From: Pygmaiobacter massiliensis | GTDB lineage: Bacteria; Bacillota; Clostridia; Oscillospirales; Ruminococcaceae | Direction of reading: 5' to 3' | Length of the DNA stretch: 64,000 bases | Assembly: GCF_900199435.1 (NCBI RefSeq) | Contig: NZ_OAML01000003.1 | Coordinates: 1,443,166-1,507,165, forward strand | In this document: positions 1 to 64,000 of the stretch, piece after piece | How positions within the stretch are numbered: position 1 is the first letter of the stretch | Layout of the letters: every line of letters starts with the position of its first letter | Position numbers and translations under genes: made by a program | The notes under the pieces: generated by a model | What the model was told of the DNA's origin: nothing | Seen by the model: only the letters and a program-made list of their open reading frames with translations | Database searches by the model: none

Positions 1-706
1 GCAAAGGCTTAGGCAAAAAAGAGGCAAACAGCCCGTTGCGTGCTGCAATGGCTTTTACGGCAGATTTGAAGGTGAGCAGATTGTCGGCGGCGCTGACCGC
101 TTCACTGTACTTAAAATCAATCTCGTTCTGGCCCGGTCCGCTTTCGTGATGCGAGCATTCCGGCGCAATGCCCATTTCTTCAAGGCAAAGGCAGATTTCG
201 CGGCGCACGTTTTCTCCGCGGTCGATGGGGGCGACATCCAGATAACCGCCTTGATCAAATGGTACCGGCATCGGTTCGCCTGCCTCATCGGTGCGGAAAA
301 GGTAAAACTCACATTCAGTACCGATTTTAGCAAGATGGCCGGTAGATTCATACCGCGCCACCGCGTCGCTTAGGATGCGGCGAGTGTCAAAAGCGTAGGG
401 AGTGCCATCGGTGTTCATGATATGGCAGTAAAACCGTACCACGCGCCCCTGCTGCGGCCGCCAAGGCAGCACACTTAAAGTAGAAGCGTCCGGTACCAGC
501 AGCAAGTCAGACTGTTCTACATTAGAAAAACCCTTAATGTTAGAACCGTCGAATGAGATGCCACAGGTAAAAGCTTTTTCGATTTCGCTGGGCAAAATCG
601 AGATATTTTTCAGTGTGCCGAGCAGATCACAAAAAGCAAGACGGATAAACTGCACATCATTCTGCTGAATGAAAGCGATCGTCTCCCGAATGGTCTGGTT
701 TATCAT
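1..706 (-). CDS. glnA: Glutamine synthetase type I, N-terminal part (truncated by window edge)
   Basis: Glutamine synthetase condenses glutamate and ammonia using ATP. The visible 235 residues hold the N-terminal beta-grasp domain and the start of the catalytic domain: FDGSNIKGF (substrate-entry region), GTECEFYLF with the metal-binding Glu, and HHESGPGQNEID with further catalytic Glu residues. These are typical of the GSI-alpha type. The ATG at 706 follows AAGGAG with an 8-base spacer. The gene runs off the left edge, so the C-terminal half is not visible. It is divergent from asnA-glnN, so a second ammonia-assimilation operon lies next to it. The family call is certain. Confidence 0.96.
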   Translation of the reverse strand, partial: MINQTIRETIAFIQQNDVQFIRLAFCDLLGTLKNISILPSEIEKAFTCGISFDGSNIKGFSNVEQSDLLLVPDASTLSVLPWRPQQGRVVRFYCHIMNTDGTPYAFDTRRILSDAVARYESTGHLAKIGTECEFYLFRTDEAGEPMPVPFDQGGYLDVAPIDRGENVRREICLCLEEMGIAPECSHHESGPGQNEIDFKYSEAVSAADNLLTFKSAVKAIAARNGLFASFLPKPL

Positions 707-768
707 TGGTACCGCTCCTTTTCTTGGCCGGGGCAATGCCGGCAAAATCAACCCACTAAAATGCAAAA

Positions 769-901
769 CCGGGACGATGTGCCCCGGCAAATGATTCTGA
801 AAAAACAAGAAAGACGCTCATTTTGTAAAACTTGGAGAGGTGGCAAACACACCTCGAAGGGGGGAGATAACTAGCCCGTCAAGTTCCATAAAATGAACGC
901 C
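769..901 (-). promoter_or_regulatory. Structured glnA 5' leader, unassigned RNA element
   Basis: The glnA leader can fold into a long closing helix: bases 890-901 pair with 813-824 (12 pairs with two G-U), and 880-887 pair with 827-834 (8 pairs with two G-U). Inside is a hairpin with GAGGTG/CACCTC stem (837-842 with 850-855) and a 7-base loop. Downstream on the transcript a CCGGG/CCCGG hairpin (769-773 with 783-787) is followed by a broken U-tract, like a weak terminator. The arrangement resembles an attenuated aptamer, but I do not recognise the consensus of the glutamine riboswitch or of paired ANTAR-target hairpins. The function is inferred only. Confidence 0.4.
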
Positions 902-917
902 TTTGTTCAACGGAAAT

Positions 918-946
918 AGTTTATATCAAGCTCGCGGGTTTGTCAA
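918..946 (-). promoter_or_regulatory. Sigma-70 promoter of glnA
   Basis: On the minus strand, TTGACA (946-941) and TAAACT (923-918) are separated by exactly 17 bases, about 210 bases upstream of the glnA start. Transcription would begin near 911 and produce a leader of roughly 205 bases. Confidence 0.65.
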
Positions 947-1079
947 TGCTTTTTTGCAGATAGAAAGCAGCAAAGAGAAAACGCATAAAATTTTTGTTGC
1001 CTGCAAAGCTGTTTTTATACAACTATCTAAGCAGAAAACGCGCACCGCAAAATAGATGAAACTTTTTTTCAAAAGGGGA

Positions 1080-1109
1080 TTGACAGATAAGCTTTCAGGG
1101 CGGTATAAT
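1080..1109 (+). promoter_or_regulatory. Sigma-70 promoter of asnA-glnN
   Basis: TTGACA (1080-1085) and a perfect TATAAT (1104-1109) are 18 bases apart. The start point would be near 1116, only about 8 bases before a strong terminator-like hairpin and about 70 bases before asnA. Confidence 0.75.
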
Positions 1110-1123
1110 ACGCCCATGCAGCA

Positions 1124-1166
1124 AAGGCGCTGTGGACACATTCGTCCACAGCGCCTTATTTTTTTG
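1124..1166 (+). terminator. Strong intrinsic-terminator hairpin inside the asnA leader
   Basis: A perfect 14-bp stem (1124-1137 with 1144-1157), loop ACATTC, is followed by ATTTTTTT on the plus strand. It sits between the asnA promoter and the asnA ribosome site (AAAGGAAAG). It should end most transcripts after about 50 bases, so asnA-glnN would need readthrough or antitermination, or the promoter makes a short RNA. Confidence 0.75.
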
Positions 1167-1186
1167 CTGGGAAAGGAAAGAAGAAC

Positions 1187-2194
1187 ATGAGCAAGCTGAT
1201 CGTCCCGGACGGGTATAAGCCCGCCCTCTCCCCCCGCGAGACACAAACCGCCATTGCGTTTTTAAAACGGAGCTTTCAAGATGATTTGTGCCGCGTACTT
1301 AACCTTACCCGCGTTTCGGCACCGCTTTTCGTAGAGGAGGGCACCGGCCTGAATGACGATCTCAACGGAACAGAGCGCCCGGTGCGTTTTGATCTCGCAG
1401 AGACCGGCGCAGATGCCGTTGTAGTGCATTCGCTCGCGAAATGGAAGCGCATGGCCCTTCACAAATATGGCTTTGTACCATTTGAAGGCCTTTGCACCGA
1501 CATGAACGCCATTCGCCGCGACGAGGAACTTGACAATCTTCATTCCGCTTATGTCGACCAGTGGGACTGGGAGATGGTAATCGACCGCGAGCACCGCACC
1601 GAAGCATATCTGCGCCGCGTGGTGCAGCTGATCGTAGATGCGATTTGTGATACTGCCGAGGCGTTGGAGGCGCAGTTTCCGCCGCTGAAATGCGGCTTGA
1701 GCCGCCAGATTGCCTTTGTTACCACCCAGGAGCTGGAAGATCGCTATCCTGACCTTACCCCGAAACAGCGAGAAGATGCTTTCTTAAAAGAGCACCGCAC
1801 TGCGTTTATTATGCAGATTGGCGGCAAGCTGCGCTCGGGCGAGCGGCACGATGGCCGCGCGCCCGACTACGATGATTGGAGCCTCAATGGCGACATCGTA
1901 TTTTACAACGAACTGCTTGGCTGCGCATTTGAAGTTTCTTCTATGGGCATTCGCGTAGATGCCGCGGCATTGCGCGCACAGCTTGCAGAAGCAGGCTGCC
2001 CACAGCGTGCCGAGCTGCCGTTCCATGCGGCGCTGCTCGCCGGAGAATTGCCCCTCACCCTTGGCGGCGGCATCGGCCAAAGCCGACTTTCCGTACTGTT
2101 GCTGCAAAAAGCACATATCGGCGAGGTGCAGGTTTCGGTTTGGGACGAAGCAACTCTTGCAGGCTGCAAAGCCGTAGGAATTCCACTGCTGTAA
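1187..2194 (+). CDS. asnA: Aspartate--ammonia ligase (asparagine synthetase A)
   Basis: AsnA makes asparagine from aspartate, ammonia and ATP through an aspartyl-adenylate; it is built on a class II aminoacyl-tRNA synthetase fold. The 335-residue length fits the family. Typical blocks are LNLTRVSAPLF near the N-terminus, LNGTERPVRFD, HSLAKWKR, the DQWDWE segment, and the class II motif 3 GGGIGQSRL near residue 305. It uses ammonia rather than glutamine, which fits its position between two glutamine synthetase genes. It starts at ATG 1187 after a GGAAAGAAGA purine run and is followed after 48 bases by glnN, so the two are probably one operon. Confidence 0.96.
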   Translation: MSKLIVPDGYKPALSPRETQTAIAFLKRSFQDDLCRVLNLTRVSAPLFVEEGTGLNDDLNGTERPVRFDLAETGADAVVVHSLAKWKRMALHKYGFVPFEGLCTDMNAIRRDEELDNLHSAYVDQWDWEMVIDREHRTEAYLRRVVQLIVDAICDTAEALEAQFPPLKCGLSRQIAFVTTQELEDRYPDLTPKQREDAFLKEHRTAFIMQIGGKLRSGERHDGRAPDYDDWSLNGDIVFYNELLGCAFEVSSMGIRVDAAALRAQLAEAGCPQRAELPFHAALLAGELPLTLGGGIGQSRLSVLLLQKAHIGEVQVSVWDEATLAGCKAVGIPLL

Positions 2195-2242
2195 GTATAC
2201 ATTTAAATAAGGTAGATACAGAGATAGAAAGGGTGAACAAAG

Positions 2243-4330
2243 ATGAGCAGAATTCCGGAACTTTTTGCAAGCATGGTTTTTAACGATGCGGTGATGCGTG
2301 ACCGGCTGCCGCGGGAAGCGTACCGCGCGCTGCGTCAGATTATTGCAGACGGCACCCCCCTCACACCGGATGTCGCCAATGTCGTTGCCAACGCGATGAA
2401 AGACTGGGCCGTAGAAAAAGGTGCCACCCATTTTACGCATTGGTTCCAGCCCATGACGGGCGTTACCGCCGAAAAGCACGACAGCTTTATTCTGCCGCAG
2501 CCGGACGGACGCATTCTGATGGATTTTTCCGGTAAGGAGCTAATCCGCGGCGAGCCCGATGCTTCGAGCTTTCCTTCCGGCGGACTGCGCGCCACGTTTG
2601 AAGCGCGCGGCTACACGGCTTGGGATCCTTCTTCTTACGCCTTCATTAAAGACGGTACCCTTTGCATTCCCACCGCCTTTTGTGCATACAGCGGGCAGGC
2701 ACTGGATAAAAAGACGCCGCTTTTGCGCTCAATGCAGGCGCTGGATGCCGCTGCGGTACGGGTGCTGCGGTTGCTGGGAGATGCGGCTACCCGGCATGTG
2801 ACCACTACGGTAGGCCCGGAGCAGGAATACTTTCTCATCGATAAATCTGTTTACGAGGCACGTGCAGACCTGCAATATTGCGGCCGTACCCTCTTTGGCG
2901 CTCGTCCCCCAAAAGGGCAGGAGCTGGATGACCATTATTTTGGCTCAATCAAACCCCGCGTGACCGCATTTATGAAAGAGCTGGATGAGGAGCTGTGGAA
3001 GCTGGGTGTGCTGGCAAAAACCGAGCACAACGAGGTTGCCCCTGGCCAGCACGAACTGGCGCCGATCTTTACCACCACCAATATTGCCGCAGACCATAAC
3101 CAGCTAACGATGGAACTGATGAAGCGGATTGCCGCAAAGCACGACCTTGTTTGCCTGCTGCATGAAAAACCGTTTGCCGGGGTAAACGGCAGCGGCAAGC
3201 ACAACAACTGGTCACTTTCTACCGACGGCGGCGAAAACCTGCTTGAGCCAGGCAAAACACCGTCTCACAATCTGCGGTTCCTCGTTTTTCTTGCGGCTAT
3301 CCTGAAGGCTGTAGATGAACATCAGGACCTGCTGCGCATCTGTGTAGCCACCGCGGGCAATGACCACCGGCTTGGCGCAAATGAAGCACCGCCGGCTATT
3401 CTCTCGGTATTTCTGGGTGATGAGCTGGCAGATGTACTGGACGCGATTGTGAACCAAACGGCTTACAGCGACCGCAAAAAAGAGTGGATGGAGGTTGGCG
3501 CTGCCGTTCTGCCGAAGATTAAAAAAGACACGACCGACCGCAACCGCACCTCGCCGTTTGCCTTTACCGGCAATAAGTTCGAGTTCCGTATGCTTGGCTC
3601 GGCAGTCTCGATTTCCGGCCCCAATATTGTGCTGAACACGATTGTTGCCGACGCCCTGCGCGAGGTGGCAGAAGTGCTGGAAAAAGGCCCTTGCGATGAA
3701 GAGGCCATCGGTAGACTGCTCAAAGATTGGTTTACTGCCCATCTGCGCATTGTCTTTAACGGCAATAACTACTCGCAGGATTGGGTAGAAGAAGCAGAGC
3801 GTCGTGGACTGCTGAATCTGAAGACCACCGTAGAAGCGCTGCCGTATTTTGTGCGGCCTGAAAATATCGCGCTGTTTGAACGGCAGAGCGTTTTCAGTGA
3901 AACTGAAATTCACTCCCGCTATGAGATTTTGCTGGAAAATTACAGCAAAACCATACATATCGAAGCCCTTACCCTCGCGTATATCGTCAAGCGCGAGATT
4001 ATGGCTTCCACGCTGAGTTACCAGAAAGCACTGGCAGACCTTGCCACTGCAAAAATGGCACTTAGCGTGCGAAGTATACCCGAAACCGGGTTACTGGATA
4101 AAGTTGCAGCACTTTCGGAACGGATGCTCAGCCAGCTCGACGCGCTGGAAAACAGTATTCTTGCTACCCGCCAGCTCGAAAGCGAGTTGGATAGAGCTTG
4201 CTTCTATCGCGAGAGCGTATTTTCTAAAATGCAGGCACTGCGCGGCACGGTAGATGAGCTGGAAACATTGATTCCCGGCTGCTACTGGAAGCTGCCGACC
4301 TATGCCGATATGCTTTATAGTGTAAGATAA
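2243..4330 (+). CDS. glnN: Glutamine synthetase type III
   Basis: This 695-residue protein has the length of the hexameric-ring GSIII family, much longer than GSI (about 440-470). Recognisable blocks are [53 protein letters not shown] with the metal-ligand Glu, [12 protein letters not shown], and the [13 protein letters not shown]/ammonia-site segment. It makes glutamine from glutamate and ammonia. The ATG follows AGAAAGGGTG. It lies 48 bases after asnA and is closed by a terminator hairpin. Having GSI and GSIII side by side suggests division of labour under different nitrogen states, which is inference. Confidence 0.96.
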
Positions 4331-4341
4331 TACAACATTGC

Positions 4342-4383
4342 AGCCCTGCCTCGTTTTTGAGGCAGGGCTACCGTGCTGTTTTG
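4342..4383 (+). terminator. Probable terminator after glnN
   Basis: An 11-bp perfect stem AGCCCTGCCTC/GAGGCAGGGCT (4342-4352 with 4359-4369), loop GTTTTT, lies 11 bases after the glnN stop. The following tract is only loosely T-rich (TGCTGTTTTGATATTTTTTT), so termination may be incomplete. Confidence 0.6.
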
Positions 4384-4391
4384 ATATTTTT

Positions 4392-4420
4392 TTGCTATCC
4401 TTTAAAAATTTTGCTATATT
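4392..4420 (+). promoter_or_regulatory. Candidate promoter of purC
   Basis: TTGCTA (4392-4397) and TATATT (4415-4420) are 17 bases apart, 26 bases before the purC start. I see no purine riboswitch in the short leader. Confidence 0.5.
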
Positions 4421-4446
4421 AAAAACAAGAATGAGAGGGCGAAACC

Positions 4447-5157
4447 ATGGACTACAAAGTAATTTATGAAGGCAAATCCAAGCTGGTCTGCGAAGGGCCG
4501 GACGACAAAAGCTATGTGATGGTGTTTAAGGACACCGCTACCGCAGGTAACGGCGCAAAGAAAGAAGAGCTGAACGGCAAGGGCGTGCTAAACCGTCGTA
4601 TCTCCGGGCTGATTTACGACTATCTGATGAAAAACGGCATAGAAACGCACCTGTTGGAAACAATTGATGACAACACTGTACTTGTGAAAAAGGCCGAGAT
4701 TTTGCAGGTCGAGGTGATTGTGCGCAACGTCGCTGCAGGTAGCTTTTCTAAAAAATACGGCGTAGAAGAGGGCGCAGCTCTGCACAACCGTGTGGTCGAG
4801 TTCTGCTATAAAAGCGATGAGCTGGGCGACCCGATGATGAACGACAGCCAGATTACCGCCGTTGGCCTTGCCACGCAGGAGGAGCTGGATACTCTGCGCC
4901 GTGAAGCGCTGCGCATTGATGATTTGCTGATTGCTTATTTTGAAAAGCTCGGTATTCGCCTGATTGACTTTAAACTTGAGTTTGGCCGTGCAGATGGAAA
5001 AATTTTGCTCTGCGACGAAATCTCTCCCGATTCCTGCCGCTTGTGGGATTCAAAAACCAATGCTAAAATGGATAAGGACCGCTTCCGCCGCGAGATGGGG
5101 CAGGTGCTCGAAGGCTATGCCGACGTGCTCAGCCGCATGGAAGCAGAGAAAAACTAA
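4447..5157 (+). CDS. purC: Phosphoribosylaminoimidazole-succinocarboxamide synthase
   Basis: SAICAR synthetase joins aspartate to CAIR with ATP in de novo purine synthesis. The 236-residue length is that of the bacterial monofunctional enzyme. Signature blocks are YEGKSK near residue 8, FKDTATAGNGAKKE, VEVIVRNVAAGSFSKKYG, MNDSQI, LIDFKLEFG and CDEISPDSCRLWD. The ATG follows GAGAGGG. It is followed after 159 bases by purB and purA, so the three dedicated purine genes form a row. The gap has no clear terminator. Confidence 0.97.
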   Translation: MDYKVIYEGKSKLVCEGPDDKSYVMVFKDTATAGNGAKKEELNGKGVLNRRISGLIYDYLMKNGIETHLLETIDDNTVLVKKAEILQVEVIVRNVAAGSFSKKYGVEEGAALHNRVVEFCYKSDELGDPMMNDSQITAVGLATQEELDTLRREALRIDDLLIAYFEKLGIRLIDFKLEFGRADGKILLCDEISPDSCRLWDSKTNAKMDKDRFRREMGQVLEGYADVLSRMEAEKN

Positions 5158-5316
5158 AGCGAGCCCACACAATTTGTCTCCGGTGGCAACCTCCGCTTTG
5201 CTGTGCGCAAATTTGCAGCAGCACCGCCTGCGTTTTAAATTGTATCAAACCGCTTTTGATTATTTGCCAATGCCTGCCCAAAGCAGGGAGATAAGAAAGA
5301 AAGGGATTCCCAAACT

Positions 5317-6744
5317 ATGTCTGAACACTACGTAAGCCCGCTCAGCACCCGGTATGCCAGCAAAGAGATGCAGCATATCTTCTCCGCCGACCGCAAGTTT
5401 GCGACCTGGCGCCGCCTGTGGATCGCGCTTGCAGAAAGCGAAAAAGAGCTTGGCCTGCCCATTACCGATGCGCAGATTGCCGAGATGAAATCCCATGTGG
5501 AGGATATCAACTACGAGGTAGCCTCTGAACGAGAGAAAATCGTCCGCCACGATGTTATGGCGCACATCTACGCCTATGGCGTGCAGTGCCCGGCGGCAAA
5601 ACCGATTATTCACCTGGGCGCGACCTCTTGCTATGTCGGCGACAATACCGATTTGATTGTGATGCGTGACGCGTTGCTGCAAATCAAAAAGCTGCTGGTC
5701 AACACGATGGCAGCCCTTGCTGATTTTGCAGAAAAATACAAAGCGCAGCCTACCCTTGCGTACACTCATTTTCAGGCAGCCCAGCCCACTACTGTGGGCA
5801 AGCGCGCCGCGCTTTGGTTGCAGGATTTGATGATGGACCTCGCGCAGCTGGATGTTGTGCTCAGCAGCCTGAAACTGCTTGGCTGCCGTGGCGCTACCGG
5901 CACCGCTGCCAGCTTTTTAGAGCTGTTTGAAGGCGACCGCACCAAAGTAGAACAGCTGGAAGAAAAAATTGCTGCACGGATGGGATTTGATGAAATCTAC
6001 GATGTAAGCGGCCAGACCTATTCCCGCAAGGTGGATTACACTGTGCTTGCACTGCTTTCCGGCATTGCGCAGAGTGCTTCTAAATTTGCAGGCGACTTCC
6101 GCTTGCTCTCTCACCTGAAAGAGGTGGACGAGCCGTTTGAGGAGGGACAGGTGGGTTCTTCGGCGATGGCCTACAAACGCAACCCCATGCGCAGCGAGCG
6201 CATTGCATCGCTTGGCCGCTATGTGATTGCCGATGCCCAGAACGCCGCCATGACCGCCAGCACCCAGTGGTTTGAGCGCACCCTCGACGATTCGGCCAAC
6301 AAACGCATCAGCGTGCCGGAAGCTTTCCTCGCTGTGGATGCGATCTTGACACTTTACCGCAACATCATCGGCGGTGCCTGCGTCTACCCGAACCGCATTG
6401 AAAAGCATCTGGCAGAGGAGCTGCCGTTCCTCGCCACCGAAAATATTTTGATGCTCTGCGTCAAAAAGGGCGGCGACCGCCAGACCCTGCATGAGGAAAT
6501 TCGCCGACTGGCGGTAGCAACAGCCAAAGAGATGAAAGAAACCGGCTGCGAAAATGATCTGCTGGCACGCATTGCGGCAGACCCCGCTTTCCAGATTACC
6601 AAAGAGGAACTGGAAGAGCTGATGCGTCCGGAACTTTTCATCGGCATGGCGAAAGAACAGACCGAGCGCCTGCTCGGTAAAGTAAGACCCATTATTGAAG
6701 CAAACCGCGCATTGCTCGGCGGTGCCGCCGAGATCACGGTATAG
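5317..6744 (+). CDS. purB: Adenylosuccinate lyase
   Basis: PurB removes fumarate from SAICAR and from adenylosuccinate, so it acts both in the IMP and in the AMP branch. The 475-residue protein belongs to the fumarase/aspartase superfamily; the signature SSAMAYKRNPMRSE lies near residue 285-298, and HLGATSCYVGDN and THFQAAQPTTVGKR hold the other active-site residues. The ATG follows AGAAAGAAAGGG. It lies 11 bases before purA and is surely co-transcribed with it, pairing the two enzymes of the IMP-to-AMP step. Confidence 0.97.
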   Translation: MSEHYVSPLSTRYASKEMQHIFSADRKFATWRRLWIALAESEKELGLPITDAQIAEMKSHVEDINYEVASEREKIVRHDVMAHIYAYGVQCPAAKPIIHLGATSCYVGDNTDLIVMRDALLQIKKLLVNTMAALADFAEKYKAQPTLAYTHFQAAQPTTVGKRAALWLQDLMMDLAQLDVVLSSLKLLGCRGATGTAASFLELFEGDRTKVEQLEEKIAARMGFDEIYDVSGQTYSRKVDYTVLALLSGIAQSASKFAGDFRLLSHLKEVDEPFEEGQVGSSAMAYKRNPMRSERIASLGRYVIADAQNAAMTASTQWFERTLDDSANKRISVPEAFLAVDAILTLYRNIIGGACVYPNRIEKHLAEELPFLATENILMLCVKKGGDRQTLHEEIRRLAVATAKEMKETGCENDLLARIAADPAFQITKEELEELMRPELFIGMAKEQTERLLGKVRPIIEANRALLGGAAEITV

Positions 6745-6755
6745 GAGGAAAAAAA

Positions 6756-8036
6756 ATGCTGAGTGCAATTGTAGGAATCAACTGGGGCGACGAAGGCAAA
6801 GGCCGTATGGTCGATCTTTTGGGCAGCCGTTACGACATCGTCGTACGTTATCAGGGCGGCAACAATGCCGGCCACACCGTCGTCAACGAGCGCGGCAAAT
6901 TCGTTTTGAATCTGCTGCCCTCCGGCATTCTTCGTGAGGATACCGTAAATGTCATGGGAAATGGCATGGTCATCGATCTGGAACACCTTTGCGGCGAGAT
7001 TGCCCGCCTGCGTGAGCAGGGCATCGTCATTACCCCGGAAAACCTGAAAGTCAGCGAGAAAGCCACCGTCTGCCTGCCCTACCATAAAGCGCAGGATATT
7101 TTGGAAGAAGACCGGCTGGCAGATAAAAAATTCGGCTCTACCCGCCGCGGCATTGGCCCTTGCTATGCAGATAAATATATCAAAAAAGGCCTGCGCATCA
7201 GCGATTTGTTCTGCCACGATACCCTAAAAGAAAAGGTTGCCGATATTGTAGAATGGAAAAACCTGACCATTGAAGGCGGCTACCACAGTGCACCTGTTGA
7301 GGCGGAAGCAATGCTGGACTGGCTGAACACTTACAGCAAAGAGATTGAGCCATTTGTCTGTGACACCGGTGCCTACCTGCACAAGGCTGATGCAGAGGGC
7401 AAGAAGATTTTGCTTGAGGCACAGCTGGGCGCACTGCGCGATATTGATTTTGGCATTTACCCGTACACCTCTTCGTCTCAGACCATCGCAGCCTACGGCC
7501 CCATCGGCGCTGGCGTGCCTGGTCTTCAGCTCGACGAGAGCATCGGTATCATGAAAGCTTATTCCACCTGCGTTGGCGAAGGCCCGTTTACCGCAGAGAT
7601 GTTTGGCCCGGAGGCAGATGCCCTGCGTGAAGCAGGCGGCGAATACGGTGCTGCCACCGGCCGTCCCCGCCGTGTTGGCGGTTTTGACGTACCGGCTTCG
7701 CTATACGGCGTAAAGCTGCAGGGCGCAAGCTGCCTTGCACTGACCAAGCTCGATGTCCTCTCTTATCTCAAAGAGATTCCCGTTTGCGTTGCTTATGATG
7801 TAGATGGCGTTGAAACCACCGAGTTCCCGACCGGCGACCGCCTGGTGCGCGCGAAACCTGTTTATCGAAACCTGCCCGGCTTCTGCACCGATATTTCGGG
7901 CTGCCGCAAAAAGAGCGAGCTGCCCAAAGAGGCGCTGGACTATATTGCATGGCTTGAAAAAGCAGTGGGCTGCGAGATTCGCTATGTTTCGGTTGGCGCT
8001 GAGCGCGAAGCTTATATTGATATGCACGCCGAGTAA
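6756..8036 (+). CDS. purA: Adenylosuccinate synthetase
   Basis: PurA makes adenylosuccinate from IMP, aspartate and GTP. The 426-residue protein starts with the GTP-binding signature NWGDEGKGRMVD (P-loop variant, catalytic Asp) and contains GGNNAGHTV (catalytic His), the STRRGIGPCYADK block, and GEGPFTAE/GRPRRVGGFD. The usual Lys after GKG is Arg here, a mild variation. The ATG follows TAGGAGGAAAA. It is the last gene of the purine row and is followed by a strong terminator. Confidence 0.97.
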   Translation: MLSAIVGINWGDEGKGRMVDLLGSRYDIVVRYQGGNNAGHTVVNERGKFVLNLLPSGILREDTVNVMGNGMVIDLEHLCGEIARLREQGIVITPENLKVSEKATVCLPYHKAQDILEEDRLADKKFGSTRRGIGPCYADKYIKKGLRISDLFCHDTLKEKVADIVEWKNLTIEGGYHSAPVEAEAMLDWLNTYSKEIEPFVCDTGAYLHKADAEGKKILLEAQLGALRDIDFGIYPYTSSSQTIAAYGPIGAGVPGLQLDESIGIMKAYSTCVGEGPFTAEMFGPEADALREAGGEYGAATGRPRRVGGFDVPASLYGVKLQGASCLALTKLDVLSYLKEIPVCVAYDVDGVETTEFPTGDRLVRAKPVYRNLPGFCTDISGCRKKSELPKEALDYIAWLEKAVGCEIRYVSVGAEREAYIDMHAE

Positions 8037-8068
8037 TTCTCTGTGCGGTAAAAATAAGAGCAAAACAA

Positions 8069-8100
8069 AAGGCAAGGCCATTTCTGGTCTTGCCTTTTTT
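8069..8100 (+). terminator. Terminator after purA
   Basis: An 11-bp stem with one G-U pair, AAGGCAAGGCC/GGTCTTGCCTT, loop ATTTCT, runs straight into TTTTTT. Confidence 0.9.
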
Positions 8101-8103
8101 GTT

Positions 8104-8147
8104 TAAGAAAAAAGAAAGCCTGCCGCCAAGCGAAGAGGCGACAGGCT
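8104..8147 (-). terminator. Terminator of the arginase-family gene
   Basis: On the minus strand the stem AGCCTGTCGCC/GGCGGCAGGCT (8147-8137 with 8127-8117) is followed by the U-rich tract TTTCTTTTTTC. It lies about 45 bases after the stop of the ureohydrolase gene. Confidence 0.8.
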
Positions 8148-8193
8148 GGGAGAGGGAGCCACAGGTAAGGGGGTTCCCGAAACAATATGAAAA

Positions 8194-9177
8194 TTATTTG
8201 CGCTCTTCCAGCAAACGCTGCCCCATGCCGTTGAGCATATAGATTGCCATCCAGCAGGCACCGTGGCTGGAAACATTGTGCAGGTCGTCGGGCGGGTAAA
8301 CTTCCATGAAGTCGAAACCTTTTGCGCCGGAAAGGCCGCACGCGTGCAGCATCTCTGCCATTTCGTAAGAGGAAAGGCCGCACAGGTCAGCCGGGCCGCC
8401 CGGGTTATGTGCAATATCCAGTGCATCGCTGCAAACGGTAACGTAGAAAGCTTTTGTGCCGTTGCTTGCAATTTCAATGGCTTTGCGGATGCAGGCTTCC
8501 CAGCCTTTGCGTTTTACTTCAAAGCTGGTGATAACGCTTGCGCCGTATTTTTCTGCTTCCTGCACTGCGCCAAAGTGATTGCGCGGGCCACGGATACCGA
8601 CACTGACAAGGTTCTTCGGGTCAAACCCAGGGATGTCATACAGACGGTGGAACGGGCTGCAGCGCGCATATTTCTCGTCGCCAAAGCTGTCCATGTTGTC
8701 CATGTGTGCGTCAAAGTGGATGATGCCGATATTGCCGTTGTACTTTTCAGCAAATGCCTCGATGAGGGGATAGCTCAGAGAATGGTCGCCGCCAAACACG
8801 ATAGGGATAGCGCCAGAATTGGTTACATCGCGCATATAGTTGCGCACGCTTTCAAAGGTAAAGTCGCGATCGCCGTTTTTTACAGCGGCATCGCCGTAAT
8901 CTACACCAGAGAAATGATCGAACGGGTCAAAATCATACTCCGGCAGATAAGCGCCGTAGCGCTCAGAAGCTTTGCGAATCGTCTTTGTTCCATTTTCGCA
9001 GCCGGTGAAGCCACCGTAGGTGCAGATGCCTTCCCACGGGGTGCCCATAATAGCGAAGTCGTGGCCCTGAATGTCCTCTTTGCTTTTTGCGACCGGCAGG
9101 CCGAGGAAAGAGGGAACACCGGAGTAAACTTCGGGATGGGGATAAGACGGAACATAGCAGACGGGTTTGTTATTCAT
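8194..9177 (-). CDS. Arginase/agmatinase-family hydrolase with Cys in the metal site
   Basis: Ureohydrolases use a two-metal centre (usually Mn) to hydrolyse guanidino or formimino groups. This 327-residue protein has the family blocks FGGDHS (His132), FDAHMD (Asp156, His158, Asp160) and GFDFMEV (Glu292). The third block, where the family has D-x-D as metal ligands, reads C249-S-D251-ALD, so the bridging Asp is Cys. The substrate is unknown; agmatine, guanidinobutyrate or another amidine are possible. The ATG at 9177 follows GGAGG; an upstream GTG-type extension lacks a good ribosome site. It is divergent from the PLP enzyme and has a shared repeat in its leader, so it is probably part of the IclR regulon. 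Confidence 0.85.
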   Translation of the reverse strand: MNNKPVCYVPSYPHPEVYSGVPSFLGLPVAKSKEDIQGHDFAIMGTPWEGICTYGGFTGCENGTKTIRKASERYGAYLPEYDFDPFDHFSGVDYGDAAVKNGDRDFTFESVRNYMRDVTNSGAIPIVFGGDHSLSYPLIEAFAEKYNGNIGIIHFDAHMDNMDSFGDEKYARCSPFHRLYDIPGFDPKNLVSVGIRGPRNHFGAVQEAEKYGASVITSFEVKRKGWEACIRKAIEIASNGTKAFYVTVCSDALDIAHNPGGPADLCGLSSYEMAEMLHACGLSGAKGFDFMEVYPPDDLHNVSSHGACWMAIYMLNGMGQRLLEERK

Positions 9178-9223
9178 GGTGAAAATCCTCCAAAGATCTA
9201 CAAATAAATTTACGCCCAAACAT

Positions 9224-9283
9224 TTGACATTGTCGCCCTTGATTTGCTATTATCATATTACCAAATCCCCCTTAGCATTGCAA
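9224..9283 (-). promoter_or_regulatory. Promoter and candidate IclR operator of the hydrolase gene
   Basis: On the minus strand TTGCAA (9283-9278) and TAATAT (9260-9255) are 17 bases apart. Downstream of the start point lies TTGACATTGTCG (9224-9235 on plus), whose core GACATTGTC is a perfect odd palindrome. The same motif recurs at the other two promoters of this cluster, and a repressor bound there would block transcription. Confidence 0.6.
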
Positions 9284-9318
9284 TTGACGAAAATTACAGG
9301 AATTTCTCAGCCAGATTG

Positions 9319-9362
9319 TTGACAATTTCGACTATGACGAATAATAGTTTGATATAGTCGAA
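9319..9362 (+). promoter_or_regulatory. Promoter and candidate operators of the PLP enzyme gene
   Basis: TTGACA (9319-9324) and TAATAG (9342-9347) are 17 bases apart. Two copies of the cluster motif overlap it: TTGACAATTTCGA (9319-9331) and TTGATATAGTCGA (9349-9361). Confidence 0.55.
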
Positions 9363-9380
9363 TATATAAGGAGGCATATG

Positions 9381-10547
9381 ATGTATCAATTCGATGTACC
9401 CGTAGACCGCCACGGCAAAAGCCTAAAATGGGACGCTCCGCTGTATGAAGTGCCAAACCCGGCACAGCTTACCCCAATGTGGATTGCCGACATGGATTTT
9501 GCGACACCTCCCTGCGTCATCGACGCAATCGCTAACCGGCTAAAGCACCCAACTATGGGCTATTTTGAGCTGGACGACCGTTTTTACGATGCCGTAATTC
9601 GGTGGGCCAAGGTGCGCCGCGGGCTGGAGGATATCACCCGCGAGAACATTCTGTACCAAAACTCGACAGTGGGCGCTATTGTAGCCGCCATACAGCTTTT
9701 AACCGAGCCGGGTGACCCGGTGCTAGTGCATCTGCCTAACTATACCGGCTTTACTTATGGCATTGCCGATGCCGGTCGCCGCCTCGTGGGAACACCGCTC
9801 GTGCAGGATGAAAACGGTATCTTCCGGATGGACCTTGCCGATATGGAAGAGAAAATTGTAAACGAAAACATCAAGTGTTTGATTCTTTGTTCTCCACACA
9901 ACCCGACAGGCAGGGTGTGGACATTGGAAGAGTTGCAGGCAGCCACGGCACTTTGCGAAAAATATCAGGTGCGGATTATTTCCGATGAGGTCTGGTCTGA
10001 TTTTGTCTATGCCCCCGCAAAACAGATTCCGACCGCGCAGGTGTCAGAGTATGCGCGCGCACATACCATTGCCACTTACGGCGCAACCAAAACCTTTAAC
10101 CTTGCAGGTTTGCGCATTGCGTATTCCATCGTGTACGAGCCGGAGCTGGCGGCAGCGTACAAGAAAATCAGCAGCTGTAACCACTACAATGTACCCAACG
10201 TGCTTTCCGCAGAAGCGCTCATCGGTGCGTACGAACATGGCGAGCAGTACGTGGACGAGCTGGTAAGCTATATCCACGATAATCTGAACTACGCGGATGG
10301 ATACATCAAAGCCTATATTCCGTCGCTAGCCTCTTATGTACCGGAAGGAACCTATACCATGTGGCTCTCACTTGCGGGCACCGGCCGAACAGACGAAGAA
10401 AATATGCTGCGTATGGCAGCGCAGGGGTTGGTGGCAAACCCTGCAAGCGATTATAACGGAAACGGATGGTTCCGGTTGAATCTTGCTTGTCCACGCAGCC
10501 AGGTAGACGCAGCATTAGATGCATTGAAAGCTGCGATGGAGCCGTAG
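9381..10547 (+). CDS. MalY/PatB-type aminotransferase (class I/II PLP enzyme)
   Basis: This 388-residue fold-type I PLP enzyme matches the MalY/PatB branch, which includes cystathionine beta-lyases and aminotransferases. Markers are MWIADMDFATPP near the N-terminus, HPTMGYFE, CSPHNPTGRVW, SDEVWSDF and GATKTFNLAGLR with the PLP-binding Lys. The usual SKTFN start is TKTFN. Whether it cleaves C-S bonds or transaminates cannot be told from sequence. ATG 9381 has a 6-base spacer from AGGAGG; ATG 9378 is only 3 bases away and less likely. Its promoter carries the cluster repeat, so it probably acts with the hydrolase and the Nramp-like transporter. Confidence 0.9.
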   Translation: MYQFDVPVDRHGKSLKWDAPLYEVPNPAQLTPMWIADMDFATPPCVIDAIANRLKHPTMGYFELDDRFYDAVIRWAKVRRGLEDITRENILYQNSTVGAIVAAIQLLTEPGDPVLVHLPNYTGFTYGIADAGRRLVGTPLVQDENGIFRMDLADMEEKIVNENIKCLILCSPHNPTGRVWTLEELQAATALCEKYQVRIISDEVWSDFVYAPAKQIPTAQVSEYARAHTIATYGATKTFNLAGLRIAYSIVYEPELAAAYKKISSCNHYNVPNVLSAEALIGAYEHGEQYVDELVSYIHDNLNYADGYIKAYIPSLASYVPEGTYTMWLSLAGTGRTDEENMLRMAAQGLVANPASDYNGNGWFRLNLACPRSQVDAALDALKAAMEP

Positions 10548-10573
10548 TATAATATAGTATATATAATAAAAAA

Positions 10574-10608
10574 CAGACTGTATGGTGTCATACAGTCTGC
10601 TTTTGTTT
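10574..10608. terminator. Bidirectional terminator between PLP enzyme and IclR genes
   Basis: A perfect 11-bp stem CAGACTGTATG/CATACAGTCTG with loop GTGT has a T-rich tract on the plus side (CTTTTGTTTT) and an A-rich tract before it, giving a U-tract on the minus strand. Confidence 0.85.
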
Positions 10609-10641
10609 TATGATAAGGGCAAAAGCCGGCAAAGCTGCGGG

Positions 10642-11418
10642 CTATGCAAAAAGTTTGTGGCTGAGCTTGCGGGTCAAGGTCTTTAGATCAAAAATGATTT
10701 CTGGACGGTGCTCGTCAATATGAAAGGTAAGCCCGGTGACGCTGACGGTGCCAAACAGGTTGCCCTCGGCATCCAAAATGGGAGCCGAAATCGCCGCGAC
10801 ACCGAGGCCGAGCTCTTCGTTTTCTTCTGAAAAGCCGTTGCTGCGGATGAGCTCGAGATTCTCGAGCAGTGCCTCGCGAGAGGTGATTGACTTCGGCGAA
10901 AGTGCAATAAATTCATGCCGCTGAATGTATTTTTCCAGCTCTTCTGAAGACAAAAAAGAGAGCAGAAGCTTACCGGATGCGGTACAATATAAAGGATTCA
11001 GATAGCTTTCTGAGATGCTGGTAATGGTGTACATTTCTTTTTCGGGCAAAATGCGGTTAACCAGCACCAATTCGCCGAACTCCAGCATAAAAATACCGGC
11101 GCTTACTCGGTAAGCATTGGCAAGATGCGTCATATCCTCACGCGCTTCGTCCATCAAAAAAGAGCGCTTGGCGCTATCTGCAAAATGATATTTGCGCAAA
11201 AGTGCCTGGCCAAGCATATATTTGCCGCGCTGGTTTTGGCGCACAAAATTATTATTGTGTAAAGTATTTAAAATACCGTGCACGGTACTTTTATTTAAGT
11301 CCAGCATAGTGCTCAATTCGCTCAGCGAGCGCTCGGTGGTAATGTCTTCAAAGCAATTGATGATATCCACGGCGCGCTGTACGGACTGAATTACTTTGCC
11401 TGTTTTTTGCTGTGCCAT
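10642..11418 (-). CDS. IclR-family transcriptional regulator
   Basis: This 258-residue protein has the IclR layout: winged HTH at about residues 10-70 (VQRAVDIINCFEDITTERSLSELSTMLDLNKSTVHGILNTL with the recognition helix NKSTVHGIL) and an effector-binding GAF-like domain with LNPLYCTASGKLLLSFL and GVAAISAPILDAEGNLFGTVSVTG. The ligand is unknown. The ATG at 11418 follows AAAGGAGCTCG. It sits between the PLP enzyme and the Nramp-like transporter, and a palindromic repeat occurs at all three neighbouring promoters, so it is the likely local regulator. Confidence 0.93.
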   Translation of the reverse strand: MAQQKTGKVIQSVQRAVDIINCFEDITTERSLSELSTMLDLNKSTVHGILNTLHNNNFVRQNQRGKYMLGQALLRKYHFADSAKRSFLMDEAREDMTHLANAYRVSAGIFMLEFGELVLVNRILPEKEMYTITSISESYLNPLYCTASGKLLLSFLSSEELEKYIQRHEFIALSPKSITSREALLENLELIRSNGFSEENEELGLGVAAISAPILDAEGNLFGTVSVTGLTFHIDEHRPEIIFDLKTLTRKLSHKLFA

Positions 11419-11853
11419 ATCGAGCTCCTTTGCTCCTTTTCAGGAAACACATTTTTGATTTAGTTTAAGTATAACATAAGTTTTCGCAATTTACTACCGA
11501 AAGCAAAGTCCCGGAAAAAGCGTAAAGCCGTTTGGAAATTTGTACAAGAAAAGAAAAGTTGATTTAGACACGAAGTAGACAATATCGAATATAAGTTTGA
11601 CAATGTAGAATAATGTACAAAATGAGAATAATATATTGACAATGTCGCACGAATTAGTGCATAATTACGACATCGGCAAACGTTTGACAAATTCCCCTCT
11701 AAAATGTCCAAGGCATATTCTTTCTCATTAAGTCCGGAATCTTCTGTCATATCGCCCTTTGGCAGAGCGTAATTCCGCCTTGAAATTGAGAAAGCGCTAT
11801 TCGAGCCTGTGGACTCTTAACAGCACTTTAAACAGATTTTAGGAGGAAGCCAA
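11419..11853 (+). promoter_or_regulatory. Regulatory region of the Nramp-like gene with four operator-like repeats
   Basis: This AT-rich region has no convincing gene. It holds repeated TTGACAATGTCG-like elements at 11576-11589 (TAGACAATATCGAA), 11597-11610 (TTGACAATGTAGAA), 11636-11647 (TTGACAATGTCG) and a weaker copy at 11684-11695. The third is the -35 of a promoter with CATAAT at 11660-11665 (18-base spacer). Copies 1 and 2 start 21 bases apart and copies 2 and 3 start 39 apart, near whole helical turns, as expected for cooperative regulator binding. The transporter ribosome site TTAGGAGGAAG is at the right end. Confidence 0.6.
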
Positions 11854-13068
11854 ATGGATAAAAAATACACTTTAAAAGATAAAATGAAAGCCGTCGGCCC
11901 TGGCATTTTGGTTGTTGGCTCATTTATCGGCCCCGGCACTATCACCAGCGCAACCCGTGCAGGCGCAGGCTATGGCTACGCACTGCTCTGGACCATCATC
12001 TTCTCGGTTATTGCTGTTGTAGTAATGCAGGAGATGGCAGCCCGACTGGGTATTGTTACCCAAAACGGTTTGGCAGAAGAGCTTGTAAAAGAGCTGGAAG
12101 GCCGTAAGTTCTTAAAGTATTTCATGGTCACCTTGGTTGCGGCCGCCATTTCTCTGGGCGGTGTTGCCTATATGAGCGGTGACCTCACCGGCACAGCCAT
12201 TGGCATTTCTGCCATCACTGGCATCCCGTCCAAAATTGTTGCGCCGCTTTGGGGCCTCGGCGTTTTGCTGCTCGTCAGCAGGGGCAACGCAGTAAAATCA
12301 CTTGAAAAGCTGCTTACTGTATGCGTTTCTATTATGGCTGTGGTTTTCGTTGTTACCATGATTATTGTAAAACCCGACCTTGGCGAGCTGATGCGCGGCG
12401 CGATTCCGACCGTTCCCGAAGGTGCGATTATGACCTGTGTGTCGATGATTGGCACCACGGTAGTTCCTTATAACATGTTCATCCATGCCACCAGCGCCCG
12501 CAAAACCTGGAAAGACCCCGGTATGCTGCCGCTCTCTAAGTTCGATATCAAAGTTTCTATGATCATCGGCGGCATCATCACCGGCTCGGTACTTATCACC
12601 GCAGGCACCGTAATGCGCGGCATGTCTGTTAACTCTGCTGCAGATATGGCCGTACAGCTGGAGCCGGTACTCGGCAGCCTGGCACAGCCCTTCCTTAGCA
12701 TCGGCCTTGTGGCAGCAGGTATTTCCTCTGCGGTTATCACTCCGCTTGGCGTTTCTTACGTGCTGGCAGGCCTGTTTGGCTGGGGTATGGACAAAAGCGA
12801 TAAACGCTTCCACTGGACCAACATCATCATCGTTGTCATCGGTATCATCGGTGCTGCAACCGGCTTTAACCCCATCACCATCATTATGGCCGCGCAGGCA
12901 GTCAATGGTGTGTTCCTGCCTATCATCGTGTTTACCGTTCTCTTCCTTGCCAGCCGTACCAGCGTGCTGGGCAAATATAAAAACACCTGGGTACAGAATC
13001 TGCTCGGTGGCGGCGTATTCTTGATCTCGCTCATCATCGGCATCAGCAGCATTCTTTCTCTCTTTTAA
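11854..13068 (+). CDS. Nramp-fold transporter lacking the metal-binding motifs
   Basis: This 404-residue, roughly 11-helix membrane protein belongs to the Nramp/SLC11 fold. The first helix begins with the usual GPG-L but the metal-coordinating DPGN is GPGT (residues 26-29). In helix 6 the canonical VMPH(N) is VVPYN (203-207), so the Met and His are gone. Metal ions are therefore an unlikely substrate; by analogy with the wider APC superfamily an amino acid or organic cation is possible. The ATG follows AGGAGGAAGCCAA. It is preceded by IclR-type repeats, suggesting uptake of the substrate of the neighbouring hydrolase and PLP enzyme. That link is inference. Confidence 0.85.
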   Translation: MDKKYTLKDKMKAVGPGILVVGSFIGPGTITSATRAGAGYGYALLWTIIFSVIAVVVMQEMAARLGIVTQNGLAEELVKELEGRKFLKYFMVTLVAAAISLGGVAYMSGDLTGTAIGISAITGIPSKIVAPLWGLGVLLLVSRGNAVKSLEKLLTVCVSIMAVVFVVTMIIVKPDLGELMRGAIPTVPEGAIMTCVSMIGTTVVPYNMFIHATSARKTWKDPGMLPLSKFDIKVSMIIGGIITGSVLITAGTVMRGMSVNSAADMAVQLEPVLGSLAQPFLSIGLVAAGISSAVITPLGVSYVLAGLFGWGMDKSDKRFHWTNIIIVVIGIIGAATGFNPITIIMAAQAVNGVFLPIIVFTVLFLASRTSVLGKYKNTWVQNLLGGGVFLISLIIGISSILSLF

Positions 13069-13156
13069 TTAAAGCACAGCGTATTTTGAGTTTTGTGTTT
13101 AAGCCGCACCTAAACTACTTAAGCTGTTCCTTTAATACACACACTTTCTTTGAAGG

Positions 13157-13190
13157 AAAAAGCCCTTTGCGAAAAGCAAAGGGCTTTTTT
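13157..13190. terminator. Bidirectional terminator between Nramp-like gene and trxB
   Basis: The stem AAAAGCCCTTTGC/GCAAAGGGCTTTT with loop GAAAA is flanked by A-run and T-run, so it can serve both converging genes. Confidence 0.9.
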
Positions 13191-13234
13191 CTGCAATATC
13201 GGTGTTGCGGGCCACCCGGGCAAAGAGAGCGATG

Positions 13235-14146
13235 CTAAGCAAGGTACTCTTCGATATAATGCGAGGCCACAGCGCCATCTGCTGCTGCGGTGACAATCTG
13301 CCGCAGCACCTTGGTGCGTACATCGCCGACGGCATAAACACCGGGCAGGCTGGTACGTGTGCTCTCGTCCGCGACAATATAGCCGGCATCATCCAGCTCG
13401 AGCTGGCCTTGGAACATAGCGGTGTTCGGCACACGGCCCACAGCAACAAAAATGCCCTCCGCCTCAATGCGGCGGGTTTCCCCGGTCTGCACATTTTTAA
13501 CTACGACACCCTGTACTTTGGCATCATATAAAAACTCGGCGACTTGGCTGTTCCAGATAAACTCTACATTCTTCATCTTTTGCAGCGCATCAATATAAAG
13601 CCTGGTGGCACGCAGGCTGTCGCGGCGGTGTACCAGGTAAACTTTTTTGCAAAGTTTCGCGAGAAAAAGCGCATCTGCCGCAGCGGTATTGCCGCCGCCG
13701 ACCACGACCACGGTTTTATCTTTGTACATTCTGCCGTCGCAGGTGGCGCAGTAGGTTACGCCGCGGCCGCGCAGCTCTTTTTCGTGGGCAACGCCCAGCT
13801 CACGCGGGGCAGCGCCGGTGGCAATAATCACCGCCCGGGCCTCAAAATCGCCTTCCGAAGTTTTCAGCAGCTTCGTATCGCCTGCAAGCTGCACCGAAGT
13901 AACATCGGCAATTTCGGTAACAGCGCCAAAACGCTCGGCCCCGCGCTGCATTTTTTCTGCGAGGTCAAACCCGTCCACAGTATCATCAAAGCCAGGATAG
14001 TTGTCAATTTCGTTTGTGGTGGACATCTGCCCGCCAGGAGCCAGCTGTTCCAGCACAGCGGTGGTAAAACCTGCACGTGCGCAGTAAAGCGCGGCAGAAT
14101 ATCCTGCAGGTCCGCCGCCGATAATCGCTATATCATATTGTTTCAT
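13235..14146 (-). CDS. trxB: Thioredoxin reductase
   Basis: A 303-residue low-molecular-weight flavoprotein that passes electrons from NADPH to thioredoxin. It has the FAD motif IIGGGPAGYSAALY at the N-terminus, the redox centre C133-A-T-C136 followed by DG, the NADPH motif VVVGGGNTAAADALFL, HRRD, and the second FAD block YAVGDV. The ATG at 14146 follows CGGAGGTAACGTGCA. It lies 16 bases after the thioredoxin gene, so the electron donor and acceptor are co-transcribed. Confidence 0.96.
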   Translation of the reverse strand: MKQYDIAIIGGGPAGYSAALYCARAGFTTAVLEQLAPGGQMSTTNEIDNYPGFDDTVDGFDLAEKMQRGAERFGAVTEIADVTSVQLAGDTKLLKTSEGDFEARAVIIATGAAPRELGVAHEKELRGRGVTYCATCDGRMYKDKTVVVVGGGNTAAADALFLAKLCKKVYLVHRRDSLRATRLYIDALQKMKNVEFIWNSQVAEFLYDAKVQGVVVKNVQTGETRRIEAEGIFVAVGRVPNTAMFQGQLELDDAGYIVADESTRTSLPGVYAVGDVRTKVLRQIVTAAADGAVASHYIEEYLA

Positions 14147-14162
14147 TGCACGTTACCTCCGT

Positions 14163-14492
14163 TTATTTTTCCAGGCCCTGTTGTGAAAGCCACTCTTCTA
14201 TTTTAGCTTTGGACTCCGGCGCGATGATGCCCTCGCCATGCGCGCCTTTTTGAAACAGCAGCAGGGTAGGAATCGTCTGCACGCCAAATTGTTCTGCCAG
14301 TTCAGGTGCATCGTCAATATTCAATTTTGCAACAGTAAGCTTGCTCGCATACTCCTCGGCAATCTTATCCAGCGCCGGTGCAATGCGGCGGCAGTAAACG
14401 CACCACGGTGCCCAAAAATCCAGCAATATCGGGCGCTCGGCGTTTTGTACTGCGGCGGCAAAATTTTCTTTGGTGATTTTTAAAATATCCAT
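14163..14492 (-). CDS. trxA: Thioredoxin with atypical CVYC active site
   Basis: A 109-residue single-domain thioredoxin: DFWAPW precedes the active site C31-V-Y-C34, and the cis-proline is in QTIPTLLLF (Pro75). The common thioredoxin motif is CGPC; replacing Gly-Pro by Val-Tyr is expected to change redox potential and partner choice, although thioredoxin reductase is next door in the same operon. The ATG at 14492 follows AGAGGATTCATCAGC. The symbol is given on context; it may be a specialised thioredoxin rather than the cell's main one. Confidence 0.92.
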   Translation of the reverse strand: MDILKITKENFAAAVQNAERPILLDFWAPWCVYCRRIAPALDKIAEEYASKLTVAKLNIDDAPELAEQFGVQTIPTLLLFQKGAHGEGIIAPESKAKIEEWLSQQGLEK

Positions 14493-14553
14493 GCTGATGA
14501 ATCCTCTCGATTATGATTATGATGGTATGATACCCGATTACCCCTAAAAAAAC

Positions 14554-14568
14554 TGTGACACTGTCACA
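14554..14568. promoter_or_regulatory. Perfect palindrome between trx and Smr genes
   Basis: TGTGACA-C-TGTCACA is a perfect 7+1+7 inverted repeat in the 142-base divergent gap between the thioredoxin and Smr genes. There is no T-tract, so an operator for a dimeric regulator is more likely than a terminator. The regulator is unknown. Confidence 0.5.
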
Positions 14569-14634
14569 TAAAGGAAAACAATGCAAAACAGGCAAAACCG
14601 TGGTATCATAGATAAGCACAAAGGAGGCGATTGC

Positions 14635-14871
14635 ATGCAGGGCATTCTTACGCTGGACTTGCACGGCAAAAACCGATATCAGGCTAAGGTGGCCATCGAC
14701 GCTGCGCTGCGCCGGGCGAAAGGCGTCTACCGCATTCGGCTGGTTCACGGCTGTCACGGCGGCACTGCGCTGCGGGATATGATCGCCGACGAATACAGCA
14801 CCCGCCCCGGCATACTGCGGCTTGCGCCGGTCAACGACAGCATAACCGAGCTGATTTTGCGGGAGCTTTGA
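14635..14871 (+). CDS. Smr-domain protein
   Basis: A 78-residue protein consisting only of an Smr (small MutS-related) domain: LDLHGKNRYQAKVAIDAAL matches the LDLHG start, and IRLVHGCHGGTALRDMI matches the HGxGxGxLR motif, here with Cys-His in place of Gly-Lys. Smr domains can be nucleases acting on nucleic acids. ATG 14635 has AAGGAGG with a 7-base spacer, which decides the start against an in-frame upstream ATG at 14581. It lies 21 bases before recQ, probably the same operon. Confidence 0.85.
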   Translation: MQGILTLDLHGKNRYQAKVAIDAALRRAKGVYRIRLVHGCHGGTALRDMIADEYSTRPGILRLAPVNDSITELILREL

Positions 14872-14892
14872 ATCATAAAGGAATCAATTATC

Positions 14893-16716
14893 ATGCAACA
14901 AAAAGAAACGATACTAAAACAATATTTCGGGTATGACAGCTTTCGCAGCGGCCAGGCAGAGATTATTGATGCAATGGCAGAAGGACGCGACCTGCTTGCC
15001 ATTATGCCCACCGGTGCAGGTAAATCTATCTGCTACCAGGTGCCAGCACTGATGGACGAGGGGATTACCCTTGTGGTTTCGCCGCTTGTTTCTCTGATGA
15101 AAGACCAGGTAGGAGCGTTGTTGCAGGCAGGCGTGCGCGCGGCTTATATCAATAGCTCGCTGACACCCGGCCAGCAACAAGAGGCTTTGCGCCGTGCCAT
15201 GATGGGCGCTTATAAAATTATCTATGTTGCGCCGGAGCGTTTATTGACTCCGGCTTTTTTGTGGTTTGCGGAAACGGCGGACATTCGCCGGGTTACGGTG
15301 GATGAAGCCCATTGTGTTTCACAGTGGGGGCAGGACTTTCGCCCCAGCTACCTTTCGGTGGCAGAGTTCATCGGCAAGCTTTCGCGTCGGCCGGTGCTGA
15401 GTGCGTTTACTGCTACTGCCACCGCCGGGGTGCGGCAGGATATTCTTGCGCTACTGGGGCTGGAAGAACCGCTGGTATATATGGCAGGCTACGACCGGCC
15501 TAACCTTGAGTTTTGTGTAGAGCAGCCCCGCAACAAAAACCTTGCGCTGCTGGGCCACCTGCGTGATTTTGGCGGTAAAAGCGGCATCGTTTATTGCTCT
15601 ACCCGCAAGGCGGTAGAGGCGGTGTGTGAGTTTTTGCGCCAGCAGGGCATTGCGGCTACCCGTTATCATGCCGGGCTGGAGGATGCCGAGCGCCGCGCAA
15701 ACCAGGACGACTTTTTGTACGACCGAGCAGAAGTGATGGTCGCTACCAATGCGTTTGGCATGGGCATTGATAAATCCAATGTCAGCTTTGTTATACATTA
15801 TAATATGCCAAAGGATTTGGAGAGCTATTATCAGGAAGCTGGCCGCGCCGGGCGTGACGGAGAACCGGCGAAATGTATTCTGCTTTATAGCCCACAGGAT
15901 GTAATTACCGGACGGTATTTTATTGAGCATGGGCGGGACGAAGAAGAAATGGACCCCGAAACCAGAGCCAAGGTGCAAGAGCAGGCGTCAGAGCGGCTGA
16001 AACGCATGACGTTTTATGCCACCACGACCGACTGCCTGCGCGGGTTTATTCTGCGGTATTTTGGCGAAACGGCTCCGTCCGAATGCGGCAATTGCTCCAA
16101 CTGCAAAGACGGATTTGAAACAGTGGACATTGCCCCGGCTGCAAAGCAGGTTGTTCTATGTGTGGAGCAGCTGCACCGACTGGGCAGAGCATATGGCAAA
16201 AACGCACTGAGTGCTATTTTGCGTGCAGCACCCGGTGCCAAGGCAACTGCAGCCAGCACCGAGGCGTTTGGTACCCTTGCAGGATTAAGCGATGCTGCGC
16301 TGCGTGCGATACTCGACGCGTTGGTGCGCGAGGGCTACCTTGCAGTAGGCGAAGGCGAATACCCTGTGCTGGAAACCACCGAAAAAAGCGAAGAAGTCTT
16401 TTCTGGCGAATCGCTTACGGTTAAACTGAAAGTAGCAACGCGCAGAGCGGTGCGCGGCGAAAAAGCGCCCACAGAACAATCGGCAAACCCGGAGCTGCTG
16501 GCACAGCTGAAGGCGTTGCGGCTCTCGCTTGCACGCAGTGCAGGGGTACCGGCGTACGCGGTGTTTACCGATGCAACGCTGCGCGAAATTGCAACCCATC
16601 TGCCGCGCACCAATGCAGAATTTGCGGGTATTAAGGGTGTAGGCACTGTAAAATGCAATCGCTATGGCGAAGAGTTTACCGCTGCGGTACGGGAATATCT
16701 TGAAAAGAGTAATTAA
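14893..16716 (+). CDS. recQ: ATP-dependent DNA helicase RecQ
   Basis: A 607-residue superfamily 2 helicase. Order: motif I MPTGAGKS (residues 38-45), DEAH motif II in VTVDEAHCVSQWGQDFRPSY, SAFTATAT (motif III), the helicase C-terminal lobe ending in YYQEAGRAGRDG (motif VI), a zinc-binding segment with CGNCSNC, a winged-helix region, and a C-terminal HRDC domain (about residues 525-600). It unwinds 3'-5' at recombination and stalled-fork structures. Full length for the family. Weak upstream ribosome site (AAAGGAATCAATTATC) and short spacing suggest translation with the Smr gene. Confidence 0.96.
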   Translation: MQQKETILKQYFGYDSFRSGQAEIIDAMAEGRDLLAIMPTGAGKSICYQVPALMDEGITLVVSPLVSLMKDQVGALLQAGVRAAYINSSLTPGQQQEALRRAMMGAYKIIYVAPERLLTPAFLWFAETADIRRVTVDEAHCVSQWGQDFRPSYLSVAEFIGKLSRRPVLSAFTATATAGVRQDILALLGLEEPLVYMAGYDRPNLEFCVEQPRNKNLALLGHLRDFGGKSGIVYCSTRKAVEAVCEFLRQQGIAATRYHAGLEDAERRANQDDFLYDRAEVMVATNAFGMGIDKSNVSFVIHYNMPKDLESYYQEAGRAGRDGEPAKCILLYSPQDVITGRYFIEHGRDEEEMDPETRAKVQEQASERLKRMTFYATTTDCLRGFILRYFGETAPSECGNCSNCKDGFETVDIAPAAKQVVLCVEQLHRLGRAYGKNALSAILRAAPGAKATAASTEAFGTLAGLSDAALRAILDALVREGYLAVGEGEYPVLETTEKSEEVFSGESLTVKLKVATRRAVRGEKAPTEQSANPELLAQLKALRLSLARSAGVPAYAVFTDATLREIATHLPRTNAEFAGIKGVGTVKCNRYGEEFTAAVREYLEKSN

Positions 16717-16792
16717 TACGGCAGTCTTTTAAAACTGCAAGCAGAAGAGTGTGCCTGCGAAAAGCAGTAACAAAACAGGCAAAAAATAGTTA

Positions 16793-16808
16793 TGGCAGAA
16801 AGCTTGCT
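16793..16808 (+). promoter_or_regulatory. Candidate sigma-54 (-24/-12) promoter upstream of the 2HCT transporter
   Basis: TGGCAGAAAGCTTGCT matches the consensus TGGCAC-N5-TTGCW with exactly ten bases between the GG and GC pairs. RpoN and an NtrC-type activator are encoded in the same window. The start point would be near 16819, about 200 bases before the gene. Confidence 0.6.
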
Positions 16809-16877
16809 TTGTTGATAGTTCGATTGAGGATTCATGAACAGGGCAACGGCAGAAAAATTTTGATTTCCGCCAAAGTA

Positions 16878-16908
16878 TTGCGCTTTCATGCAGTATCGCG
16901 CTATACTG
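16878..16908 (+). promoter_or_regulatory. Candidate sigma-70 promoter with overlapping inverted repeat
   Basis: TTGCGC (16878-16883) and TATACT (16902-16907) are 18 bases apart. The -10 lies inside the inverted repeat CAGTAT-N6-ATACTG (16891-16908), a plausible repressor site. The rest of 16717-17016 shows no gene I can support. Confidence 0.45.
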
Positions 16909-17016
16909 AGGATTGTTATTGTTTAGGGCTTTGGAAAAATATTAAAAATATTGTCCAACCCGCTACGGGCAGCAGACCGCAAGAGGACGGTTTGTGTTTT
17001 GTAAAGGAGAAGGAAA

Positions 17017-18312
17017 ATGGAATCTTCCAAGTTGAGCAAAAGTGGAAAAAGTAGCTTGCCCAAAATTTTGGGCTTGCCATTTTGGCTGTACTTAGTGGTT
17101 TTGGTGCTGGTGATTGCAATAACCGCACTGGATTGCCTCCCCGCAAATATGGTTGGAGCCTTTTTGTTTTTGATGGTATTGGGCGAAGGCATGGGCACGT
17201 TGGGCAACACAGTACCCGTTGTGAAAACCTATCTTGGTGGATCGGTTATCTGTATTTTTGGCGGTGCATTGATGACCCTGTGGGGCCTTGTGCCGGAAAA
17301 TGCAATGGCCTTAATGGATGAGTTTGTCAACCGGCAGGGTTTTTTGATTCTTTACATCTCGGCCTTGATTACCGGCAGCTTGTTCAGCATTGATAAAAAC
17401 CTTTTGCTGCGTGCTTCTGTAAAACTGCTGCCGTTGGCGGTGTTTTGCCTGATTGTCGGCGGCCTTTGCTGCGGGCTGCTGGGCGTATTTTTCGGCAACG
17501 GATTTTGGGATAATATTTTGTATGTACTGATGCCGATGACCAGCGGCGGAATGACAGCCGGCACTGTACCGCTTTCTTCTATTTATGCCACCCAGCTTGG
17601 GCTAGATGCCTCGGATATTCTGACACGTATGGCTCCGGCAACCGTTCTGGGCAACTGCATTGCGATTGTTGTAGCTGGCCTGCTGAACAACGCAGGTACC
17701 AAACACCCGAGCTGGACCGGCAACGGCCAGCTGGTAAACGATGGCCGCCCGGTGAAAAAAAGCGTGCCGAGCCCCGCGTCGGTAGCAAAGCTTTGCACCG
17801 GCCTGGTTATCTCACTGGCATTTTACGCATTGGGTCAGCTGCTGAACCGCTTTGTGCCGATTATTCCGATTTATGCGTGGATGATTATTGCGGTAGTAGT
17901 GGTGAAATGCATCGGTATTTTGCCAGAGCCGATTGAAGATGCAGCACGCCAGTGGGGCACCTTTGCCATTCACGGCTGGACAAATGCAGCACTGGTCGGC
18001 ATCGGCATTACGCTGATTGACCTTGCGACGATTGCAAAAAATATGACCCCCGCATTTTTGATTACGGTGGTTGTGGTGGAACTTGTTATTATTGCCACCG
18101 CAGCATTTGCTGGTAAGCTAATCGGCTTCTTCCCGGTTGAAGCTGCTATTTCTGCCGGTATGTGTACCACCAACATGGGCGGCAGCGGCAACGTGGCAGT
18201 ATTAAGCAGTGCACACCGCATGGAACTACTGCCCTTTGCGCAAATCGTTACGCGGTCCTGTGGGGCGTTGATGTTGACGCTGGGCGGTATATTGGTGCGT
18301 TTGGTAGGCTAA
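17017..18312 (+). CDS. 2-hydroxycarboxylate transporter family protein (malate/citrate type)
   Basis: This 431-residue membrane protein matches the 2HCT family, which moves malate, citrate or lactate with Na+ or H+. It has the two reentrant-loop GGxG-type motifs: MTSGGMTAGTVPLS near residue 175 and CTTNMGGSGNVAVLSSAHRMELLPFAQI near residue 385. About eleven hydrophobic segments follow a short cytoplasmic N-terminus. The substrate and coupling ion cannot be read from the sequence. The ATG follows AAAGGAGAAGGAAA. It is probably co-transcribed with the small membrane protein 41 bases downstream. Confidence 0.92.
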   Translation: MESSKLSKSGKSSLPKILGLPFWLYLVVLVLVIAITALDCLPANMVGAFLFLMVLGEGMGTLGNTVPVVKTYLGGSVICIFGGALMTLWGLVPENAMALMDEFVNRQGFLILYISALITGSLFSIDKNLLLRASVKLLPLAVFCLIVGGLCCGLLGVFFGNGFWDNILYVLMPMTSGGMTAGTVPLSSIYATQLGLDASDILTRMAPATVLGNCIAIVVAGLLNNAGTKHPSWTGNGQLVNDGRPVKKSVPSPASVAKLCTGLVISLAFYALGQLLNRFVPIIPIYAWMIIAVVVVKCIGILPEPIEDAARQWGTFAIHGWTNAALVGIGITLIDLATIAKNMTPAFLITVVVVELVIIATAAFAGKLIGFFPVEAAISAGMCTTNMGGSGNVAVLSSAHRMELLPFAQIVTRSCGALMLTLGGILVRLVG

Positions 18313-18353
18313 ATTGTCTGCCGGTGTCCGCAACAGCAAACAGGAGGCAGGGA

Positions 18354-18725
18354 ATGATAATCAAAATCAAAAAAGTATGCAATTGGCTGCTTGCATTGTT
18401 TTTGGCGATGGTAGGCTACCTGCTGCTTGCAATGTGGCGCGACTGGCCGTTTGGAACGGTGGGTATTTGTGCTTTTTTAGTACTCACAGTCACGGTACTG
18501 GTATTGATGCTGATTGTTGCGATTGCCGCAATTATTGCAGAGCTGCGCAGCAAAGGCTTTAGAAAATTTGCTTCCGGTTTTGCGGTTAGGATGTTTTCAT
18601 TTGGGGGTGCACTGGTACTTGCAGGCGTTTGGAAGAAAAATTTTGAACTGGGGCCAGTGGTGCTGATGACAGTTTTGTTAAGCATAATTAATTACTATTA
18701 CAGCCCCCCGCAGCCAAAAAAATAA
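18354..18725 (+). CDS. Small membrane protein of unknown function
   Basis: A 123-residue protein with about four hydrophobic segments (WLLALFLAMVGYLLLAMW, FGTVGICAFLVLTVTVLVLMLIVAIAAII, FGGALVLAGVW, VVLMTVLLSIINYYY). No family recognised. ATG 18354 follows AGGAGGCAGGGA with good spacing, while longer upstream extensions overlap the 2HCT gene. Its position 41 bases after the transporter and before a terminator suggests an accessory role, but nothing in the sequence proves it. Confidence 0.75.
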   Translation: MIIKIKKVCNWLLALFLAMVGYLLLAMWRDWPFGTVGICAFLVLTVTVLVLMLIVAIAAIIAELRSKGFRKFASGFAVRMFSFGGALVLAGVWKKNFELGPVVLMTVLLSIINYYYSPPQPKK

Positions 18726-18737
18726 AATAAAGCAAAC

Positions 18738-18769
18738 AAAAAAACCGCATTGTAAAATGCGGTTTTTTT
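18738..18769. terminator. Bidirectional terminator
   Basis: AAAAAAACCGCAT/ATGCGGTTTTTTT with loop TGTAAA lies between two converging membrane-protein genes. Confidence 0.9.
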
Positions 18770-18792
18770 GCCAGTATGAAGAAACAGAAAAA

Positions 18793-19005
18793 TCAGACGT
18801 TTTGGTCCACAGAAATGCCGGCTCGTTTTTCGCGAGACCATGCGACAAAACCGGCGACTGCCAGCGTACCGACGGCCAGCGCTGCCATGGCAAAACGCAG
18901 CCATCCCGAAGAAAACCAAATTGCAGGTACGATGATCAGCAGAAACGCCAGCAAACAGAGTACACCGTTTTCAATCCGGCGCACACGATGCTTTTTAGGT
19001 TCCAT
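18793..19005 (-). CDS. Small two-helix membrane protein of unknown function
   Basis: A 70-residue protein: a basic N-terminus (EPKKHRVRRIENG), then two hydrophobic segments (VLCLLAFLLIIVPAIWF and FAMAALAVGTLAVAGFVAW) and a charged tail. ATG 19005 has GGAGG with a 7-base spacer, which supports a real gene. No family is recognised. Confidence 0.6.
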   Translation of the reverse strand: MEPKKHRVRRIENGVLCLLAFLLIIVPAIWFSSGWLRFAMAALAVGTLAVAGFVAWSREKRAGISVDQNV

Positions 19006-19231
19006 ACAAATGCCTCCATGCATTGTTTACTTCGTTTTTATTATATTCACTTTAAAACCATTTGAAAAGAGCAATTTGTAAAAATTTTATGATTTTTTTG
19101 AAAAAACATTATGTTGTTTGTCTATTGTGCACATATTTTTATTTGTGTAACCAAAACGCCTACTATTTTTTTTAAAATGCTCATGTTATACTGTTTGCAT
19201 AAGAACAAAACGCTCGAAAGGAGATCCTTTT

Positions 19232-20602
19232 ATGGAAATTGCAAAGCTGGTAGAAAGCCAGCATGCTTATTTTAAAACGGGTGCAACCCGCCCTGTAGCG
19301 GCCCGGCTTGCGGCACTGCGACAGTTAGAGCAGGCCATTCGCCTGCATGAAAAAGAGATTTGCAACGCTTTGTGCAACGACCTTGGCAAAAGCGATTTTG
19401 AAAGCTATATGTGTGAAATAGGACTGGTGCTCGATGAGATTCGGTTCCAGCAAAAGCACATGGCCCGGTTTGCGCGGCCACGGCGGGTAAAAACCCCGAT
19501 GGCCCAGTTTAAAGCGACCAGTTTTGTTTCGCCAGAGCCGTATGGCGTAGTGCTGGTAATGAGCCCATGGAATTACCCGTTTATGCTCACCCTTGACCCC
19601 GTGATTGGCGCAATTGCGGCAGGTAACTGCGTGGTCATCAAACCCAGTGCGTACAGCGCATCTACCAGTGATTTGCTGGGGCAGCTTTTTGCCGGGCTGT
19701 TTCAACAAGAATTCGTTGCAGTGGTACCCGGTGGAAGAGCGGAAAACACTGCGCTGCTGGAACAAAAGTTTGATTATATCTTTTTTACAGGCAGCGTAGA
19801 GGTTGGCAAGCTTGTCATGGAAAAAGCCTCCCGCAACCTTACGCCGGTTACGTTAGAGCTGGGCGGCAAAAGCCCCTGCATTGTGGACGAAACAGCAAAC
19901 CTCAAGCTTGCGGCAAAACGCATTGCGTTTGGCAAATACCTCAACGTAGGCCAAACCTGTGTAGCGCCCGACTATCTTTTTGTGCACGAATCGGTGAAAG
20001 ACCATCTGGTAGGCTACCTTAAAATGGCGATTACGGAATGCTATGGTGCAAAGCCGCTGGAAAACCGTGATTACGGCCGCATTGTCAACCAAAAGCATTT
20101 CGAGCGTATTTGTGGACTGATGGAGGGTGAAAAGATTCTTGCCGGTGGTGAAACACAGCCTGAAAAACTGCGCATTGCGCCGACCATCCTAGGCGATATT
20201 ACCCCGGAAAGCCCTGTGATGCAGGAAGAGATTTTTGGCCCCATCCTGCCGGTGATGACCTACCGCGACCTTTCGGAGGTGGCAGATTACGTATGTGCCC
20301 ACCCGAAACCGCTTGCTTTCTACTTCTTCACCACCAGCCGAGCGCATGAAGAGTATCTGCTTTCGCGCTGCAGTTTTGGCGGTGGATGCATTAATGATAC
20401 CATCATTCATCTCGCGACCACTGCAATGCCGTTTGGCGGCGTGGGGGCAAGCGGGATGGGCAGCTACCACGGCAAGGCCAGTTTTGATACCTTTACCCAT
20501 TATCGCAGCATCGTGAAAAAAGCGAACTGGGTGGATTTGCCGATTCGCTACCAGCCGTACGACGAGAAAAAAGAAAAACTGCTGCGCATGTTTTTACACT
20601 AA
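19232..20602 (+). CDS. Aldehyde dehydrogenase, class 3-like
   Basis: A 456-residue NAD(P)-dependent aldehyde dehydrogenase. The ALDH landmarks are present: MSPWNYPF, VIKPSAYSAS, FTGSVEVGK (Rossmann), LELGGKSP with the general-base Glu, and the catalytic Cys in NVGQTCVAPDY. The C-terminal EEIFGPILPV and MPFGGVGASGMGSYHGKASFDTFTHYRS are typical of class 3 enzymes (fatty or aromatic aldehydes), which are shorter than class 1/2 proteins and have no N-terminal extension. The start follows CGAAAGGAGATCC. The substrate is unknown. Confidence 0.93.
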   Translation: MEIAKLVESQHAYFKTGATRPVAARLAALRQLEQAIRLHEKEICNALCNDLGKSDFESYMCEIGLVLDEIRFQQKHMARFARPRRVKTPMAQFKATSFVSPEPYGVVLVMSPWNYPFMLTLDPVIGAIAAGNCVVIKPSAYSASTSDLLGQLFAGLFQQEFVAVVPGGRAENTALLEQKFDYIFFTGSVEVGKLVMEKASRNLTPVTLELGGKSPCIVDETANLKLAAKRIAFGKYLNVGQTCVAPDYLFVHESVKDHLVGYLKMAITECYGAKPLENRDYGRIVNQKHFERICGLMEGEKILAGGETQPEKLRIAPTILGDITPESPVMQEEIFGPILPVMTYRDLSEVADYVCAHPKPLAFYFFTTSRAHEEYLLSRCSFGGGCINDTIIHLATTAMPFGGVGASGMGSYHGKASFDTFTHYRSIVKKANWVDLPIRYQPYDEKKEKLLRMFLH

Positions 20603-20620
20603 ATGAAAGCGAGAAAATGA

Positions 20621-20935
20621 ATGAACCAGTACAAACCGATGCTGCCCTACCTGGGCGTTGCAGCCGCAGCTTTCTATCTGCTGCCGCTGCTGATAAAAGA
20701 CACCGGGCTTGCCATGCTGATGTTGCTTGTTATCATCCCGGCAGTTTGCCTTTTGGATGGCTTGTTTTATGGCCGAAAACATGGCTTTCAGCTGATGTTT
20801 CCCATCGCTTGCGGTATCCTTTTTGTACCGACGGTCTGGATTTATTACAACAGCAGCGCCAGCATTTACATTATGAGTTTTACCAGCTTTACAATGGCAG
20901 GCACCTATTTTGGCAGCCTGCTGCGTAAAAAATAA
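20621..20935 (+). CDS. Small membrane protein of unknown function
   Basis: A 104-residue protein with about four hydrophobic segments (YLGVAAAAFYLLPLLI, LAMLMLLVIIPAVCLLDGLF, LMFPIACGILFVPTVWIYY, SFTSFTMAGTYFGSLL). The ribosome site is weak (AAAGCGAGAAA). It starts 18 bases after the aldehyde dehydrogenase and may be co-transcribed. No family is recognised with certainty. Confidence 0.65.
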   Translation: MNQYKPMLPYLGVAAAAFYLLPLLIKDTGLAMLMLLVIIPAVCLLDGLFYGRKHGFQLMFPIACGILFVPTVWIYYNSSASIYIMSFTSFTMAGTYFGSLLRKK

Positions 20936-20984
20936 ACGGATACAAGACCTTGCCATGTACATCTACGCTGAAATGGAGAACATA

Positions 20985-21290
20985 ATGAAAATAAAAACAA
21001 AAAGAGCCATCATGAATTTGCTGCTGCTTGCAGGAGTGCTGTGGAATCTTTTGTGTCTTTTTCAGCTGCTTCCCCTTTCTCGGTTTTACCTCTCGGTGAC
21101 TGCGGTCGGCGGTTACGCCGCAGTGGTGATTTTTCTGCCGCTGCTTTTCCCCACTTTTGCAAAAAGGGATGAAAAGTCGCGGCATTGGTCAGCGCTGACT
21201 CCGCAGGAGAAGCAAACCATGGGGATTATGTTGGTACTTGCATTTGCATGGTTTATTACACTAATGGCTTGTATCGTATATCCGCTGTAA
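20985..21290 (+). CDS. Small membrane protein of unknown function
   Basis: A 101-residue protein with three hydrophobic segments (LLLLAGVLWNLLCLFQLLPL, VGGYAAVVIFLPLLF, MGIMLVLAFAWFITLMACIVYPL) and a basic N-terminus KIKTKR. ATG 20985 follows GGAG with a 6-base spacer. It closes the row that begins with the aldehyde dehydrogenase and is followed by a terminator. Confidence 0.65.
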   Translation: MKIKTKRAIMNLLLLAGVLWNLLCLFQLLPLSRFYLSVTAVGGYAAVVIFLPLLFPTFAKRDEKSRHWSALTPQEKQTMGIMLVLAFAWFITLMACIVYPL

Positions 21291-21321
21291 AGCGGTGCGC
21301 ATCAACGTCATTAAAAAATTG

Positions 21322-21364
21322 AAAAGCCGGGTCGCTGTCAGCGCCCGGCTTTTATTTTTTTCAA
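21322..21364 (+). terminator. Terminator after the small membrane protein genes
   Basis: AAAAGCCGGG/CCCGGCTTTT with an inner CGCT/AGCG stem is followed by TATTTTTTTC. Confidence 0.85.
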
Positions 21365-21466
21365 AATTTAAAAATGTGCAGAGTCATTTCATCTTGCCCT
21401 TAAAGCCCAAGTAATCAACAAAAATTTACAGCTTTGTTGAAAGATGGGGAAGCTGCGAAAAATAAA

Positions 21467-22636
21467 CTAAGATGCGTGAGGCTGGGTGAGGCGTGCAGCC
21501 ACCTCGCTGGCAACCAGCATAAGCCCAAAGAGAACCATTAAAAACCACGGAAACACGGTTACCGAAACCAGTTGTGCAAGCAGGCCCAGCAGCGGCGGCA
21601 TTAAGGTGCTGCCGCAGTAGGCGGTGGCCATTTGCAGGCCCATCGCAGTCTGCGAGTTCGCTTCGCCAAAGCGTGCTGGGGTTTCGTGTATCATGCAAGG
21701 ATAGACCGGTGCGCAGCCCAGTCCAATCAGCACTAGTGCCACTGCAGAAAAAACTGTCGGCAGAGGCAGCACCAGCATAACACATCCGGCAAGGGAGGTT
21801 AATCCACCGAGCCGAATCATTGCCGGGCAGGTAAGCCGATGCATCGCAAAGCCGGAGAAAAAGCGCCCTGCGGTAATGCCGGCGTAATACAGTGAAACCC
21901 ACCCCGCAGCCTGTGCCGGCGCAACCCCCCGGCTGGCCACCAAAAAGCTGCTGGCCCAAAGGCCGCAGCCCAGCTCGGCACCACAGTAACAAAAAAAGGT
22001 GAGCAATGCGGCAGGCAACCCACGCAGCCGCAGGGCCTCGCGGTTAGAAACCGGCTCTGAGGTGGCAGCACTGCCGATTTCCTTTTTTTCGGTAACCTTT
22101 CGCCACAGCGGCAGAGAGAAGGTCAGCACAGCCACGAGCGCAAGCTGCAACAGACCAATGCTGCGAATGCCGGTGCGCCACCCTTGCGGACGGGCCAAAA
22201 ACACCGAGAGCAGAATAGGCCCGGCAGTTGCGCCAAGTCCCCAAAAACAGTGCAGCCAGCTCATATGGTGTGCTTTATAATGCAGCGCAACAAAATTGTT
22301 TAGTGCGGCATCTACTGCACCAGCGCCAAGCCCAAGCGGTATGGCCATAATGCAAAGCCACCAGTAAGCAGGGGCAAAAGCGTAGCCCAGCAATGCGGCT
22401 GCGGTAAGCGCGGTAGAAATGGCCGTGACTTTACCGGTGCCGAAACGGCGGATTACACGCGCACTTACAAGGCTGGAAACAATAGTACCGGCAGTGACAA
22501 TCATAGAAACCATGCCAGCGCCCGAAAGCGGCGCGCCAATATCAATCCGCAGCTGGGGCCATGCTGCACCAAGCAGCGAATCCGGCAGTCCCAGCCCGAT
22601 AAAAGCAAGGTAAATCAAAACCAGCAGTATCGTCAT
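21467..22636 (-). CDS. MFS transporter
   Basis: A 389-residue, twelve-helix major facilitator protein. The loop between helices 2 and 3 reads ARVIRRFGTGKVT, the degenerate MFS motif; the layout (LGLPDSLLGAAWPQL, NNFVALHYKAHHMSWLHCFWGLGATAGP) resembles the fucose-permease/FHS branch. The substrate is unknown. The ATG follows TAGGAGGGCTCTAACTT. It converges with nothing obvious and is divergent from the HAD phosphatase. Confidence 0.88.
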   Translation of the reverse strand: MTILLVLIYLAFIGLGLPDSLLGAAWPQLRIDIGAPLSGAGMVSMIVTAGTIVSSLVSARVIRRFGTGKVTAISTALTAAALLGYAFAPAYWWLCIMAIPLGLGAGAVDAALNNFVALHYKAHHMSWLHCFWGLGATAGPILLSVFLARPQGWRTGIRSIGLLQLALVAVLTFSLPLWRKVTEKKEIGSAATSEPVSNREALRLRGLPAALLTFFCYCGAELGCGLWASSFLVASRGVAPAQAAGWVSLYYAGITAGRFFSGFAMHRLTCPAMIRLGGLTSLAGCVMLVLPLPTVFSAVALVLIGLGCAPVYPCMIHETPARFGEANSQTAMGLQMATAYCGSTLMPPLLGLLAQLVSVTVFPWFLMVLFGLMLVASEVAARLTQPHAS

Positions 22637-22744
22637 AAGTTAGAGCCCTCCTAGCAAGCAACGATGCAGATCAAAGGCATCGGTATATCTTTCCCGAGTA
22701 TAGCAAACGAGGAAGGACTTGTAAACCGCCGCAGCCCCGGCAGA

Positions 22745-22772
22745 TTGCTTTTTTGCCGAAAGCATATATAAT
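22745..22772 (+). promoter_or_regulatory. Promoter of the HAD phosphatase gene
   Basis: TTGCTT (22745-22750) and TATAAT (22767-22772) are 16 bases apart, 35 bases before the start codon. Confidence 0.55.
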
Positions 22773-22807
22773 AAATGTATAGATTCTTCAAAGAAACGGA
22801 GCGTAAG

Positions 22808-23662
22808 ATGCCCAATATTAAACTGATTTGTGTGGACCTTGACGGCACCCTGCTGATGGAAGACCACCACACAATCTCGCCAGCAAACATTGCAGCCATT
22901 GCAGCTGCAAATGCGGCGGGCATTCCGATAGTGCCTACCACGGGGCGCATCCTTACCCGGCTGCTTGACCAGCTGAAAGTGCTGCCACCGCTGCAATACG
23001 CCATTGTTGCCAACGGTGCCGAGGTGGTAGACGTAGCGGCAAGCCAAGTGCTGTATGGCAAATATATGAGCGCCGAGGCCACTGTCGCGCTACTGGATAA
23101 GCTATGGGCAGAAGAAGTGGCCCCGATGATTTACCAGCGTGATAAAATGTTGATGCAGCCGCGCGATTTTGCGTTGCTGGATACTTTTCCGGACGAGCGG
23201 GACCATTTACGGGCATTTATGCGCATCGGTGTTGAAGTGCCCGACCTGCGCGCGCATCTGCTGCGCAACCCCGATGGCATCTGCAAAATAAACGCCCCTT
23301 GTATTTTACCGGAAGAAAAACGCCAACGCCTGATGGCGGAGCTGCGAGAGATGAAACTGGCCGAGGTGACGACCTCAATGCCGCACAACATTGAATGCAA
23401 CGCGCTTGGTGCCACAAAAGCAGACGGCATTGCCGCGCTTTGTGAAGTAATGGGCATTACACCGCAGCAGGTAATGGCAATCGGCGATGGAGAAAACGAT
23501 ATTGCGATGATGCACGCGGTGGGCTACCCCGTCGCCATGGGCAACGCGAAAGATCATATCCGCCGCGCCGCGGGCCATGTAACCGAAAGCAACCAAAACG
23601 ACGGTGTGGCAATCGCCATACAAACGATACTGAAAGGCGGCGAGCTGCCGCTGTACCAATAG
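22808..23662 (+). CDS. Cof-type HAD-family phosphatase
   Basis: A 284-residue haloacid dehalogenase-like hydrolase of the Cof/IIB subfamily. Motif I is CVDLDGTLL (nucleophile Asp), motif II PTTGR, and motif IV IGDGENDIAMM, with MPHNIECNALGATKADGI supplying the motif III Lys. The large cap domain lies between motifs II and III. Such enzymes usually remove phosphate from sugar phosphates or flavin/pyridoxal phosphate. ATG 22808 follows CGGAGCGTAAG. It is followed after 50 bases by the large GGDEF/EAL-like gene. Confidence 0.92.
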   Translation: MPNIKLICVDLDGTLLMEDHHTISPANIAAIAAANAAGIPIVPTTGRILTRLLDQLKVLPPLQYAIVANGAEVVDVAASQVLYGKYMSAEATVALLDKLWAEEVAPMIYQRDKMLMQPRDFALLDTFPDERDHLRAFMRIGVEVPDLRAHLLRNPDGICKINAPCILPEEKRQRLMAELREMKLAEVTTSMPHNIECNALGATKADGIAALCEVMGITPQQVMAIGDGENDIAMMHAVGYPVAMGNAKDHIRRAAGHVTESNQNDGVAIAIQTILKGGELPLYQ

Positions 23663-23712
23663 CCTCTGCTCACACTTTTGGGCGAGTCCACCCATCGCCA
23701 AAGGAGATACCA

Positions 23713-26700
23713 ATGTCCGAAAGACCTGACCAAATGATTGAAAACCGGCAACCGCTACCGTGCTTTGCATGGGGACTTTGCTGTGTCCGTCTGGCAGAAA
23801 ACGGCCCGCAGCTCAGCTATATTGTGCCGGGCCTTTCTGCCGTGCTGGATGGCGTAGCTGCCGGTACCGCGCTGGGCGAACTGGTCTATCCCGAGGATCT
23901 GCCGCTGCTGGAATGTACTTTTGCCGAAGGCGAAGAGATTTCGATGCGGCTGCGTATTCTGCAAAAAGCAGGCGGAGAGCCGCTGCCGGTGCAGTTTACC
24001 GGAGTGCGCCAGGGGCAGGATGTCTGGGGTGTAGTAAGCCCGGCAGGCAGCCCGCTGAGCGAGCAATACCAGCGCCTGCAGGAATGGTTTGGTGGTTTTC
24101 GTACCTTGCTGCGCGCAACCAGCCAGCAGGCATATGAGTGGGACATCCGTTCGGGCAATCTGCAGGAGGCAGGTTATCAATCGATTTTCTGGCGCGAGAT
24201 GATGCGTGCAGAGCCGTTGCTTGCAGTCGACGAAGATGGCCTGCCCTCTGCGCAGAACATTTACCCGCCGGATCAGCACGCCTTTCGGCAGCTGCATGAA
24301 AGTGTACGCGAAGGCGGTGCCGGCGGCACCATTGAGCTGCGTATGCGCACCGGATATGGTGTTTACCGCTGGTGCCGGCTCACGCTCAACACCCTGTACA
24401 ACGAAGCGGGCAGCCCAATGAAAGCGGTGGGGTTGCTAAGCGATATTGAATACGAAAAGCGCGCCGCCATCGCGATGGAAATGCGTGCCCAAAAAGACGG
24501 ACTCACCGGCATCTACAACGGCGAGGCTTTTCGCGAGCGGATGGAAGCAGAATTGCTGCGCCGCAGCGGAACCCGCATGGTGTTCTGCACGCTGCAAATC
24601 GACAGTTATCCGCAGTTGCTTGCGCGGCTGGGCTGGATACAAACCCGCGGATTTTTGGTCCACGCAGCTACCCGTTTGGTGCAGCTGGCCGGGCCGGATG
24701 CCACAGTGGGGCGTATTGGCGAGCGAACTTTTGGTTTGCTCTTGCCGGTGCGCAGCGCAAAGCAGGCAGCAGAGTTTGCTGCACAGTGCTGCAAAGAGCT
24801 GCGGCAGTCAGTGGATGAAGGCATGCAAAAGATTTCGTCCACAGCCAGTGTAGGCTACGTTGTGGTGCCGCCGAAAGGTGCCGAAATGGCGGATGTGCTA
24901 CATGCGGCAGACCTTGCACTTGGCAAGGCAACTGCAACAGGGGATACCGTTGTGGCCTACACCAAAGCGCTGGTAGGTGGCCCAGTGGCAGGTCTGCGCA
25001 TTCACGGTGTAGAGGACAGCGGCGATTTTGACGATAACCTGCTGTTTACTTTTTTTGAGAGATTGTACCAGGACCAGGACGCTGACCGCGCCGTAAGCCA
25101 GGTGCTGATGATGGCGGGCGAGCATTATAATGCCTCCCGTGCGTTTGTTTATCAGGTAGACGAAGAAGATCCATCGCTGTGCCATTTGCTGTTTGACTGG
25201 TGTGCCCAAGGTATAGAGCCGCTGCGCCCCACCGAGCGGGTGAGCGATTTAATGCCGATACAGGAAGAACCTTTTACCGACGGCAAATTTTTGTGCGAAG
25301 AGGTTGATGCTCTGCCGGAAAACCTTCAGCGCCTGCTGAAAAAGCGAAAAGTGCAGATGGTGTTCCAGGTCGGGGCATATCAAGACGGTGTACTGCGTGC
25401 GATTATCGGCTTTCACAGCTGCGCGCGTACCCGGCTTTGGAACAGCAACGAAAAGCAATCACTGGCACTGACAGCAAAGCTGCTGGGACCGTTTTTGCTG
25501 CGCGTTTATTACAAAGAGCGGGCCCGCCGCCGAGACCCGTTAACCGGATTGCCGCTCTATGGGCAGTTCCGCCAGACTGCTGCGCGCCGGCTGCTCGCAG
25601 CGGAGGACGCATCTTGGCAGCTTCTGATGCTGGACGTAGTGCGCTTTCGCGATATCAATGAGCTGTTTGGTACCAATGTCGGTGACCAGATTTTGCTGCG
25701 TTTTGCACGCCAACTGCGCATGAAACTGACAGACGGCGAACTTGCTTGCCGGCTTACCGCGAACCGCTACGCGCTTTTGCTGCGGCGTAAACCCGGCGTT
25801 TCGGCACGTGACCGCATTGAAATGCTGATGATGAGTTTTGAGCCGATACGGCTTTCTTTAATTGGCACCCACAGTTTTAATCTCGTGACAGGTGTGGTGG
25901 ACGCCGTAGCTGAGGAACCCGTGGACACATTGATGGAGAAGGCAAAAATTGCTTGTCGCAAAGCAAAAGAAAGCGGCGTGCCAGTCGTTTACTATGGTGC
26001 AGAACAGAGCAGAATGTATGCACTGCGGCAAAAGATAGAAGAAAACCAGCAGGACGCACTGAAAAATAAAGAGTTTGAGCTTTATCTTCAGCCGAAATAT
26101 GCGGCGGCAGACCATGCCGTAACTGGCGCGCGCGCCTGGGTGAGGTGGAACAACCGCAGTGCCGGGCAACTGCTTACCTCGCAGTTTTTGCCGGTGTTTC
26201 AAGAAAACGGTTTTGTGCTGGACCTCGATTATGAGCTGATTGACCAGATTTGCGGTGCACTTGCCAGCTGGCCAGAAAAAAGGCAGGTTCCGGTTTCTCT
26301 GCGTATTGACCGGCTTCATTTTGCAATGTCAGATTTTATCCCGCGGCTTTGCGCTATCTGTGAAAAGCACAAGGTGCCGCGCAGCCTGGTTTGCCTGGAA
26401 GTGCCAGAAAACGTGTTTACGGGTGACAAGGTGCGGCTGGCCCGCACCATGCGGGAGCTGAAGCGGCAAGGCTTTTTGCTGCTGCTTGGCGGCTTTGGCA
26501 GTGGGTGGTCTTCGCTGGATACGCTCACCGGCTACCCGTTTGACGCACTGCGTCTGGACTCCAGTTTTTTTGGCCCGGATGCGGGCAAGAAAAAATTGAT
26601 TGCAGAGAGTATTTGCAAAATGGCAAACACCCTCGGGCTGCGGCTTTCTGCCGAGGATGTGCAGACGGAAGAGCAAGCAGATTTTCTGCGCAGCATCGGT

Positions 26701-26784
26701 GTAGATGAGCTGCAGGGCGATTTGTATACCACAACGCTCTCGGCAGAAGAGTTCCGCCGCAGCATCATCGACCACAAGGGCTGA
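23713..26784 (+). CDS. Large PAS-GGDEF-GAF-GGDEF-EAL-like protein with all signature motifs degraded
   Basis: A 1023-residue cytoplasmic protein with no clear membrane segment. Order: PAS-like N-terminus (about 15-110), second PAS/PAC (130-250), GGDEF-like domain (260-420), GAF-like domain (455-600), second GGDEF-like domain (607-765) and EAL-like domain (780-1015). Both GGDEF cores are lost (GERTF at 336-340; TANRY at 682-686). EAL reads RAW (807-809) and the DDFG metal-binding turn is GGFG (926-929). Cyclase and phosphodiesterase activity are therefore unlikely; nucleotide sensing or scaffolding is more plausible. The start has AAAGGAGATACCA. Confidence 0.88.
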   Translation: MSERPDQMIENRQPLPCFAWGLCCVRLAENGPQLSYIVPGLSAVLDGVAAGTALGELVYPEDLPLLECTFAEGEEISMRLRILQKAGGEPLPVQFTGVRQGQDVWGVVSPAGSPLSEQYQRLQEWFGGFRTLLRATSQQAYEWDIRSGNLQEAGYQSIFWREMMRAEPLLAVDEDGLPSAQNIYPPDQHAFRQLHESVREGGAGGTIELRMRTGYGVYRWCRLTLNTLYNEAGSPMKAVGLLSDIEYEKRAAIAMEMRAQKDGLTGIYNGEAFRERMEAELLRRSGTRMVFCTLQIDSYPQLLARLGWIQTRGFLVHAATRLVQLAGPDATVGRIGERTFGLLLPVRSAKQAAEFAAQCCKELRQSVDEGMQKISSTASVGYVVVPPKGAEMADVLHAADLALGKATATGDTVVAYTKALVGGPVAGLRIHGVEDSGDFDDNLLFTFFERLYQDQDADRAVSQVLMMAGEHYNASRAFVYQVDEEDPSLCHLLFDWCAQGIEPLRPTERVSDLMPIQEEPFTDGKFLCEEVDALPENLQRLLKKRKVQMVFQVGAYQDGVLRAIIGFHSCARTRLWNSNEKQSLALTAKLLGPFLLRVYYKERARRRDPLTGLPLYGQFRQTAARRLLAAEDASWQLLMLDVVRFRDINELFGTNVGDQILLRFARQLRMKLTDGELACRLTANRYALLLRRKPGVSARDRIEMLMMSFEPIRLSLIGTHSFNLVTGVVDAVAEEPVDTLMEKAKIACRKAKESGVPVVYYGAEQSRMYALRQKIEENQQDALKNKEFELYLQPKYAAADHAVTGARAWVRWNNRSAGQLLTSQFLPVFQENGFVLDLDYELIDQICGALASWPEKRQVPVSLRIDRLHFAMSDFIPRLCAICEKHKVPRSLVCLEVPENVFTGDKVRLARTMRELKRQGFLLLLGGFGSGWSSLDTLTGYPFDALRLDSSFFGPDAGKKKLIAESICKMANTLGLRLSAEDVQTEEQADFLRSIGVDELQGDLYTTTLSAEEFRRSIIDHKG

Positions 26785-27001
26785 ATACAGAATTTTTGTC
26801 CATAAGCACTGCGGCAAGCACCGCGCGAAACAACACGCATGGCCGCAACCGCTACTTTATGCTCTTTGGCATGCATAGAAAATAAAAGAGACAAAGTTTA
26901 TAAAACTTTTTAAGCGTTGTCTGTATACCCTGCGTGCCAAAGCATCCCCATTTTGTAAAAGATAAGCGGCGCGCTTTTCAAGAAAGGAATGGCCTCTAAC
27001 A

Positions 27002-28303
27002 ATGGAACCTATCGTGAAAGAATTGATTGATTTTATCGCAGCGGCGCCAACGTCGTTTCATGCGGTGGCACAAGCAGCAGAAATGCTGAAAGCCGAAGGA
27101 TTTATACCGATGGCAGAGAGTGCCCGCTGGAAACTTGTGCCGGGCGGCAGATACTATGTCACCCGCAACTGTTCAACCATCGCGGCCTTTACGGTGCCGC
27201 TGGAAGGCTGGGGCCCGGCCAAAATTACCGCAAGCCATGGTGATGCGCCAGGCTATAAAATCAAAGAAAATGGCGAGCTGCTGATTCGTGACCAGTACAC
27301 CGTGCTCAATACCGAGGGTTACGGCGGGATGATCTGCTCCAGCTGGCTCGACCGCCCGCTTTCTATCGCAGGGCGGGTGCTGGTGCGTACCGAGCAGGGA
27401 ATTGAAGCAAAACTTTTCGCCATCGACCGCGACCTGCTGCTGATTCCCAGTGTTGCCATCCACATGAACCGCGAAGTAAACTGTGGGTACAAATATAATG
27501 CCCAAGTAGATATGCTGCCGCTGTACGGCAGTGCCGCCGCAAAAGGCAGCTTAATGCAACAGGTAGCAGAGGCCGCAGGTACTACGCCAGAGCAGATTGT
27601 CACATCGGATTTGCTGCTGTATAACCGCATGCTCGGCACGGTGTTGGGCGCTGACGGCGAGTTTATTGCCGCGCCCCGCATGGATGACCTTGGCTGTGTT
27701 TATGGCACGCTGAAAGGTTTTTTACAGGCCCGCCATGAAGGACTGTGCCTCTGGTGCATGTTTGATAACGAAGAGGTTGGCAGTACCACCAAACAGGGTG
27801 CCTGCTCCACTTTTTTGGCTGATCTGCTGCGGCGCGTTTGCACCGGCCTTGGTGGCGACCACGAAGATTACCATGCTGCGCTTGCCTCCAGCCTGCTGGT
27901 TTCGGCAGACAATGCACACGCTGTCCATCCGAACCACCCCGAGTACTCCGACGCTTCTAACCCGGTGTTTCTGAACGAGGGTGTCGTAATCAAATACAAC
28001 GCAAACCAAAAGTATACAACAGATGCTGTTTCGGCGGCGCTTTTTCGCACCATTTGCGCACGTGCAGAGGTGCCGGTGCAAACCTTTGCCAACCGCTCGG
28101 ATTTGCCGGGCGGAAGCACGCTGGGGAACCTCTCTAACACCCAGGTTTCGCTCAATGCGGTGGATATCGGTTTGCCGCAGCTTGCGATGCATTCTTCTTA
28201 CGAAACCGCGGGTACGAAGGATTTGACTGCGCTGGTGCAGGTAAGCCGCGCACTTTACGAAACAAAGCTGCATGCGGTGGCCGACGGCTGCTATTGCCTG
28301 TAA
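27002..28303 (+). CDS. M18-family aspartyl aminopeptidase
   Basis: A 433-residue metallo-aminopeptidase of family M18 that removes N-terminal acidic residues. Visible metal-site segments: ASHGDAPGYKI (His/Asp), APRMDDLGCVYG, FDNEEVGSTTKQGA (catalytic Glu pair), SADNAHAVHPNHPEYSD and the C-terminal LAMHSSYETAGTKD with the last His ligand. The length is normal. The ATG is 13 bases after AAAGGA, slightly long spacing. It stands alone, closed by a terminator. Confidence 0.94.
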   Translation: MEPIVKELIDFIAAAPTSFHAVAQAAEMLKAEGFIPMAESARWKLVPGGRYYVTRNCSTIAAFTVPLEGWGPAKITASHGDAPGYKIKENGELLIRDQYTVLNTEGYGGMICSSWLDRPLSIAGRVLVRTEQGIEAKLFAIDRDLLLIPSVAIHMNREVNCGYKYNAQVDMLPLYGSAAAKGSLMQQVAEAAGTTPEQIVTSDLLLYNRMLGTVLGADGEFIAAPRMDDLGCVYGTLKGFLQARHEGLCLWCMFDNEEVGSTTKQGACSTFLADLLRRVCTGLGGDHEDYHAALASSLLVSADNAHAVHPNHPEYSDASNPVFLNEGVVIKYNANQKYTTDAVSAALFRTICARAEVPVQTFANRSDLPGGSTLGNLSNTQVSLNAVDIGLPQLAMHSSYETAGTKDLTALVQVSRALYETKLHAVADGCYCL

Positions 28304-28317
28304 AAAAGAGCAAAAAG

Positions 28318-28354
28318 AAAACGGCCAGTCTCATTGAGAGACCGGTCGTTTTTT
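28318..28354 (+). terminator. Terminator after the M18 peptidase gene
   Basis: AAAACGGCC/GGTCGTTTT with an inner GTCTC/GAGAC helix, followed by TTTTT. Confidence 0.8.
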
Positions 28355-28398
28355 GAATGTGCAAGAAAAACATAGAGGTGCTGCGTGTAAGGAACAAA

Positions 28399-28725
28399 TC
28401 AGTCTTCGCAGCAGGCCATCTGGTAGCGATTGGCTGCATCTTTGAGACAGGCAATCAGCGGCTTTTGCGTGAAGGCAAAATAACGGGTGCGGATAGAATC
28501 TTCGATTTCGTCCAGGTCGCGCACCAGGCTTTTGCCCACGAAAAGGTCGGCCGCGAAGCGGCAGGTAACATCAAGAATTGTATTGCATGCGAGGTCCAAA
28601 ATGATTCCGGTGGCTTTTTCCACCACAAGGCTGATGTAAAACTCGCCATGCACCGTGTAGATGGCATCATCTTTGCCGGGTTTGGCATGTCCTACAATCA
28701 GCACAGTATTTTCGGGATAGTTCAT
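28399..28725 (-). CDS. DUF3870 domain protein
   Basis: A 108-residue protein matching DUF3870: it begins NYPENTVLIVGHAKPGKDDAIYTVHGEF, then VVEKATGIILDLACNTILDVTCRFAADLFVG and a C-terminal TQKPLIACLKDAANRY. The function of the family is not known to me. ATG 28725 follows CGGAGGAAACT. It is divergent from the DUF4392 gene across a 270-base gap. Confidence 0.85.
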   Translation of the reverse strand: MNYPENTVLIVGHAKPGKDDAIYTVHGEFYISLVVEKATGIILDLACNTILDVTCRFAADLFVGKSLVRDLDEIEDSIRTRYFAFTQKPLIACLKDAANRYQMACCED

Positions 28726-28805
28726 AGTTTCCTCCGCGTTTTTTGTGTTTTCTAACAATATACCACGGAAACACCTTTTTTAAAAGGGCAACCTGTAAAA
28801 ATCGC

Positions 28806-28834
28806 TTGACTTTACAAAGATTTTTCAGTATGAT
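28806..28834 (+). promoter_or_regulatory. Promoter of the DUF4392 gene
   Basis: TTGACT (28806-28811) and TATGAT (28829-28834) are 17 bases apart. The start point near 28841 leaves a 156-base leader. Confidence 0.65.
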
Positions 28835-28840
28835 ACGCAT

Positions 28841-28933
28841 AGATTCTTTTGTTTATCGGGAGGCCTGCCCGGCACATCCCACAATAAGCAAGATCCACGA
28901 ATCACACGGTGTAGGTTCGGTGGGTCTTTTTTT
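28841..28933 (+). promoter_or_regulatory. Leader with internal terminator before DUF4392 gene
   Basis: The leader starts with a CGGG/CCCG hairpin (28858-28872) and ends with a terminator-like hairpin AAGATCCAC/GTGGGTCTT (28890-28898 with 28920-28928) followed by seven T. The gene begins 64 bases later. This order is that of an attenuator or riboswitch, or of a separate short RNA of about 93 bases. No known class is recognised. Confidence 0.5.
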
Positions 28934-28996
28934 ATTGCCTTCCAACGCTTTGCCGAGCCCAAGCCCAAAAGGGTAAAATGAAAGGAAGACAGTGTG

Positions 28997-29890
28997 ATGA
29001 ATTACTATCAGCAACTTCAGCTGCTGCTTTGCCAGGACCTCGGCGGCCGCGGATTGATCTCTGCGGTAAAAGCGTTGCCTCTTGCAGAAGTGCAGCGTTC
29101 GCTTGCGGGCGCAAAGCGTGCCCTTATTGTAACCGGATTCCCCGTAGACTGTGCCGAGCGCGGTGTGCGCGCCGAAACAGACGGCCCCATTGGCGCAGCA
29201 CACCTGGCGGCAGCATTGATGCGCTGCGGTGTGCAGGTAAAAGTTGTAACCGATGCGCCTAACGCAGTTGTCGTAAAGGCTGCGCTTGCACAGCGTGCGC
29301 CAGAAGCTGATTTGATAGTAATGCCTGCCACCGACTCTACTGCCTTTTCAGCACAGTTGCTTCAAACATTTGCACCGACCCACCTGATTGCGATTGAGCG
29401 CCCGGGCAAAGCTGCTGACGGGCATTATCATAATATGCGCGGCGAGGTCATCGACCGCATGGTAACCGATACCGATACGCTGTTTGCACAGGCAAAAGCC
29501 GCTCAAGTTACCACCATTGCGGTAGGCGATGGCGGCAACGAGCTGGGCATGGGCAGCTACGCTGATGCAATAGCGCGCCTTGTACCGCACGGAGAAAAGG
29601 TTTGTGCGGCACTGGTGTCAGACCATACACTGGTGTCTGGTGTATCCAACTGGTGGGGCTGGGGCATTGCATCGCTGCTTTCGCTGGTGGCCCAAAAAAA
29701 TCTGCTGCCGACGGATGAGCAGGAGGCTTTGCTGCTGGAAACCATAGTGCTTACCGGTGCTGTGGATGGTTGCACCAAGTGCTCTGCGCTTACGGTGGAT
29801 GCTTTGCCGATGGAACGGCATATTGCCCTGCTGCGCCAGCTGCGCACAATTACCGAAGCTGCTCTTGCGCCCTGCCGTAAGGGTGCATAA
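28997..29890 (+). CDS. DUF4392 protein (D-glutamate cyclase C-terminal-like)
   Basis: A 297-residue protein matching DUF4392, the C-terminal domain of eukaryotic D-glutamate cyclase (DGLUCY), which converts D-glutamate to 5-oxo-D-proline. Visible blocks: LIVTGFPVDCAERGVRAETDGPIGA, ERPGKAADGHYHNMRG, TIAVGDGGNELGMGSY and SNWWGWGIASLLS. Its usual partner domain DUF1445 is encoded separately at 34750-35577. ATG 28997 is preferred to GTG 28994 (AAAGGAAGACAGTGTG upstream). A leader with its own promoter and internal terminator precedes it. Confidence 0.88.
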   Translation: MNYYQQLQLLLCQDLGGRGLISAVKALPLAEVQRSLAGAKRALIVTGFPVDCAERGVRAETDGPIGAAHLAAALMRCGVQVKVVTDAPNAVVVKAALAQRAPEADLIVMPATDSTAFSAQLLQTFAPTHLIAIERPGKAADGHYHNMRGEVIDRMVTDTDTLFAQAKAAQVTTIAVGDGGNELGMGSYADAIARLVPHGEKVCAALVSDHTLVSGVSNWWGWGIASLLSLVAQKNLLPTDEQEALLLETIVLTGAVDGCTKCSALTVDALPMERHIALLRQLRTITEAALAPCRKGA

Positions 29891-29926
29891 ACGTTATCCT
29901 GTAAAAATTTTAGAAAAATGATATAC

Positions 29927-29969
29927 AAAAGAACAGCGCGAACGGGCAGCCGAAAGCGCTGTTCTTTTT
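29927..29969 (+). terminator. Terminator after the DUF4392 gene
   Basis: The 13-bp stem AAAAGAACAGCGC/GCGCTGTTCTTTT with a 16-base loop is followed by a T-rich tract. Confidence 0.85.
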
Positions 29970-30156
29970 CTTCTTACAATGATATGGCATATTTAAGGCT
30001 GTAATTTGATGTAAAGTATTTGGCTTGTTTGTCGGATTTTTCGCTAAAACTTGATATTTTTTTGTATTTTCTATATAATCAAAACCAGAACTTGTTTTGG
30101 AGCCATGCACTTTTGCAATGGGTCGGCAGGTTGAGATATAGATAGGGGGACATCAA

Positions 30157-31533
30157 ATGGCAGCAGGCATTGAACTGCAAATTGCACAGAAACAAAAGCT
30201 AATCATGAACCAGCAAATGCGGCAGGCACTTGAAGTGCTGCGCATGCCTTTGGCTGAACTGCAGGATTATTTGACCTGTGCTGCTAACGAAAACCCGCTT
30301 TTAGAGCTGGAATACCCCCAATCGCAAGAGCGGCCAGAGCCACTTTTTGCGCCGGAAACAGAGGAGATTCGCTGGTCTACACAATATAAAACCGGTACAG
30401 ACCGTCACGGGCAAAGTGAGGCCCAAATAGAGGACCCTTTTGCCGGAATGATAAGTGAAGAGACGTTTACCGATATGCTGTGCCGGCAGATTACAGAAGA
30501 AGCGGCGCTGCCCTTAGAGTTGCGGCAGCATTGCCTGTATATCGCACAGTCTTTAAACCCGCGTGGCTATCTGCCCCAAACCGCAGAAGAGCTGGCAGAG
30601 GAGCTGGGTATCTCGGTATTTAATGCCGAGCAGGCGATTTATGCCGTGCAAAGCCTTTCGCCCACCGGCGTAGGTGCGCGTAATCTGCAAGAATGTTTGG
30701 TGCTGCAACTGGTAGAAAGCACTGATTTTAACGAGTATACGCTGAAAATTATCCGCGAAGGGCTGGAGCTGCTGGGCAGCAACCAGTATGCAAAGCTTGC
30801 GAAACTGCTGGGGCTGCCACAGGCCGAAACACTGCGCTGGTGTGATGCCGTACGTCGGCTGAACCCCATCCCCAGCCGCGGGTATCCCTCCGGCAGCGGC
30901 AGCCAATATGTCATACCTGAAGCCGAAGTGCTCAAAGAAAACGGGGAACTGGTGATTCGCTATTATGAAGAAGCGTTGCCCAAGCTGGTGGTGCAGCAAG
31001 AATATTGCAGCATGATAAAAACCGTGCGGGATGAAGAAACGCGAGAATACTTAAAGAAAAACCGCAACAAGGCGCAGGAGCTTTTGGGTAACCTGCACCA
31101 GCGTACCGATACAATTTTGCGCATTTTACGAGAAGTGGTAGCATGGCAGCGCAATTATTTTGAAACCGGTGCAGCTGCATTAGAGCCGATGACCATTACC
31201 GACCTTGCCGAAAAGTTGGAACTGAGCCCCAGCACCGTAAGCCGGGCGGTAAGCGGTAAATATATCGTTTGCAAAAATGGCACGGTAGCGCTGCGCAGCC
31301 TGTTTACCGCAAAACTGACAGGCTTTGGCGAAACTGCTGTGAGCACCGGGGCGGTAAAAGAACGTCTGCGTCAGCTGATAGGCAACGAAAATAAACAAAA
31401 GCCGCTTTCGGACGAAGCAATCCGCCAGCGCATGGAGGCACTGGGCACTCCTATTTCCCGTCGCACGGTTGCGAAATATCGTGAAGAGCTCGGAATTCCC
31501 GCAGCCTTTGCGCGCAAGGTGCCTTCAATATAA
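30157..31533 (+). CDS. rpoN: RNA polymerase sigma-54 factor
   Basis: A 458-residue sigma-54: Gln-rich region I at the N-terminus (LQIAQKQKLIMNQQMRQALEVLRMPLAELQDYL), core-binding region (ENPLLELE, ITEEAALPLELRQHCLYIAQSLNPRGYL, LSPTGVGARNLQECL), the HTH (SPSTVSRAVSGKYI) and the RpoN box SRRTVAKYRE near residue 435-443. It recognises -24/-12 promoters and needs an AAA+ activator; one such activator and two matching promoters are in this window. The ATG follows ATAGGGGGACATCAA. Confidence 0.96.
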   Translation: MAAGIELQIAQKQKLIMNQQMRQALEVLRMPLAELQDYLTCAANENPLLELEYPQSQERPEPLFAPETEEIRWSTQYKTGTDRHGQSEAQIEDPFAGMISEETFTDMLCRQITEEAALPLELRQHCLYIAQSLNPRGYLPQTAEELAEELGISVFNAEQAIYAVQSLSPTGVGARNLQECLVLQLVESTDFNEYTLKIIREGLELLGSNQYAKLAKLLGLPQAETLRWCDAVRRLNPIPSRGYPSGSGSQYVIPEAEVLKENGELVIRYYEEALPKLVVQQEYCSMIKTVRDEETREYLKKNRNKAQELLGNLHQRTDTILRILREVVAWQRNYFETGAAALEPMTITDLAEKLELSPSTVSRAVSGKYIVCKNGTVALRSLFTAKLTGFGETAVSTGAVKERLRQLIGNENKQKPLSDEAIRQRMEALGTPISRRTVAKYREELGIPAAFARKVPSI

Positions 31534-31667
31534 ACCATCAAAACTCCGCAGGCTGCGATAGGGCTGCGGAGTTTTTTTGTGCAATTATTGTCTTGTATAC
31601 TTGACATAATATAAAGTTTATATTACAATTTGTCGTACATAATAGTGCTGCAAAGGAGTTATTGGAG

Positions 31668-31976
31668 ATGGATAGAGAAGAAATTTTGCGCCGCAACAAA
31701 CAAACCCAGCAGGACGAGGGCGAAAAATTCATAGAAGACCGTTCGCGCAGAATGGGAGAAATCGGCCTTGGTATCTTTTTTATTTTGCTATGGGTCTATA
31801 AAACTTGGAAAGGCCTGCCCGGGCAAGACTTACTGGCACTTTTTTGGGGCTATTTAGGGCTGGGCTATATAGAAAAATACCGCTATTACAAAACAACTTC
31901 CAGTCTGGTTTCTGCCATCTGCGGCATGATTGCCGCAGTGGCGTTTGCGCTGAGCTACGTGATTGTGACATGGTGA
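31668..31976 (+). CDS. DUF6442-like small membrane protein
   Basis: A 102-residue protein with a charged N-terminus (DREEILRRNKQTQQDEGEKFIEDRSRRMGE) and three hydrophobic segments. The layout matches DUF6442 proteins, which typically sit next to a small XRE regulator, as here. ATG 31668 has AAAGGAG with a 9-base spacer. The function is unknown; it ends 4 bases before the XRE gene. Confidence 0.75.
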   Translation: MDREEILRRNKQTQQDEGEKFIEDRSRRMGEIGLGIFFILLWVYKTWKGLPGQDLLALFWGYLGLGYIEKYRYYKTTSSLVSAICGMIAAVAFALSYVIVTW

Positions 31977-31980
31977 TAAA

Positions 31981-32190
31981 ATGGAAAATAGATTAGAACT
32001 GCAAAACCGTATTCGCATGTGGCGTGCAGAAAAACGAATGTCCCAAGGCGAACTGGCAGAGCTAGTAAATGTGTCGCGCCAGACCATCAGCTCGATTGAA
32101 AACTTGCAATTTTGCCCCAGTGCAAAGCTGGCATTGCTTATTTGTGTAGCGCTGGATAAAAAATTTGAAGAAGTTTTTTATTTTGAATAA
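31981..32190 (+). CDS. Small XRE-family HTH regulator
   Basis: A 69-residue protein made almost entirely of a Cro/C1-type HTH: LQNRIRMWRAEKRMSQGELAELVNVSRQTISSIENLQFCPSAKLALLICVALDKKFEEVFYFE. It starts 4 bases after the DUF6442-like gene, so it is translationally coupled and probably regulates that pair. Confidence 0.92.
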   Translation: MENRLELQNRIRMWRAEKRMSQGELAELVNVSRQTISSIENLQFCPSAKLALLICVALDKKFEEVFYFE

Positions 32191-32298
32191 TTGACCATCA
32201 TAAAAAAACACGCAGCTTTCGTTTTTTGTACAGACCAAAAGCGAAAATTGCGTGTAACTGTATACTCGCTTAAAGTTTTAAAAAATTTTTTGTTTTCT

Positions 32299-32328
32299 TG
32301 TAACGAAATATCTCTCCCGCAGTCTAAT
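32299..32328 (+). promoter_or_regulatory. Candidate ECF-type promoter before the sigma factor gene
   Basis: TGTAAC (32299-32304) and GTCTAAT (32322-32328) are 17 bases apart. The AAC-containing -35 and GTC-type -10 are usual for ECF sigma factors and suggest autoregulation by the gene that follows. Confidence 0.5.
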
Positions 32329-32349
32329 AGGGGAAAGCGAGGTGAAAAT

Positions 32350-32823
32350 GTGACTGATTTTGAAGAATGGTACGCGAAATATTACGGTGATGTTTATAAG
32401 TTTACGCTGTCGCTCTGCCATAACGAGGCAGAGGCGGAAGAGCTGACGCAGAATGCCTTTTTTAAAGCGCTGAACAGCATCGACAGCTTTAAAGGCGAAT
32501 GCAGCGTTTATGCGTGGCTATGCCAAATTGCAAAAAATTCTTATTTCACCCAGTATAAGCGCAAAAAACGTTTTGCGGCGCAAGAAATGCCAGAAACTGC
32601 TGGCGGCACCGAACCGGAGCAAACAGTACTGACGCAGGAATCTGCAATGGAGCTGCACAGGGCTCTCCACGATATGGAAGAGCCTTATAAAGAAGTAATC
32701 ATGCTGCGTATTTTTGGCGAGTTATCGTTTGCCCGCATTGCGGAGTTATTCAGCAAAACAGAAACCTGGGCCCGTGTCACATACCACCGCGGCAAATTAA
32801 AACTAAAGGAGAAATTGATATGA
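32350..32823 (+). CDS. ECF-type RNA polymerase sigma factor
   Basis: A 157-residue sigma-70-family factor of the ECF type: region 2 (YYGDVYKFTLSLCHNEAEAEELTQNAFFKALNSIDSFKGECSVYAWLCQIAKNSYFTQYKRKKR) and region 4 (YKEVIMLRIFGELSFARIAELFSKTETWARVTYHRGKLKL), with regions 1 and 3 absent. The likely start is GTG 32350 after GAGGTGAAAAT; the ATG just before it is followed at once by a stop. The stop overlaps the anti-sigma start by 4 bases (ATGA), the usual arrangement of a sigma/anti-sigma pair. Confidence 0.92.
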   Translation: MTDFEEWYAKYYGDVYKFTLSLCHNEAEAEELTQNAFFKALNSIDSFKGECSVYAWLCQIAKNSYFTQYKRKKRFAAQEMPETAGGTEPEQTVLTQESAMELHRALHDMEEPYKEVIMLRIFGELSFARIAELFSKTETWARVTYHRGKLKLKEKLI

Positions 32824-33248
32824 AAATTTCATGCGGAATCATCAACGATCTGTTGCCGCTTTACCATGACAATATTTGCAGCGAAGAAAGCCGCATCATT
32901 GTGCAGGAGCACTTGAAAACCTGCGAAAGCTGCCGTGCATTGCTTGACCAAATGGACGAGGACTTTTGCTATAAAGAAAAAAACATTGAGATAGAACCTG
33001 TGCGGCAGGCGGCACGCGCATTAAACAAGAGCAAAGCAAAATCTTTTTTGAAGGGAGGCCTATTGCTGGCCATGCTCGCTTGTATTTGTTGTTTTATTGC
33101 CTATAACGTGATTGGCAGCTATGTAGCCGCAGATGGTACTCTGGTAGAGCCTTTTTACCTGATTCCCCTGGCGTGGCTGTTTTTCTTCTTCGGCTTGTTG
33201 AATGCACTCGCTTTGCTGGTGGTATCCATCAAAAGCCGGATGCGATAG
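32820..33248 (+). CDS. Zinc-finger anti-sigma factor, membrane-bound
   Basis: A 142-residue protein with an N-terminal ZAS-type zinc finger (CGIINDLLPLYHDNICSEESRIIVQEHLKTCESC, with the H-x3-C-x2-C core) and two C-terminal membrane helices (LLLAMLACICCFIAYNVIGSY, LIPLAWLFFFFGLLNALALLVV). It presumably holds the ECF factor inactive at the membrane until a signal arrives; the signal is unknown. It overlaps the sigma gene by 4 bases. Confidence 0.88.
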   Translation: MKISCGIINDLLPLYHDNICSEESRIIVQEHLKTCESCRALLDQMDEDFCYKEKNIEIEPVRQAARALNKSKAKSFLKGGLLLAMLACICCFIAYNVIGSYVAADGTLVEPFYLIPLAWLFFFFGLLNALALLVVSIKSRMR

Positions 33249-33329
33249 CCGACTTGCGGCAGGACCATAAGCTTGCTGCAAACTTTAATTTTATAAAAGC
33301 AGGCTAAGATATACCAGACAGCCTTGTAA

Positions 33330-33370
33330 AAAAGCCTTGCACCGGGATAAAACGGTGCAAGGCTTTTCTT
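33330..33370. terminator. Terminator between anti-sigma gene and HTH regulator gene
   Basis: The perfect 15-bp stem AAAAGCCTTGCACCG/CGGTGCAAGGCTTTT with loop GGATAAAA has A-run before and T-rich after, so it can serve both converging genes. Confidence 0.9.
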
Positions 33371-33400
33371 ATGCGTCTTTGGTTTGGGGCTGCGCTTAGA

Positions 33401-34468
33401 TTAGCGGTTTTCCAGCTTGGCACGGTATTGCCCCAAAAGCTGCTCAAAGGCAGGCTCTGTACGCAGAAAATCGTAGCTCGGGCTGTTTTCCAAATCCTGC
33501 AAAACGGGGGCTAGGAACGCAGCGCCAAAATTTTTTTCGCCCGGTTTTTGAGCGATGTGCTTGCAAACAGGCGAAGCTGTCATCTCCCATGGAACAAGCA
33601 GGGCAGCCAACATAGTTTGCAGGGTGGAAAGTGTGCCTGCCACATCTTTGCGTGCTACTGCGGTTTCTAGCGGCACAAGGTAAGCACCATAGTTCCACAA
33701 GCCGAACAGCTCTACTTGTTGTTGTCCACATTGTGCAAGCTGCAGCGCGGTTTCTTCGTCGCCCTCTTGCACTGCGATGGTTGCCAAGCTGGTTAAGGTG
33801 GCCTGCATCTCTTGCAGGCTTGCCAACAGTTTGTGCTCTAATAGCTGTGCAGCGTCTTCGCTTTTCCCTATCTGCATCCAAAGCCGGGCTTGCAAGGTGC
33901 GTCGGTCTAACGCATTAGGCTCCGGTAGAGCATCTAAACGTTCCTGGGCTTTTTCGTATTCTTTTGCGGTGATAAGTCGGGAAGCCAGCATATAACTTGC
34001 CTGGCTTGAGTATTTGGGGTCGTTGCAATCCACTACCCGCTCATATAACGCAATAATCCGTGCCTCGTAGCTTTCCTTTTGTTGCACCGGCAAATCGGTC
34101 ATCATCAGTGAACCTTGCAGCACCATAGCCAGCGAATGCAATAAACCGGCATTCGCCGGGTATTCCCTGACTTTTTCCATCGCAAGGGCGAGGGCGGCCC
34201 CAAACCCTTCGCTGTGAAAAACTTCGGTAACGCGGTTTAAAAAAAGGCCAATCTCTTTTTGTGAAAGCTCTTCGTGAAAGCACAGCAGAGTATTCAAATC
34301 TATTTTTAAAAGCCGTGCCAGAGCGGGCAAAAGGGCAACATCCGGATAGGTGGCACCTTTTTCCCATTTATGCACGGCAGGTGCGGTTACGCCAAGGTAA
34401 TCGGCCACCTGCTCTTGCGTTAGGCCAAGTTCTTTGCGCTTTTCGCGCACAACTGCATTTAATGGCAT
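33401..34468 (-). CDS. XRE-family regulator with C-terminal helical repeat domain
   Basis: A 355-residue protein: an N-terminal Cro/C1-type HTH (AVVREKRKELGLTQEQVADYLGVTAPAVHKWEKGATYPDVALLPALARLL) followed by about 280 residues of alpha-helical, TPR-like repeats. The pattern resembles cytoplasmic regulators that bind a peptide or protein ligand through the repeats. ATG 34468 has AAAGGA with suitable spacing; ATG 34477 is too close to that site. Target genes are unknown. Confidence 0.85.
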   Translation of the reverse strand: MPLNAVVREKRKELGLTQEQVADYLGVTAPAVHKWEKGATYPDVALLPALARLLKIDLNTLLCFHEELSQKEIGLFLNRVTEVFHSEGFGAALALAMEKVREYPANAGLLHSLAMVLQGSLMMTDLPVQQKESYEARIIALYERVVDCNDPKYSSQASYMLASRLITAKEYEKAQERLDALPEPNALDRRTLQARLWMQIGKSEDAAQLLEHKLLASLQEMQATLTSLATIAVQEGDEETALQLAQCGQQQVELFGLWNYGAYLVPLETAVARKDVAGTLSTLQTMLAALLVPWEMTASPVCKHIAQKPGEKNFGAAFLAPVLQDLENSPSYDFLRTEPAFEQLLGQYRAKLENR

Positions 34469-34684
34469 TGGGTTCATCCTTTCAAGGTAGTATTTTTGCA
34501 GGCCTTGCACTAACACCATTCTAGCAGAGGATCCCCCAAGAGACAATTGAATATTTGGTAAATTATAAGACAAAAAATAAACCGTAGGTTAAAATACAAA
34601 TCGATCACACTCGTGGTTTAAAACGATGCCCGGCAGTGGTGGAAGGACTGCTGACTTTTGCGCTGTTCAGAAAATATTGCAGAA

Positions 34685-34724
34685 AAAAGGAAATCCCCAC
34701 CCGAAGCATTGTCGGGTGGGGATT
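34685..34724 (-). terminator. Terminator of the pxp operon
   Basis: On the minus strand AATCCCCACCCGA/TCGGGTGGGGATT with a 7-base loop is followed by TTCCTTTTTTC, 25 bases after the DUF1445 stop. The rest of 34469-34749 shows no gene I can support. Confidence 0.85.
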
Positions 34725-34749
34725 CTCCTTACTTGTTCCAAAAGTTTTG

Positions 34750-35577
34750 TTACTGATTTTGTTTTTTCGCTTCCAGGTAATCGTTCAACTCGGTATTCAG
34801 CACATCGGTGATGAACATATGCCCGGGCGAATGGGTAATGACAATCGGGGGTTTTGCGTTTTCAATGGCAGCCTGCGGAGTAACGCCACAGGGCCAGAAA
34901 ACCGGCACTTCGCCGGGGCGAATTTCGACGGGATCGCCATAATCCGGTTTGTTGATATCCGCAACGCCCACCTCGGCGGGATCGCCAATATGCACCGGCG
35001 CGCCGTGAACGTTGGGGTATTTCTCGGTGATTTCGTAAGCAAGCTTAGCGTTTTCCGGAGTCATAGGCCGCATGCTGCATACCATCGGGCCTTCAAACAG
35101 GCCGGCTTTTTCTGTCATGATGTTCGTTTTGTACATCGGGACATTGCAGCCCATTGCAATATGGCGGACTTCGATGCCGGCTTTCATCAGCGCTTCTTCA
35201 AACGAGAAGCTGCACCCAATTAAAAAGCCAACAAAACCATCCTGCCAAAAAGCAGAAGCGTCTTTTACGCGTTCGCTGAATTTGCCGTTGCGGTAAATGA
35301 AGTATTCGGGGATATCGGTGACGATATTCCCGCCTTCGCCCATATCGTGGGTTTCCGGTGTGCCTTCAATAATCTCCAGAATAGGGCAGGGGAACGGGTT
35401 CTTGCGTGCATACTCTTTAAAATCTGCCGCGTATTCGGACGGCAGAATTACGAGGTTTGCCTGGGCGTAACCGCGGCACATACCCGCTGTGGGAAAGTCA
35501 ATCTTTCCGGCGCGGATAAGGCTGCGCACCTCGGCTGGCGACATATTAATATAAGGAGTGATATCAAATTTAGCCAT
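34750..35577 (-). CDS. DUF1445 family protein (YcsI-like; D-glutamate cyclase N-terminal-like)
   Basis: A 275-residue protein of the DUF1445 family (B. subtilis YcsI), the N-terminal domain of eukaryotic D-glutamate cyclase. Markers: AGMCRGYAQANLVILP, DIPEYFIYRNG, FLIGCSFSFEEAL, MYKTN, MVCSMRPM, HGAPVHIGDP, PVFWPCGVTPQ and THSPGHMFITD. The exact reaction of the stand-alone bacterial protein is not settled. It is the last gene of the pxp operon, 117 bases after pxpC. The ATG follows AAAGGAATGGTCGTTC. The DUF4392 partner half is encoded 5 kb away. Confidence 0.9.
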   Translation of the reverse strand: MAKFDITPYINMSPAEVRSLIRAGKIDFPTAGMCRGYAQANLVILPSEYAADFKEYARKNPFPCPILEIIEGTPETHDMGEGGNIVTDIPEYFIYRNGKFSERVKDASAFWQDGFVGFLIGCSFSFEEALMKAGIEVRHIAMGCNVPMYKTNIMTEKAGLFEGPMVCSMRPMTPENAKLAYEITEKYPNVHGAPVHIGDPAEVGVADINKPDYGDPVEIRPGEVPVFWPCGVTPQAAIENAKPPIVITHSPGHMFITDVLNTELNDYLEAKKQNQ

Positions 35578-35694
35578 GAACGACCATTCCTTTCTGAGCT
35601 TTTACGAAACTTAGGCCTGGGCCAGCTTCAAGCGCTACGGTAGGGTTAAGCAATGCTGTTCGCCGGGTCTGCACACCACAGCGAAACGGTACGG

Positions 35695-36681
35695 CTAGTA
35701 GCCCCAGTAGTAGTCGTCGAAACGCGGGCCGGAGGGCACAGCGTCGAGCGTGGCACGCAGTGCGCGCAGCCAGCGCTTTTTGGCCCGGTACAGGTCCTGT
35801 GCTTCTTGAATAGAAACCTTTTGAAAGTGGATCTTATCGCCTGCTTTCGCCTGCGCGATCTCCGAGAAATCAGCAGAAATTACGGTCGCAATCTTAGTAT
35901 ATCCGCCGACCGTCTGGCGGTCTGCCAGCATAATAATGGGCTTGCCTTCCGAAGGAATCTGAATGGCACCAAAGGAAATGCCGTCCGAGATGATGTTGCC
36001 GTCTTTTACATGTTCGATTACAGTACCATCCAGACGGCAGCCCATACGGTCAAACTGGTTGGTAACGCTGTAGGTCTCGCTGAGAAACGTAGCGATGCCC
36101 GCATCGGTAAAATAATCGTTCTGCGGGCCCATTACGACACGCAGTTCATGCTCAGTGGCGCGAAAATCAACAGCGGGAAGGGTGCGCTTTTCCATATTGG
36201 GCAGCGCAACGACTGGTGCGCGGAATGCAATCTCGTCGCCTTTGTCCAGCTTACGGCCTTCCAGTCCGCCGATTTTAGCTTTTAAGTAGGTGGAACAGCT
36301 GCCCATGGCGGGGGTAAGTGCAAGGCCACCCGCAAAAGCAATAAATGCACGGCAGCCGGTGCGCGGTGCAGTGAAAGCCAGCGTTTGGCCTGCACGCACC
36401 AGCACAGCGGTGTACATCGGCAGCGGGGCGCCATCCAAGGTAGGGGCGAGGTCGCCGCCGGTTACAGCGATGATATTATCCTGCGTAAACTCCATACGCG
36501 GTCCCAGAAGAGTCACTTCGAGCACTGCCTCATTCTCGTCGTTATCTACAAGAATGTTAGCAATCGCCATAGAGTGGGGGTCCATTGCGCCGGAAACCGG
36601 CACGCCGAACTCCTGATAGCCGTAACGGCCTTTATCCTGCACGGTGGTCAACAGACCGCCGTTTGTGATACGGATGCTCAT
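35695..36681 (-). CDS. pxpC: 5-oxoprolinase subunit C (biotin-dependent carboxyltransferase-like)
   Basis: A 328-residue KipA/PxpC-type protein. PxpABC together open 5-oxo-L-proline to L-glutamate with ATP. Family blocks: GLLTTVQDKGRYGYQEFGVPVSGAMDPHSM at the N-terminus, AVTGGDLAPTLDG, AFIAFAGGL, GSCSTYLKAKIGGLEGR and DRQTVGGYTKIATV. ATG 36681 shares one base with the pxpB stop (TAATG), so the two are translationally coupled, with AAAGGAGGAGAGCAA upstream. Confidence 0.95.
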   Translation of the reverse strand: MSIRITNGGLLTTVQDKGRYGYQEFGVPVSGAMDPHSMAIANILVDNDENEAVLEVTLLGPRMEFTQDNIIAVTGGDLAPTLDGAPLPMYTAVLVRAGQTLAFTAPRTGCRAFIAFAGGLALTPAMGSCSTYLKAKIGGLEGRKLDKGDEIAFRAPVVALPNMEKRTLPAVDFRATEHELRVVMGPQNDYFTDAGIATFLSETYSVTNQFDRMGCRLDGTVIEHVKDGNIISDGISFGAIQIPSEGKPIIMLADRQTVGGYTKIATVISADFSEIAQAKAGDKIHFQKVSIQEAQDLYRAKKRWLRALRATLDAVPSGPRFDDYYWGY

Positions 36682-37418
36682 TATTTGCTCTCCTCCTTTC
36701 TGGGATAGCGGCGGCACTCATAGGTGCCAGCCTCGACCTCTGCCTTGATTTTTTCATACTCGGCGCGGTCGATGGGGCGGAACTTAATGTAGCCGCCGGC
36801 TTCGGGCAGAATGGGTTTGGCACGCGCAGCGTCGTACATCTTTACCGGGGTACGGCCAATCAGCTGCCAGCCGCCCGGGGAGTCAATGGGGTAAACGCCG
36901 GTCTGCTCGCCTGCAATGCCGACAGACCCGCCCGGAATGATAACACGCGGGGTGGCAAGGCGCGGCGTGGCAATGGTTTTATCCATGCCGCCAAGGTAAG
37001 TAAAGCCAGGTGTGAAGCCAAGCATATAGATGAGATATTCGGTGGAAGAATGAGTTTTGATAACCTCTTCGACCGTTTTGCCGCTGTGTTCTGCGACAAA
37101 CTCAAGGTCGGGACCTTCTTCGCCGCCGTACAGCACCGGAATTTCCAGCACATCGCTGGGCGGGATTTCGATGCTACCCAACTTGCTGAACAGTTTTTTC
37201 ATCTGCTTGACGAGTGCGTCATAGCCGATGATTTCCGGGTCGTAGTGAACCATGAGAGAGCGATAGGTGGGGACAGTTTCGACGATGCCTTCAATTCCAC
37301 TGCTCGAAAGAGCAATGTTGAAAGCGCGAATTTTAGCATTGATTTCCGTAGAGATTTCGTTGCCAAATTCGACAGAAACAGAGGTATCGCCCGTGAGTAA
37401 AAACTTCACAGCCTCCAT
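36681..37418 (-). CDS. pxpB: 5-oxoprolinase subunit B
   Basis: A 245-residue KipI/PxpB-type protein (allophanate hydrolase subunit 1-like). Blocks: GDTSVSVEFGNEIS, SLMVHYDP, EIPVLYGGEEGPDLEFVA, YMLGFTPGFTYLGGMD, TPRVIIPGGSVGIAGEQTGVYPIDSPGGWQLIGRTP. It probably forms the catalytic BC heteromer with PxpC. ATG 37418 has GGAGG with a 9-base spacer; upstream ATG extension lacks a ribosome site. It follows the Nramp-like gene by 80 bases. Confidence 0.95.
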   Translation of the reverse strand: MEAVKFLLTGDTSVSVEFGNEISTEINAKIRAFNIALSSSGIEGIVETVPTYRSLMVHYDPEIIGYDALVKQMKKLFSKLGSIEIPPSDVLEIPVLYGGEEGPDLEFVAEHSGKTVEEVIKTHSSTEYLIYMLGFTPGFTYLGGMDKTIATPRLATPRVIIPGGSVGIAGEQTGVYPIDSPGGWQLIGRTPVKMYDAARAKPILPEAGGYIKFRPIDRAEYEKIKAEVEAGTYECRRYPRKEESK

Positions 37419-37498
37419 AATAGGGTGCCTCCTTTTTGATTGCATTGAGAAAACTCATGCGGCTGCGCCCTTGCACAGCCGCATGAATTTAAAGTGTC

Positions 37499-38755
37499 TT
37501 ATGCGAAGAGCTGCATCAGGCTGGGCAGAGAACGGATTCCGCCGTAACCGCTGATGATGAGAGCGATAACACCAAACACGATGAGATAGGTGGGATGTTT
37601 GTAGGTTTCGCCCACGATTTTTTTGTTGCGGCAAGCGCACAGTACGCAGATGAGGGTGAGCGGCAGGATGAGGCCGTTCAAAGCGCCAGCCAGAATGAGG
37701 AGTTTCGCCGGTTTGCCCAGCACTGCCATGATGAGGGTGGAAACGGTGATAAAGCCGATGATGAACCATTTCTCGTTTTTCTCGATAAACGGGTTGAGCG
37801 TTTTGAGGAAAGAAACGGAGGTGAAAGCAGCGCCGATGACAGAGGTCAGGCCTGCACCCATCAGAGCTACACCGAACAGGCGATAGCCAAGGTTGCCAGC
37901 AGCAAGGCGGAAAGCCTCAGCAGCGGGGTTAGAAGCGCCGGAAATCTGGGCAGCAGCTTCTGCGCCGCCAGCAGTGCAAACACCGAGCACAGCGAGGAAC
38001 AGCAGAACACGAACAGTGCCAGAAACGCTAACACCAGTGATAACGCTACGTTTCACCTGGGAGATATTCTCTTCGCCGGAGATGCCAGCGTCGAGCAGAC
38101 GGTGTGCGCCGGAAAAAGCAATGTAGCCGCCGCAGGAGCCGCCGAGCAGAGTGACCATCGGCAGAATGAGGTCGCCCGGATTTTCGGGAGCGAAGACGGT
38201 GGTAACAACAGTGCCAACAGGCGGGTTAGAGGTAAGGGCAACAAAGAGGATAACAGCGAGGATAACGCCGCCGATGACTTTGGTTGCAGTGTCCATACCT
38301 TTTTTTGCGTTTTTGGAGAGGAAGAGTGCCACGGCAGCAATGCCAATGACAAAGTAGCCGATGTGCTCAGGTACGCCCAGCAGAGCGTTGAGGCCGAGAG
38401 CTGCACCGCCGACGTTGCCGATGTTAAAGGCAAGACCGCCGAGTGCTACCATGAAAGCGAGGAAATAGCCAAGGCCCGGCAAAACTTTGTTTGCCATATC
38501 CTGGCCGCGCAGGCCAGAAACACAGATGACGCGCCATACGTTGAGCTGGGTGACGACGTCAAGAATGATGGTGCAGAGGATGACAGTCGCAAAGGATGCC
38601 ATATACTGCGCGGTGAAGGTAGAGGTCTGGGTCAGAAAGCCGGGGCCAATGGCAGAAGTAGCCATCAAAAAAGCAGCGCCGATCAGCACCGAGGTGCTCT
38701 GTTTTGCAGCCGGGTTTTTAGCTGCCGGCTTTTTGTCGTTGGTCGATGTACTCAT
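37499..38755 (-). CDS. Nramp-fold transporter of the pxp operon (YcsG-like), metal site absent
   Basis: A 418-residue, roughly 11-helix protein of the Nramp fold. Its first helix keeps IGPGFL but the metal-binding DPGN is TAQY (residues 48-51), and helix 6 reads GGSCGGYIAFSGAH (about 205-218) with no MPH. Like B. subtilis YcsG it lies inside a pxp/ycs operon, so 5-oxoproline or a related amino acid is a more likely cargo than metal. That is inference. ATG 38755 follows GGAGGAACTT; the N-terminus is Lys/Ala rich and cytoplasmic. Confidence 0.88.
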   Translation of the reverse strand: MSTSTNDKKPAAKNPAAKQSTSVLIGAAFLMATSAIGPGFLTQTSTFTAQYMASFATVILCTIILDVVTQLNVWRVICVSGLRGQDMANKVLPGLGYFLAFMVALGGLAFNIGNVGGAALGLNALLGVPEHIGYFVIGIAAVALFLSKNAKKGMDTATKVIGGVILAVILFVALTSNPPVGTVVTTVFAPENPGDLILPMVTLLGGSCGGYIAFSGAHRLLDAGISGEENISQVKRSVITGVSVSGTVRVLLFLAVLGVCTAGGAEAAAQISGASNPAAEAFRLAAGNLGYRLFGVALMGAGLTSVIGAAFTSVSFLKTLNPFIEKNEKWFIIGFITVSTLIMAVLGKPAKLLILAGALNGLILPLTLICVLCACRNKKIVGETYKHPTYLIVFGVIALIISGYGGIRSLPSLMQLFA

Positions 38756-38847
38756 AAGTTCCTCCATATGTTTTTTCGTCAAGGCTGCCGCCGCAGCCTC
38801 GCATTTTTATTCCGCAGCCACACACTCAGCTGCAAAAATACAAATAG

Positions 38848-39615
38848 TTAGACAATCGCGTCAATGTTGGCGATGGTGACGCCGTTTGCTTCGAGCTCTG
38901 CACGGATGTTTTTGACGAACTCGAGTGCGGACGGGTTGTCGCCATGGACGCAGATAGAATCTGCTTTGATGTCGATGACTTTACCGGTGATGGTTTCCAC
39001 CTTGCCCTCGGTAACCATGCGCACGGTGCGGGCAATGGCGAGGTCTTTATCATGGATAACAGCACCCGGCTGGCTGCGCGGCACAAGGTTTCCGTCTTCT
39101 AAGTACGCGCGGTCTGCAAAAACTTCGCTTGCAACACGCAGGCCAAGCTCGCGGCCGGCTTCCAGCATCATGCTGTTGGCAAGACCAAGCAGAATTACGC
39201 TGTCGTCTACTTCTTTAATTGCTTCGCAAATGGCGAGAGAAAGCTTTTTGTCTTTGGCTGCCATATTGTACATAGCGCCGTGGGGCTTAACGTGCTGCAG
39301 TTTAATGCCAGCAGCTTTGGTGTAAGCCATCAATGCGCCCATCTGATATTTGGTGTATGCCTTAAACTCTTCTGCATTTGCAGCAAGGTTGCGGCGACCG
39401 AAACCAATCAGGTCGGGAAAACCGGGGTGGGCACCTACTGCTACACCGGCTTCTTTTGCCAAGGTGACGGTCTTTTCCATCACCAGTGCATCACCGGCAT
39501 GGTAGCCACAGGCAACGTTGGCAGAAGAAACGTACTTCAAAATTTCCGAATCCATGCCAATGGTGTAAGCGCCAAAACTTTCACCGAGGTCGCTGTTCAA
39601 ATCTACTTTGTACAT
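38848..39615 (-). CDS. pxpA: 5-oxoprolinase subunit A (LamB/YcsF family)
   Basis: A 255-residue LamB/YcsF-type protein: [16 protein letters not shown] at the N-terminus, [65 protein letters not shown] and [10 protein letters not shown]. It supplies the ring-opening side of the 5-oxoprolinase complex. It is the first gene of the operon and lies about 60 bases downstream of a -24/-12 promoter. ATG 39615 follows AAAGGAGCGTTTTGTG; the in-frame GTG at 39618 is a possible alternative. Confidence 0.95.
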
Positions 39616-39673
39616 CACAAAACGCTCCTTTACTCAAATAAGTTTGGTTTTGAGTTACTCTGATTAATATAGT

Positions 39674-39690
39674 AGCAAATATCATGCCAA
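39674..39690 (-). promoter_or_regulatory. Sigma-54 (-24/-12) promoter of the pxp operon
   Basis: On the minus strand TTGGCATGATATTTGCT has GG at 39688-39687 and GC at 39676-39675, with the required ten bases between, matching TGGCAC-N5-TTGCW except for one base. It lies directly upstream of pxpA and next to the operon that encodes a sigma-54 activator. Confidence 0.8.
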
Positions 39691-39794
39691 AAAGAAGAGA
39701 TGACGAAAAAAAGCTGCTAATGTGAGTGAAGTTTGGCTTATCTGCATGAAAAAATAATTTTTTAACAATATCCATTTTTAAGAGGAACGAGCAC

Positions 39795-39845
39795 GAAAAA
39801 ACAGGCCTAGTGTGCGAATTCGCACACTAGGCCTGTTCGTTTTTG
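39795..39845. terminator. Very strong bidirectional hairpin after the activator gene
   Basis: Bases 39800-39837 form a perfect 38-base palindrome (19 pairs, EcoRI-like centre) with A-run on the left and T-run on the right, so U-tracts occur on both strands. It terminates the symporter-kinase-activator operon and insulates it from the pxp promoter. Confidence 0.85.
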
Positions 39846-39861
39846 CACATTGAGCAAAATT

Positions 39862-41217
39862 TCACAGCACAGCGTTGCTCTGCTCTAGCCTGCGCTTTAA
39901 GGTAAAACGGGTACAGCCCAGCAATTCGGCCGCACGCGAATAATTGCCGTCCGCCAGCTTCATTGCTTGGTCAATATATGCGCGCTCCAGCGCCGCAACC
40001 TCCTGCTCGAGACTAATCGGCCCGCGGTTGAGGTCTTTGAGCCCCACGCCAGCAGGGGCCTGCAGCTTGCTGCCAGGCGCAAGCTCTACGCCAGCCAGCA
40101 AGTCGCCTTCGCAAAAAAGCACGGCCCGCTCCATTACGTTGCGCAGCTCACGGACGTTACCTTTCCAATAGTGCTGGTTCATTGCTTGTAAAAAAAGAGG
40201 ATCGATGGCGTGAATGGATTTAGAGAACTTCTGATTGAAATATTCAAGGTAGTACTTAGCGATGATTTCAATATCCTCTCGCCTCTCGCGCAGAGGGGGA
40301 ATCATAATCTGCATAACATTCAGACGATAAAATAAATCTTCGCGGAAATTGCCAGCCGCAATTTCGTCTTCGAGATGGCGATTGGTTGCGGCGATGATAC
40401 GCACATTTACTTCAATGTCTGCAAGGCCGCCCACCCGTTTAAAGCAGCGGTCCTCCAAAAAGGTCAGCAGTTTTGCTTGCATCGCCAGCGGCATCTCGCC
40501 AATTTCATCTAAAAATACCGTTCCGCCGTTTGCCAGCTCCACAAGGCCTTTTTTTGTTTTTGCCGCGCCGGTAAAAGCACCTTTTTCGTAGCCGAACAAC
40601 TCCGATTCCAGTAAAGTATCGGGAATGGCGCTGCAATTAATTTTCACGAGCGGCTCATCTTTGCGGGCGCTGAGGGTATGAATCATATTTACAACAACTT
40701 CTTTGCCGGTGCCGGTTTCGCCGCGAATCAGCAGGTCCACATTGTCGTTTTTGGCAAGCAGTGCAATCTGCTGACGAATCTGCTGGGTGGCGGGCGAAGC
40801 ACCAATCAGCTCTCGCGGCTTGCCTTTCAGCAGGGCGAGGCTGCGGTTTTTCTTCAGTTGGTCGAGACTTCGGCGAATCAGTAGATCCAGCTCTTCCAAA
40901 TCAAAGGGCTTTTGAATAAAATCGTAAGCCCCGTTTTTGATGGCATCTACGGCCTGTGCCACCGTGCCATAAGCGGTGACGATGATAATCTGAATATCTT
41001 CGTCTATTTTTTTGATGGGTTCAATATAATTGGTACCTACTTCGGTGCCAAGGCGGTTGTCCAGTAGCACCGCATCTGGCCGAAACCTCTCAACAGCTTC
41101 CAGCCCTGCCTTAATAGACGCAGCGGTTTCGACCTGATAGCCCAAATCGGTAAGGCCGTCCTCGAGCGACACTCGAATTAAGAATTCATCGTCGATGACC
41201 AGCACCTTGTATTTCAT
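39862..41217 (-). CDS. NtrC-family sigma-54 response regulator
   Basis: A 451-residue three-domain activator. Receiver domain: acidic pair at 9-10, phosphorylation site Asp53, Thr81, Lys103. AAA+ domain: Walker A GETGTGKE (166-173), sigma-54 contact loop GAFTGA (213-218), Walker B GGTVFLDEIGEM, arginine-finger region. C-terminal Fis-type HTH (NYSRAAELLGCTRFTLKRRL). It lies 54 bases after the histidine kinase gene. The nearest target is the sigma-54 promoter of the pxp operon. Confidence 0.95.
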   Translation of the reverse strand: MKYKVLVIDDEFLIRVSLEDGLTDLGYQVETAASIKAGLEAVERFRPDAVLLDNRLGTEVGTNYIEPIKKIDEDIQIIIVTAYGTVAQAVDAIKNGAYDFIQKPFDLEELDLLIRRSLDQLKKNRSLALLKGKPRELIGASPATQQIRQQIALLAKNDNVDLLIRGETGTGKEVVVNMIHTLSARKDEPLVKINCSAIPDTLLESELFGYEKGAFTGAAKTKKGLVELANGGTVFLDEIGEMPLAMQAKLLTFLEDRCFKRVGGLADIEVNVRIIAATNRHLEDEIAAGNFREDLFYRLNVMQIMIPPLRERREDIEIIAKYYLEYFNQKFSKSIHAIDPLFLQAMNQHYWKGNVRELRNVMERAVLFCEGDLLAGVELAPGSKLQAPAGVGLKDLNRGPISLEQEVAALERAYIDQAMKLADGNYSRAAELLGCTRFTLKRRLEQSNAVL

Positions 41218-41271
41218 GTTCCTCGTCTCCTTAACTGTTACAAAGCGGTTGCGCAGTTGGGTGCGCGCAGG

Positions 41272-42981
41272 TTAGCATTGGCCCGTCGGAAGCCGCCGCC
41301 GGGCCTCATCAGAAAGTTCGCCCTGCCGCCGAAAGATAATCGTAATTTCCGTGCCTTTGCCGGGGGTGCTTTCAATCTGGAATTCGCCGCCGTTTTGTGC
41401 CAGCAGCTGTGACACAATCGAAAGCCCGTACCCAGCCTTTGCTTTCGCACCGGAATCAGTACGGCTCTCCAGGATGCCGCGCAGCTTGGCTTCGTCCATG
41501 CCCACCCCGTTATCCTTGACTAAAATAACAATGCAGCCTTGTTCGGCACGTGCCTGCAACGCAATCCATCCCCCGTTGGGAATCGCTTTAATACTGTTGT
41601 TGATAAGATTCACCAGCACCTGCTTGATTTCGGATTCATCTGCATAGAGAGAAAGATTGCCCATGGCAAGTGCATTGATTTTGATGCCGTTGTTTTCTGC
41701 AATTTTAGAGTAGAGCATCAGCAGCTCATCAAACAGGGCATTGAGGCTGAGCAATGTTTTTTGGCTCTCGCGCTTACGTGAAAGATTCAGCAAATCTTCA
41801 ATCAGCACGTTCACGCGATCTACCTCGTGCACCATGCTGTTGCAAAGCATCTTGTCACGCTCGCCGTCCATGCGGCGGCTGATGACCTGGATAGAAGCGC
41901 GGATGCCGGCAAGCGGATTGCGAATTTCGTGGGCCAGCATGGCTGCAACCTTGCCGGTGTAGGCCAGCTTTTCGGTTTCGCTCACCTTTTCTTCCATCAT
42001 CTTATTATAGGTAATATCGTCAATGGTACAAAGGGTGCCCCATTCGGATTCATCTGACCAGCGCAGCCGCCAGACGCCAACGTCATAAGCACGCGTGCGG
42101 CCCTCGGCGTTTTGCAGCCGCAGCGGGTCATGCAACACCTGATCGGTCGCAAGGATGTGGTCCAGCAACTGCTGCAGTGTTTTGCCGTGATTGCGGAATT
42201 CTTCGTTGGTCAGCATCGAAATGGCTTTGGAATTGATGCAAATAACCTCGCCGGCAGGCGTATATGCCACAATGCCGGTGGGCAGGTTTTCAACAATATT
42301 TTCGTTGAGCGTTTTCACCTCGAGCAGTTCCGCAGTGTGGCTGTTGATATTTTTGAGCATCGTCTGAAAGGCATCCGCCAACTGGCCAATCTCATCCCGT
42401 CGGGTCGCGAACTCTTCCATCTTGCCCGCGGGACGCTCTGGGTGAGCGCTAACCTCGGTGCAGATTTCGGACAGACAGCGAATCGGCTCGGAAATATTAT
42501 AAGAAACAAAAATGCTGACCTGCACCGTGATAATCAGTAGGGCAATGGTGGCAATGATGATGTATTTTTGTTCTTCCAGCAAGCTTGCCTGAAAATCTTC
42601 GCGATCCAGGATGTAGCAGATGCGCCACGAAAGCACATTGTCCTGGCTTTCGGCAATAATGTTTTCCTTCGGGATGGTTTGATATACCGGACCTCCCAGC
42701 AACGAAACGCCGTTTTCATCAAAAATTTCGATGCGCTCATGCCCTAAGTCGTGATATTTTTCGAGAAGCGCATCCGAATCTGTCAGCGGCAGCATGGTGT
42801 CGAGGTCGGTTTCAATATAACGCACAAGCGTGTTTGCAGATTCCAGGTTGTTGCTCATTTTTACGGTGTAACCGTTATAGTATAAAATGATGCCGAAACA
42901 CAAAATAGAAAGCATGCTGATGGCAAGAAACGGAATCAGAATTTTGTTTTCTATCGTCAGTTTAAGCCGCAGCTTTTTCAT
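41272..42981 (-). CDS. Sensor histidine kinase
   Basis: A 569-residue membrane kinase: helix 1 (13-35), an extracytoplasmic region of about 100 residues, helix 2 (about 140-160), HAMP (160-215), PAS (about 222-325), HisKA with His351 in AHEIRNPLAG, and the HATPase domain with NLINNSIKAI, DNGVGM and GYGLSIVSQLL. ATG 42981 overlaps the symporter gene by 20 bases and has AAAGGAGGGAACTG upstream. The overlap implies coupled synthesis with the symporter, which may help to sense the substrate. Confidence 0.93.
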   Translation of the reverse strand: MKKLRLKLTIENKILIPFLAISMLSILCFGIILYYNGYTVKMSNNLESANTLVRYIETDLDTMLPLTDSDALLEKYHDLGHERIEIFDENGVSLLGGPVYQTIPKENIIAESQDNVLSWRICYILDREDFQASLLEEQKYIIIATIALLIITVQVSIFVSYNISEPIRCLSEICTEVSAHPERPAGKMEEFATRRDEIGQLADAFQTMLKNINSHTAELLEVKTLNENIVENLPTGIVAYTPAGEVICINSKAISMLTNEEFRNHGKTLQQLLDHILATDQVLHDPLRLQNAEGRTRAYDVGVWRLRWSDESEWGTLCTIDDITYNKMMEEKVSETEKLAYTGKVAAMLAHEIRNPLAGIRASIQVISRRMDGERDKMLCNSMVHEVDRVNVLIEDLLNLSRKRESQKTLLSLNALFDELLMLYSKIAENNGIKINALAMGNLSLYADESEIKQVLVNLINNSIKAIPNGGWIALQARAEQGCIVILVKDNGVGMDEAKLRGILESRTDSGAKAKAGYGLSIVSQLLAQNGGEFQIESTPGKGTEITIIFRRQGELSDEARRRLPTGQC

Positions 42982-44437
42982 CAGTTCCCTCCTTTGGCGG
43001 GCGCAGCACCGAGCCAAGCCAGAGCGCCGTGCAGGAAAGGCAGACACCGGGCAGCGCGGGATGCACCGGAAGGTGCCCTGCATAGTAAATGGGGTAAAGC
43101 AGTGCAATAGAAGCAAGCCCGGTTATTACGCTGGCCCAAACACCGGCACGGCTTGTCTTTTTAAACAGCAGCGTTGCATACATACTGGGGAACAATGTGG
43201 TACTGATAACACCCCAGATGTCGCCACCGTAAGAAAGCAGGCTGGAAGGGGGACTAAGCGCAAGCAGCAAAGAAAAGGTGCCGCCCACCAAAATTGCAAG
43301 CCGAGAAAGCCAGAGCAGTGTGGATTCTGACCGGGGTTTGCGGCTGAGCGGCTGCAATACGTCGCAGGAAAAAGAAGAGGCGATGAGCAGCAGCTGTGAG
43401 TTGGCGGTAGAAATGCAGGCCCCGATGATGGAAAAGAGGAAAAAGCCGCTCCAGCTACTGTACAAGTTGTTATTCAGCACATAGGTCACGATTTCGTCCG
43501 TGGAATCAAGCATCGGCAGCGAAGGAATCAGCACGCGCATGCCAAGGCCAATTTGCGTGAGTGCAAAATAGAGAAAAGCGAGCAGCAACAGCGAGCAGAT
43601 TACGGTTTTTTTTGCAGATTTTTTATCTTTGGCAGAAAGCATGCGCACAGTGTACTGCGGGTTGCCGGCAAGGCCAAGCCCCCAGCCAAAAAACATGCTC
43701 AGACTCATCAAAGGGGCGTACGGGCCTTTCCCGAAAGCTTTCAGCAAATCGCCCGCTTCGGTTTTGTACGGAATCCCCGCATGCGCATATCCGCTGATGT
43801 GCCGCGCGCTGATGTGAATCGAGGTAAGCCCCCCAGCGCGATTGGTAACAATGAAAAATAGCACCGTAATGCTGATGGTAAGCAGAATCAGATTGAAAGC
43901 ATCGCTGCGGCTGACCGACTGGTAGCCGCCAAACGTAGTATAAAGTATAAAAAGGTAAACCAGCAGCACCGAAATAGAATACGGAATACCAAATAGGGTA
44001 GAAGCCACGATGCCGAAGCCCTTGATTTGAATAACCAGATAAAATACGTAAACGCAGATAAAAATGATGCCGTACACCACCTGTAACCCACGGGAATGAT
44101 AGCGTTTGTAAAAAAGTTCAGGGATGGTGGTAATGTCATTTTCGTACAGCCGGTCGCTGATGGCGAGGAGCAAGAAACCGCCTGCAAACCAGGGGAAAAC
44201 CGAATACAGCAGCACCGGGTAGCCGTTTTCGTAAACATTGCCGGTAAGGCTGAGAATGGTGGCGGCAGAAATCCAGGTGCCGGTAAAGGTGGCCATACAG
44301 CGCCAGACAGAGAGTTTGCGCTCGCCGATGAAAAATTTGCTGATGGTATTGCTGTCGCGCAAGCTGCCCTTGCCGATCATCAGCAAAATGGCGGAATACA
44401 CCGCAAAGAAAATCAAGTAAACCAAGGTTTTGTTCAT
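42962..44437 (-). CDS. Sodium/solute symporter (SSS family)
   Basis: A 491-residue protein with about thirteen membrane helices. SSS family features: LRDSNTISKFFIGERKLSVWRCMATFTGTWISAATILSLTG, the GGYQSVSRSDAF loop, GFFLFSIIGACISTANSQLLLIASSFSCDV with the Na+-site Ser residues. The substrate is unknown; given its neighbours an acidic or cyclic amino acid is possible. ATG 44437 follows AAAGGAACCTGCCACG. It is the first gene of the symporter-kinase-activator operon. Confidence 0.9.
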   Translation of the reverse strand: MNKTLVYLIFFAVYSAILLMIGKGSLRDSNTISKFFIGERKLSVWRCMATFTGTWISAATILSLTGNVYENGYPVLLYSVFPWFAGGFLLLAISDRLYENDITTIPELFYKRYHSRGLQVVYGIIFICVYVFYLVIQIKGFGIVASTLFGIPYSISVLLVYLFILYTTFGGYQSVSRSDAFNLILLTISITVLFFIVTNRAGGLTSIHISARHISGYAHAGIPYKTEAGDLLKAFGKGPYAPLMSLSMFFGWGLGLAGNPQYTVRMLSAKDKKSAKKTVICSLLLLAFLYFALTQIGLGMRVLIPSLPMLDSTDEIVTYVLNNNLYSSWSGFFLFSIIGACISTANSQLLLIASSFSCDVLQPLSRKPRSESTLLWLSRLAILVGGTFSLLLALSPPSSLLSYGGDIWGVISTTLFPSMYATLLFKKTSRAGVWASVITGLASIALLYPIYYAGHLPVHPALPGVCLSCTALWLGSVLRPPKEGTDEKAAA

Positions 44438-44542
44438 CGTGGCAGGTTCCTTTCCGCAAAAGACTGGCAACACAAAGCCATATTTCTTTTTATCTTACCA
44501 CAAATCATCGCTTTTTGGAAAGAATCGCGCTGCTTCGCAGCG

Positions 44543-44584
44543 CAAAAAAACACCGCCACCCTCAAAACGAAGGTGCCGGTGTTT
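44543..44584 (-). terminator. Terminator of the met operon
   Basis: On the minus strand AAACACCGGCACC pairs with GGTGGCGGTGTTT (one mismatch) and is followed by TTTTTTTG, about 45 bases after the metQ stop. Confidence 0.85.
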
Positions 44585-44630
44585 ATTTTTGCCGCAATGG
44601 CGCGCCATAGGCAAAAGCTTTTAAGGCAGT

Positions 44631-45491
44631 TTAGAAAACAGGAACAACTACGCCCTCATAGCTTGCGTTGATGTAATCGCGCACGGTGTCGCTCTGCAGT
44701 GCAGCAAGCAGTGCTTTCAGCTCCGGGCGAGATTCATTGCCTTCGCGTACGCAGAGAATGTTTGCGAAAGTCTGCGCAGCTTCGCTGTCTTTGTCTTCGG
44801 TTGCAATTACTTTATCTGCAATTTTTGCACCTACTGCATAGTTGCCGTTGATTACAGCAAAATCAAGGTCGGGCAGGCTGGCGGGCAGCTGTGCTGCTTC
44901 GAGTGCTTTAATTTTGATGTTGTGCGGATTTTCTGCGATATCCAGCTCGGTAGCGGAAAGGCCAACGCCGTCTTTCAGGGTCAGCAGGCCATTTGCCGCA
45001 AGCAGCTGCAGGGCACGGGCACCGTTGGTGTTGTCGCTGGGGATGCCGATGACAGCGCCGTCAGGGATAGATTCCAGAGAAGCGGTTTTGCCGGCATACA
45101 GACCAAGCGGCTCAAAGTGGATGGAGCCAATGGAAACGATGTGAGTGCCGTTTTTCTCGTTAAAATCGGTGAGGTACGGCTGATGCTGGAAGTAGTTGGC
45201 GTCGAGGTCGCCGTCTTCGAGGGCGGTGTTCGGCAGCACATAGTCATCGAACTGAACAATCTCGAGGTTGATGCCCTGCTCTGCAAGCAGCGGTTTTATC
45301 TGCTCGAGAATTTCAGCATGGGGCGCAGGGGAAGCACCGACTTTGAGCGTGACACTGGTGCCGGAACTTGCCGGTGCAGAACTTGCTGCCGAAGAGGCAG
45401 CCGGTGCAGAGGAAGATGCGGAAGAGCCGCAGGCGGTAAAGGCGAGGGCAAGGGCAAGGCTTGCCGCCACAAGTTTGATGGTATGTTTCAT
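44631..45491 (-). CDS. metQ: Methionine ABC transporter substrate-binding lipoprotein
   Basis: A 286-residue NlpA/MetQ lipoprotein: signal peptide with lipobox LAFTAC (Cys21), a Ser/Ala-rich linker, then LKVGASPAPHAEILEQIKPLL, DGDLDANYFQHQPYL, HFEPLGLYAGK, IGIPSDNTNGARAL and FAVINGNYA. It binds methionine outside the membrane for MetNI. It is the last gene of the operon, 210 bases after metI; that gap holds small GC hairpins but no clear promoter. Confidence 0.95.
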   Translation of the reverse strand: MKHTIKLVAASLALALAFTACGSSASSSAPAASSAASSAPASSGTSVTLKVGASPAPHAEILEQIKPLLAEQGINLEIVQFDDYVLPNTALEDGDLDANYFQHQPYLTDFNEKNGTHIVSIGSIHFEPLGLYAGKTASLESIPDGAVIGIPSDNTNGARALQLLAANGLLTLKDGVGLSATELDIAENPHNIKIKALEAAQLPASLPDLDFAVINGNYAVGAKIADKVIATEDKDSEAAQTFANILCVREGNESRPELKALLAALQSDTVRDYINASYEGVVVPVF

Positions 45492-45701
45492 AAAATATCA
45501 ATCCTTTCTTAAAACCGTGCGTGCGCTGAGTGCGGCACAGTTTGCGAGGCCCTCCATTTATTGTAAGACCTACTTTCCCATTCCCCTTTTTCGGGGTCTC
45601 TCTATACAGTTGGGGCGATGCCCCTTTTTATTTTGTAAAAGCAGTGTTCTGCAAAGCCGTACGCTCTTTGCGTGAAAATGCCTCAAAATAACGCGATAAG
45701 A

Positions 45702-46373
45702 TTAAACCGACTGACGTTTGTCAGAGCGTTTTGCGATAATGCTGAAAATAGTTTGGATAATACAAACCAAAATGATAAGCAGGATAATAGTAAAATACAT
45801 AATGTCTTTTTCATAGCGCTGGTAACCAAAGCGGAAGGCGAGATTGCCCAGGCCGCCGGCGCCGACGGCGCCGGTGATAGCCGTATAACCGAGAATGGTA
45901 ATGGTGCTGATGGAAAGGCCGCGCACCAAGCTGGGCACGCTTTCTACCAGCAATACGCGGGTGACAATCTGCCAGCGCGTAGCGCCCATGCAGCGGGCGG
46001 CTTCCAGTACGCCATGGTCTACTTCCCGCAAGCTTTGCTCTACCATGCGCGCCACAAACGGTGCAGCGGCGATAACGAGCGGAACGATGGCAGCGGTTGC
46101 TCCAATCGAGGTGCCGGCAATGAGGCGAGTAAGCGGAATAACGAAAAACATCAAAATCATAAACGGCAGGCTGCGCAGCATATCAATCACCCAGCCAAAA
46201 GCCGCGTTAAAGCGCGGGGTTTCCAGAATGCCGCCTTTAGAGGTAATCGTAAGCAGCACACCCAGGGGAAGCCCCAAAAGATATGCGCAGGCGGTAGAGA
46301 TCAAAGTCATATATAAAGTTTCGGCGGTTGCGGTGACAAGCAGCGAACCGTACCGGGCTAACAATTCAGTCAT
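45702..46373 (-). CDS. metI: Methionine ABC transporter permease
   Basis: A 223-residue permease with five helices and the EAA loop EAARCMGATRWQIVTRVLL that contacts the ATPase. Other markers: ETLYMTLISTACAYLLGLPLGVLL, RSLPFMILMFFVIPLTR and GYTAITGAVGAGGLGNLA. It lies 28 bases after metN. Confidence 0.95.
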   Translation of the reverse strand: MTELLARYGSLLVTATAETLYMTLISTACAYLLGLPLGVLLTITSKGGILETPRFNAAFGWVIDMLRSLPFMILMFFVIPLTRLIAGTSIGATAAIVPLVIAAAPFVARMVEQSLREVDHGVLEAARCMGATRWQIVTRVLLVESVPSLVRGLSISTITILGYTAITGAVGAGGLGNLAFRFGYQRYEKDIMYFTIILLIILVCIIQTIFSIIAKRSDKRQSV

Positions 46374-46401
46374 AACAGTAGTTTCCTTTCACAAATAAGG
46401 C

Positions 46402-47154
46402 TTAGGCCTCGCGGGCCTCGTCCTTGCCAAGCAGCAAGCGGGTAATATTGCTTTGCGGGTGCGCGAAGATGGCTTTGGTTTCACCGCCCTCTGCGAACTG
46501 TGAAGCGTCGATTACCGCCACTTTATTGCAGATGGTGCGTACCACGCTGATGGCGTGAGTGATGATGACAATGGTAATCCCAAGCTTTGCATTGATGTCT
46601 TTAAGCAAGGCCAACATCTGCTTGGTAGTCAGGCTGTCGAGCGCGGAAGTTGGCTCGTCACAAAGAAGTACCTCAGGGTTAGAGGCCAGCGCCCGAGCAA
46701 TGGCAACGCGCTGCTTTTGTCCGCCCGAAAGCTGAGCGGGATAAGCAGAAGCTTTGTCGGCAAGGCCGACAAGTTCCAGCAGCTCTGCCACACGCGGGGC
46801 AATCTCGGCCTTTTTTTTGCCCGCCAAACGGAGCGGAAAACCGACATTGTCTGCAACCGTTTTTTGCATGAGCAGGTTATAACCCTGAAACACCACGCCG
46901 GTTTTGCGGTGTGCATCAATCAGTGCTTTGCCTCGCAGGGTAGAGATATCTACACCATCCTGCAAAATGCAGCCGGAGGTGGGTGTTTCCAGCAGAGACA
47001 GGCAGCGCAGCAGTGTGCTTTTGCCTGCACCGCTCATGCCGATAATGCCGAAAATATCCCCGTCTGCAATGGTAAAGGTAACGTCTTTTAATGCGACGCA
47101 TTCCTCAGCAGTGCCTTCACCAAAAATTTTTGTTAAATGTTCAATCTGAATCAT
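46402..47154 (-). CDS. metN: Methionine ABC transporter ATPase, short form
   Basis: A 250-residue ABC ATPase: Walker A GMSGAGKST, Q-loop VVFQGYNLL, signature LSGGQKQRVAIARAL, Walker B VLLCDEPTSALD and His in IVIITHAISVV. The typical MetN of about 340 residues carries a C-terminal NIL (ACT-like) domain that binds methionine and inhibits transport; this one ends soon after the ATPase core, so that feedback is missing. The ATG at 47154 follows GGGAGGTCACAGAT. A T-box leader precedes it. Confidence 0.94.
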   Translation of the reverse strand: MIQIEHLTKIFGEGTAEECVALKDVTFTIADGDIFGIIGMSGAGKSTLLRCLSLLETPTSGCILQDGVDISTLRGKALIDAHRKTGVVFQGYNLLMQKTVADNVGFPLRLAGKKKAEIAPRVAELLELVGLADKASAYPAQLSGGQKQRVAIARALASNPEVLLCDEPTSALDSLTTKQMLALLKDINAKLGITIVIITHAISVVRTICNKVAVIDASQFAEGGETKAIFAHPQSNITRLLLGKDEAREA

Positions 47155-47253
47155 ATCTGTGACCTCCCTGATGTCGTTAAAAAACCGGGACGAGTAATTT
47201 GAATATCGTAATTTTAGCTGTAACGCTCTATAAAAAGCCGCCCGCAGGGGCTG

Positions 47254-47575
47254 CAAAACAAAATAAAAAAGCCCTCGTCCTTGAATTGCTTCAAGGACGA
47301 GAGCCATAACGTCTACTCGTGGTACCACCTTGTTTCGCAGAAACCTTGCGGTGTTCTGCCTTTACAGCTGCTCCGGAATCAAATCCTTTTACAGCCTGCC
47401 ACTATAACGGGTGGACCCGTTGCACACTAACCCGAAAGCTCGTGTGCACAACTCAGAGACCATGTTCGGCGATGTTTGCTTTATACCCCTTCCAGCAAAT
47501 GGGGCACTCTCTGTAAAAGCAGCGAAAGCTTACTCTTCTCATCAATGTTTTTGTGTTGTGTTCGGTTGTAATTTC
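47254..47575 (-). ncRNA. T-box leader of metNIQ, probably methionine-specific
   Basis: On the minus strand the leader has the T-box sequence AAGGTGGTACCACG (47332-47319), a Stem I region with GAAGAGTAAG and AGAGAGTGCC, and the 3' Stem I strand GAACATGGTCTCTGAG, whose specifier loop offers AUG (methionine). A terminator CTCGTCCTTGAA/TTCAAGGACGAG (47301-47274) with a U-tract (47270-47261) competes with the antiterminator. Uncharged tRNA-Met would allow transcription of the methionine importer. CAU (His) in another register is the alternative, less likely by context. Confidence 0.9.
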
Positions 47576-47603
47576 ATTATACGATAAGTTCTTGTAAAAG
47601 CAA
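47576..47603 (-). promoter_or_regulatory. Promoter of the T-box/metNIQ transcript
   Basis: On the minus strand TTGCTT (47603-47598) and TATAAT (47581-47576) are 16 bases apart, with the start near 47569. Confidence 0.7.
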
Positions 47604-47738
47604 CCCGTAAAAATTCACGGAATTTTGCGCAACAAAACGATGATTTATTTGCACTATTGCACAATTTTTAAATAAAAAATGTAAAACATAAAAGAAAATA
47701 TACTAAAAGTATTGAAATGACCGAAAATTAAAGCCAAA

Positions 47739-48362
47739 TTATTTGAGCCGATGCACAACTTCTTCGGCGACACCCAAAACACGCGCCCACCCGGTTTCAA
47801 ATTCCCGGCGGGAGACATGAATCGGGGCATAGTTTGGATTTTCCGGGCAGAGTGTAATGCCGTCCGTATCTTCGCGGTAGCGTTTGATAGTAGCGTTTTC
47901 GCCGCCCACCAGACAGGCCACAATACAGCCGTTTTCGGGGGTGAGGTTCGCGTTAAAAAGTACGCGGCAACCATCAACAATACCTGCATGAATCATAGAG
48001 TCGCCTTCTACCAGCAGATAAAACCGGCCGTCTGCGCTCTCCACATCGGCAGGTTCATAACGCAAAATCTGATCCTCTGCAAAAATCGGCGCTCCGGCCC
48101 GGATAACACCCAGCACGGGAATTTGAGCACACTTTGAAACCGCCATAGCGCAGGTAGGCAACGACTCTTCCCAGCCCATTAAGGCAGGCAGTGTAAGCTG
48201 AAGCTGCGGCGCCAGTTTCATTGCAATGGTGCGGCGCAAAGGCAAAATTTCAGCCTCGTATCGCTCAATTGCTGCGGCAGAAAGGCCACAGGCTTTGCCG
48301 AGCTCTGCGGTGCTTAATCCTAATTCTGCACGCCGCGCTGCCACGCGCTGTCCTACTGTCAT
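47739..48362 (-). CDS. XRE-S24 LexA-like repressor
   Basis: A 207-residue protein with an N-terminal Cro/C1-type HTH (GQRVAARRAELGLSTAELGKACGLSAAAIERYE) and a C-terminal S24 autoprotease domain: scissile Ala89-Gly90 in IRAGAPIF, Ser122 in EGDSMI, Lys160 in ATIKRY. Such proteins self-cleave when stimulated by RecA filaments. The HTH type is that of phage-like repressors, not the winged helix of true LexA. No phage genes are nearby. ATG 48362 is taken; GTG 48371 after AAGG is possible. Confidence 0.88.
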   Translation of the reverse strand: MTVGQRVAARRAELGLSTAELGKACGLSAAAIERYEAEILPLRRTIAMKLAPQLQLTLPALMGWEESLPTCAMAVSKCAQIPVLGVIRAGAPIFAEDQILRYEPADVESADGRFYLLVEGDSMIHAGIVDGCRVLFNANLTPENGCIVACLVGGENATIKRYREDTDGITLCPENPNYAPIHVSRREFETGWARVLGVAEEVVHRLK

Positions 48363-48397
48363 ATCTTTCACCCAAGCCTTATTTATAAGATAAAATC

Positions 48398-48426
48398 ATC
48401 ATAACAAAAATTGGATAAAAACTCAA
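48398..48426 (-). promoter_or_regulatory. Promoter of the S24 repressor gene
   Basis: On the minus strand TTGAGT (48426-48421) and TATGAT (48403-48398) are 17 bases apart, about 35 bases before the start codon. Confidence 0.6.
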
Positions 48427-48593
48427 TTGTTACCGATTTTACCTGTGCCATGCGAGTTTCCGGCGCTACTGTCAGCAAACGATACGTTATATCTGGCGTT
48501 TGAATTTATAAAATAAAAGTAAAATCGGAAAAGAGCAGGGATGCAACCGATAAGTTTTCAACCAACACAGCTGTGCCTTGTGGAAAATTTGCG

Positions 48594-48629
48594 CAAAAAA
48601 ACAGACGGCCGAAAAGGTCGTCTGTTTTT
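48594..48629 (-). terminator. Terminator of the minus-strand glycan operon
   Basis: On the minus strand ACAGACGACC pairs with GGCCGTCTGT (one wobble), loop TTTTC, followed by TTTTTTTGCGC, shortly after the amidotransferase stop. Confidence 0.85.
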
Positions 48630-48637
48630 GGTAAGAC

Positions 48638-49756
48638 TTATTTCTCTTCCCAGATGGGCTCTTTGAGCACCCAGCGGTCATACTCGTCTTTTTTGAACAG
48701 GTCACGGTTATAGAACTTGTCCATAATGGTCCAGAATTCCGCTTCGGTATAGCCACAGAAATCGCAGAAATCCTCAACGCATTTGCGGTCGAGTGCGCCG
48801 TCACGCTGTTTGATGATGGGGATAGCCTCCTCGCGGGTGAGCAGGCCGTAACGGATATAACGTGCAGTGTAATCGGTTGCCGCAGCATGGCCGAACTTCG
48901 GGTATTTGAGCCAGGAGTGCACGAGATATGCGCGGGAATCGATCTGGTCAAAGTTCTCGGCATGGTGGGTGCGGTCCCACTCGTTGGAAAGGTCGTGGAA
49001 ACCGTAGCGTTTTGCAATCTCGTAGTTCTTTACGCTGTTCCAGGGCACAAAATAGCTCATATAGAACGGGTCAAGGCGGTCCAGCTCTTCTTGGCTTGGG
49101 GCCAAAGTCAGCGAGAGGTCTTTCTCGGTGACTCCGTCGCCGAGCAGCTCTTCCATCGGCATGCCGACAGCAACACCGTTGTTGATCTGGTCCTTTGCAG
49201 AATAAGTTTCAACATCATTGCCGCCGCCGTACTCGTAGCTGACGTTTTCGCCGTAGCAGAGCATCGGTACGTTGAATTTTGCTGCCATATGCAGGGGGAA
49301 AGTATAAATCAGGCGGTCGACGTACCAGGTCGGCTTGCCGTATTTTTCAAAGAATTTGCGCATCAAAATTTTCTGCACTTTTACATCGGGTTTGCAGCTG
49401 ATGATAGTGCAGCCGAAAGCCTCGCTGATGTTGCGCAGGTTGTGTTTGCCAGCCTCGGTCATCGGGAAGTTGTCCTCTACCGAGAAGAGAATCGGGTTCA
49501 TGCCCATAACTTCTTTGAGCATGTAAACCTGGAAATGGCTGTCTTTGCCGCCAGAAACAGCAACAGCGCAGTCGTAGCCGCCGGGGCCGTTGCAGCCGCG
49601 GTATTTATCGCACAGCGCTTTAAACTCTTCAAAGCGGGCATCCCAATCAATGTCGTCGCGGTGATCATAATGGGTGCAGGCAGAGCAAACGCCCTGCTCG
49701 TCAAAGGTGATGCCGGGACGAGTGTCAGGCATCGTGCAGCGTTTACAGTATTTCAT
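48638..49756 (-). CDS. N-acetyl sugar amidotransferase (PseA/WbpG type)
   Basis: A 372-residue PP-loop ATPase: an N-terminal zinc-binding pair (CKRCTMPDTRPG, CSACTHY) and the ATP motif VSGGKDSHFQ, then GENVSYEYGGG and FCDFCGYTEAEFW. In Campylobacter and Pseudomonas such enzymes turn an N-acetyl group of a sugar into an acetamidino group. In this locus the likely target is a legionaminic-acid-like sugar. ATG 49756 follows GGGAGGTTAAAT. It is the last gene of the minus-strand arm, 137 bases after the flippase. Confidence 0.92.
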   Translation of the reverse strand: MKYCKRCTMPDTRPGITFDEQGVCSACTHYDHRDDIDWDARFEEFKALCDKYRGCNGPGGYDCAVAVSGGKDSHFQVYMLKEVMGMNPILFSVEDNFPMTEAGKHNLRNISEAFGCTIISCKPDVKVQKILMRKFFEKYGKPTWYVDRLIYTFPLHMAAKFNVPMLCYGENVSYEYGGGNDVETYSAKDQINNGVAVGMPMEELLGDGVTEKDLSLTLAPSQEELDRLDPFYMSYFVPWNSVKNYEIAKRYGFHDLSNEWDRTHHAENFDQIDSRAYLVHSWLKYPKFGHAAATDYTARYIRYGLLTREEAIPIIKQRDGALDRKCVEDFCDFCGYTEAEFWTIMDKFYNRDLFKKDEYDRWVLKEPIWEEK

Positions 49757-49893
49757 ATTTAACCTCCCTGATGGATGAAATAAAACGATTATATCAACGG
49801 TGCGCCCCTACAGCTGCCCCAAGGGCTAATTGGGGGACGCTACTCTGTTGTTAGGATACCACGTTGGCGGCAAAAAGAAAAGGAAAATCAATC

Positions 49894-51132
49894 CTATTTT
49901 GCTCCAAACTGTCGATGGCTGCGTAAAAGCATAAATAGACCCAGCACAATCATCTGCACAATTAAAGCTGCCATAGTGGCAAAGGCAGTGCCGTATACGC
50001 CAAAACCGACGGTAAGCGGGTGGCTGATCGCAAGACTTACAGCGATGCCGGCAATGTTGCCGACAATCAGGCCTTTCATCTCGCGCATAATGGTAAGCAG
50101 ATGGCACTCGATGAGTACGCCCGTGGTGAGAACAGTGCAGCCGATTAACGGATAAAGCAGTGAAGTATAAGCTAAAATTTCCGGCTTGCCATAATAAAGG
50201 ATGGAAAGCCCCCAGCGCCCGGCAACTGCCACCCCGGCAAACCCAAGCAGCAGCAGTGCTGCGAGAAAAGCAGCTGCCAGTGTAACCGCTTTGCGGAAAC
50301 CTTTGCCGTCTTTTTCATTCCAAAGCCGGGCAAAGGTGGTGATGAACGGGACAAAAAGATAGGTTGCGCCTACTTGGATAATGGCAGCGGGCGCAAAAAT
50401 GCTATTAAAATAACCCATTTGTACGGTACCCAAAAGGCGCTCGCAGAAATATTTCGGCACGCTGGAAACCAGCACGTTTAAAAAGCTATATAGTGCAAGA
50501 GGTGCACACTCCCAAAGCAAAGCGAAAACGCCCGCACTTCCGGTTTTTTGAAAATCTGCATAAGTGCGCCCCTGGTGACGGTCTACAAAGACGGCATACA
50601 GCAGATTGGTTGCCAGCATGACCGCAATAGTGGGATATAGCTCTTTCATCAGCACAAGTCCGAGAATAAAACTCACTGCGGAAAGCAGGCCGCGGATGCC
50701 GAAACTGACACCGACAAGATCCATTCGCTCTGCACGCTGCAAAAAACCGTGCCAAACGTCTACATCAGCCTCAATAAGTCGGTAAAGAGTATAGACGACA
50801 ATAATGGATTTTTGAAGCGGCGAATAGCTGTTTTTAAGAGCAAATATCATTGCTGCTGCGAAAGCGAGAGTCGTGGTGATGGCACGGCTAAGCACATAGG
50901 TAGCGTCAGAATATTTTCCCGAAAGGTCGGAGACCTGAAAGGTGCGCATACCATAACAGGCAAAGCTGAGCGCTGCACTGGCAATCGTCATGGCGGTGCT
51001 TAAAAGGCCCGCATCCTCATAGCCGCCCAGCCATACCACCAAAAGGTTGGTGAGGTACTGGCAGGCAAAAAAGATAAGGTTGCCTACCGTGTTGAACAGC
51101 AGGTTGCGGCGCATCTGTTTTTGGTCTGACAT
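49894..51132 (-). CDS. Polysaccharide flippase (Wzx-like, MOP superfamily)
   Basis: A 412-residue protein with about twelve hydrophobic helices, beginning RRNLLFNTVGNLIFFACQYLTNLLVVWLGGYEDAG, the usual start of Wzx/PST-type exporters. It probably moves lipid-linked oligosaccharide across the membrane. It starts 9 bases after the surface-carbohydrate gene and has a weak ribosome site (GGAGCCGCT). Confidence 0.88.
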   Translation of the reverse strand: MSDQKQMRRNLLFNTVGNLIFFACQYLTNLLVVWLGGYEDAGLLSTAMTIASAALSFACYGMRTFQVSDLSGKYSDATYVLSRAITTTLAFAAAMIFALKNSYSPLQKSIIVVYTLYRLIEADVDVWHGFLQRAERMDLVGVSFGIRGLLSAVSFILGLVLMKELYPTIAVMLATNLLYAVFVDRHQGRTYADFQKTGSAGVFALLWECAPLALYSFLNVLVSSVPKYFCERLLGTVQMGYFNSIFAPAAIIQVGATYLFVPFITTFARLWNEKDGKGFRKAVTLAAAFLAALLLLGFAGVAVAGRWGLSILYYGKPEILAYTSLLYPLIGCTVLTTGVLIECHLLTIMREMKGLIVGNIAGIAVSLAISHPLTVGFGVYGTAFATMAALIVQMIVLGLFMLLRSHRQFGAK

Positions 51133-51141
51133 AGCGGCTCC

Positions 51142-52455
51142 TTACCGGACGAACGGCGCGATGCGCTCTTCCATTTTTGTAATTTCGGCTTTTGAGATAT
51201 GTGCTTTATCTACATAACCGTAGATGCGCTGGGCAAAGTCTGCCAAAGGCTTGCTAAAGAAAAACACCTTTTTGGGCTCCAGCTTCAGCGCATAAAGCAG
51301 ATGCACGCCGCCGAGAGCGAAAAATTTGAGCAGATTAAAACGAGGCTGGAACTCGGCATCGAACGGAGTGTCGCGCGGCTCGCTGCGGTATATCTCTTCC
51401 AGTAAATCACACATGCGCAGGTAAGCAGGTGCAGTGCCGTTGTCAAAATAGCCCTCAATGCGCGCGGCATCTACGGGAAAAGCTGCCTCGGTCTGCTGCG
51501 CGGCAGCGGCGAAGCCTGCATAGTCAGTCACATATCGGCCACCCGCATAGATGACCGGGTCAAACTCATGCGGAATCGGCTCCGGACGCAAAATCTGACA
51601 GTTCTTTTTGGCAAAATAAACTTCTGCAATTGCAGTGCTCATCCAGATGAAAATGTCATCGGCGGCAACAATCCATTGTTTTACAGAATCTTCAAAGATA
51701 ACATGAAAATTCGGGCGTTTGGCTGCCAGCTCAGCAAGGGCAGGGCTGTTCCATTCTGAAGGATGACGGCGGTAGACCAGCTCTACCTCCGGGTGCTCGC
51801 CGAGATATCGGTCAAACCAGTCGAGAGTGGTTTTCATGCTGCTGCGGTTCACCCGTGCAAATTCGCCGAAGTCGGTGCCTGCCATTTTAGAAAGCTCCGC
51901 CACTTCGGCATCGTCCATCGAAGCATAGCCAAAGCTGGAGATGTAAAGCGTCAGCCGTTTTTCGGAGTCCAGCCCAAAGGCGTTGCAAAGCTCTGCTTTG
52001 GTACGAAAATAGCCCTCAAATTCCGGGCGCACAAAATCCATCATCACCGCGCCGGTGACAACAGCGTTCTGCTCCGGCACGCCGTGGGCAATCAGCCGCT
52101 GGCGGGTCAGCTCGCCCCAGCAGGTCTGCACACATTTTTTTGCATTGCCTGCAAAGTTAAACCAGGCTTCTTCCTCCTGTGTATCCGAAAGCATCTGCTC
52201 CCAGTGCAGGTTAACAACCCGCTGGCAACGGCCTACATTATTATAAACGTGGCTATTCAGCCCCTCGTTGTCGTACATATTGCTGGATACCAGCACGCGG
52301 GGCTTTTTATAGGTGAAATAGCGTAGTTTTTTGCGGTCTAAAAGCTGGCGAATCTCTACAGAATAGCCGCGGCGCTCCAGCTCCAGCTTTAGCAGCAGCA
52401 GGCTTTCGTACTCGCGCACAACGTGTTCGTATAAAATCAAAAAATCAAGCGCCAT
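51142..52455 (-). CDS. Surface carbohydrate biosynthesis protein, GT-B-like
   Basis: A 437-residue soluble protein. The N-terminus DFLILYEHVVREYESLLLLKLELERRGYSVEI and the C-terminal half with YRRHPSEWNSPALAELAAKRPNFHVIFEDSVKQWIVAADDIFIWMSTAIAEVYFAKKNCQILRP resemble GT-B glycosyltransferases related to Kdo/sialyl transferases and to proteins annotated as surface carbohydrate biosynthesis. It may add the nonulosonate. Its ATG overlaps the preceding stop by one base (TAATG). Confidence 0.7.
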   Translation of the reverse strand: MALDFLILYEHVVREYESLLLLKLELERRGYSVEIRQLLDRKKLRYFTYKKPRVLVSSNMYDNEGLNSHVYNNVGRCQRVVNLHWEQMLSDTQEEEAWFNFAGNAKKCVQTCWGELTRQRLIAHGVPEQNAVVTGAVMMDFVRPEFEGYFRTKAELCNAFGLDSEKRLTLYISSFGYASMDDAEVAELSKMAGTDFGEFARVNRSSMKTTLDWFDRYLGEHPEVELVYRRHPSEWNSPALAELAAKRPNFHVIFEDSVKQWIVAADDIFIWMSTAIAEVYFAKKNCQILRPEPIPHEFDPVIYAGGRYVTDYAGFAAAAQQTEAAFPVDAARIEGYFDNGTAPAYLRMCDLLEEIYRSEPRDTPFDAEFQPRFNLLKFFALGGVHLLYALKLEPKKVFFFSKPLADFAQRIYGYVDKAHISKAEITKMEERIAPFVR

Positions 52456-53501
52456 TATGCCACCTCGCGAAAGAGCGTTTCGGTAAAGTAGGGCAGACCT
52501 GTGCGGGTATCCAGATGGAAGCCGTCATAGAACTGCGCCTCGGTAAAGCCGAGTGTATTCGTCCATTCATAATCCAGCACATGGGCGCCGCTCGCCGTTA
52601 GCTGGGTCAGCACGTCCTGCATCTGTTTGTCGATGCCAAGCGGGCGGCAGACGAGGTCGCGCACGCTCTGATCCATCGGCGGAAGCACGATGGTCAGTGC
52701 AATACCTTTTTCGCGGCAGGTTTCTACCAGTTTCAGCAGGCGGTCAAGTTGTTTTTGATTAATAGCAAATTTAGCATCTGCCGGCTGTACCGAAAGCAGC
52801 TCGTTTTGCAGTGCTAATGCGCCTTCACCTTTTTCACGCAGGGCAGTCTGCTGCTGTGCGCTCAGTGTGCCAAGGGTACCCGGCTGCGCGCAGTTGCCGT
52901 AAAGCTGGGTTGCATAAAGCAGCAGGTCACGGCGGTAGCTTAACTCGGCGCCGGAAGCATCCAGCAAGTCGTCTGGCAGCGGGTTGCGGGTTTCCTCTTC
53001 GGTCACATCCGCAGCGCCGGAAAGTTTGTTCGCGATATTTGTGAGCATATTCACGTTATATTCCAGATTGAACAGGTAAGCAAACGGGTTTTCCAGCTGG
53101 GTTTCAATAGTCGCCATGCGGCTGACCGAACCGTAAGCATTATTGAGCGTGTAGAAGCTAAGCCCAAGTACCACATGCTTCAGGTTCGGGTTTTGGGCAT
53201 AGGCATACTCAAAAAGGTCGAGGCTTTCTTCCAGGCTGGCACCGCCAAAAGCAAGATTATAGTATTGCTCACCGCTTGCCTGTTTGATGAGATTTGCATC
53301 AAAGTGGGCGAGGCGGCTGTCACCGAGAATAATATGATCGGACGGCTCTTTTAAAAAGCCCTGTACGCGTGAGATGGGGTTGTTGGTATTGGTGGTTTTT
53401 TGCAGCCCGAAGTAGTTGTACGGGTCGAACATAGCAAAAATCGCAAAATAAAGCAGAAAAGGCACCAGCGCCAGCGCCAGCTTCGGCAGTAATTTTTTCA
53501 T
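52455..53501 (-). CDS. Membrane-anchored SGNH/DltD-like protein
   Basis: A 348-residue protein with one N-terminal membrane helix (LLPKLALALVPFLLYFAIFAMF) and an extracellular SGNH-hydrolase-like domain: IILGDSRLAHFD holds the GDS nucleophile, LGLSFYTLNN follows, and DGFHLD near the C-terminus holds the Asp/His pair. It lies directly after the MBOAT gene, as DltD, AlgX and PatB partners do, so it probably transfers acyl groups to an extracellular glycan. ATG 53501; the ribosome site AAAGGA is 12 bases away. Confidence 0.82.
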   Translation of the reverse strand: MKKLLPKLALALVPFLLYFAIFAMFDPYNYFGLQKTTNTNNPISRVQGFLKEPSDHIILGDSRLAHFDANLIKQASGEQYYNLAFGGASLEESLDLFEYAYAQNPNLKHVVLGLSFYTLNNAYGSVSRMATIETQLENPFAYLFNLEYNVNMLTNIANKLSGAADVTEEETRNPLPDDLLDASGAELSYRRDLLLYATQLYGNCAQPGTLGTLSAQQQTALREKGEGALALQNELLSVQPADAKFAINQKQLDRLLKLVETCREKGIALTIVLPPMDQSVRDLVCRPLGIDKQMQDVLTQLTASGAHVLDYEWTNTLGFTEAQFYDGFHLDTRTGLPYFTETLFREVA

Positions 53502-53553
53502 AATGATGACGAATCCTTTCTGGAGAGAGGTCGGCTTGTCCAAAAGTCAAGCG

Positions 53554-55098
53554 TTAAAAGTTTGCGTAGGCAAAGCTGACATTTCCGCCGTAGCCGCCGC
53601 TCTGCATAATAAGACCAATCAGGGTAAGGGTGATAAGCACCCAGTAAACAAGCCAGCGCGGCACCATGGCAAGCTTGACAAAAGCAGTGCTGATGTGCGC
53701 GTTTTTCATTTTAAAGCACTGACGCCAATCCATGAAAAAGGCGAGTGCAAGTACAAGTACCACAAAAGCAAAATAGCCCAGCACCATAATGGTGTTGCTG
53801 TAAAATGCCCCGGCGACAAGTGCGGTTAAATCTTTGTTCAGCGTGCCGAGTGAAAGGTTTGTGACGATATGCCCGAAAAAACCAAAGCAGTCGCCGATAG
53901 TCGCATCCGCAACAAGCCCAAGTCGGAAAAATACAAGGCTCGCGCTCCAAAGCAAAAACACACAGACGGTTTTAAAGCAGCGCAGTGCAAGACCTGGCCG
54001 CTTTTTGGGCTTTTTATAGTATTTGTGCAGCAATTCTTCCCCAATGCGGTAAACGCCCTGCAAAATGCCCCATACTACAAAGGGCAAAGTATTGCCATGC
54101 CAGAGACCGCTGATGAAAAATGTGATAAAAAGGCTGCTCAATACGGGAGGTGTGTCCCACTTTTTGCCGATGACGGGCAGCTTGGTCTGCCAGCCGCCCC
54201 AAACGAGCGGCAAGAACAGATAGTCTTGCAGCCAGCCGGAAAGGCTCATGTGCCAGCGGTTCCAAAAACCAGAGAAATTGGTGGCGAAATAGGGGGTTTG
54301 AAAGTTAATCGGCAGCTCCAGCCCCAGCAGCGCGCCGCTGGCAAGAGCAAGGTCAGAGTAACCGGAAAACTCGAAATAAAGCTGCAATGCATAAAAAAGT
54401 GCTGCCATAAACAAGATTGCACCGCTGTAATCGGCAGCGGATTCAAACACCGTGTTTACCGCAAGGCCGATGACGTTGGCAACTGCAATCTGTTTGAAAA
54501 AGCCGACCAGCGCAAGGCGCAGTGCATCGGTGGTGCGGCGGTATTCAAAATGGTGCTCCTGCGCCAGCTGCGGGAGCAGTTTGCCTGCGCGGCAGATAGG
54601 GCCGGAGGTGATTGTGCCAAAAAAGCAGACAAATACAGCCCAGCGCACCAGACTTGTTTCGGCTTTGGCTTTGCCGCGGCCCACATCTACCAGATAGCCA
54701 ATGCTGGCAAAGGTATAAAAGCTGATGCCCAGCGGCAACCCCAGTTTTGCCAAGGAGGTAAGCCCCAGCAGGGTGGGCAGTACAAAATTGGCATATTTGA
54801 AGAAGGCGAGCACGACAATCAGCACAACAACGCCGACTGCGACGAGTTTTTTCTTTTGGGTGTCTTTTGCCGCTTCAATACGTCGGCCAAGATAAAAAGT
54901 AAAAAGAATGCTGAGCAGCAGCACCGCCAGCGGCAGCGCTGTGCGCCAAAGTGCTACCGTTTCACCATGGGGCAGGTTGAACCAGTAAAACAGCAGGCTG
55001 GCGGCCAGCAGAATGGCGTTTTGCACGCGAGGCAGCAAAAAATAAAGCAAAGCCGTCGCGGCAAAGAAAAACGGATAGAAAACAGAGGTAAGCTGCAT
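53554..55098 (-). CDS. MBOAT family O-acyltransferase
   Basis: A 514-residue, multi-helix protein of the AlgI/DltB type. Markers: YTFASIGYLVDVGRGK, GTITSGPICR, LYFEFSGYSDLALASGALLGLELPINFQTPYFATNFSGFWNRWHMSLSGWLQDYLFLPL and the catalytic His in FISGLWHGNTLPFVVWG. It would move acyl groups (usually acetyl) across the membrane for the SGNH partner. It is the first gene of the minus-strand arm. ATG 55098 is 12 bases after AAAGGA. Confidence 0.94.
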   Translation of the reverse strand: MQLTSVFYPFFFAATALLYFLLPRVQNAILLAASLLFYWFNLPHGETVALWRTALPLAVLLLSILFTFYLGRRIEAAKDTQKKKLVAVGVVVLIVVLAFFKYANFVLPTLLGLTSLAKLGLPLGISFYTFASIGYLVDVGRGKAKAETSLVRWAVFVCFFGTITSGPICRAGKLLPQLAQEHHFEYRRTTDALRLALVGFFKQIAVANVIGLAVNTVFESAADYSGAILFMAALFYALQLYFEFSGYSDLALASGALLGLELPINFQTPYFATNFSGFWNRWHMSLSGWLQDYLFLPLVWGGWQTKLPVIGKKWDTPPVLSSLFITFFISGLWHGNTLPFVVWGILQGVYRIGEELLHKYYKKPKKRPGLALRCFKTVCVFLLWSASLVFFRLGLVADATIGDCFGFFGHIVTNLSLGTLNKDLTALVAGAFYSNTIMVLGYFAFVVLVLALAFFMDWRQCFKMKNAHISTAFVKLAMVPRWLVYWVLITLTLIGLIMQSGGYGGNVSFAYANF

Positions 55099-55243
55099 CT
55101 TGATAAACAATCCTTTCAAAGGGCGAAGACAGATTTTAGGGACGCAGGGCATTTGTGCGAGCTGCACAAAAAGAAAAGTTGCTCCTCGTTAGTTCTTACG
55201 AAACCACCGACTTGAGACAACACTACCCTACAATAATAGTTCT

Positions 55244-55272
55244 ATTATAAGCACAATGCTGCTTTCTGTAAA
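55244..55272 (-). promoter_or_regulatory. Promoter of the MBOAT arm
   Basis: On the minus strand TTTACA (55272-55267) and TATAAT (55249-55244) are 17 bases apart. Confidence 0.65.
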
Positions 55273-55303
55273 GCGCGGCAGGCTGTAAGCGGCGGCAAAA
55301 AAC

Positions 55304-55332
55304 TTGAAAAAATGCTTGTATTACTATATACT
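55304..55332 (+). promoter_or_regulatory. Promoter of the leg arm
   Basis: TTGAAA (55304-55309) and TATACT (55327-55332) are 17 bases apart. The two divergent -35 boxes are only 31 bases apart, so one regulator could control both arms. Nothing else is seen in 55099-55479. Confidence 0.65.
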
Positions 55333-55479
55333 GAGAAAGAAAAAATAGAGTGTAAGCCGTAAAGGGCAGCTGTGCTGTGCAAAATAAAGAAGAAAGCAGC
55401 TCTCTGCGCTTTGCAATACGGTTTCAAAAAACGATTCTGCTGCCCGGCAGCAACGACAGAATAGAAGGAGACTTCAATT

Positions 55480-56463
55480 ATGGCACATACCGTTATGGTC
55501 ACCGGAGCCGACGGCTTCATTGGCAGCCACCTCACCGAGGAACTGGTCAAAAAAGGCGAGCGCGTAAAAGCATTTTGCTACTACAATTCGTTTGGTTCTT
55601 ATGGCTGGATTGATTCGCTTGCCCCCGAAATCAAAAACGAGATTGAAATCTTCATGGGCGATATTCGCGACCCCAACGGCGTGCGCACTGCAATGCAGGG
55701 ACAAGAGCGGGTATACCACCTCGCAGCCCTCATCGCAATTCCCTTCAGCTATCATTCCCCAGACAGCTACGTCGATACCAATATTAAAGGTACGCTGAAT
55801 GTGCTGCAGGCCGCACGCGACCTCGGCACCGACCGTCTGATGGTCACCTCCACCAGCGAGGTATATGGCACCGCTCAGTATGTACCCATTGATGAGAACC
55901 ATCCGTACCAGGGCCAGAGTCCCTACTCGGCAACCAAAATCGGTGCCGACCGCCTGGCGGAGAGCTTCTACCGCAGCTTCAACCTGCCGCTCTCCATCGT
56001 GCGCCCGTTTAACACCTACGGCCCACGCCAGTCGGCCCGCGCTGTTATCCCCACCATCATCACCCAGCTGCTTGCCGGCAAAACCGAGATTCACCTCGGC
56101 AGCCTTGCGCCGACCCGTGACTTCAACTATGTCAAGGATACTGCTTCCGGCTTTATGGCAATTGCAGACTGCAAAGAGGCGATTGGTCAGGAGATCAACA
56201 TTGCTACCGGCCGCGAGATTTCGATTGGCGACCTGGCAAACGAGTTGATTCGCCAGATTAATCCCGAAGCAAAGATTGTTTGCGAAGAGGACCGCCTGCG
56301 CCCCGAAAAGAGCGAAGTGCAGCGTCTGCTGGGCAATGCGGAAAAACTGCGTGCTATGACCGGCTGGGCCCCTGCTTATACCTTTGAAGAAGGCCTTGCC
56401 GAGACCATCGCATGGCTCAAAAATCACCTCTCCGATTATAAAACCGACATTTACAACGTTTAA
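55480..56463 (+). CDS. legB: NDP-N-acetylglucosamine 4,6-dehydratase (LegB-like)
   Basis: A 327-residue extended SDR enzyme: NAD motif TGADGFIGSHL, HLAALIAIPFSYHSPDSYVDTN, TSTSEVYGTAQYVPI and catalytic YSATK, then RPFNTYGPRQSARAVIP. In the legionaminic pathway LegB dehydrates GDP-GlcNAc to the 4-keto-6-deoxy sugar. The other pathway genes (aminotransferase, nucleotidyltransferase, synthase) lie downstream, which supports the specific call over a general epimerase. The ATG follows GAAGGAGACTTCAATT. Confidence 0.92.
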   Translation: MAHTVMVTGADGFIGSHLTEELVKKGERVKAFCYYNSFGSYGWIDSLAPEIKNEIEIFMGDIRDPNGVRTAMQGQERVYHLAALIAIPFSYHSPDSYVDTNIKGTLNVLQAARDLGTDRLMVTSTSEVYGTAQYVPIDENHPYQGQSPYSATKIGADRLAESFYRSFNLPLSIVRPFNTYGPRQSARAVIPTIITQLLAGKTEIHLGSLAPTRDFNYVKDTASGFMAIADCKEAIGQEINIATGREISIGDLANELIRQINPEAKIVCEEDRLRPEKSEVQRLLGNAEKLRAMTGWAPAYTFEEGLAETIAWLKNHLSDYKTDIYNV

Positions 56464-56614
56464 GCAAGGCCGCGGCAGAAGATGCCGCAAATGCCTGCTG
56501 TACAGCTACGGCCTGCCTGCTTGTTAAAACAGGCCAAGCCTTAAAGCTGTCACAAATCGTCCTGCCCCCTGCGGGCGAGGAAGGACACATCCCCAGAAAG
56601 GAACCGTCACGATT

Positions 56615-58219
56615 ATGGCAACAGAAAAAGGACGTTTTGACCGGCTGCGCAAAAGCCAGGCCTTTTGGTGGGTGCTTGGGTATTTCGTCGTGCTTTGCTG
56701 CGGCGTAGGATTGATTTATTACTGGCGTGTCGCGTACGATTTTTCTGCGCTTGGCGCATGGACGGCTACCGCACTTGTTTGCGGTGGCTTTTCCGTTTTA
56801 TATCTGCTTGTTTTTCTCAATGCACACTTCATCAAACAAAATTACGCACTCAAATGCGCAATTCTGGTGTTTGTAGCGGGGCTGGGCTTTGTTTTTGCAA
56901 ACCCACCGTTGCAGGCCCCAGACGAAAACATGCACTTCTTGCGCGCCTACTCTTTGGCAGGCGGCAATTTCGCGTTTGATCAGCAGGAGGAATTCCCGGC
57001 TGATGTGGATTTGCTGGTGCGCGATTTCCCGGGAAATTATAACTGGGAAATGCCGCTCAGCGACGACCATAGCATTGCCGATGCCTTTGAGCGCTACCGC
57101 GCCGACCTTGCCGCAAACGATACCACCGCGCCGAATGCAGAAACCTGGATTCAGCAGGCGCTGCCGCATCTGCCGGCCGCCGCCGGTATGGCAGTAGGGC
57201 GTATTTTCGGTGCCAGCGCTTTGGTCTGTATGTATCTTGGCAGGCTGACAAATTTGCTTTTTTACGCGCTGTGCTGCTATGGCGGCATGCGCTGCTGCAA
57301 ACAGTTTCGCTCGGTGCTGACAGCGCTGATGCTGGTGCCCATTGCCCTGTTTATGGCGGGCTCTACCAGCAGCGATGCCGTGCTGCTCGGCCTTACCTGG
57401 CTGTTCATCGGCATCTGCCTTTCAGACGGAGTAACTACCCGCAGAGCGGTTGCCTTGGCTTTGAGCTTTGGTGTGCTGTTTACCGCAAAATATAATTTTC
57501 TGGCGCTGCTGCCGCTTGTCTTCTTAATACCCAAAACCGAATGGACGGTGCGCGGCAAAAAGCTTACCGGTAAACGATGGGGCTGGGCGCTTGCAGCAGC
57601 ATTGCTGCTGGGCACACTGCTGATTTACGGAGCACAGACGCTGCACACGGCGCTGCTCAGCAATTATCAGGGGCTGACCTACCAGCTTGGCGGCATCCGC
57701 CCAGGCGACCAGATGAAGTTTATTCTCTCTAACCCTGTGCGGTACCTTGCTGTTTTTGTTTACTCTGTTTACCTGAATAAAGGCGAGCTGTTCTCGGGCG
57801 GCGTGTTCGGCTGGCGCGACGCGATTGTACCGTTCGTTTCGTACTTTACACCGCTGCTGCTGATGCTCTCTGCCGGGTTTGACGCGCTTTGCGGCGCACG
57901 GGCAAAAGCAAAAACCGGCTGGGTGCTGGGCCTCACCGGCGTTTTGTTTTATGGTTTTACCTACACCGGCATGTACCTCACCAGCACCCCTTATACAATG
58001 GTACAGATTCTCGGTGTGCAAACACGCTATTTGCTTGCGGCCTTCTTTGTCGGCTTTGCGCTGATGGCAATGCTGTGCGGCAAAACGATGGAGTTGCAAA
58101 AGATGACTCGCGAAACCACTCAAAAGACCCCGCCGGAATGGCGGATGCTGCATATTTCATTTGTTTTTGCAATAATCAGCGCGCTGCTGTTGTTCCAAAC
58201 TTATTACATCGGCGCGTAA
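56615..58219 (+). CDS. DUF2142 membrane protein
   Basis: A 534-residue protein with about eleven hydrophobic helices and the DUF2142 block ANPPLQAPDENMHFLRAYSLAGG near residue 93, in which Asp-Glu and His are conserved as in GT-C enzymes. After it comes a long extracytoplasmic loop. It may be a glycosyltransferase that acts at the outer membrane face on lipid-linked sugars; this is inference from locus and topology. The ATG follows AGAAAGGAACCGTCACGATT. Confidence 0.82.
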   Translation: MATEKGRFDRLRKSQAFWWVLGYFVVLCCGVGLIYYWRVAYDFSALGAWTATALVCGGFSVLYLLVFLNAHFIKQNYALKCAILVFVAGLGFVFANPPLQAPDENMHFLRAYSLAGGNFAFDQQEEFPADVDLLVRDFPGNYNWEMPLSDDHSIADAFERYRADLAANDTTAPNAETWIQQALPHLPAAAGMAVGRIFGASALVCMYLGRLTNLLFYALCCYGGMRCCKQFRSVLTALMLVPIALFMAGSTSSDAVLLGLTWLFIGICLSDGVTTRRAVALALSFGVLFTAKYNFLALLPLVFLIPKTEWTVRGKKLTGKRWGWALAAALLLGTLLIYGAQTLHTALLSNYQGLTYQLGGIRPGDQMKFILSNPVRYLAVFVYSVYLNKGELFSGGVFGWRDAIVPFVSYFTPLLLMLSAGFDALCGARAKAKTGWVLGLTGVLFYGFTYTGMYLTSTPYTMVQILGVQTRYLLAAFFVGFALMAMLCGKTMELQKMTRETTQKTPPEWRMLHISFVFAIISALLLFQTYYIGA

Positions 58220-58255
58220 CCGCTAGAAAATACACGCTCTGGGAGGAGCCTTTTC

Positions 58256-60307
58256 ATGTTTGATTTTATCTGTGTGCTTGTGACCTTTGCAGTGGTGTTG
58301 TTGATGGCCGCGGCAATCTCGGCGAAAACCGGGCTTTCTGCGGGCACAGCACCCCTGTTTGTGATGGCCGGCACTATGGTGTTCTACACACTGTTTGGCT
58401 TTTTCGATTTGCTGCTTGCGGCGGGCATCGCCTGGTTTGCACTCGGTGCTTTGGCCCTGGTGTGGCTGGTACGACAGCGCAAAAACATCAATTTTTCACA
58501 GCTCGTCACACTGTCCAGCGTGTTCTTTGTCGCTGTTGGTGTTGTGGTAATTGCGTACCTTGCGATTCGGCAGCCGATTCCGATGGAGTGGGATGAGTTC
58601 AGCTTTTGGAGCATCGCACCGAAAGTTGTAAAAACCACCGGGCATATGTACACTGCCGTGCCGGGCAACCTGCGGGTTACAACCTATGTACCGGGCCTTA
58701 TTTTGCTCGACCAGGCGTTCCAATTCCTTGGCACGGGCTTTGTGGCGTGGAAAGTGTTTGCAGCCTACGACCTGCTAATGCTCGCGATTTTTGCCGCAGT
58801 GTTTGCAATGCTGGAGAAAAAGGATTGGGCCATTGCGGCGCCGATGTCGGTGCTCTGCCTGCTCACTCCGTTTTTGCTCACCGTTTACCTGCGCGTTATC
58901 TATGTTTCTACCGTCTATATGTCCTCGTATGCCGACATTCCGATGGGGCTTTTGTTCGGCGGCGCGGTGGCATTTTACTTTGCACAGCAAAAAAAGACAC
59001 CCATTGCACTGGTTGGCGCAGTGCTGATTGTCACGGCGGAATCGCTGACGAAAGACATGGGCTTTGCGCTGGCGCTCATCGCCGCTGCTTTAATCGGCTT
59101 TGACCTGCTTTTTGTGGAAAAAAGCGAAGTTGTCCTCTTTAAGCTGCGCAGCTGGTGGGCCAAAATCGGCTGGTGTGTGCTGCTCGTCGTGGGGCCGTTT
59201 GCGGCTTTCTTCGGCTGGGCAAAGCATATGTCGGTATTCCTCAATGTTTCGCGCTTTGAGGTAGGCGGCGCAGAAGAGATGGGCATGGTGCAGCTTGTGT
59301 TCACCGGCATTATCGAACTGTTCAGCCCCAATAAAAGCGAAAAATTTGTGCAGGTAATGGACAACATGACCCGCGCTTTTTATGCAGACAGCCTAAGTAT
59401 GTTCAGCCTTGGTTCCGGCCAAAGCAGCAACCTGTTGCTTCGTTTGCTCAACGGTTCCGGTTTAATCGTAGTCTGCGTCATTCTTACACTGTTGCTGATT
59501 TCGTTCCTCTGCGGCGACCGTCGCCATAAAATTCGCACAGCATGGTTTGCGCTGCTTTCTTCGCTGGGGTTTGTTGCGTTTTATATCTTTAACGCGTTTA
59601 TGTATGTGTATGTGTTTAAAGATTTCCAGGCAGAGGCACTGGTCTCTTACAACCGATATATCTACCCCTATTACCTGGGATGGTTCCTGATGGCTCTGGC
59701 GCTGGTTGCGACCGCGTTGAAACACACCGGGCCTGCCAATGTGGCGCGGCTTTTGCTTTTGTTGATTGCGGTGGGCGGCATTTGGCGGTTTACCAGCTTT
59801 GTGCGTCCGCAGCTTTGCATCATTGATTACCCGGACAGCTATTTTTCAGAGATGCGCCGCAAAAGTGCCAACGTTGCTGCTGCAAAAGCAGTCATGGACG
59901 AAGACGACAAAGTGTTCTTCGTCAGCCAGGGTGATGATGGCATGGCATGGTTTGTTTATTACTACGAGTTTTATCCTGTGCTGACGGATTACAGCCTTGG
60001 CGGCGGCACACTTTCTGCGGATGCCCAGCTGACCGAACTGGCAGTGCCGAATGGCCTGACCGAGCAGCAGCACAAAGAATATGTCGGCATGAAACTCACC
60101 CGTGAAAACTTCCAGCGTTATCTCACCGATACCGGATGCACCAAGCTGTACTTTGACAAGGTGGACGGTATTTTTGAAGAGAACTACGGCGACCTTTTCA
60201 CCGATGGGCTTGCCGCGGTGAAAAACGGCGAAACCAACCTCTATGAGGTCAGCGGGGCAGAGGACGCGCTGCGGCTTTCCCCCGTGGACATGGGAGGCGT
60301 ACGATGA
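58256..60307 (+). CDS. Large membrane protein, GT-C-like
   Basis: A 683-residue protein with about twelve helices in the first 530 residues and a soluble C-terminal domain of about 150 residues. The first extracytoplasmic loop contains IPMEWDEFSFWSIAPK, an acidic motif of the kind used by GT-C glycosyltransferases (PMT/ArnT-like). The substrate is unknown. It follows the DUF2142 gene by 36 bases with GGGAGGAGCC before its start, and overlaps the next gene by 4 bases (ATGA). Confidence 0.75.
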   Translation: MFDFICVLVTFAVVLLMAAAISAKTGLSAGTAPLFVMAGTMVFYTLFGFFDLLLAAGIAWFALGALALVWLVRQRKNINFSQLVTLSSVFFVAVGVVVIAYLAIRQPIPMEWDEFSFWSIAPKVVKTTGHMYTAVPGNLRVTTYVPGLILLDQAFQFLGTGFVAWKVFAAYDLLMLAIFAAVFAMLEKKDWAIAAPMSVLCLLTPFLLTVYLRVIYVSTVYMSSYADIPMGLLFGGAVAFYFAQQKKTPIALVGAVLIVTAESLTKDMGFALALIAAALIGFDLLFVEKSEVVLFKLRSWWAKIGWCVLLVVGPFAAFFGWAKHMSVFLNVSRFEVGGAEEMGMVQLVFTGIIELFSPNKSEKFVQVMDNMTRAFYADSLSMFSLGSGQSSNLLLRLLNGSGLIVVCVILTLLLISFLCGDRRHKIRTAWFALLSSLGFVAFYIFNAFMYVYVFKDFQAEALVSYNRYIYPYYLGWFLMALALVATALKHTGPANVARLLLLLIAVGGIWRFTSFVRPQLCIIDYPDSYFSEMRRKSANVAAAKAVMDEDDKVFFVSQGDDGMAWFVYYYEFYPVLTDYSLGGGTLSADAQLTELAVPNGLTEQQHKEYVGMKLTRENFQRYLTDTGCTKLYFDKVDGIFEENYGDLFTDGLAAVKNGETNLYEVSGAEDALRLSPVDMGGVR

Positions 60308-60921
60308 AAAAACTGAACAATAAAAAGCTCGTTGCACTTTGTTATGCAGGCTTTTTGCTTGCCAGCCTTTTGCTGGCGGTGGTGCAGCTGGGCATGGATG
60401 CCTTTTGGCGCAGCACCGGCAAGATGGAAACTTTGACCCTCACTGCGGATGCGTTTGAGACACTGAATCTGGAGCAGCAGCCGGATGGCAGCTTGGTAAC
60501 CACCACAGATGACCCGCGCATGATGCTGCAAAATTGCCCCGAGCGGGTGAGCCGGGTAGAAGTGCAGGTTGAATTTATCAACCTGGACCCCGGCGAGTTC
60601 ACCTTATTTTATAAGCCCAAGCCCAATATGGAGGACTTTGACGCCAATTATCGCCTGTGGGCAAAAGAAGAGGAGAACGGCGTCTATTCGTTCCGGCTGC
60701 CGCAGGATAAAATTTATGGGTTGCGGCTTGACCCGGGCATTTATCCCGGTATTCAGATGGAGATGACCTCAGTAACGCTGAATCCGGCGGTTTCCGCACT
60801 TTCGTGGTTTGCCCCGACCAGCGCATGGTTGGTCGCCTTTGCTGTGTTCCCCGCGCTGATTGCCAGCGCGATTGCTTATTTACGTGCCGTGGTCGCCCAT
60901 TTGGGGCGACGGGGCCAATAA
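60304..60921 (+). CDS. Membrane protein of unknown function in the leg locus
   Basis: A 205-residue protein with an N-terminal helix (LVALCYAGFLLASLLLAVVQLGM), an extracytoplasmic beta-rich segment of about 130 residues and a C-terminal helix (TSAWLVAFAVFPALIASAIAYL). No family recognised. It overlaps the GT-C-like gene by 4 bases, which suggests a physical or functional partnership with it. Confidence 0.75.
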   Translation: MKKLNNKKLVALCYAGFLLASLLLAVVQLGMDAFWRSTGKMETLTLTADAFETLNLEQQPDGSLVTTTDDPRMMLQNCPERVSRVEVQVEFINLDPGEFTLFYKPKPNMEDFDANYRLWAKEEENGVYSFRLPQDKIYGLRLDPGIYPGIQMEMTSVTLNPAVSALSWFAPTSAWLVAFAVFPALIASAIAYLRAVVAHLGRRGQ

Positions 60922-60958
60922 AATGCCGTACAATCGGCACAGTTATGGAGGGTTTGTA

Positions 60959-62122
60959 ATGGAAAAGAAGTTTATTCCGCTGTCGGTACCTAATTTCTCG
61001 GGAAAAGAAAAAGAGTATGTCAACGAGGCTGTTGTCAGCGAGTGGGTATCCACCGGTGGCAGCCTGGTTGGCGAATTTGAAAAGAAACTTGCTGAATATA
61101 CCGGCATGCCGACCGCAGTTGCCTGCAACAGCGGCACCTCCGGCCTGCACTTGGCACAGATGGTAGCAGGTGTTGCCCCCGGCGACGAGGTACTTGCTCC
61201 GGCACTTACCTTTATTGCGGCAGTCAACCCCATCCGCTACGTTTTTGCCGAGCCCGTTTTCATCGGCTGCGACGACACACTTTGCATGGACCCCGATGCC
61301 GCGGAGGCATTTTTGCGTGACAGCTGCGAAATGCGTGACGGCAAATGCTACAACAAAAAGACAGGCAAGCATGTTTCTGCCATGGTCGTTGTACATGTAT
61401 TCGGCAATATGGCCGCAATGGAGCGCTTTGTGCCGATGGCCAAACAATACGGCCTTGTGCTGATTGAGGACGCTACCGAAGCACTTGGCACCTATTACAC
61501 CGAGGGCGAATTAAAAGGTAAAATGGCAGGCACCATCGGCGATGTTGGCGTTTACAGCTTTAACGGCAACAAAATCGTCACCACCGGTGCCGGCGGCATG
61601 CTGGTTTCCAACCACCCGGATTGGGCAGAGCGTGCAAGATATCTTTCTACCCAGGCAAAAGATGACCTGGTGCAGTTCTACCACGGGGCAGTTGGCTACA
61701 ACTACCGTCTCACCAACGTGCAGGCTGCTATGGGCCTTGCTCAGATGGAGCAGCTGGAAGGATTTATTGCCCACAAGATGGAGCTGTATGAATTCTATAA
61801 AAATGCGCTGGACGGCAAGAACGGCTACCGTATTCTGCCGTTCCGCACCGATATCCGCTCGAACCACTGGTTCTTCAGCCTTTACCTGGAAGATGCACGT
61901 CATGACCGCGATACGCTGATTCACAAGCTGTCGGACGAAGAGAAAATTCAGACTCGTCCGGTATGGGCGCTCATCAACGAACAGAAACCCTATGTGGACA
62001 ATGAAGCACACGGCATGGAAAAAGCCGAAGATTACCGCGCAAAAATCGTCAACCTGCCCTGCTCCACCAACCTTTCGCTGGAGGACGCACAGCGCGTTGT
62101 TGAAGCATTGCTCGCTTACTGA
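60959..62122 (+). CDS. legC: DegT/DnrJ/EryC1-type sugar aminotransferase (LegC-like)
   Basis: A 387-residue PLP enzyme: IPLSVPNFSGKEKEYVNEAV, EWVSTGGSLVGEFEKKLAEYTG, ACNSGTSGLHLAQM, ALTFIAAVNPIRY, VHVFGNMA, EDATEALGTYY and FNGNKIVTTGAGGML with the PLP Lys. LegC aminates the 4-keto sugar made by LegB. ATG 60959 follows TGGAGGGTTTGTA; an upstream in-frame extension overlaps the previous gene and lacks a ribosome site. Confidence 0.93.
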   Translation: MEKKFIPLSVPNFSGKEKEYVNEAVVSEWVSTGGSLVGEFEKKLAEYTGMPTAVACNSGTSGLHLAQMVAGVAPGDEVLAPALTFIAAVNPIRYVFAEPVFIGCDDTLCMDPDAAEAFLRDSCEMRDGKCYNKKTGKHVSAMVVVHVFGNMAAMERFVPMAKQYGLVLIEDATEALGTYYTEGELKGKMAGTIGDVGVYSFNGNKIVTTGAGGMLVSNHPDWAERARYLSTQAKDDLVQFYHGAVGYNYRLTNVQAAMGLAQMEQLEGFIAHKMELYEFYKNALDGKNGYRILPFRTDIRSNHWFFSLYLEDARHDRDTLIHKLSDEEKIQTRPVWALINEQKPYVDNEAHGMEKAEDYRAKIVNLPCSTNLSLEDAQRVVEALLAY

Positions 62123-62172
62123 GCAGCAGCCGGGGTAAACCACCCCGAGCAACACATAAAGTGAGGTTCGCC

Positions 62173-63216
62173 ATGAAACTCGACGAATTGCTGATAGAAG
62201 AAGATAAAACCGTGCTGGAGGCGATGCAGCGGCTGGACGAAACCGGCCACCGCATTTTGTTCATCGCGCCCCACAACAAGCTGCGCGGCGTTGTAACCGA
62301 TAGTGACATCCGCCGTCACATCTTGCGGGGTGGGGCCTTGGCGGACCCCATCACCAAAATGGCGAATTACAGCCCTAAGTCGCTGCCGGTAGAGCGCCGC
62401 AGGGAAGCGAGGGACCTTTTGCTGAAACATTCTATTGATGCACTGCCGCTGCTGGATAAGCGCGGCTGCATCACCGATGTGGTTTTTGAAGGGGATCTCG
62501 ACGTGGATACCCATAAAAACGCAGGTCTGCCCGTCGTTGTTATGGCGGGCGGGCTTGGCACACGGCTTTACCCCTACACCAAAATTCTGCCCAAGCCGCT
62601 TATCCCCATTGGTGAGCTGCCGATTGCGGAGCATATTATCAATCGCTTCCACAATTTTGGCTGCAAACAGTTTCACCTTGTTGTCAACTACAAAAAAAGC
62701 ATGATTAAAAGCTACTTCAACGACCTTGAAAAAAGCTATGAAATCAGCTATGTGGACGAGGACAAGCCGCTGGGCACCGGCGGTGGCTTATCTCTGCTGA
62801 AAGGGCAGCTGGACAGCACCTTTTTCCTCACCAACTGCGATGTTCTCATCGATGCCGACTACGGTGACATTTACGAGTTCCATAAAAATTCCGGTAACCT
62901 CATCACGGTGGTCTGTGCATTTAAGCACATCACAATTCCGTACGGTGTTATCGAGCTGGGCAATGAGGGCGAGATTAAAAACGTCACCGAAAAGCCACAG
63001 ATGAATTTTCTCACCAATACCGGCGTGTATGTTGTTGAGCCGCGCGTCATTGAAGAGCTGGCCGAGGACACGCCAATCGGGTTCCCCGACATTATGGAGA
63101 ATTACCGCCACGCGGGCGAAAAAATTGGCGTTTACCCGGTAAGTGAAAACAGCTGGATGGACATGGGCCAGCTGGAAGAGCTGGAACAGATGCGCCGTCG
63201 GCTGGAAAATCGCTAA
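62173..63216 (+). CDS. ptmE: CBS-domain sugar nucleotidyltransferase (PtmE-like)
   Basis: A 347-residue protein: two CBS motifs (residues 1-118, with GVVTDSDIRRHIL and DVVFEGDLD) then a nucleotidyltransferase domain (VVMAGGLGTRLYPYTKILPKPLIPIGELPI, GTGGGLSLLKGQL, FLTNCDVLID). PtmE makes GDP-glucosamine for the GDP-based legionaminic pathway of Campylobacter. Its presence points to GDP- rather than UDP-linked intermediates. ATG 62173 follows GTGAGGTTCGCC. Confidence 0.92.
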   Translation: MKLDELLIEEDKTVLEAMQRLDETGHRILFIAPHNKLRGVVTDSDIRRHILRGGALADPITKMANYSPKSLPVERRREARDLLLKHSIDALPLLDKRGCITDVVFEGDLDVDTHKNAGLPVVVMAGGLGTRLYPYTKILPKPLIPIGELPIAEHIINRFHNFGCKQFHLVVNYKKSMIKSYFNDLEKSYEISYVDEDKPLGTGGGLSLLKGQLDSTFFLTNCDVLIDADYGDIYEFHKNSGNLITVVCAFKHITIPYGVIELGNEGEIKNVTEKPQMNFLTNTGVYVVEPRVIEELAEDTPIGFPDIMENYRHAGEKIGVYPVSENSWMDMGQLEELEQMRRRLENR

Positions 63217-63252
63217 AAAGCGCAGAAAACCGTCACCGAAAGAGGAACCACG

Positions 63253-64000
63253 ATGGAAAGAAAACCGACCCTGATTATTGCAGAAGCGGGCGTTAACCAT
63301 AACGGTAGCCTTGCACTGGCAAAAGAGATGGCGCTGGCGGCAAAAAACGCCGGGGCAGACATCGTAAAATATCAAACTGCTGTGCCCGAGCTGGTTATCA
63401 GCAAATTTGCCGAAAAGGCAGAGTACCAAAAAGCCCAGACAGGCGACGAAGAAAGCCAGCTGGAGATGGTGCGCCGCATCCACTTTGGCTTTGAGGCGCA
63501 CCGCGAGCTGAAAGCATACTGCGAAGAAATTGGCATCACCTATCTTTCGGCCGCGTTTGATTTGCCGAGTGCCGAATTCCTGGCAACGCTGAATCTGCCG
63601 TACATCAAAGTACCTTCCGGCGAGATTACCAACCTGCCTTATCTGGAGCAGATTGCAAAAGAGGGCAAACCGGTGCTGCTTTCTACCGGTATGTGCGAAC
63701 TGGACGAAATCGGCCAGGCACTGCAAGTGCTGCGCGAAGGCGGTGCGGGTGAGGTGACAGTGTTGCATTGCAACACCGAATACCCAACGCCGGACGCTGA
63801 CGCAAACCTGCTTGCGATGGCGGACATCCGAGAGCGTTTTGGCTGTGCTGTCGGCTATTCGGACCATACCAGTGGCATCGACGCAGACCTTGTGGCTGTT
63901 GCACTGGGTGCAAGTGTGATTGAAAAGCATTTTACATTAGATAAAAGTATGGATGGCCCCGACCACAAGGCAAGCCTTGATGTGGCGGAGCTGACCGAGA
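63253..64000 (+). CDS. legI: Legionaminate/sialate-type synthase, N-terminal part (truncated by window edge)
   Basis: The visible 249 residues are the TIM barrel of the NeuB family: PTLIIAEAGVNHNGSLALAKEMALAAKNAGADIVKYQT, KVPSGEITNLPYLEQIA, LLSTGMCELDEI, LHCNTEYPTP and VGYSDHTSGID...EKHFTLDKSMDGPDHKASL. The enzyme condenses a six-carbon amino sugar with phosphoenolpyruvate. The locus suggests LegI, but NeuB or PseI would look similar here. The C-terminal SAF/antifreeze-like domain lies beyond the edge. The ATG follows AGAGGAACCACG. Confidence 0.93.
   Translation, partial: MERKPTLIIAEAGVNHNGSLALAKEMALAAKNAGADIVKYQTAVPELVISKFAEKAEYQKAQTGDEESQLEMVRRIHFGFEAHRELKAYCEEIGITYLSAAFDLPSAEFLATLNLPYIKVPSGEITNLPYLEQIAKEGKPVLLSTGMCELDEIGQALQVLREGGAGEVTVLHCNTEYPTPDADANLLAMADIRERFGCAVGYSDHTSGIDADLVAVALGASVIEKHFTLDKSMDGPDHKASLDVAELTE

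Follow-up and report, generated by a model that had tools for sequence, protein, structure and literature searches.

The arginase-family protein encoded at positions 8194-9177 (minus strand) of the window, a stretch of 64,000 nucleotides from the gut-type anaerobe Pygmaiobacter massiliensis, is best read as belonging to a new subfamily of the arginase/ureohydrolase superfamily, which comprises no characterised member and in which a cysteine (Cys249) stands in one of the six metal-ligand positions. The gene codes for 327 amino acids, its ATG start (9175-9177) has an RBS-like GGAGG upstream (9187-9191, same strand), and the product matches the PF00491 profile over the whole domain (residues 39-312, counted from the ATG; E 9e-60; 202.9 bits, cut-off 22). 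The canonical ligand set consists of H, D-x-H-x-D and D-x-D, and five of these six residues are present in the window protein: His132 (8782-8784), the ligands of D156-A-H158-M-D160 (8698-8712) and Asp251 (GAT, 8425-8427), which is the second aspartate of D-x-D. Glu292 (8302-8304), the substrate-binding glutamate of ureohydrolases, is kept as well, all of which agrees with the first-pass annotation. The first aspartate of D-x-D is replaced by Cys249 (TGC, 8431-8433), followed by Ser250 (8428-8430); the reverse complement of 8419-8439, ACC GTT TGC AGC GAT GCA CTG, translates to T-V-C-S-D-A-L. Both the codons and the alignment thus bear out the reading of the block as C249-S-D251, and in the alignment Cys249 falls on the first aspartate, with no other aspartate nearby that could take its place.

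A bridging role of this position would follow by homology with arginase I and MetCa. In arginase I the equivalent residue is D232, which bridges both metals, and ligand mutants of the rat enzyme, e.g. D232C, have reportedly been made. In MetCa of the metformin hydrolase the equivalent residue is D276 of the pair D276/D278 (PMC11271267). Among the papers searched we recognised none on a cysteine ligand in the arginase family. Selenocysteine can be ruled out because the codon is an ordinary TGC, and a lone mutation or sequencing error is ruled out by the fixation of the cysteine in 24 full-length sequences.

These sequences were found by searching about 1,160 genomes and GTDB contigs with the window protein, alignments and PF00491 as queries. 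In total the Cys-type set includes 24 full-length sequences, that of the window among them, and one fragment; the hosts are Clostridia, other Bacillota lineages and one Treponema MAG. The cysteine is present in all 24 and in the fragment, within the motif V[TS][VI]C[SA]D, while all 33 sampled sequences outside both the clade and the HutG group have aspartate in this column. When the Cys column was left out, a tree of 64 rows placed the 24 clade rows together on one side of a single branch (SH-aLRT 93). The cysteine therefore defines a clade, and its fixation at a ligand position where aspartate is generally regarded as invariant makes this thiolate a sequence marker for the subfamily. Further shared features are Arg172, a PWEG and a GPRN motif and a loop after the site which is one residue shorter; the other five ligands and Glu292 are invariant across the clade. 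The fragment (L005:7971-8471, Clostridium pascui) is the C-terminal part of a Cys-type gene which is overlapped by an IclR frame and is probably decayed.

The tree rows nearest to the clade belong to various plasmid-borne proteins, some of them GdmH-like. A Mesorhizobium protein among these rows (L127) has D-x-D, yet carries arginine at position 172, and this long-branch row suggests that Arg172 may have arisen before Cys249. Among the 30 best plasmid matches, all below 34% identity, no clade member was found, and the five of these that were read have aspartate. A plasmid-borne arginase-family protein of Sodalis praecaptivus (L129:238-1311) has serine in the His132 column and cysteine in the Glu292 column and is a possible pseudoenzyme; its gene lies between genes for a substrate-binding protein and an M20 hydrolase.

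The window protein misses the curated cut-offs of three characterised families, namely agmatinase (TIGR01230, 125.7 against 174.3; NF002564, 143.5 against 302), arginase (TIGR01229, 46.6 against 227.6) and HutG (TIGR01227, 95.5 against 229.15 bits). Because of these scores, and because its solved relatives show about 30% identity or less, we file the protein under a new subfamily; by the TIGR01230 score, the clade does not consist of agmatinases. Agmatinase (SpeB) is the usual annotation for such genes and has the same fold, but the window protein differs from it in D-x-D and in the catalytic histidine. Two other PF00491 genes are present in the same genome, both on another contig and both with a normal D-x-D (C2:722276-723052 and C2:891390-892211; L007 and L008): one is an agmatinase above the cut-off (TIGR01230, 280.8 bits), and the other stays below the curated cut-offs and has Asn-Gly instead of His-Gly. 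The best sequence matches among solved structures are the guanidinases GdmH and that of comammox (7esr, 9fek; about 30% identity or less). GdmH, however, keeps D-x-D and the catalytic histidine (HTCPW/HTTPW), where the window protein has Cys249 and Arg172. A Rfam scan around the window gene gave no match at gathering thresholds and no RNA element, and hence no guanidine riboswitch there.

An AlphaFold model built with six sequences (pLDDT 73.8, pTM 0.82) matches arginase-family structures with probability 1.00, the top fold match being the metformin hydrolase MetCa/MfmA (8ryi, 8snf, 8x3g). MetCa differs in that it keeps D276-x-D278, depends on MetCb as a partner and has nickel chaperones linked to it; in the neighbourhood of the window gene no second arginase-family gene and no nickel chaperone was recognised. 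Because the loop of residues 162-170, just before Arg172, has a pLDDT below 50, the model gives no geometry for Arg172 or the metal site.

A second substitution, which the first-pass annotation did not mention, is the likeliest to change the reaction. At Arg172-Cys173 (8659-8664) an arginine replaces the conserved catalytic histidine of ureohydrolases, which is not a metal ligand and is found in H-G-T or H-T-T. Arg172 is present in all 24 clade sequences and the adjacent Cys173 in 23 of them. Loss of this histidine is also known from MetCa, which has N199 there (PMC11271267), and HutG proteins have S-G-T instead.

The comparison with HutG bears on how the cysteine itself should be judged. Among 13 sampled HutG formimidoylglutamases, which are annotated with one reaction, seven have C-x-D and six D-x-D; most are annotated hutG and several adjoin other hut genes. 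In this set (L080, L119-L124, L130-L136) the two forms alternate at the metal-ligand position, and among the papers searched we found none which describes this alternation. The cysteine is therefore not unique to the clade. A common origin of the two cysteines is not favoured, as HutG and the clade sit on separate branches of a quick tree whose deep branches are weak and long. One Cys-bearing HutG is a plasmid-borne hutG of Pseudomonas aeruginosa beside an IclR gene and gltS. HutE/PA3175, which breaks down formiminoglutamate, is co-transcribed with an IclR-type regulator (2026 paper, PMC12977541), and from annotation and gene order the plasmid gene apparently corresponds to it. HutG/HutE proteins share with the window protein the fold and the lack of the catalytic histidine, about half of those sampled also C-x-D, and in P. 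aeruginosa also the adjoining IclR regulator. On the other hand, HutG has GGGHE and DAHFDxR where the window protein reads GGDH and DAHMDN, and no hut genes lie beside the window gene.

Because the cysteine occurs in ordinary HutG proteins, its presence alone is no proof of a new reaction, and a thiolate at this position is compatible with ordinary amidine hydrolysis as judged from this analogy. The first-pass annotation had proposed that a thiolate ligand would change the metal preference or the reaction; with HutG using either residue, and with the Cys-bearing P. aeruginosa HutE apparently working in vivo, such a necessity is not supported. What stands is that the cysteine defines a clade, a point which that annotation had proposed to check, not that it is a necessary cause of altered chemistry. 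Since HutG members show the same swap, the lost aspartate weakens the window protein's claim to the canonical six-ligand site but leaves its membership in the PF00491 superfamily unaffected. Although the idea that the cysteine alters the chemistry is weakened in this way, the altered active site and the unusual transporter partner remain of interest. HutG shows, moreover, that Cys/Asp exchange in this column is tolerated in nature, so that the role of the ligand is directly testable by swaps.

The gene context points to the catabolism of an imported amino-acid derivative. Most basal members are encoded within an operon for a branched-chain-type (LIV-type) ABC importer or immediately after one, as seen in genomes G179, G416, G650, G898, G924, G891, G884 and G933 (loci L041, L042, L044, L062-L064, L066 and L067); in L065 about 4 kb separate the gene from the LIV operon. 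The further neighbours differ: there is an M20 carbamoylase together with an ATC-hydrolase family protein in L041 and L042, an ornithine-cyclodeaminase-family gene in L062, L066 and L067, a sarcosine-oxidase-like DAO in L063 and L064, and in L065 (G861) a pair resembling threonine dehydrogenase and 2-amino-3-ketobutyrate ligase, named from the sequence by eye. As these neighbours vary by lineage, a single common substrate is not assured.

The genes next to derived members, that of the window included, encode an IclR regulator together with an NRAMP-like transporter, and in subsets also an AMDase/EutA-like protein, a glutaminase or a PatB-like PLP enzyme. In the window a divergent gene for a PatB/MalY-like PLP enzyme (9378-10547, plus strand; TIGR04350, 329 bits with a cut-off of 340) is followed by the IclR-family regulator (10642-11418, minus strand), a recurrent neighbour in the clade, and the NRAMP-like transporter (11854-13068, plus strand; PF01566, E 2.5e-82). 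PatB-like genes are also found near clade relatives in L004, L040 and L070. The metal-site motifs of NRAMP proteins are DxxN and A/CxxM (PMC8806188), those of NRAT DxxN/AxxT and those of NRMT DxxG/TxxA, while the transporter of the window has GPGT and TTVV at these positions and thus GxxT/TxxV. The clade-linked NRAMP relatives form a distinct group reading GPG[TS] and TT[VI][VG]P there. Such a GPGT-type transporter is encoded in nine of twelve derived Cys-containing genomes versus one of 38 genomes lacking the Cys-type gene (43% identity; Fisher p 8e-7, phylogeny ignored). Since this NRAMP relative stands in the place of the ABC importer and lacks the metal ligands, it may carry the substrate of the enzyme, and it is a candidate for a member with a non-metal cargo in a family whose proteins are presumed to transport metals.

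From residues and gene context together we tentatively propose, at somewhat less than even confidence, that the subfamily with Cys249 at its two-metal site hydrolyses an alpha-N-amidino or alpha-N-formimino amino acid imported by the linked transporter. The combination of cysteine and a lost histidine is common to the clade and HutG, which acts on N-formimino-glutamate, and this hints at a substrate of the alpha-N-substituted amino-acid type with its carboxylate near the scissile C-N bond. In such a mechanism Cys249, which is fixed in the place of the bridging aspartate, would help to bind the two metals, and a metal-bound hydroxide would attack the amidine carbon, leading to C-N bond hydrolysis of a small amino-acid derivative with the amidino or formimino group on the alpha-nitrogen (of the type of creatine, guanidinoacetate or formiminoglycine). 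Glu292 would hold the amidinium, and Arg172, which by alignment takes the place of the catalytic histidine of arginase, might pair with the nearby alpha-carboxylate. For import, most basal members would depend on the branched-chain-type ABC system and derived ones such as that of the window on the NRAMP-like carrier that lacks the metal motif, and the neighbouring IclR protein probably controls expression.

We consider it rather unlikely, if still worth weighing, that the cysteine is a largely neutral alternative ligand in a conventional Mn/Ni ureohydrolase which releases urea from a known guanidino compound. The seven-to-six split of the HutG column within one annotated reaction, the apparently functional P. 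aeruginosa HutE with its cysteine and the retention of all remaining ligands speak for a neutral exchange. However, the cysteine never reverts in the 24 clade sequences, it is accompanied by the loss of the catalytic histidine and by other invariant changes, and the agmatinase, arginase and HutG cut-offs are all missed. Cysteine-based deiminases such as ADI and DDAH exist, and an arginase-fold deiminase would use Cys249 (or Cys173) as nucleophile or as metal tuner; ammonia would leave, and the resulting N-carbamoyl amino acid would pass to a neighbouring amidase of the carbamoylase/nitrilase type. The hydantoinase/carbamoylase-family M20 genes of the G179 and G416 loci fit this idea, as do a CN_hydrolase at the Tissierella creatinophila locus weakly resembling N-carbamoylputrescine amidase and the loss of a histidine thought to assist the leaving of the amine. 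We regard it nevertheless as improbable, because no carbamoylase is among the neighbours read at most loci, the window included, and because the other metal ligands, needless for a metal-free cysteine mechanism, are invariant.

That the protein is a pseudoenzyme or a partner subunit like MetCb of the metformin hydrolase is very improbable indeed. Metal-free partners are known in the superfamily and one ligand is altered here, but proteins of the MetCb type lose three to five ligands (PMC11271267). The clade keeps five of the six without exception and always has a residue able to act as ligand at the sixth position, and the neighbouring genes that were read include no partner arginase.

Besides the HutG parallel there is the question of creatine, which Tissierella creatinophila degrades via sarcosine although no creatine amidinohydrolase gene was found in its genome (PMC5364220). 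This organism has two PF00491 genes, one for an agmatinase and one of the Cys-type. Creatine or guanidinoacetate as substrate is a testable guess; if it were correct, the Cys-type gene would fill the one missing from the creatine fermentation of T. creatinophila. Creatininase is found in 11 of 19 genomes with a Cys-type gene versus six of 38 without (p 0.002, phylogeny ignored), but GRDB is not enriched (8/19 versus 12/38), and the genome of the window has neither creatininase nor glycine/sarcosine reductase. Therefore creatine fermentation does not explain the gene in that genome and can be rejected as a general explanation for the clade. A bolder version, in which the clade would be the amidinohydrolase still missing from anaerobes, acting on creatine, guanidinoacetate or a comparable alpha-N-amidino acid with thiolate-bridged metals, and in which the GPGT-type NRAMP relative would import that substrate instead of a metal and so replace the basal ABC importer, appears quite unlikely to us.

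Two further genomes show the gene in other settings. In Clostridium transplantifaecale (G1103, host of L006) the Cys-type arginase gene is present twice, with a separate GPGT-type NRAMP gene close to each copy, and a third transporter gene of this type is found near an agmatinase-like gene (C7:408695-413950, C8:140736-144147 and C8:585800). In a termite-gut Defluviitaleaceae MAG (L002:7977-12160) the Cys-type gene lies just before an NRPS-like gene (condensation and AMP-binding domains), with a large PKS-like gene upstream, and could be part of a biosynthetic cluster.
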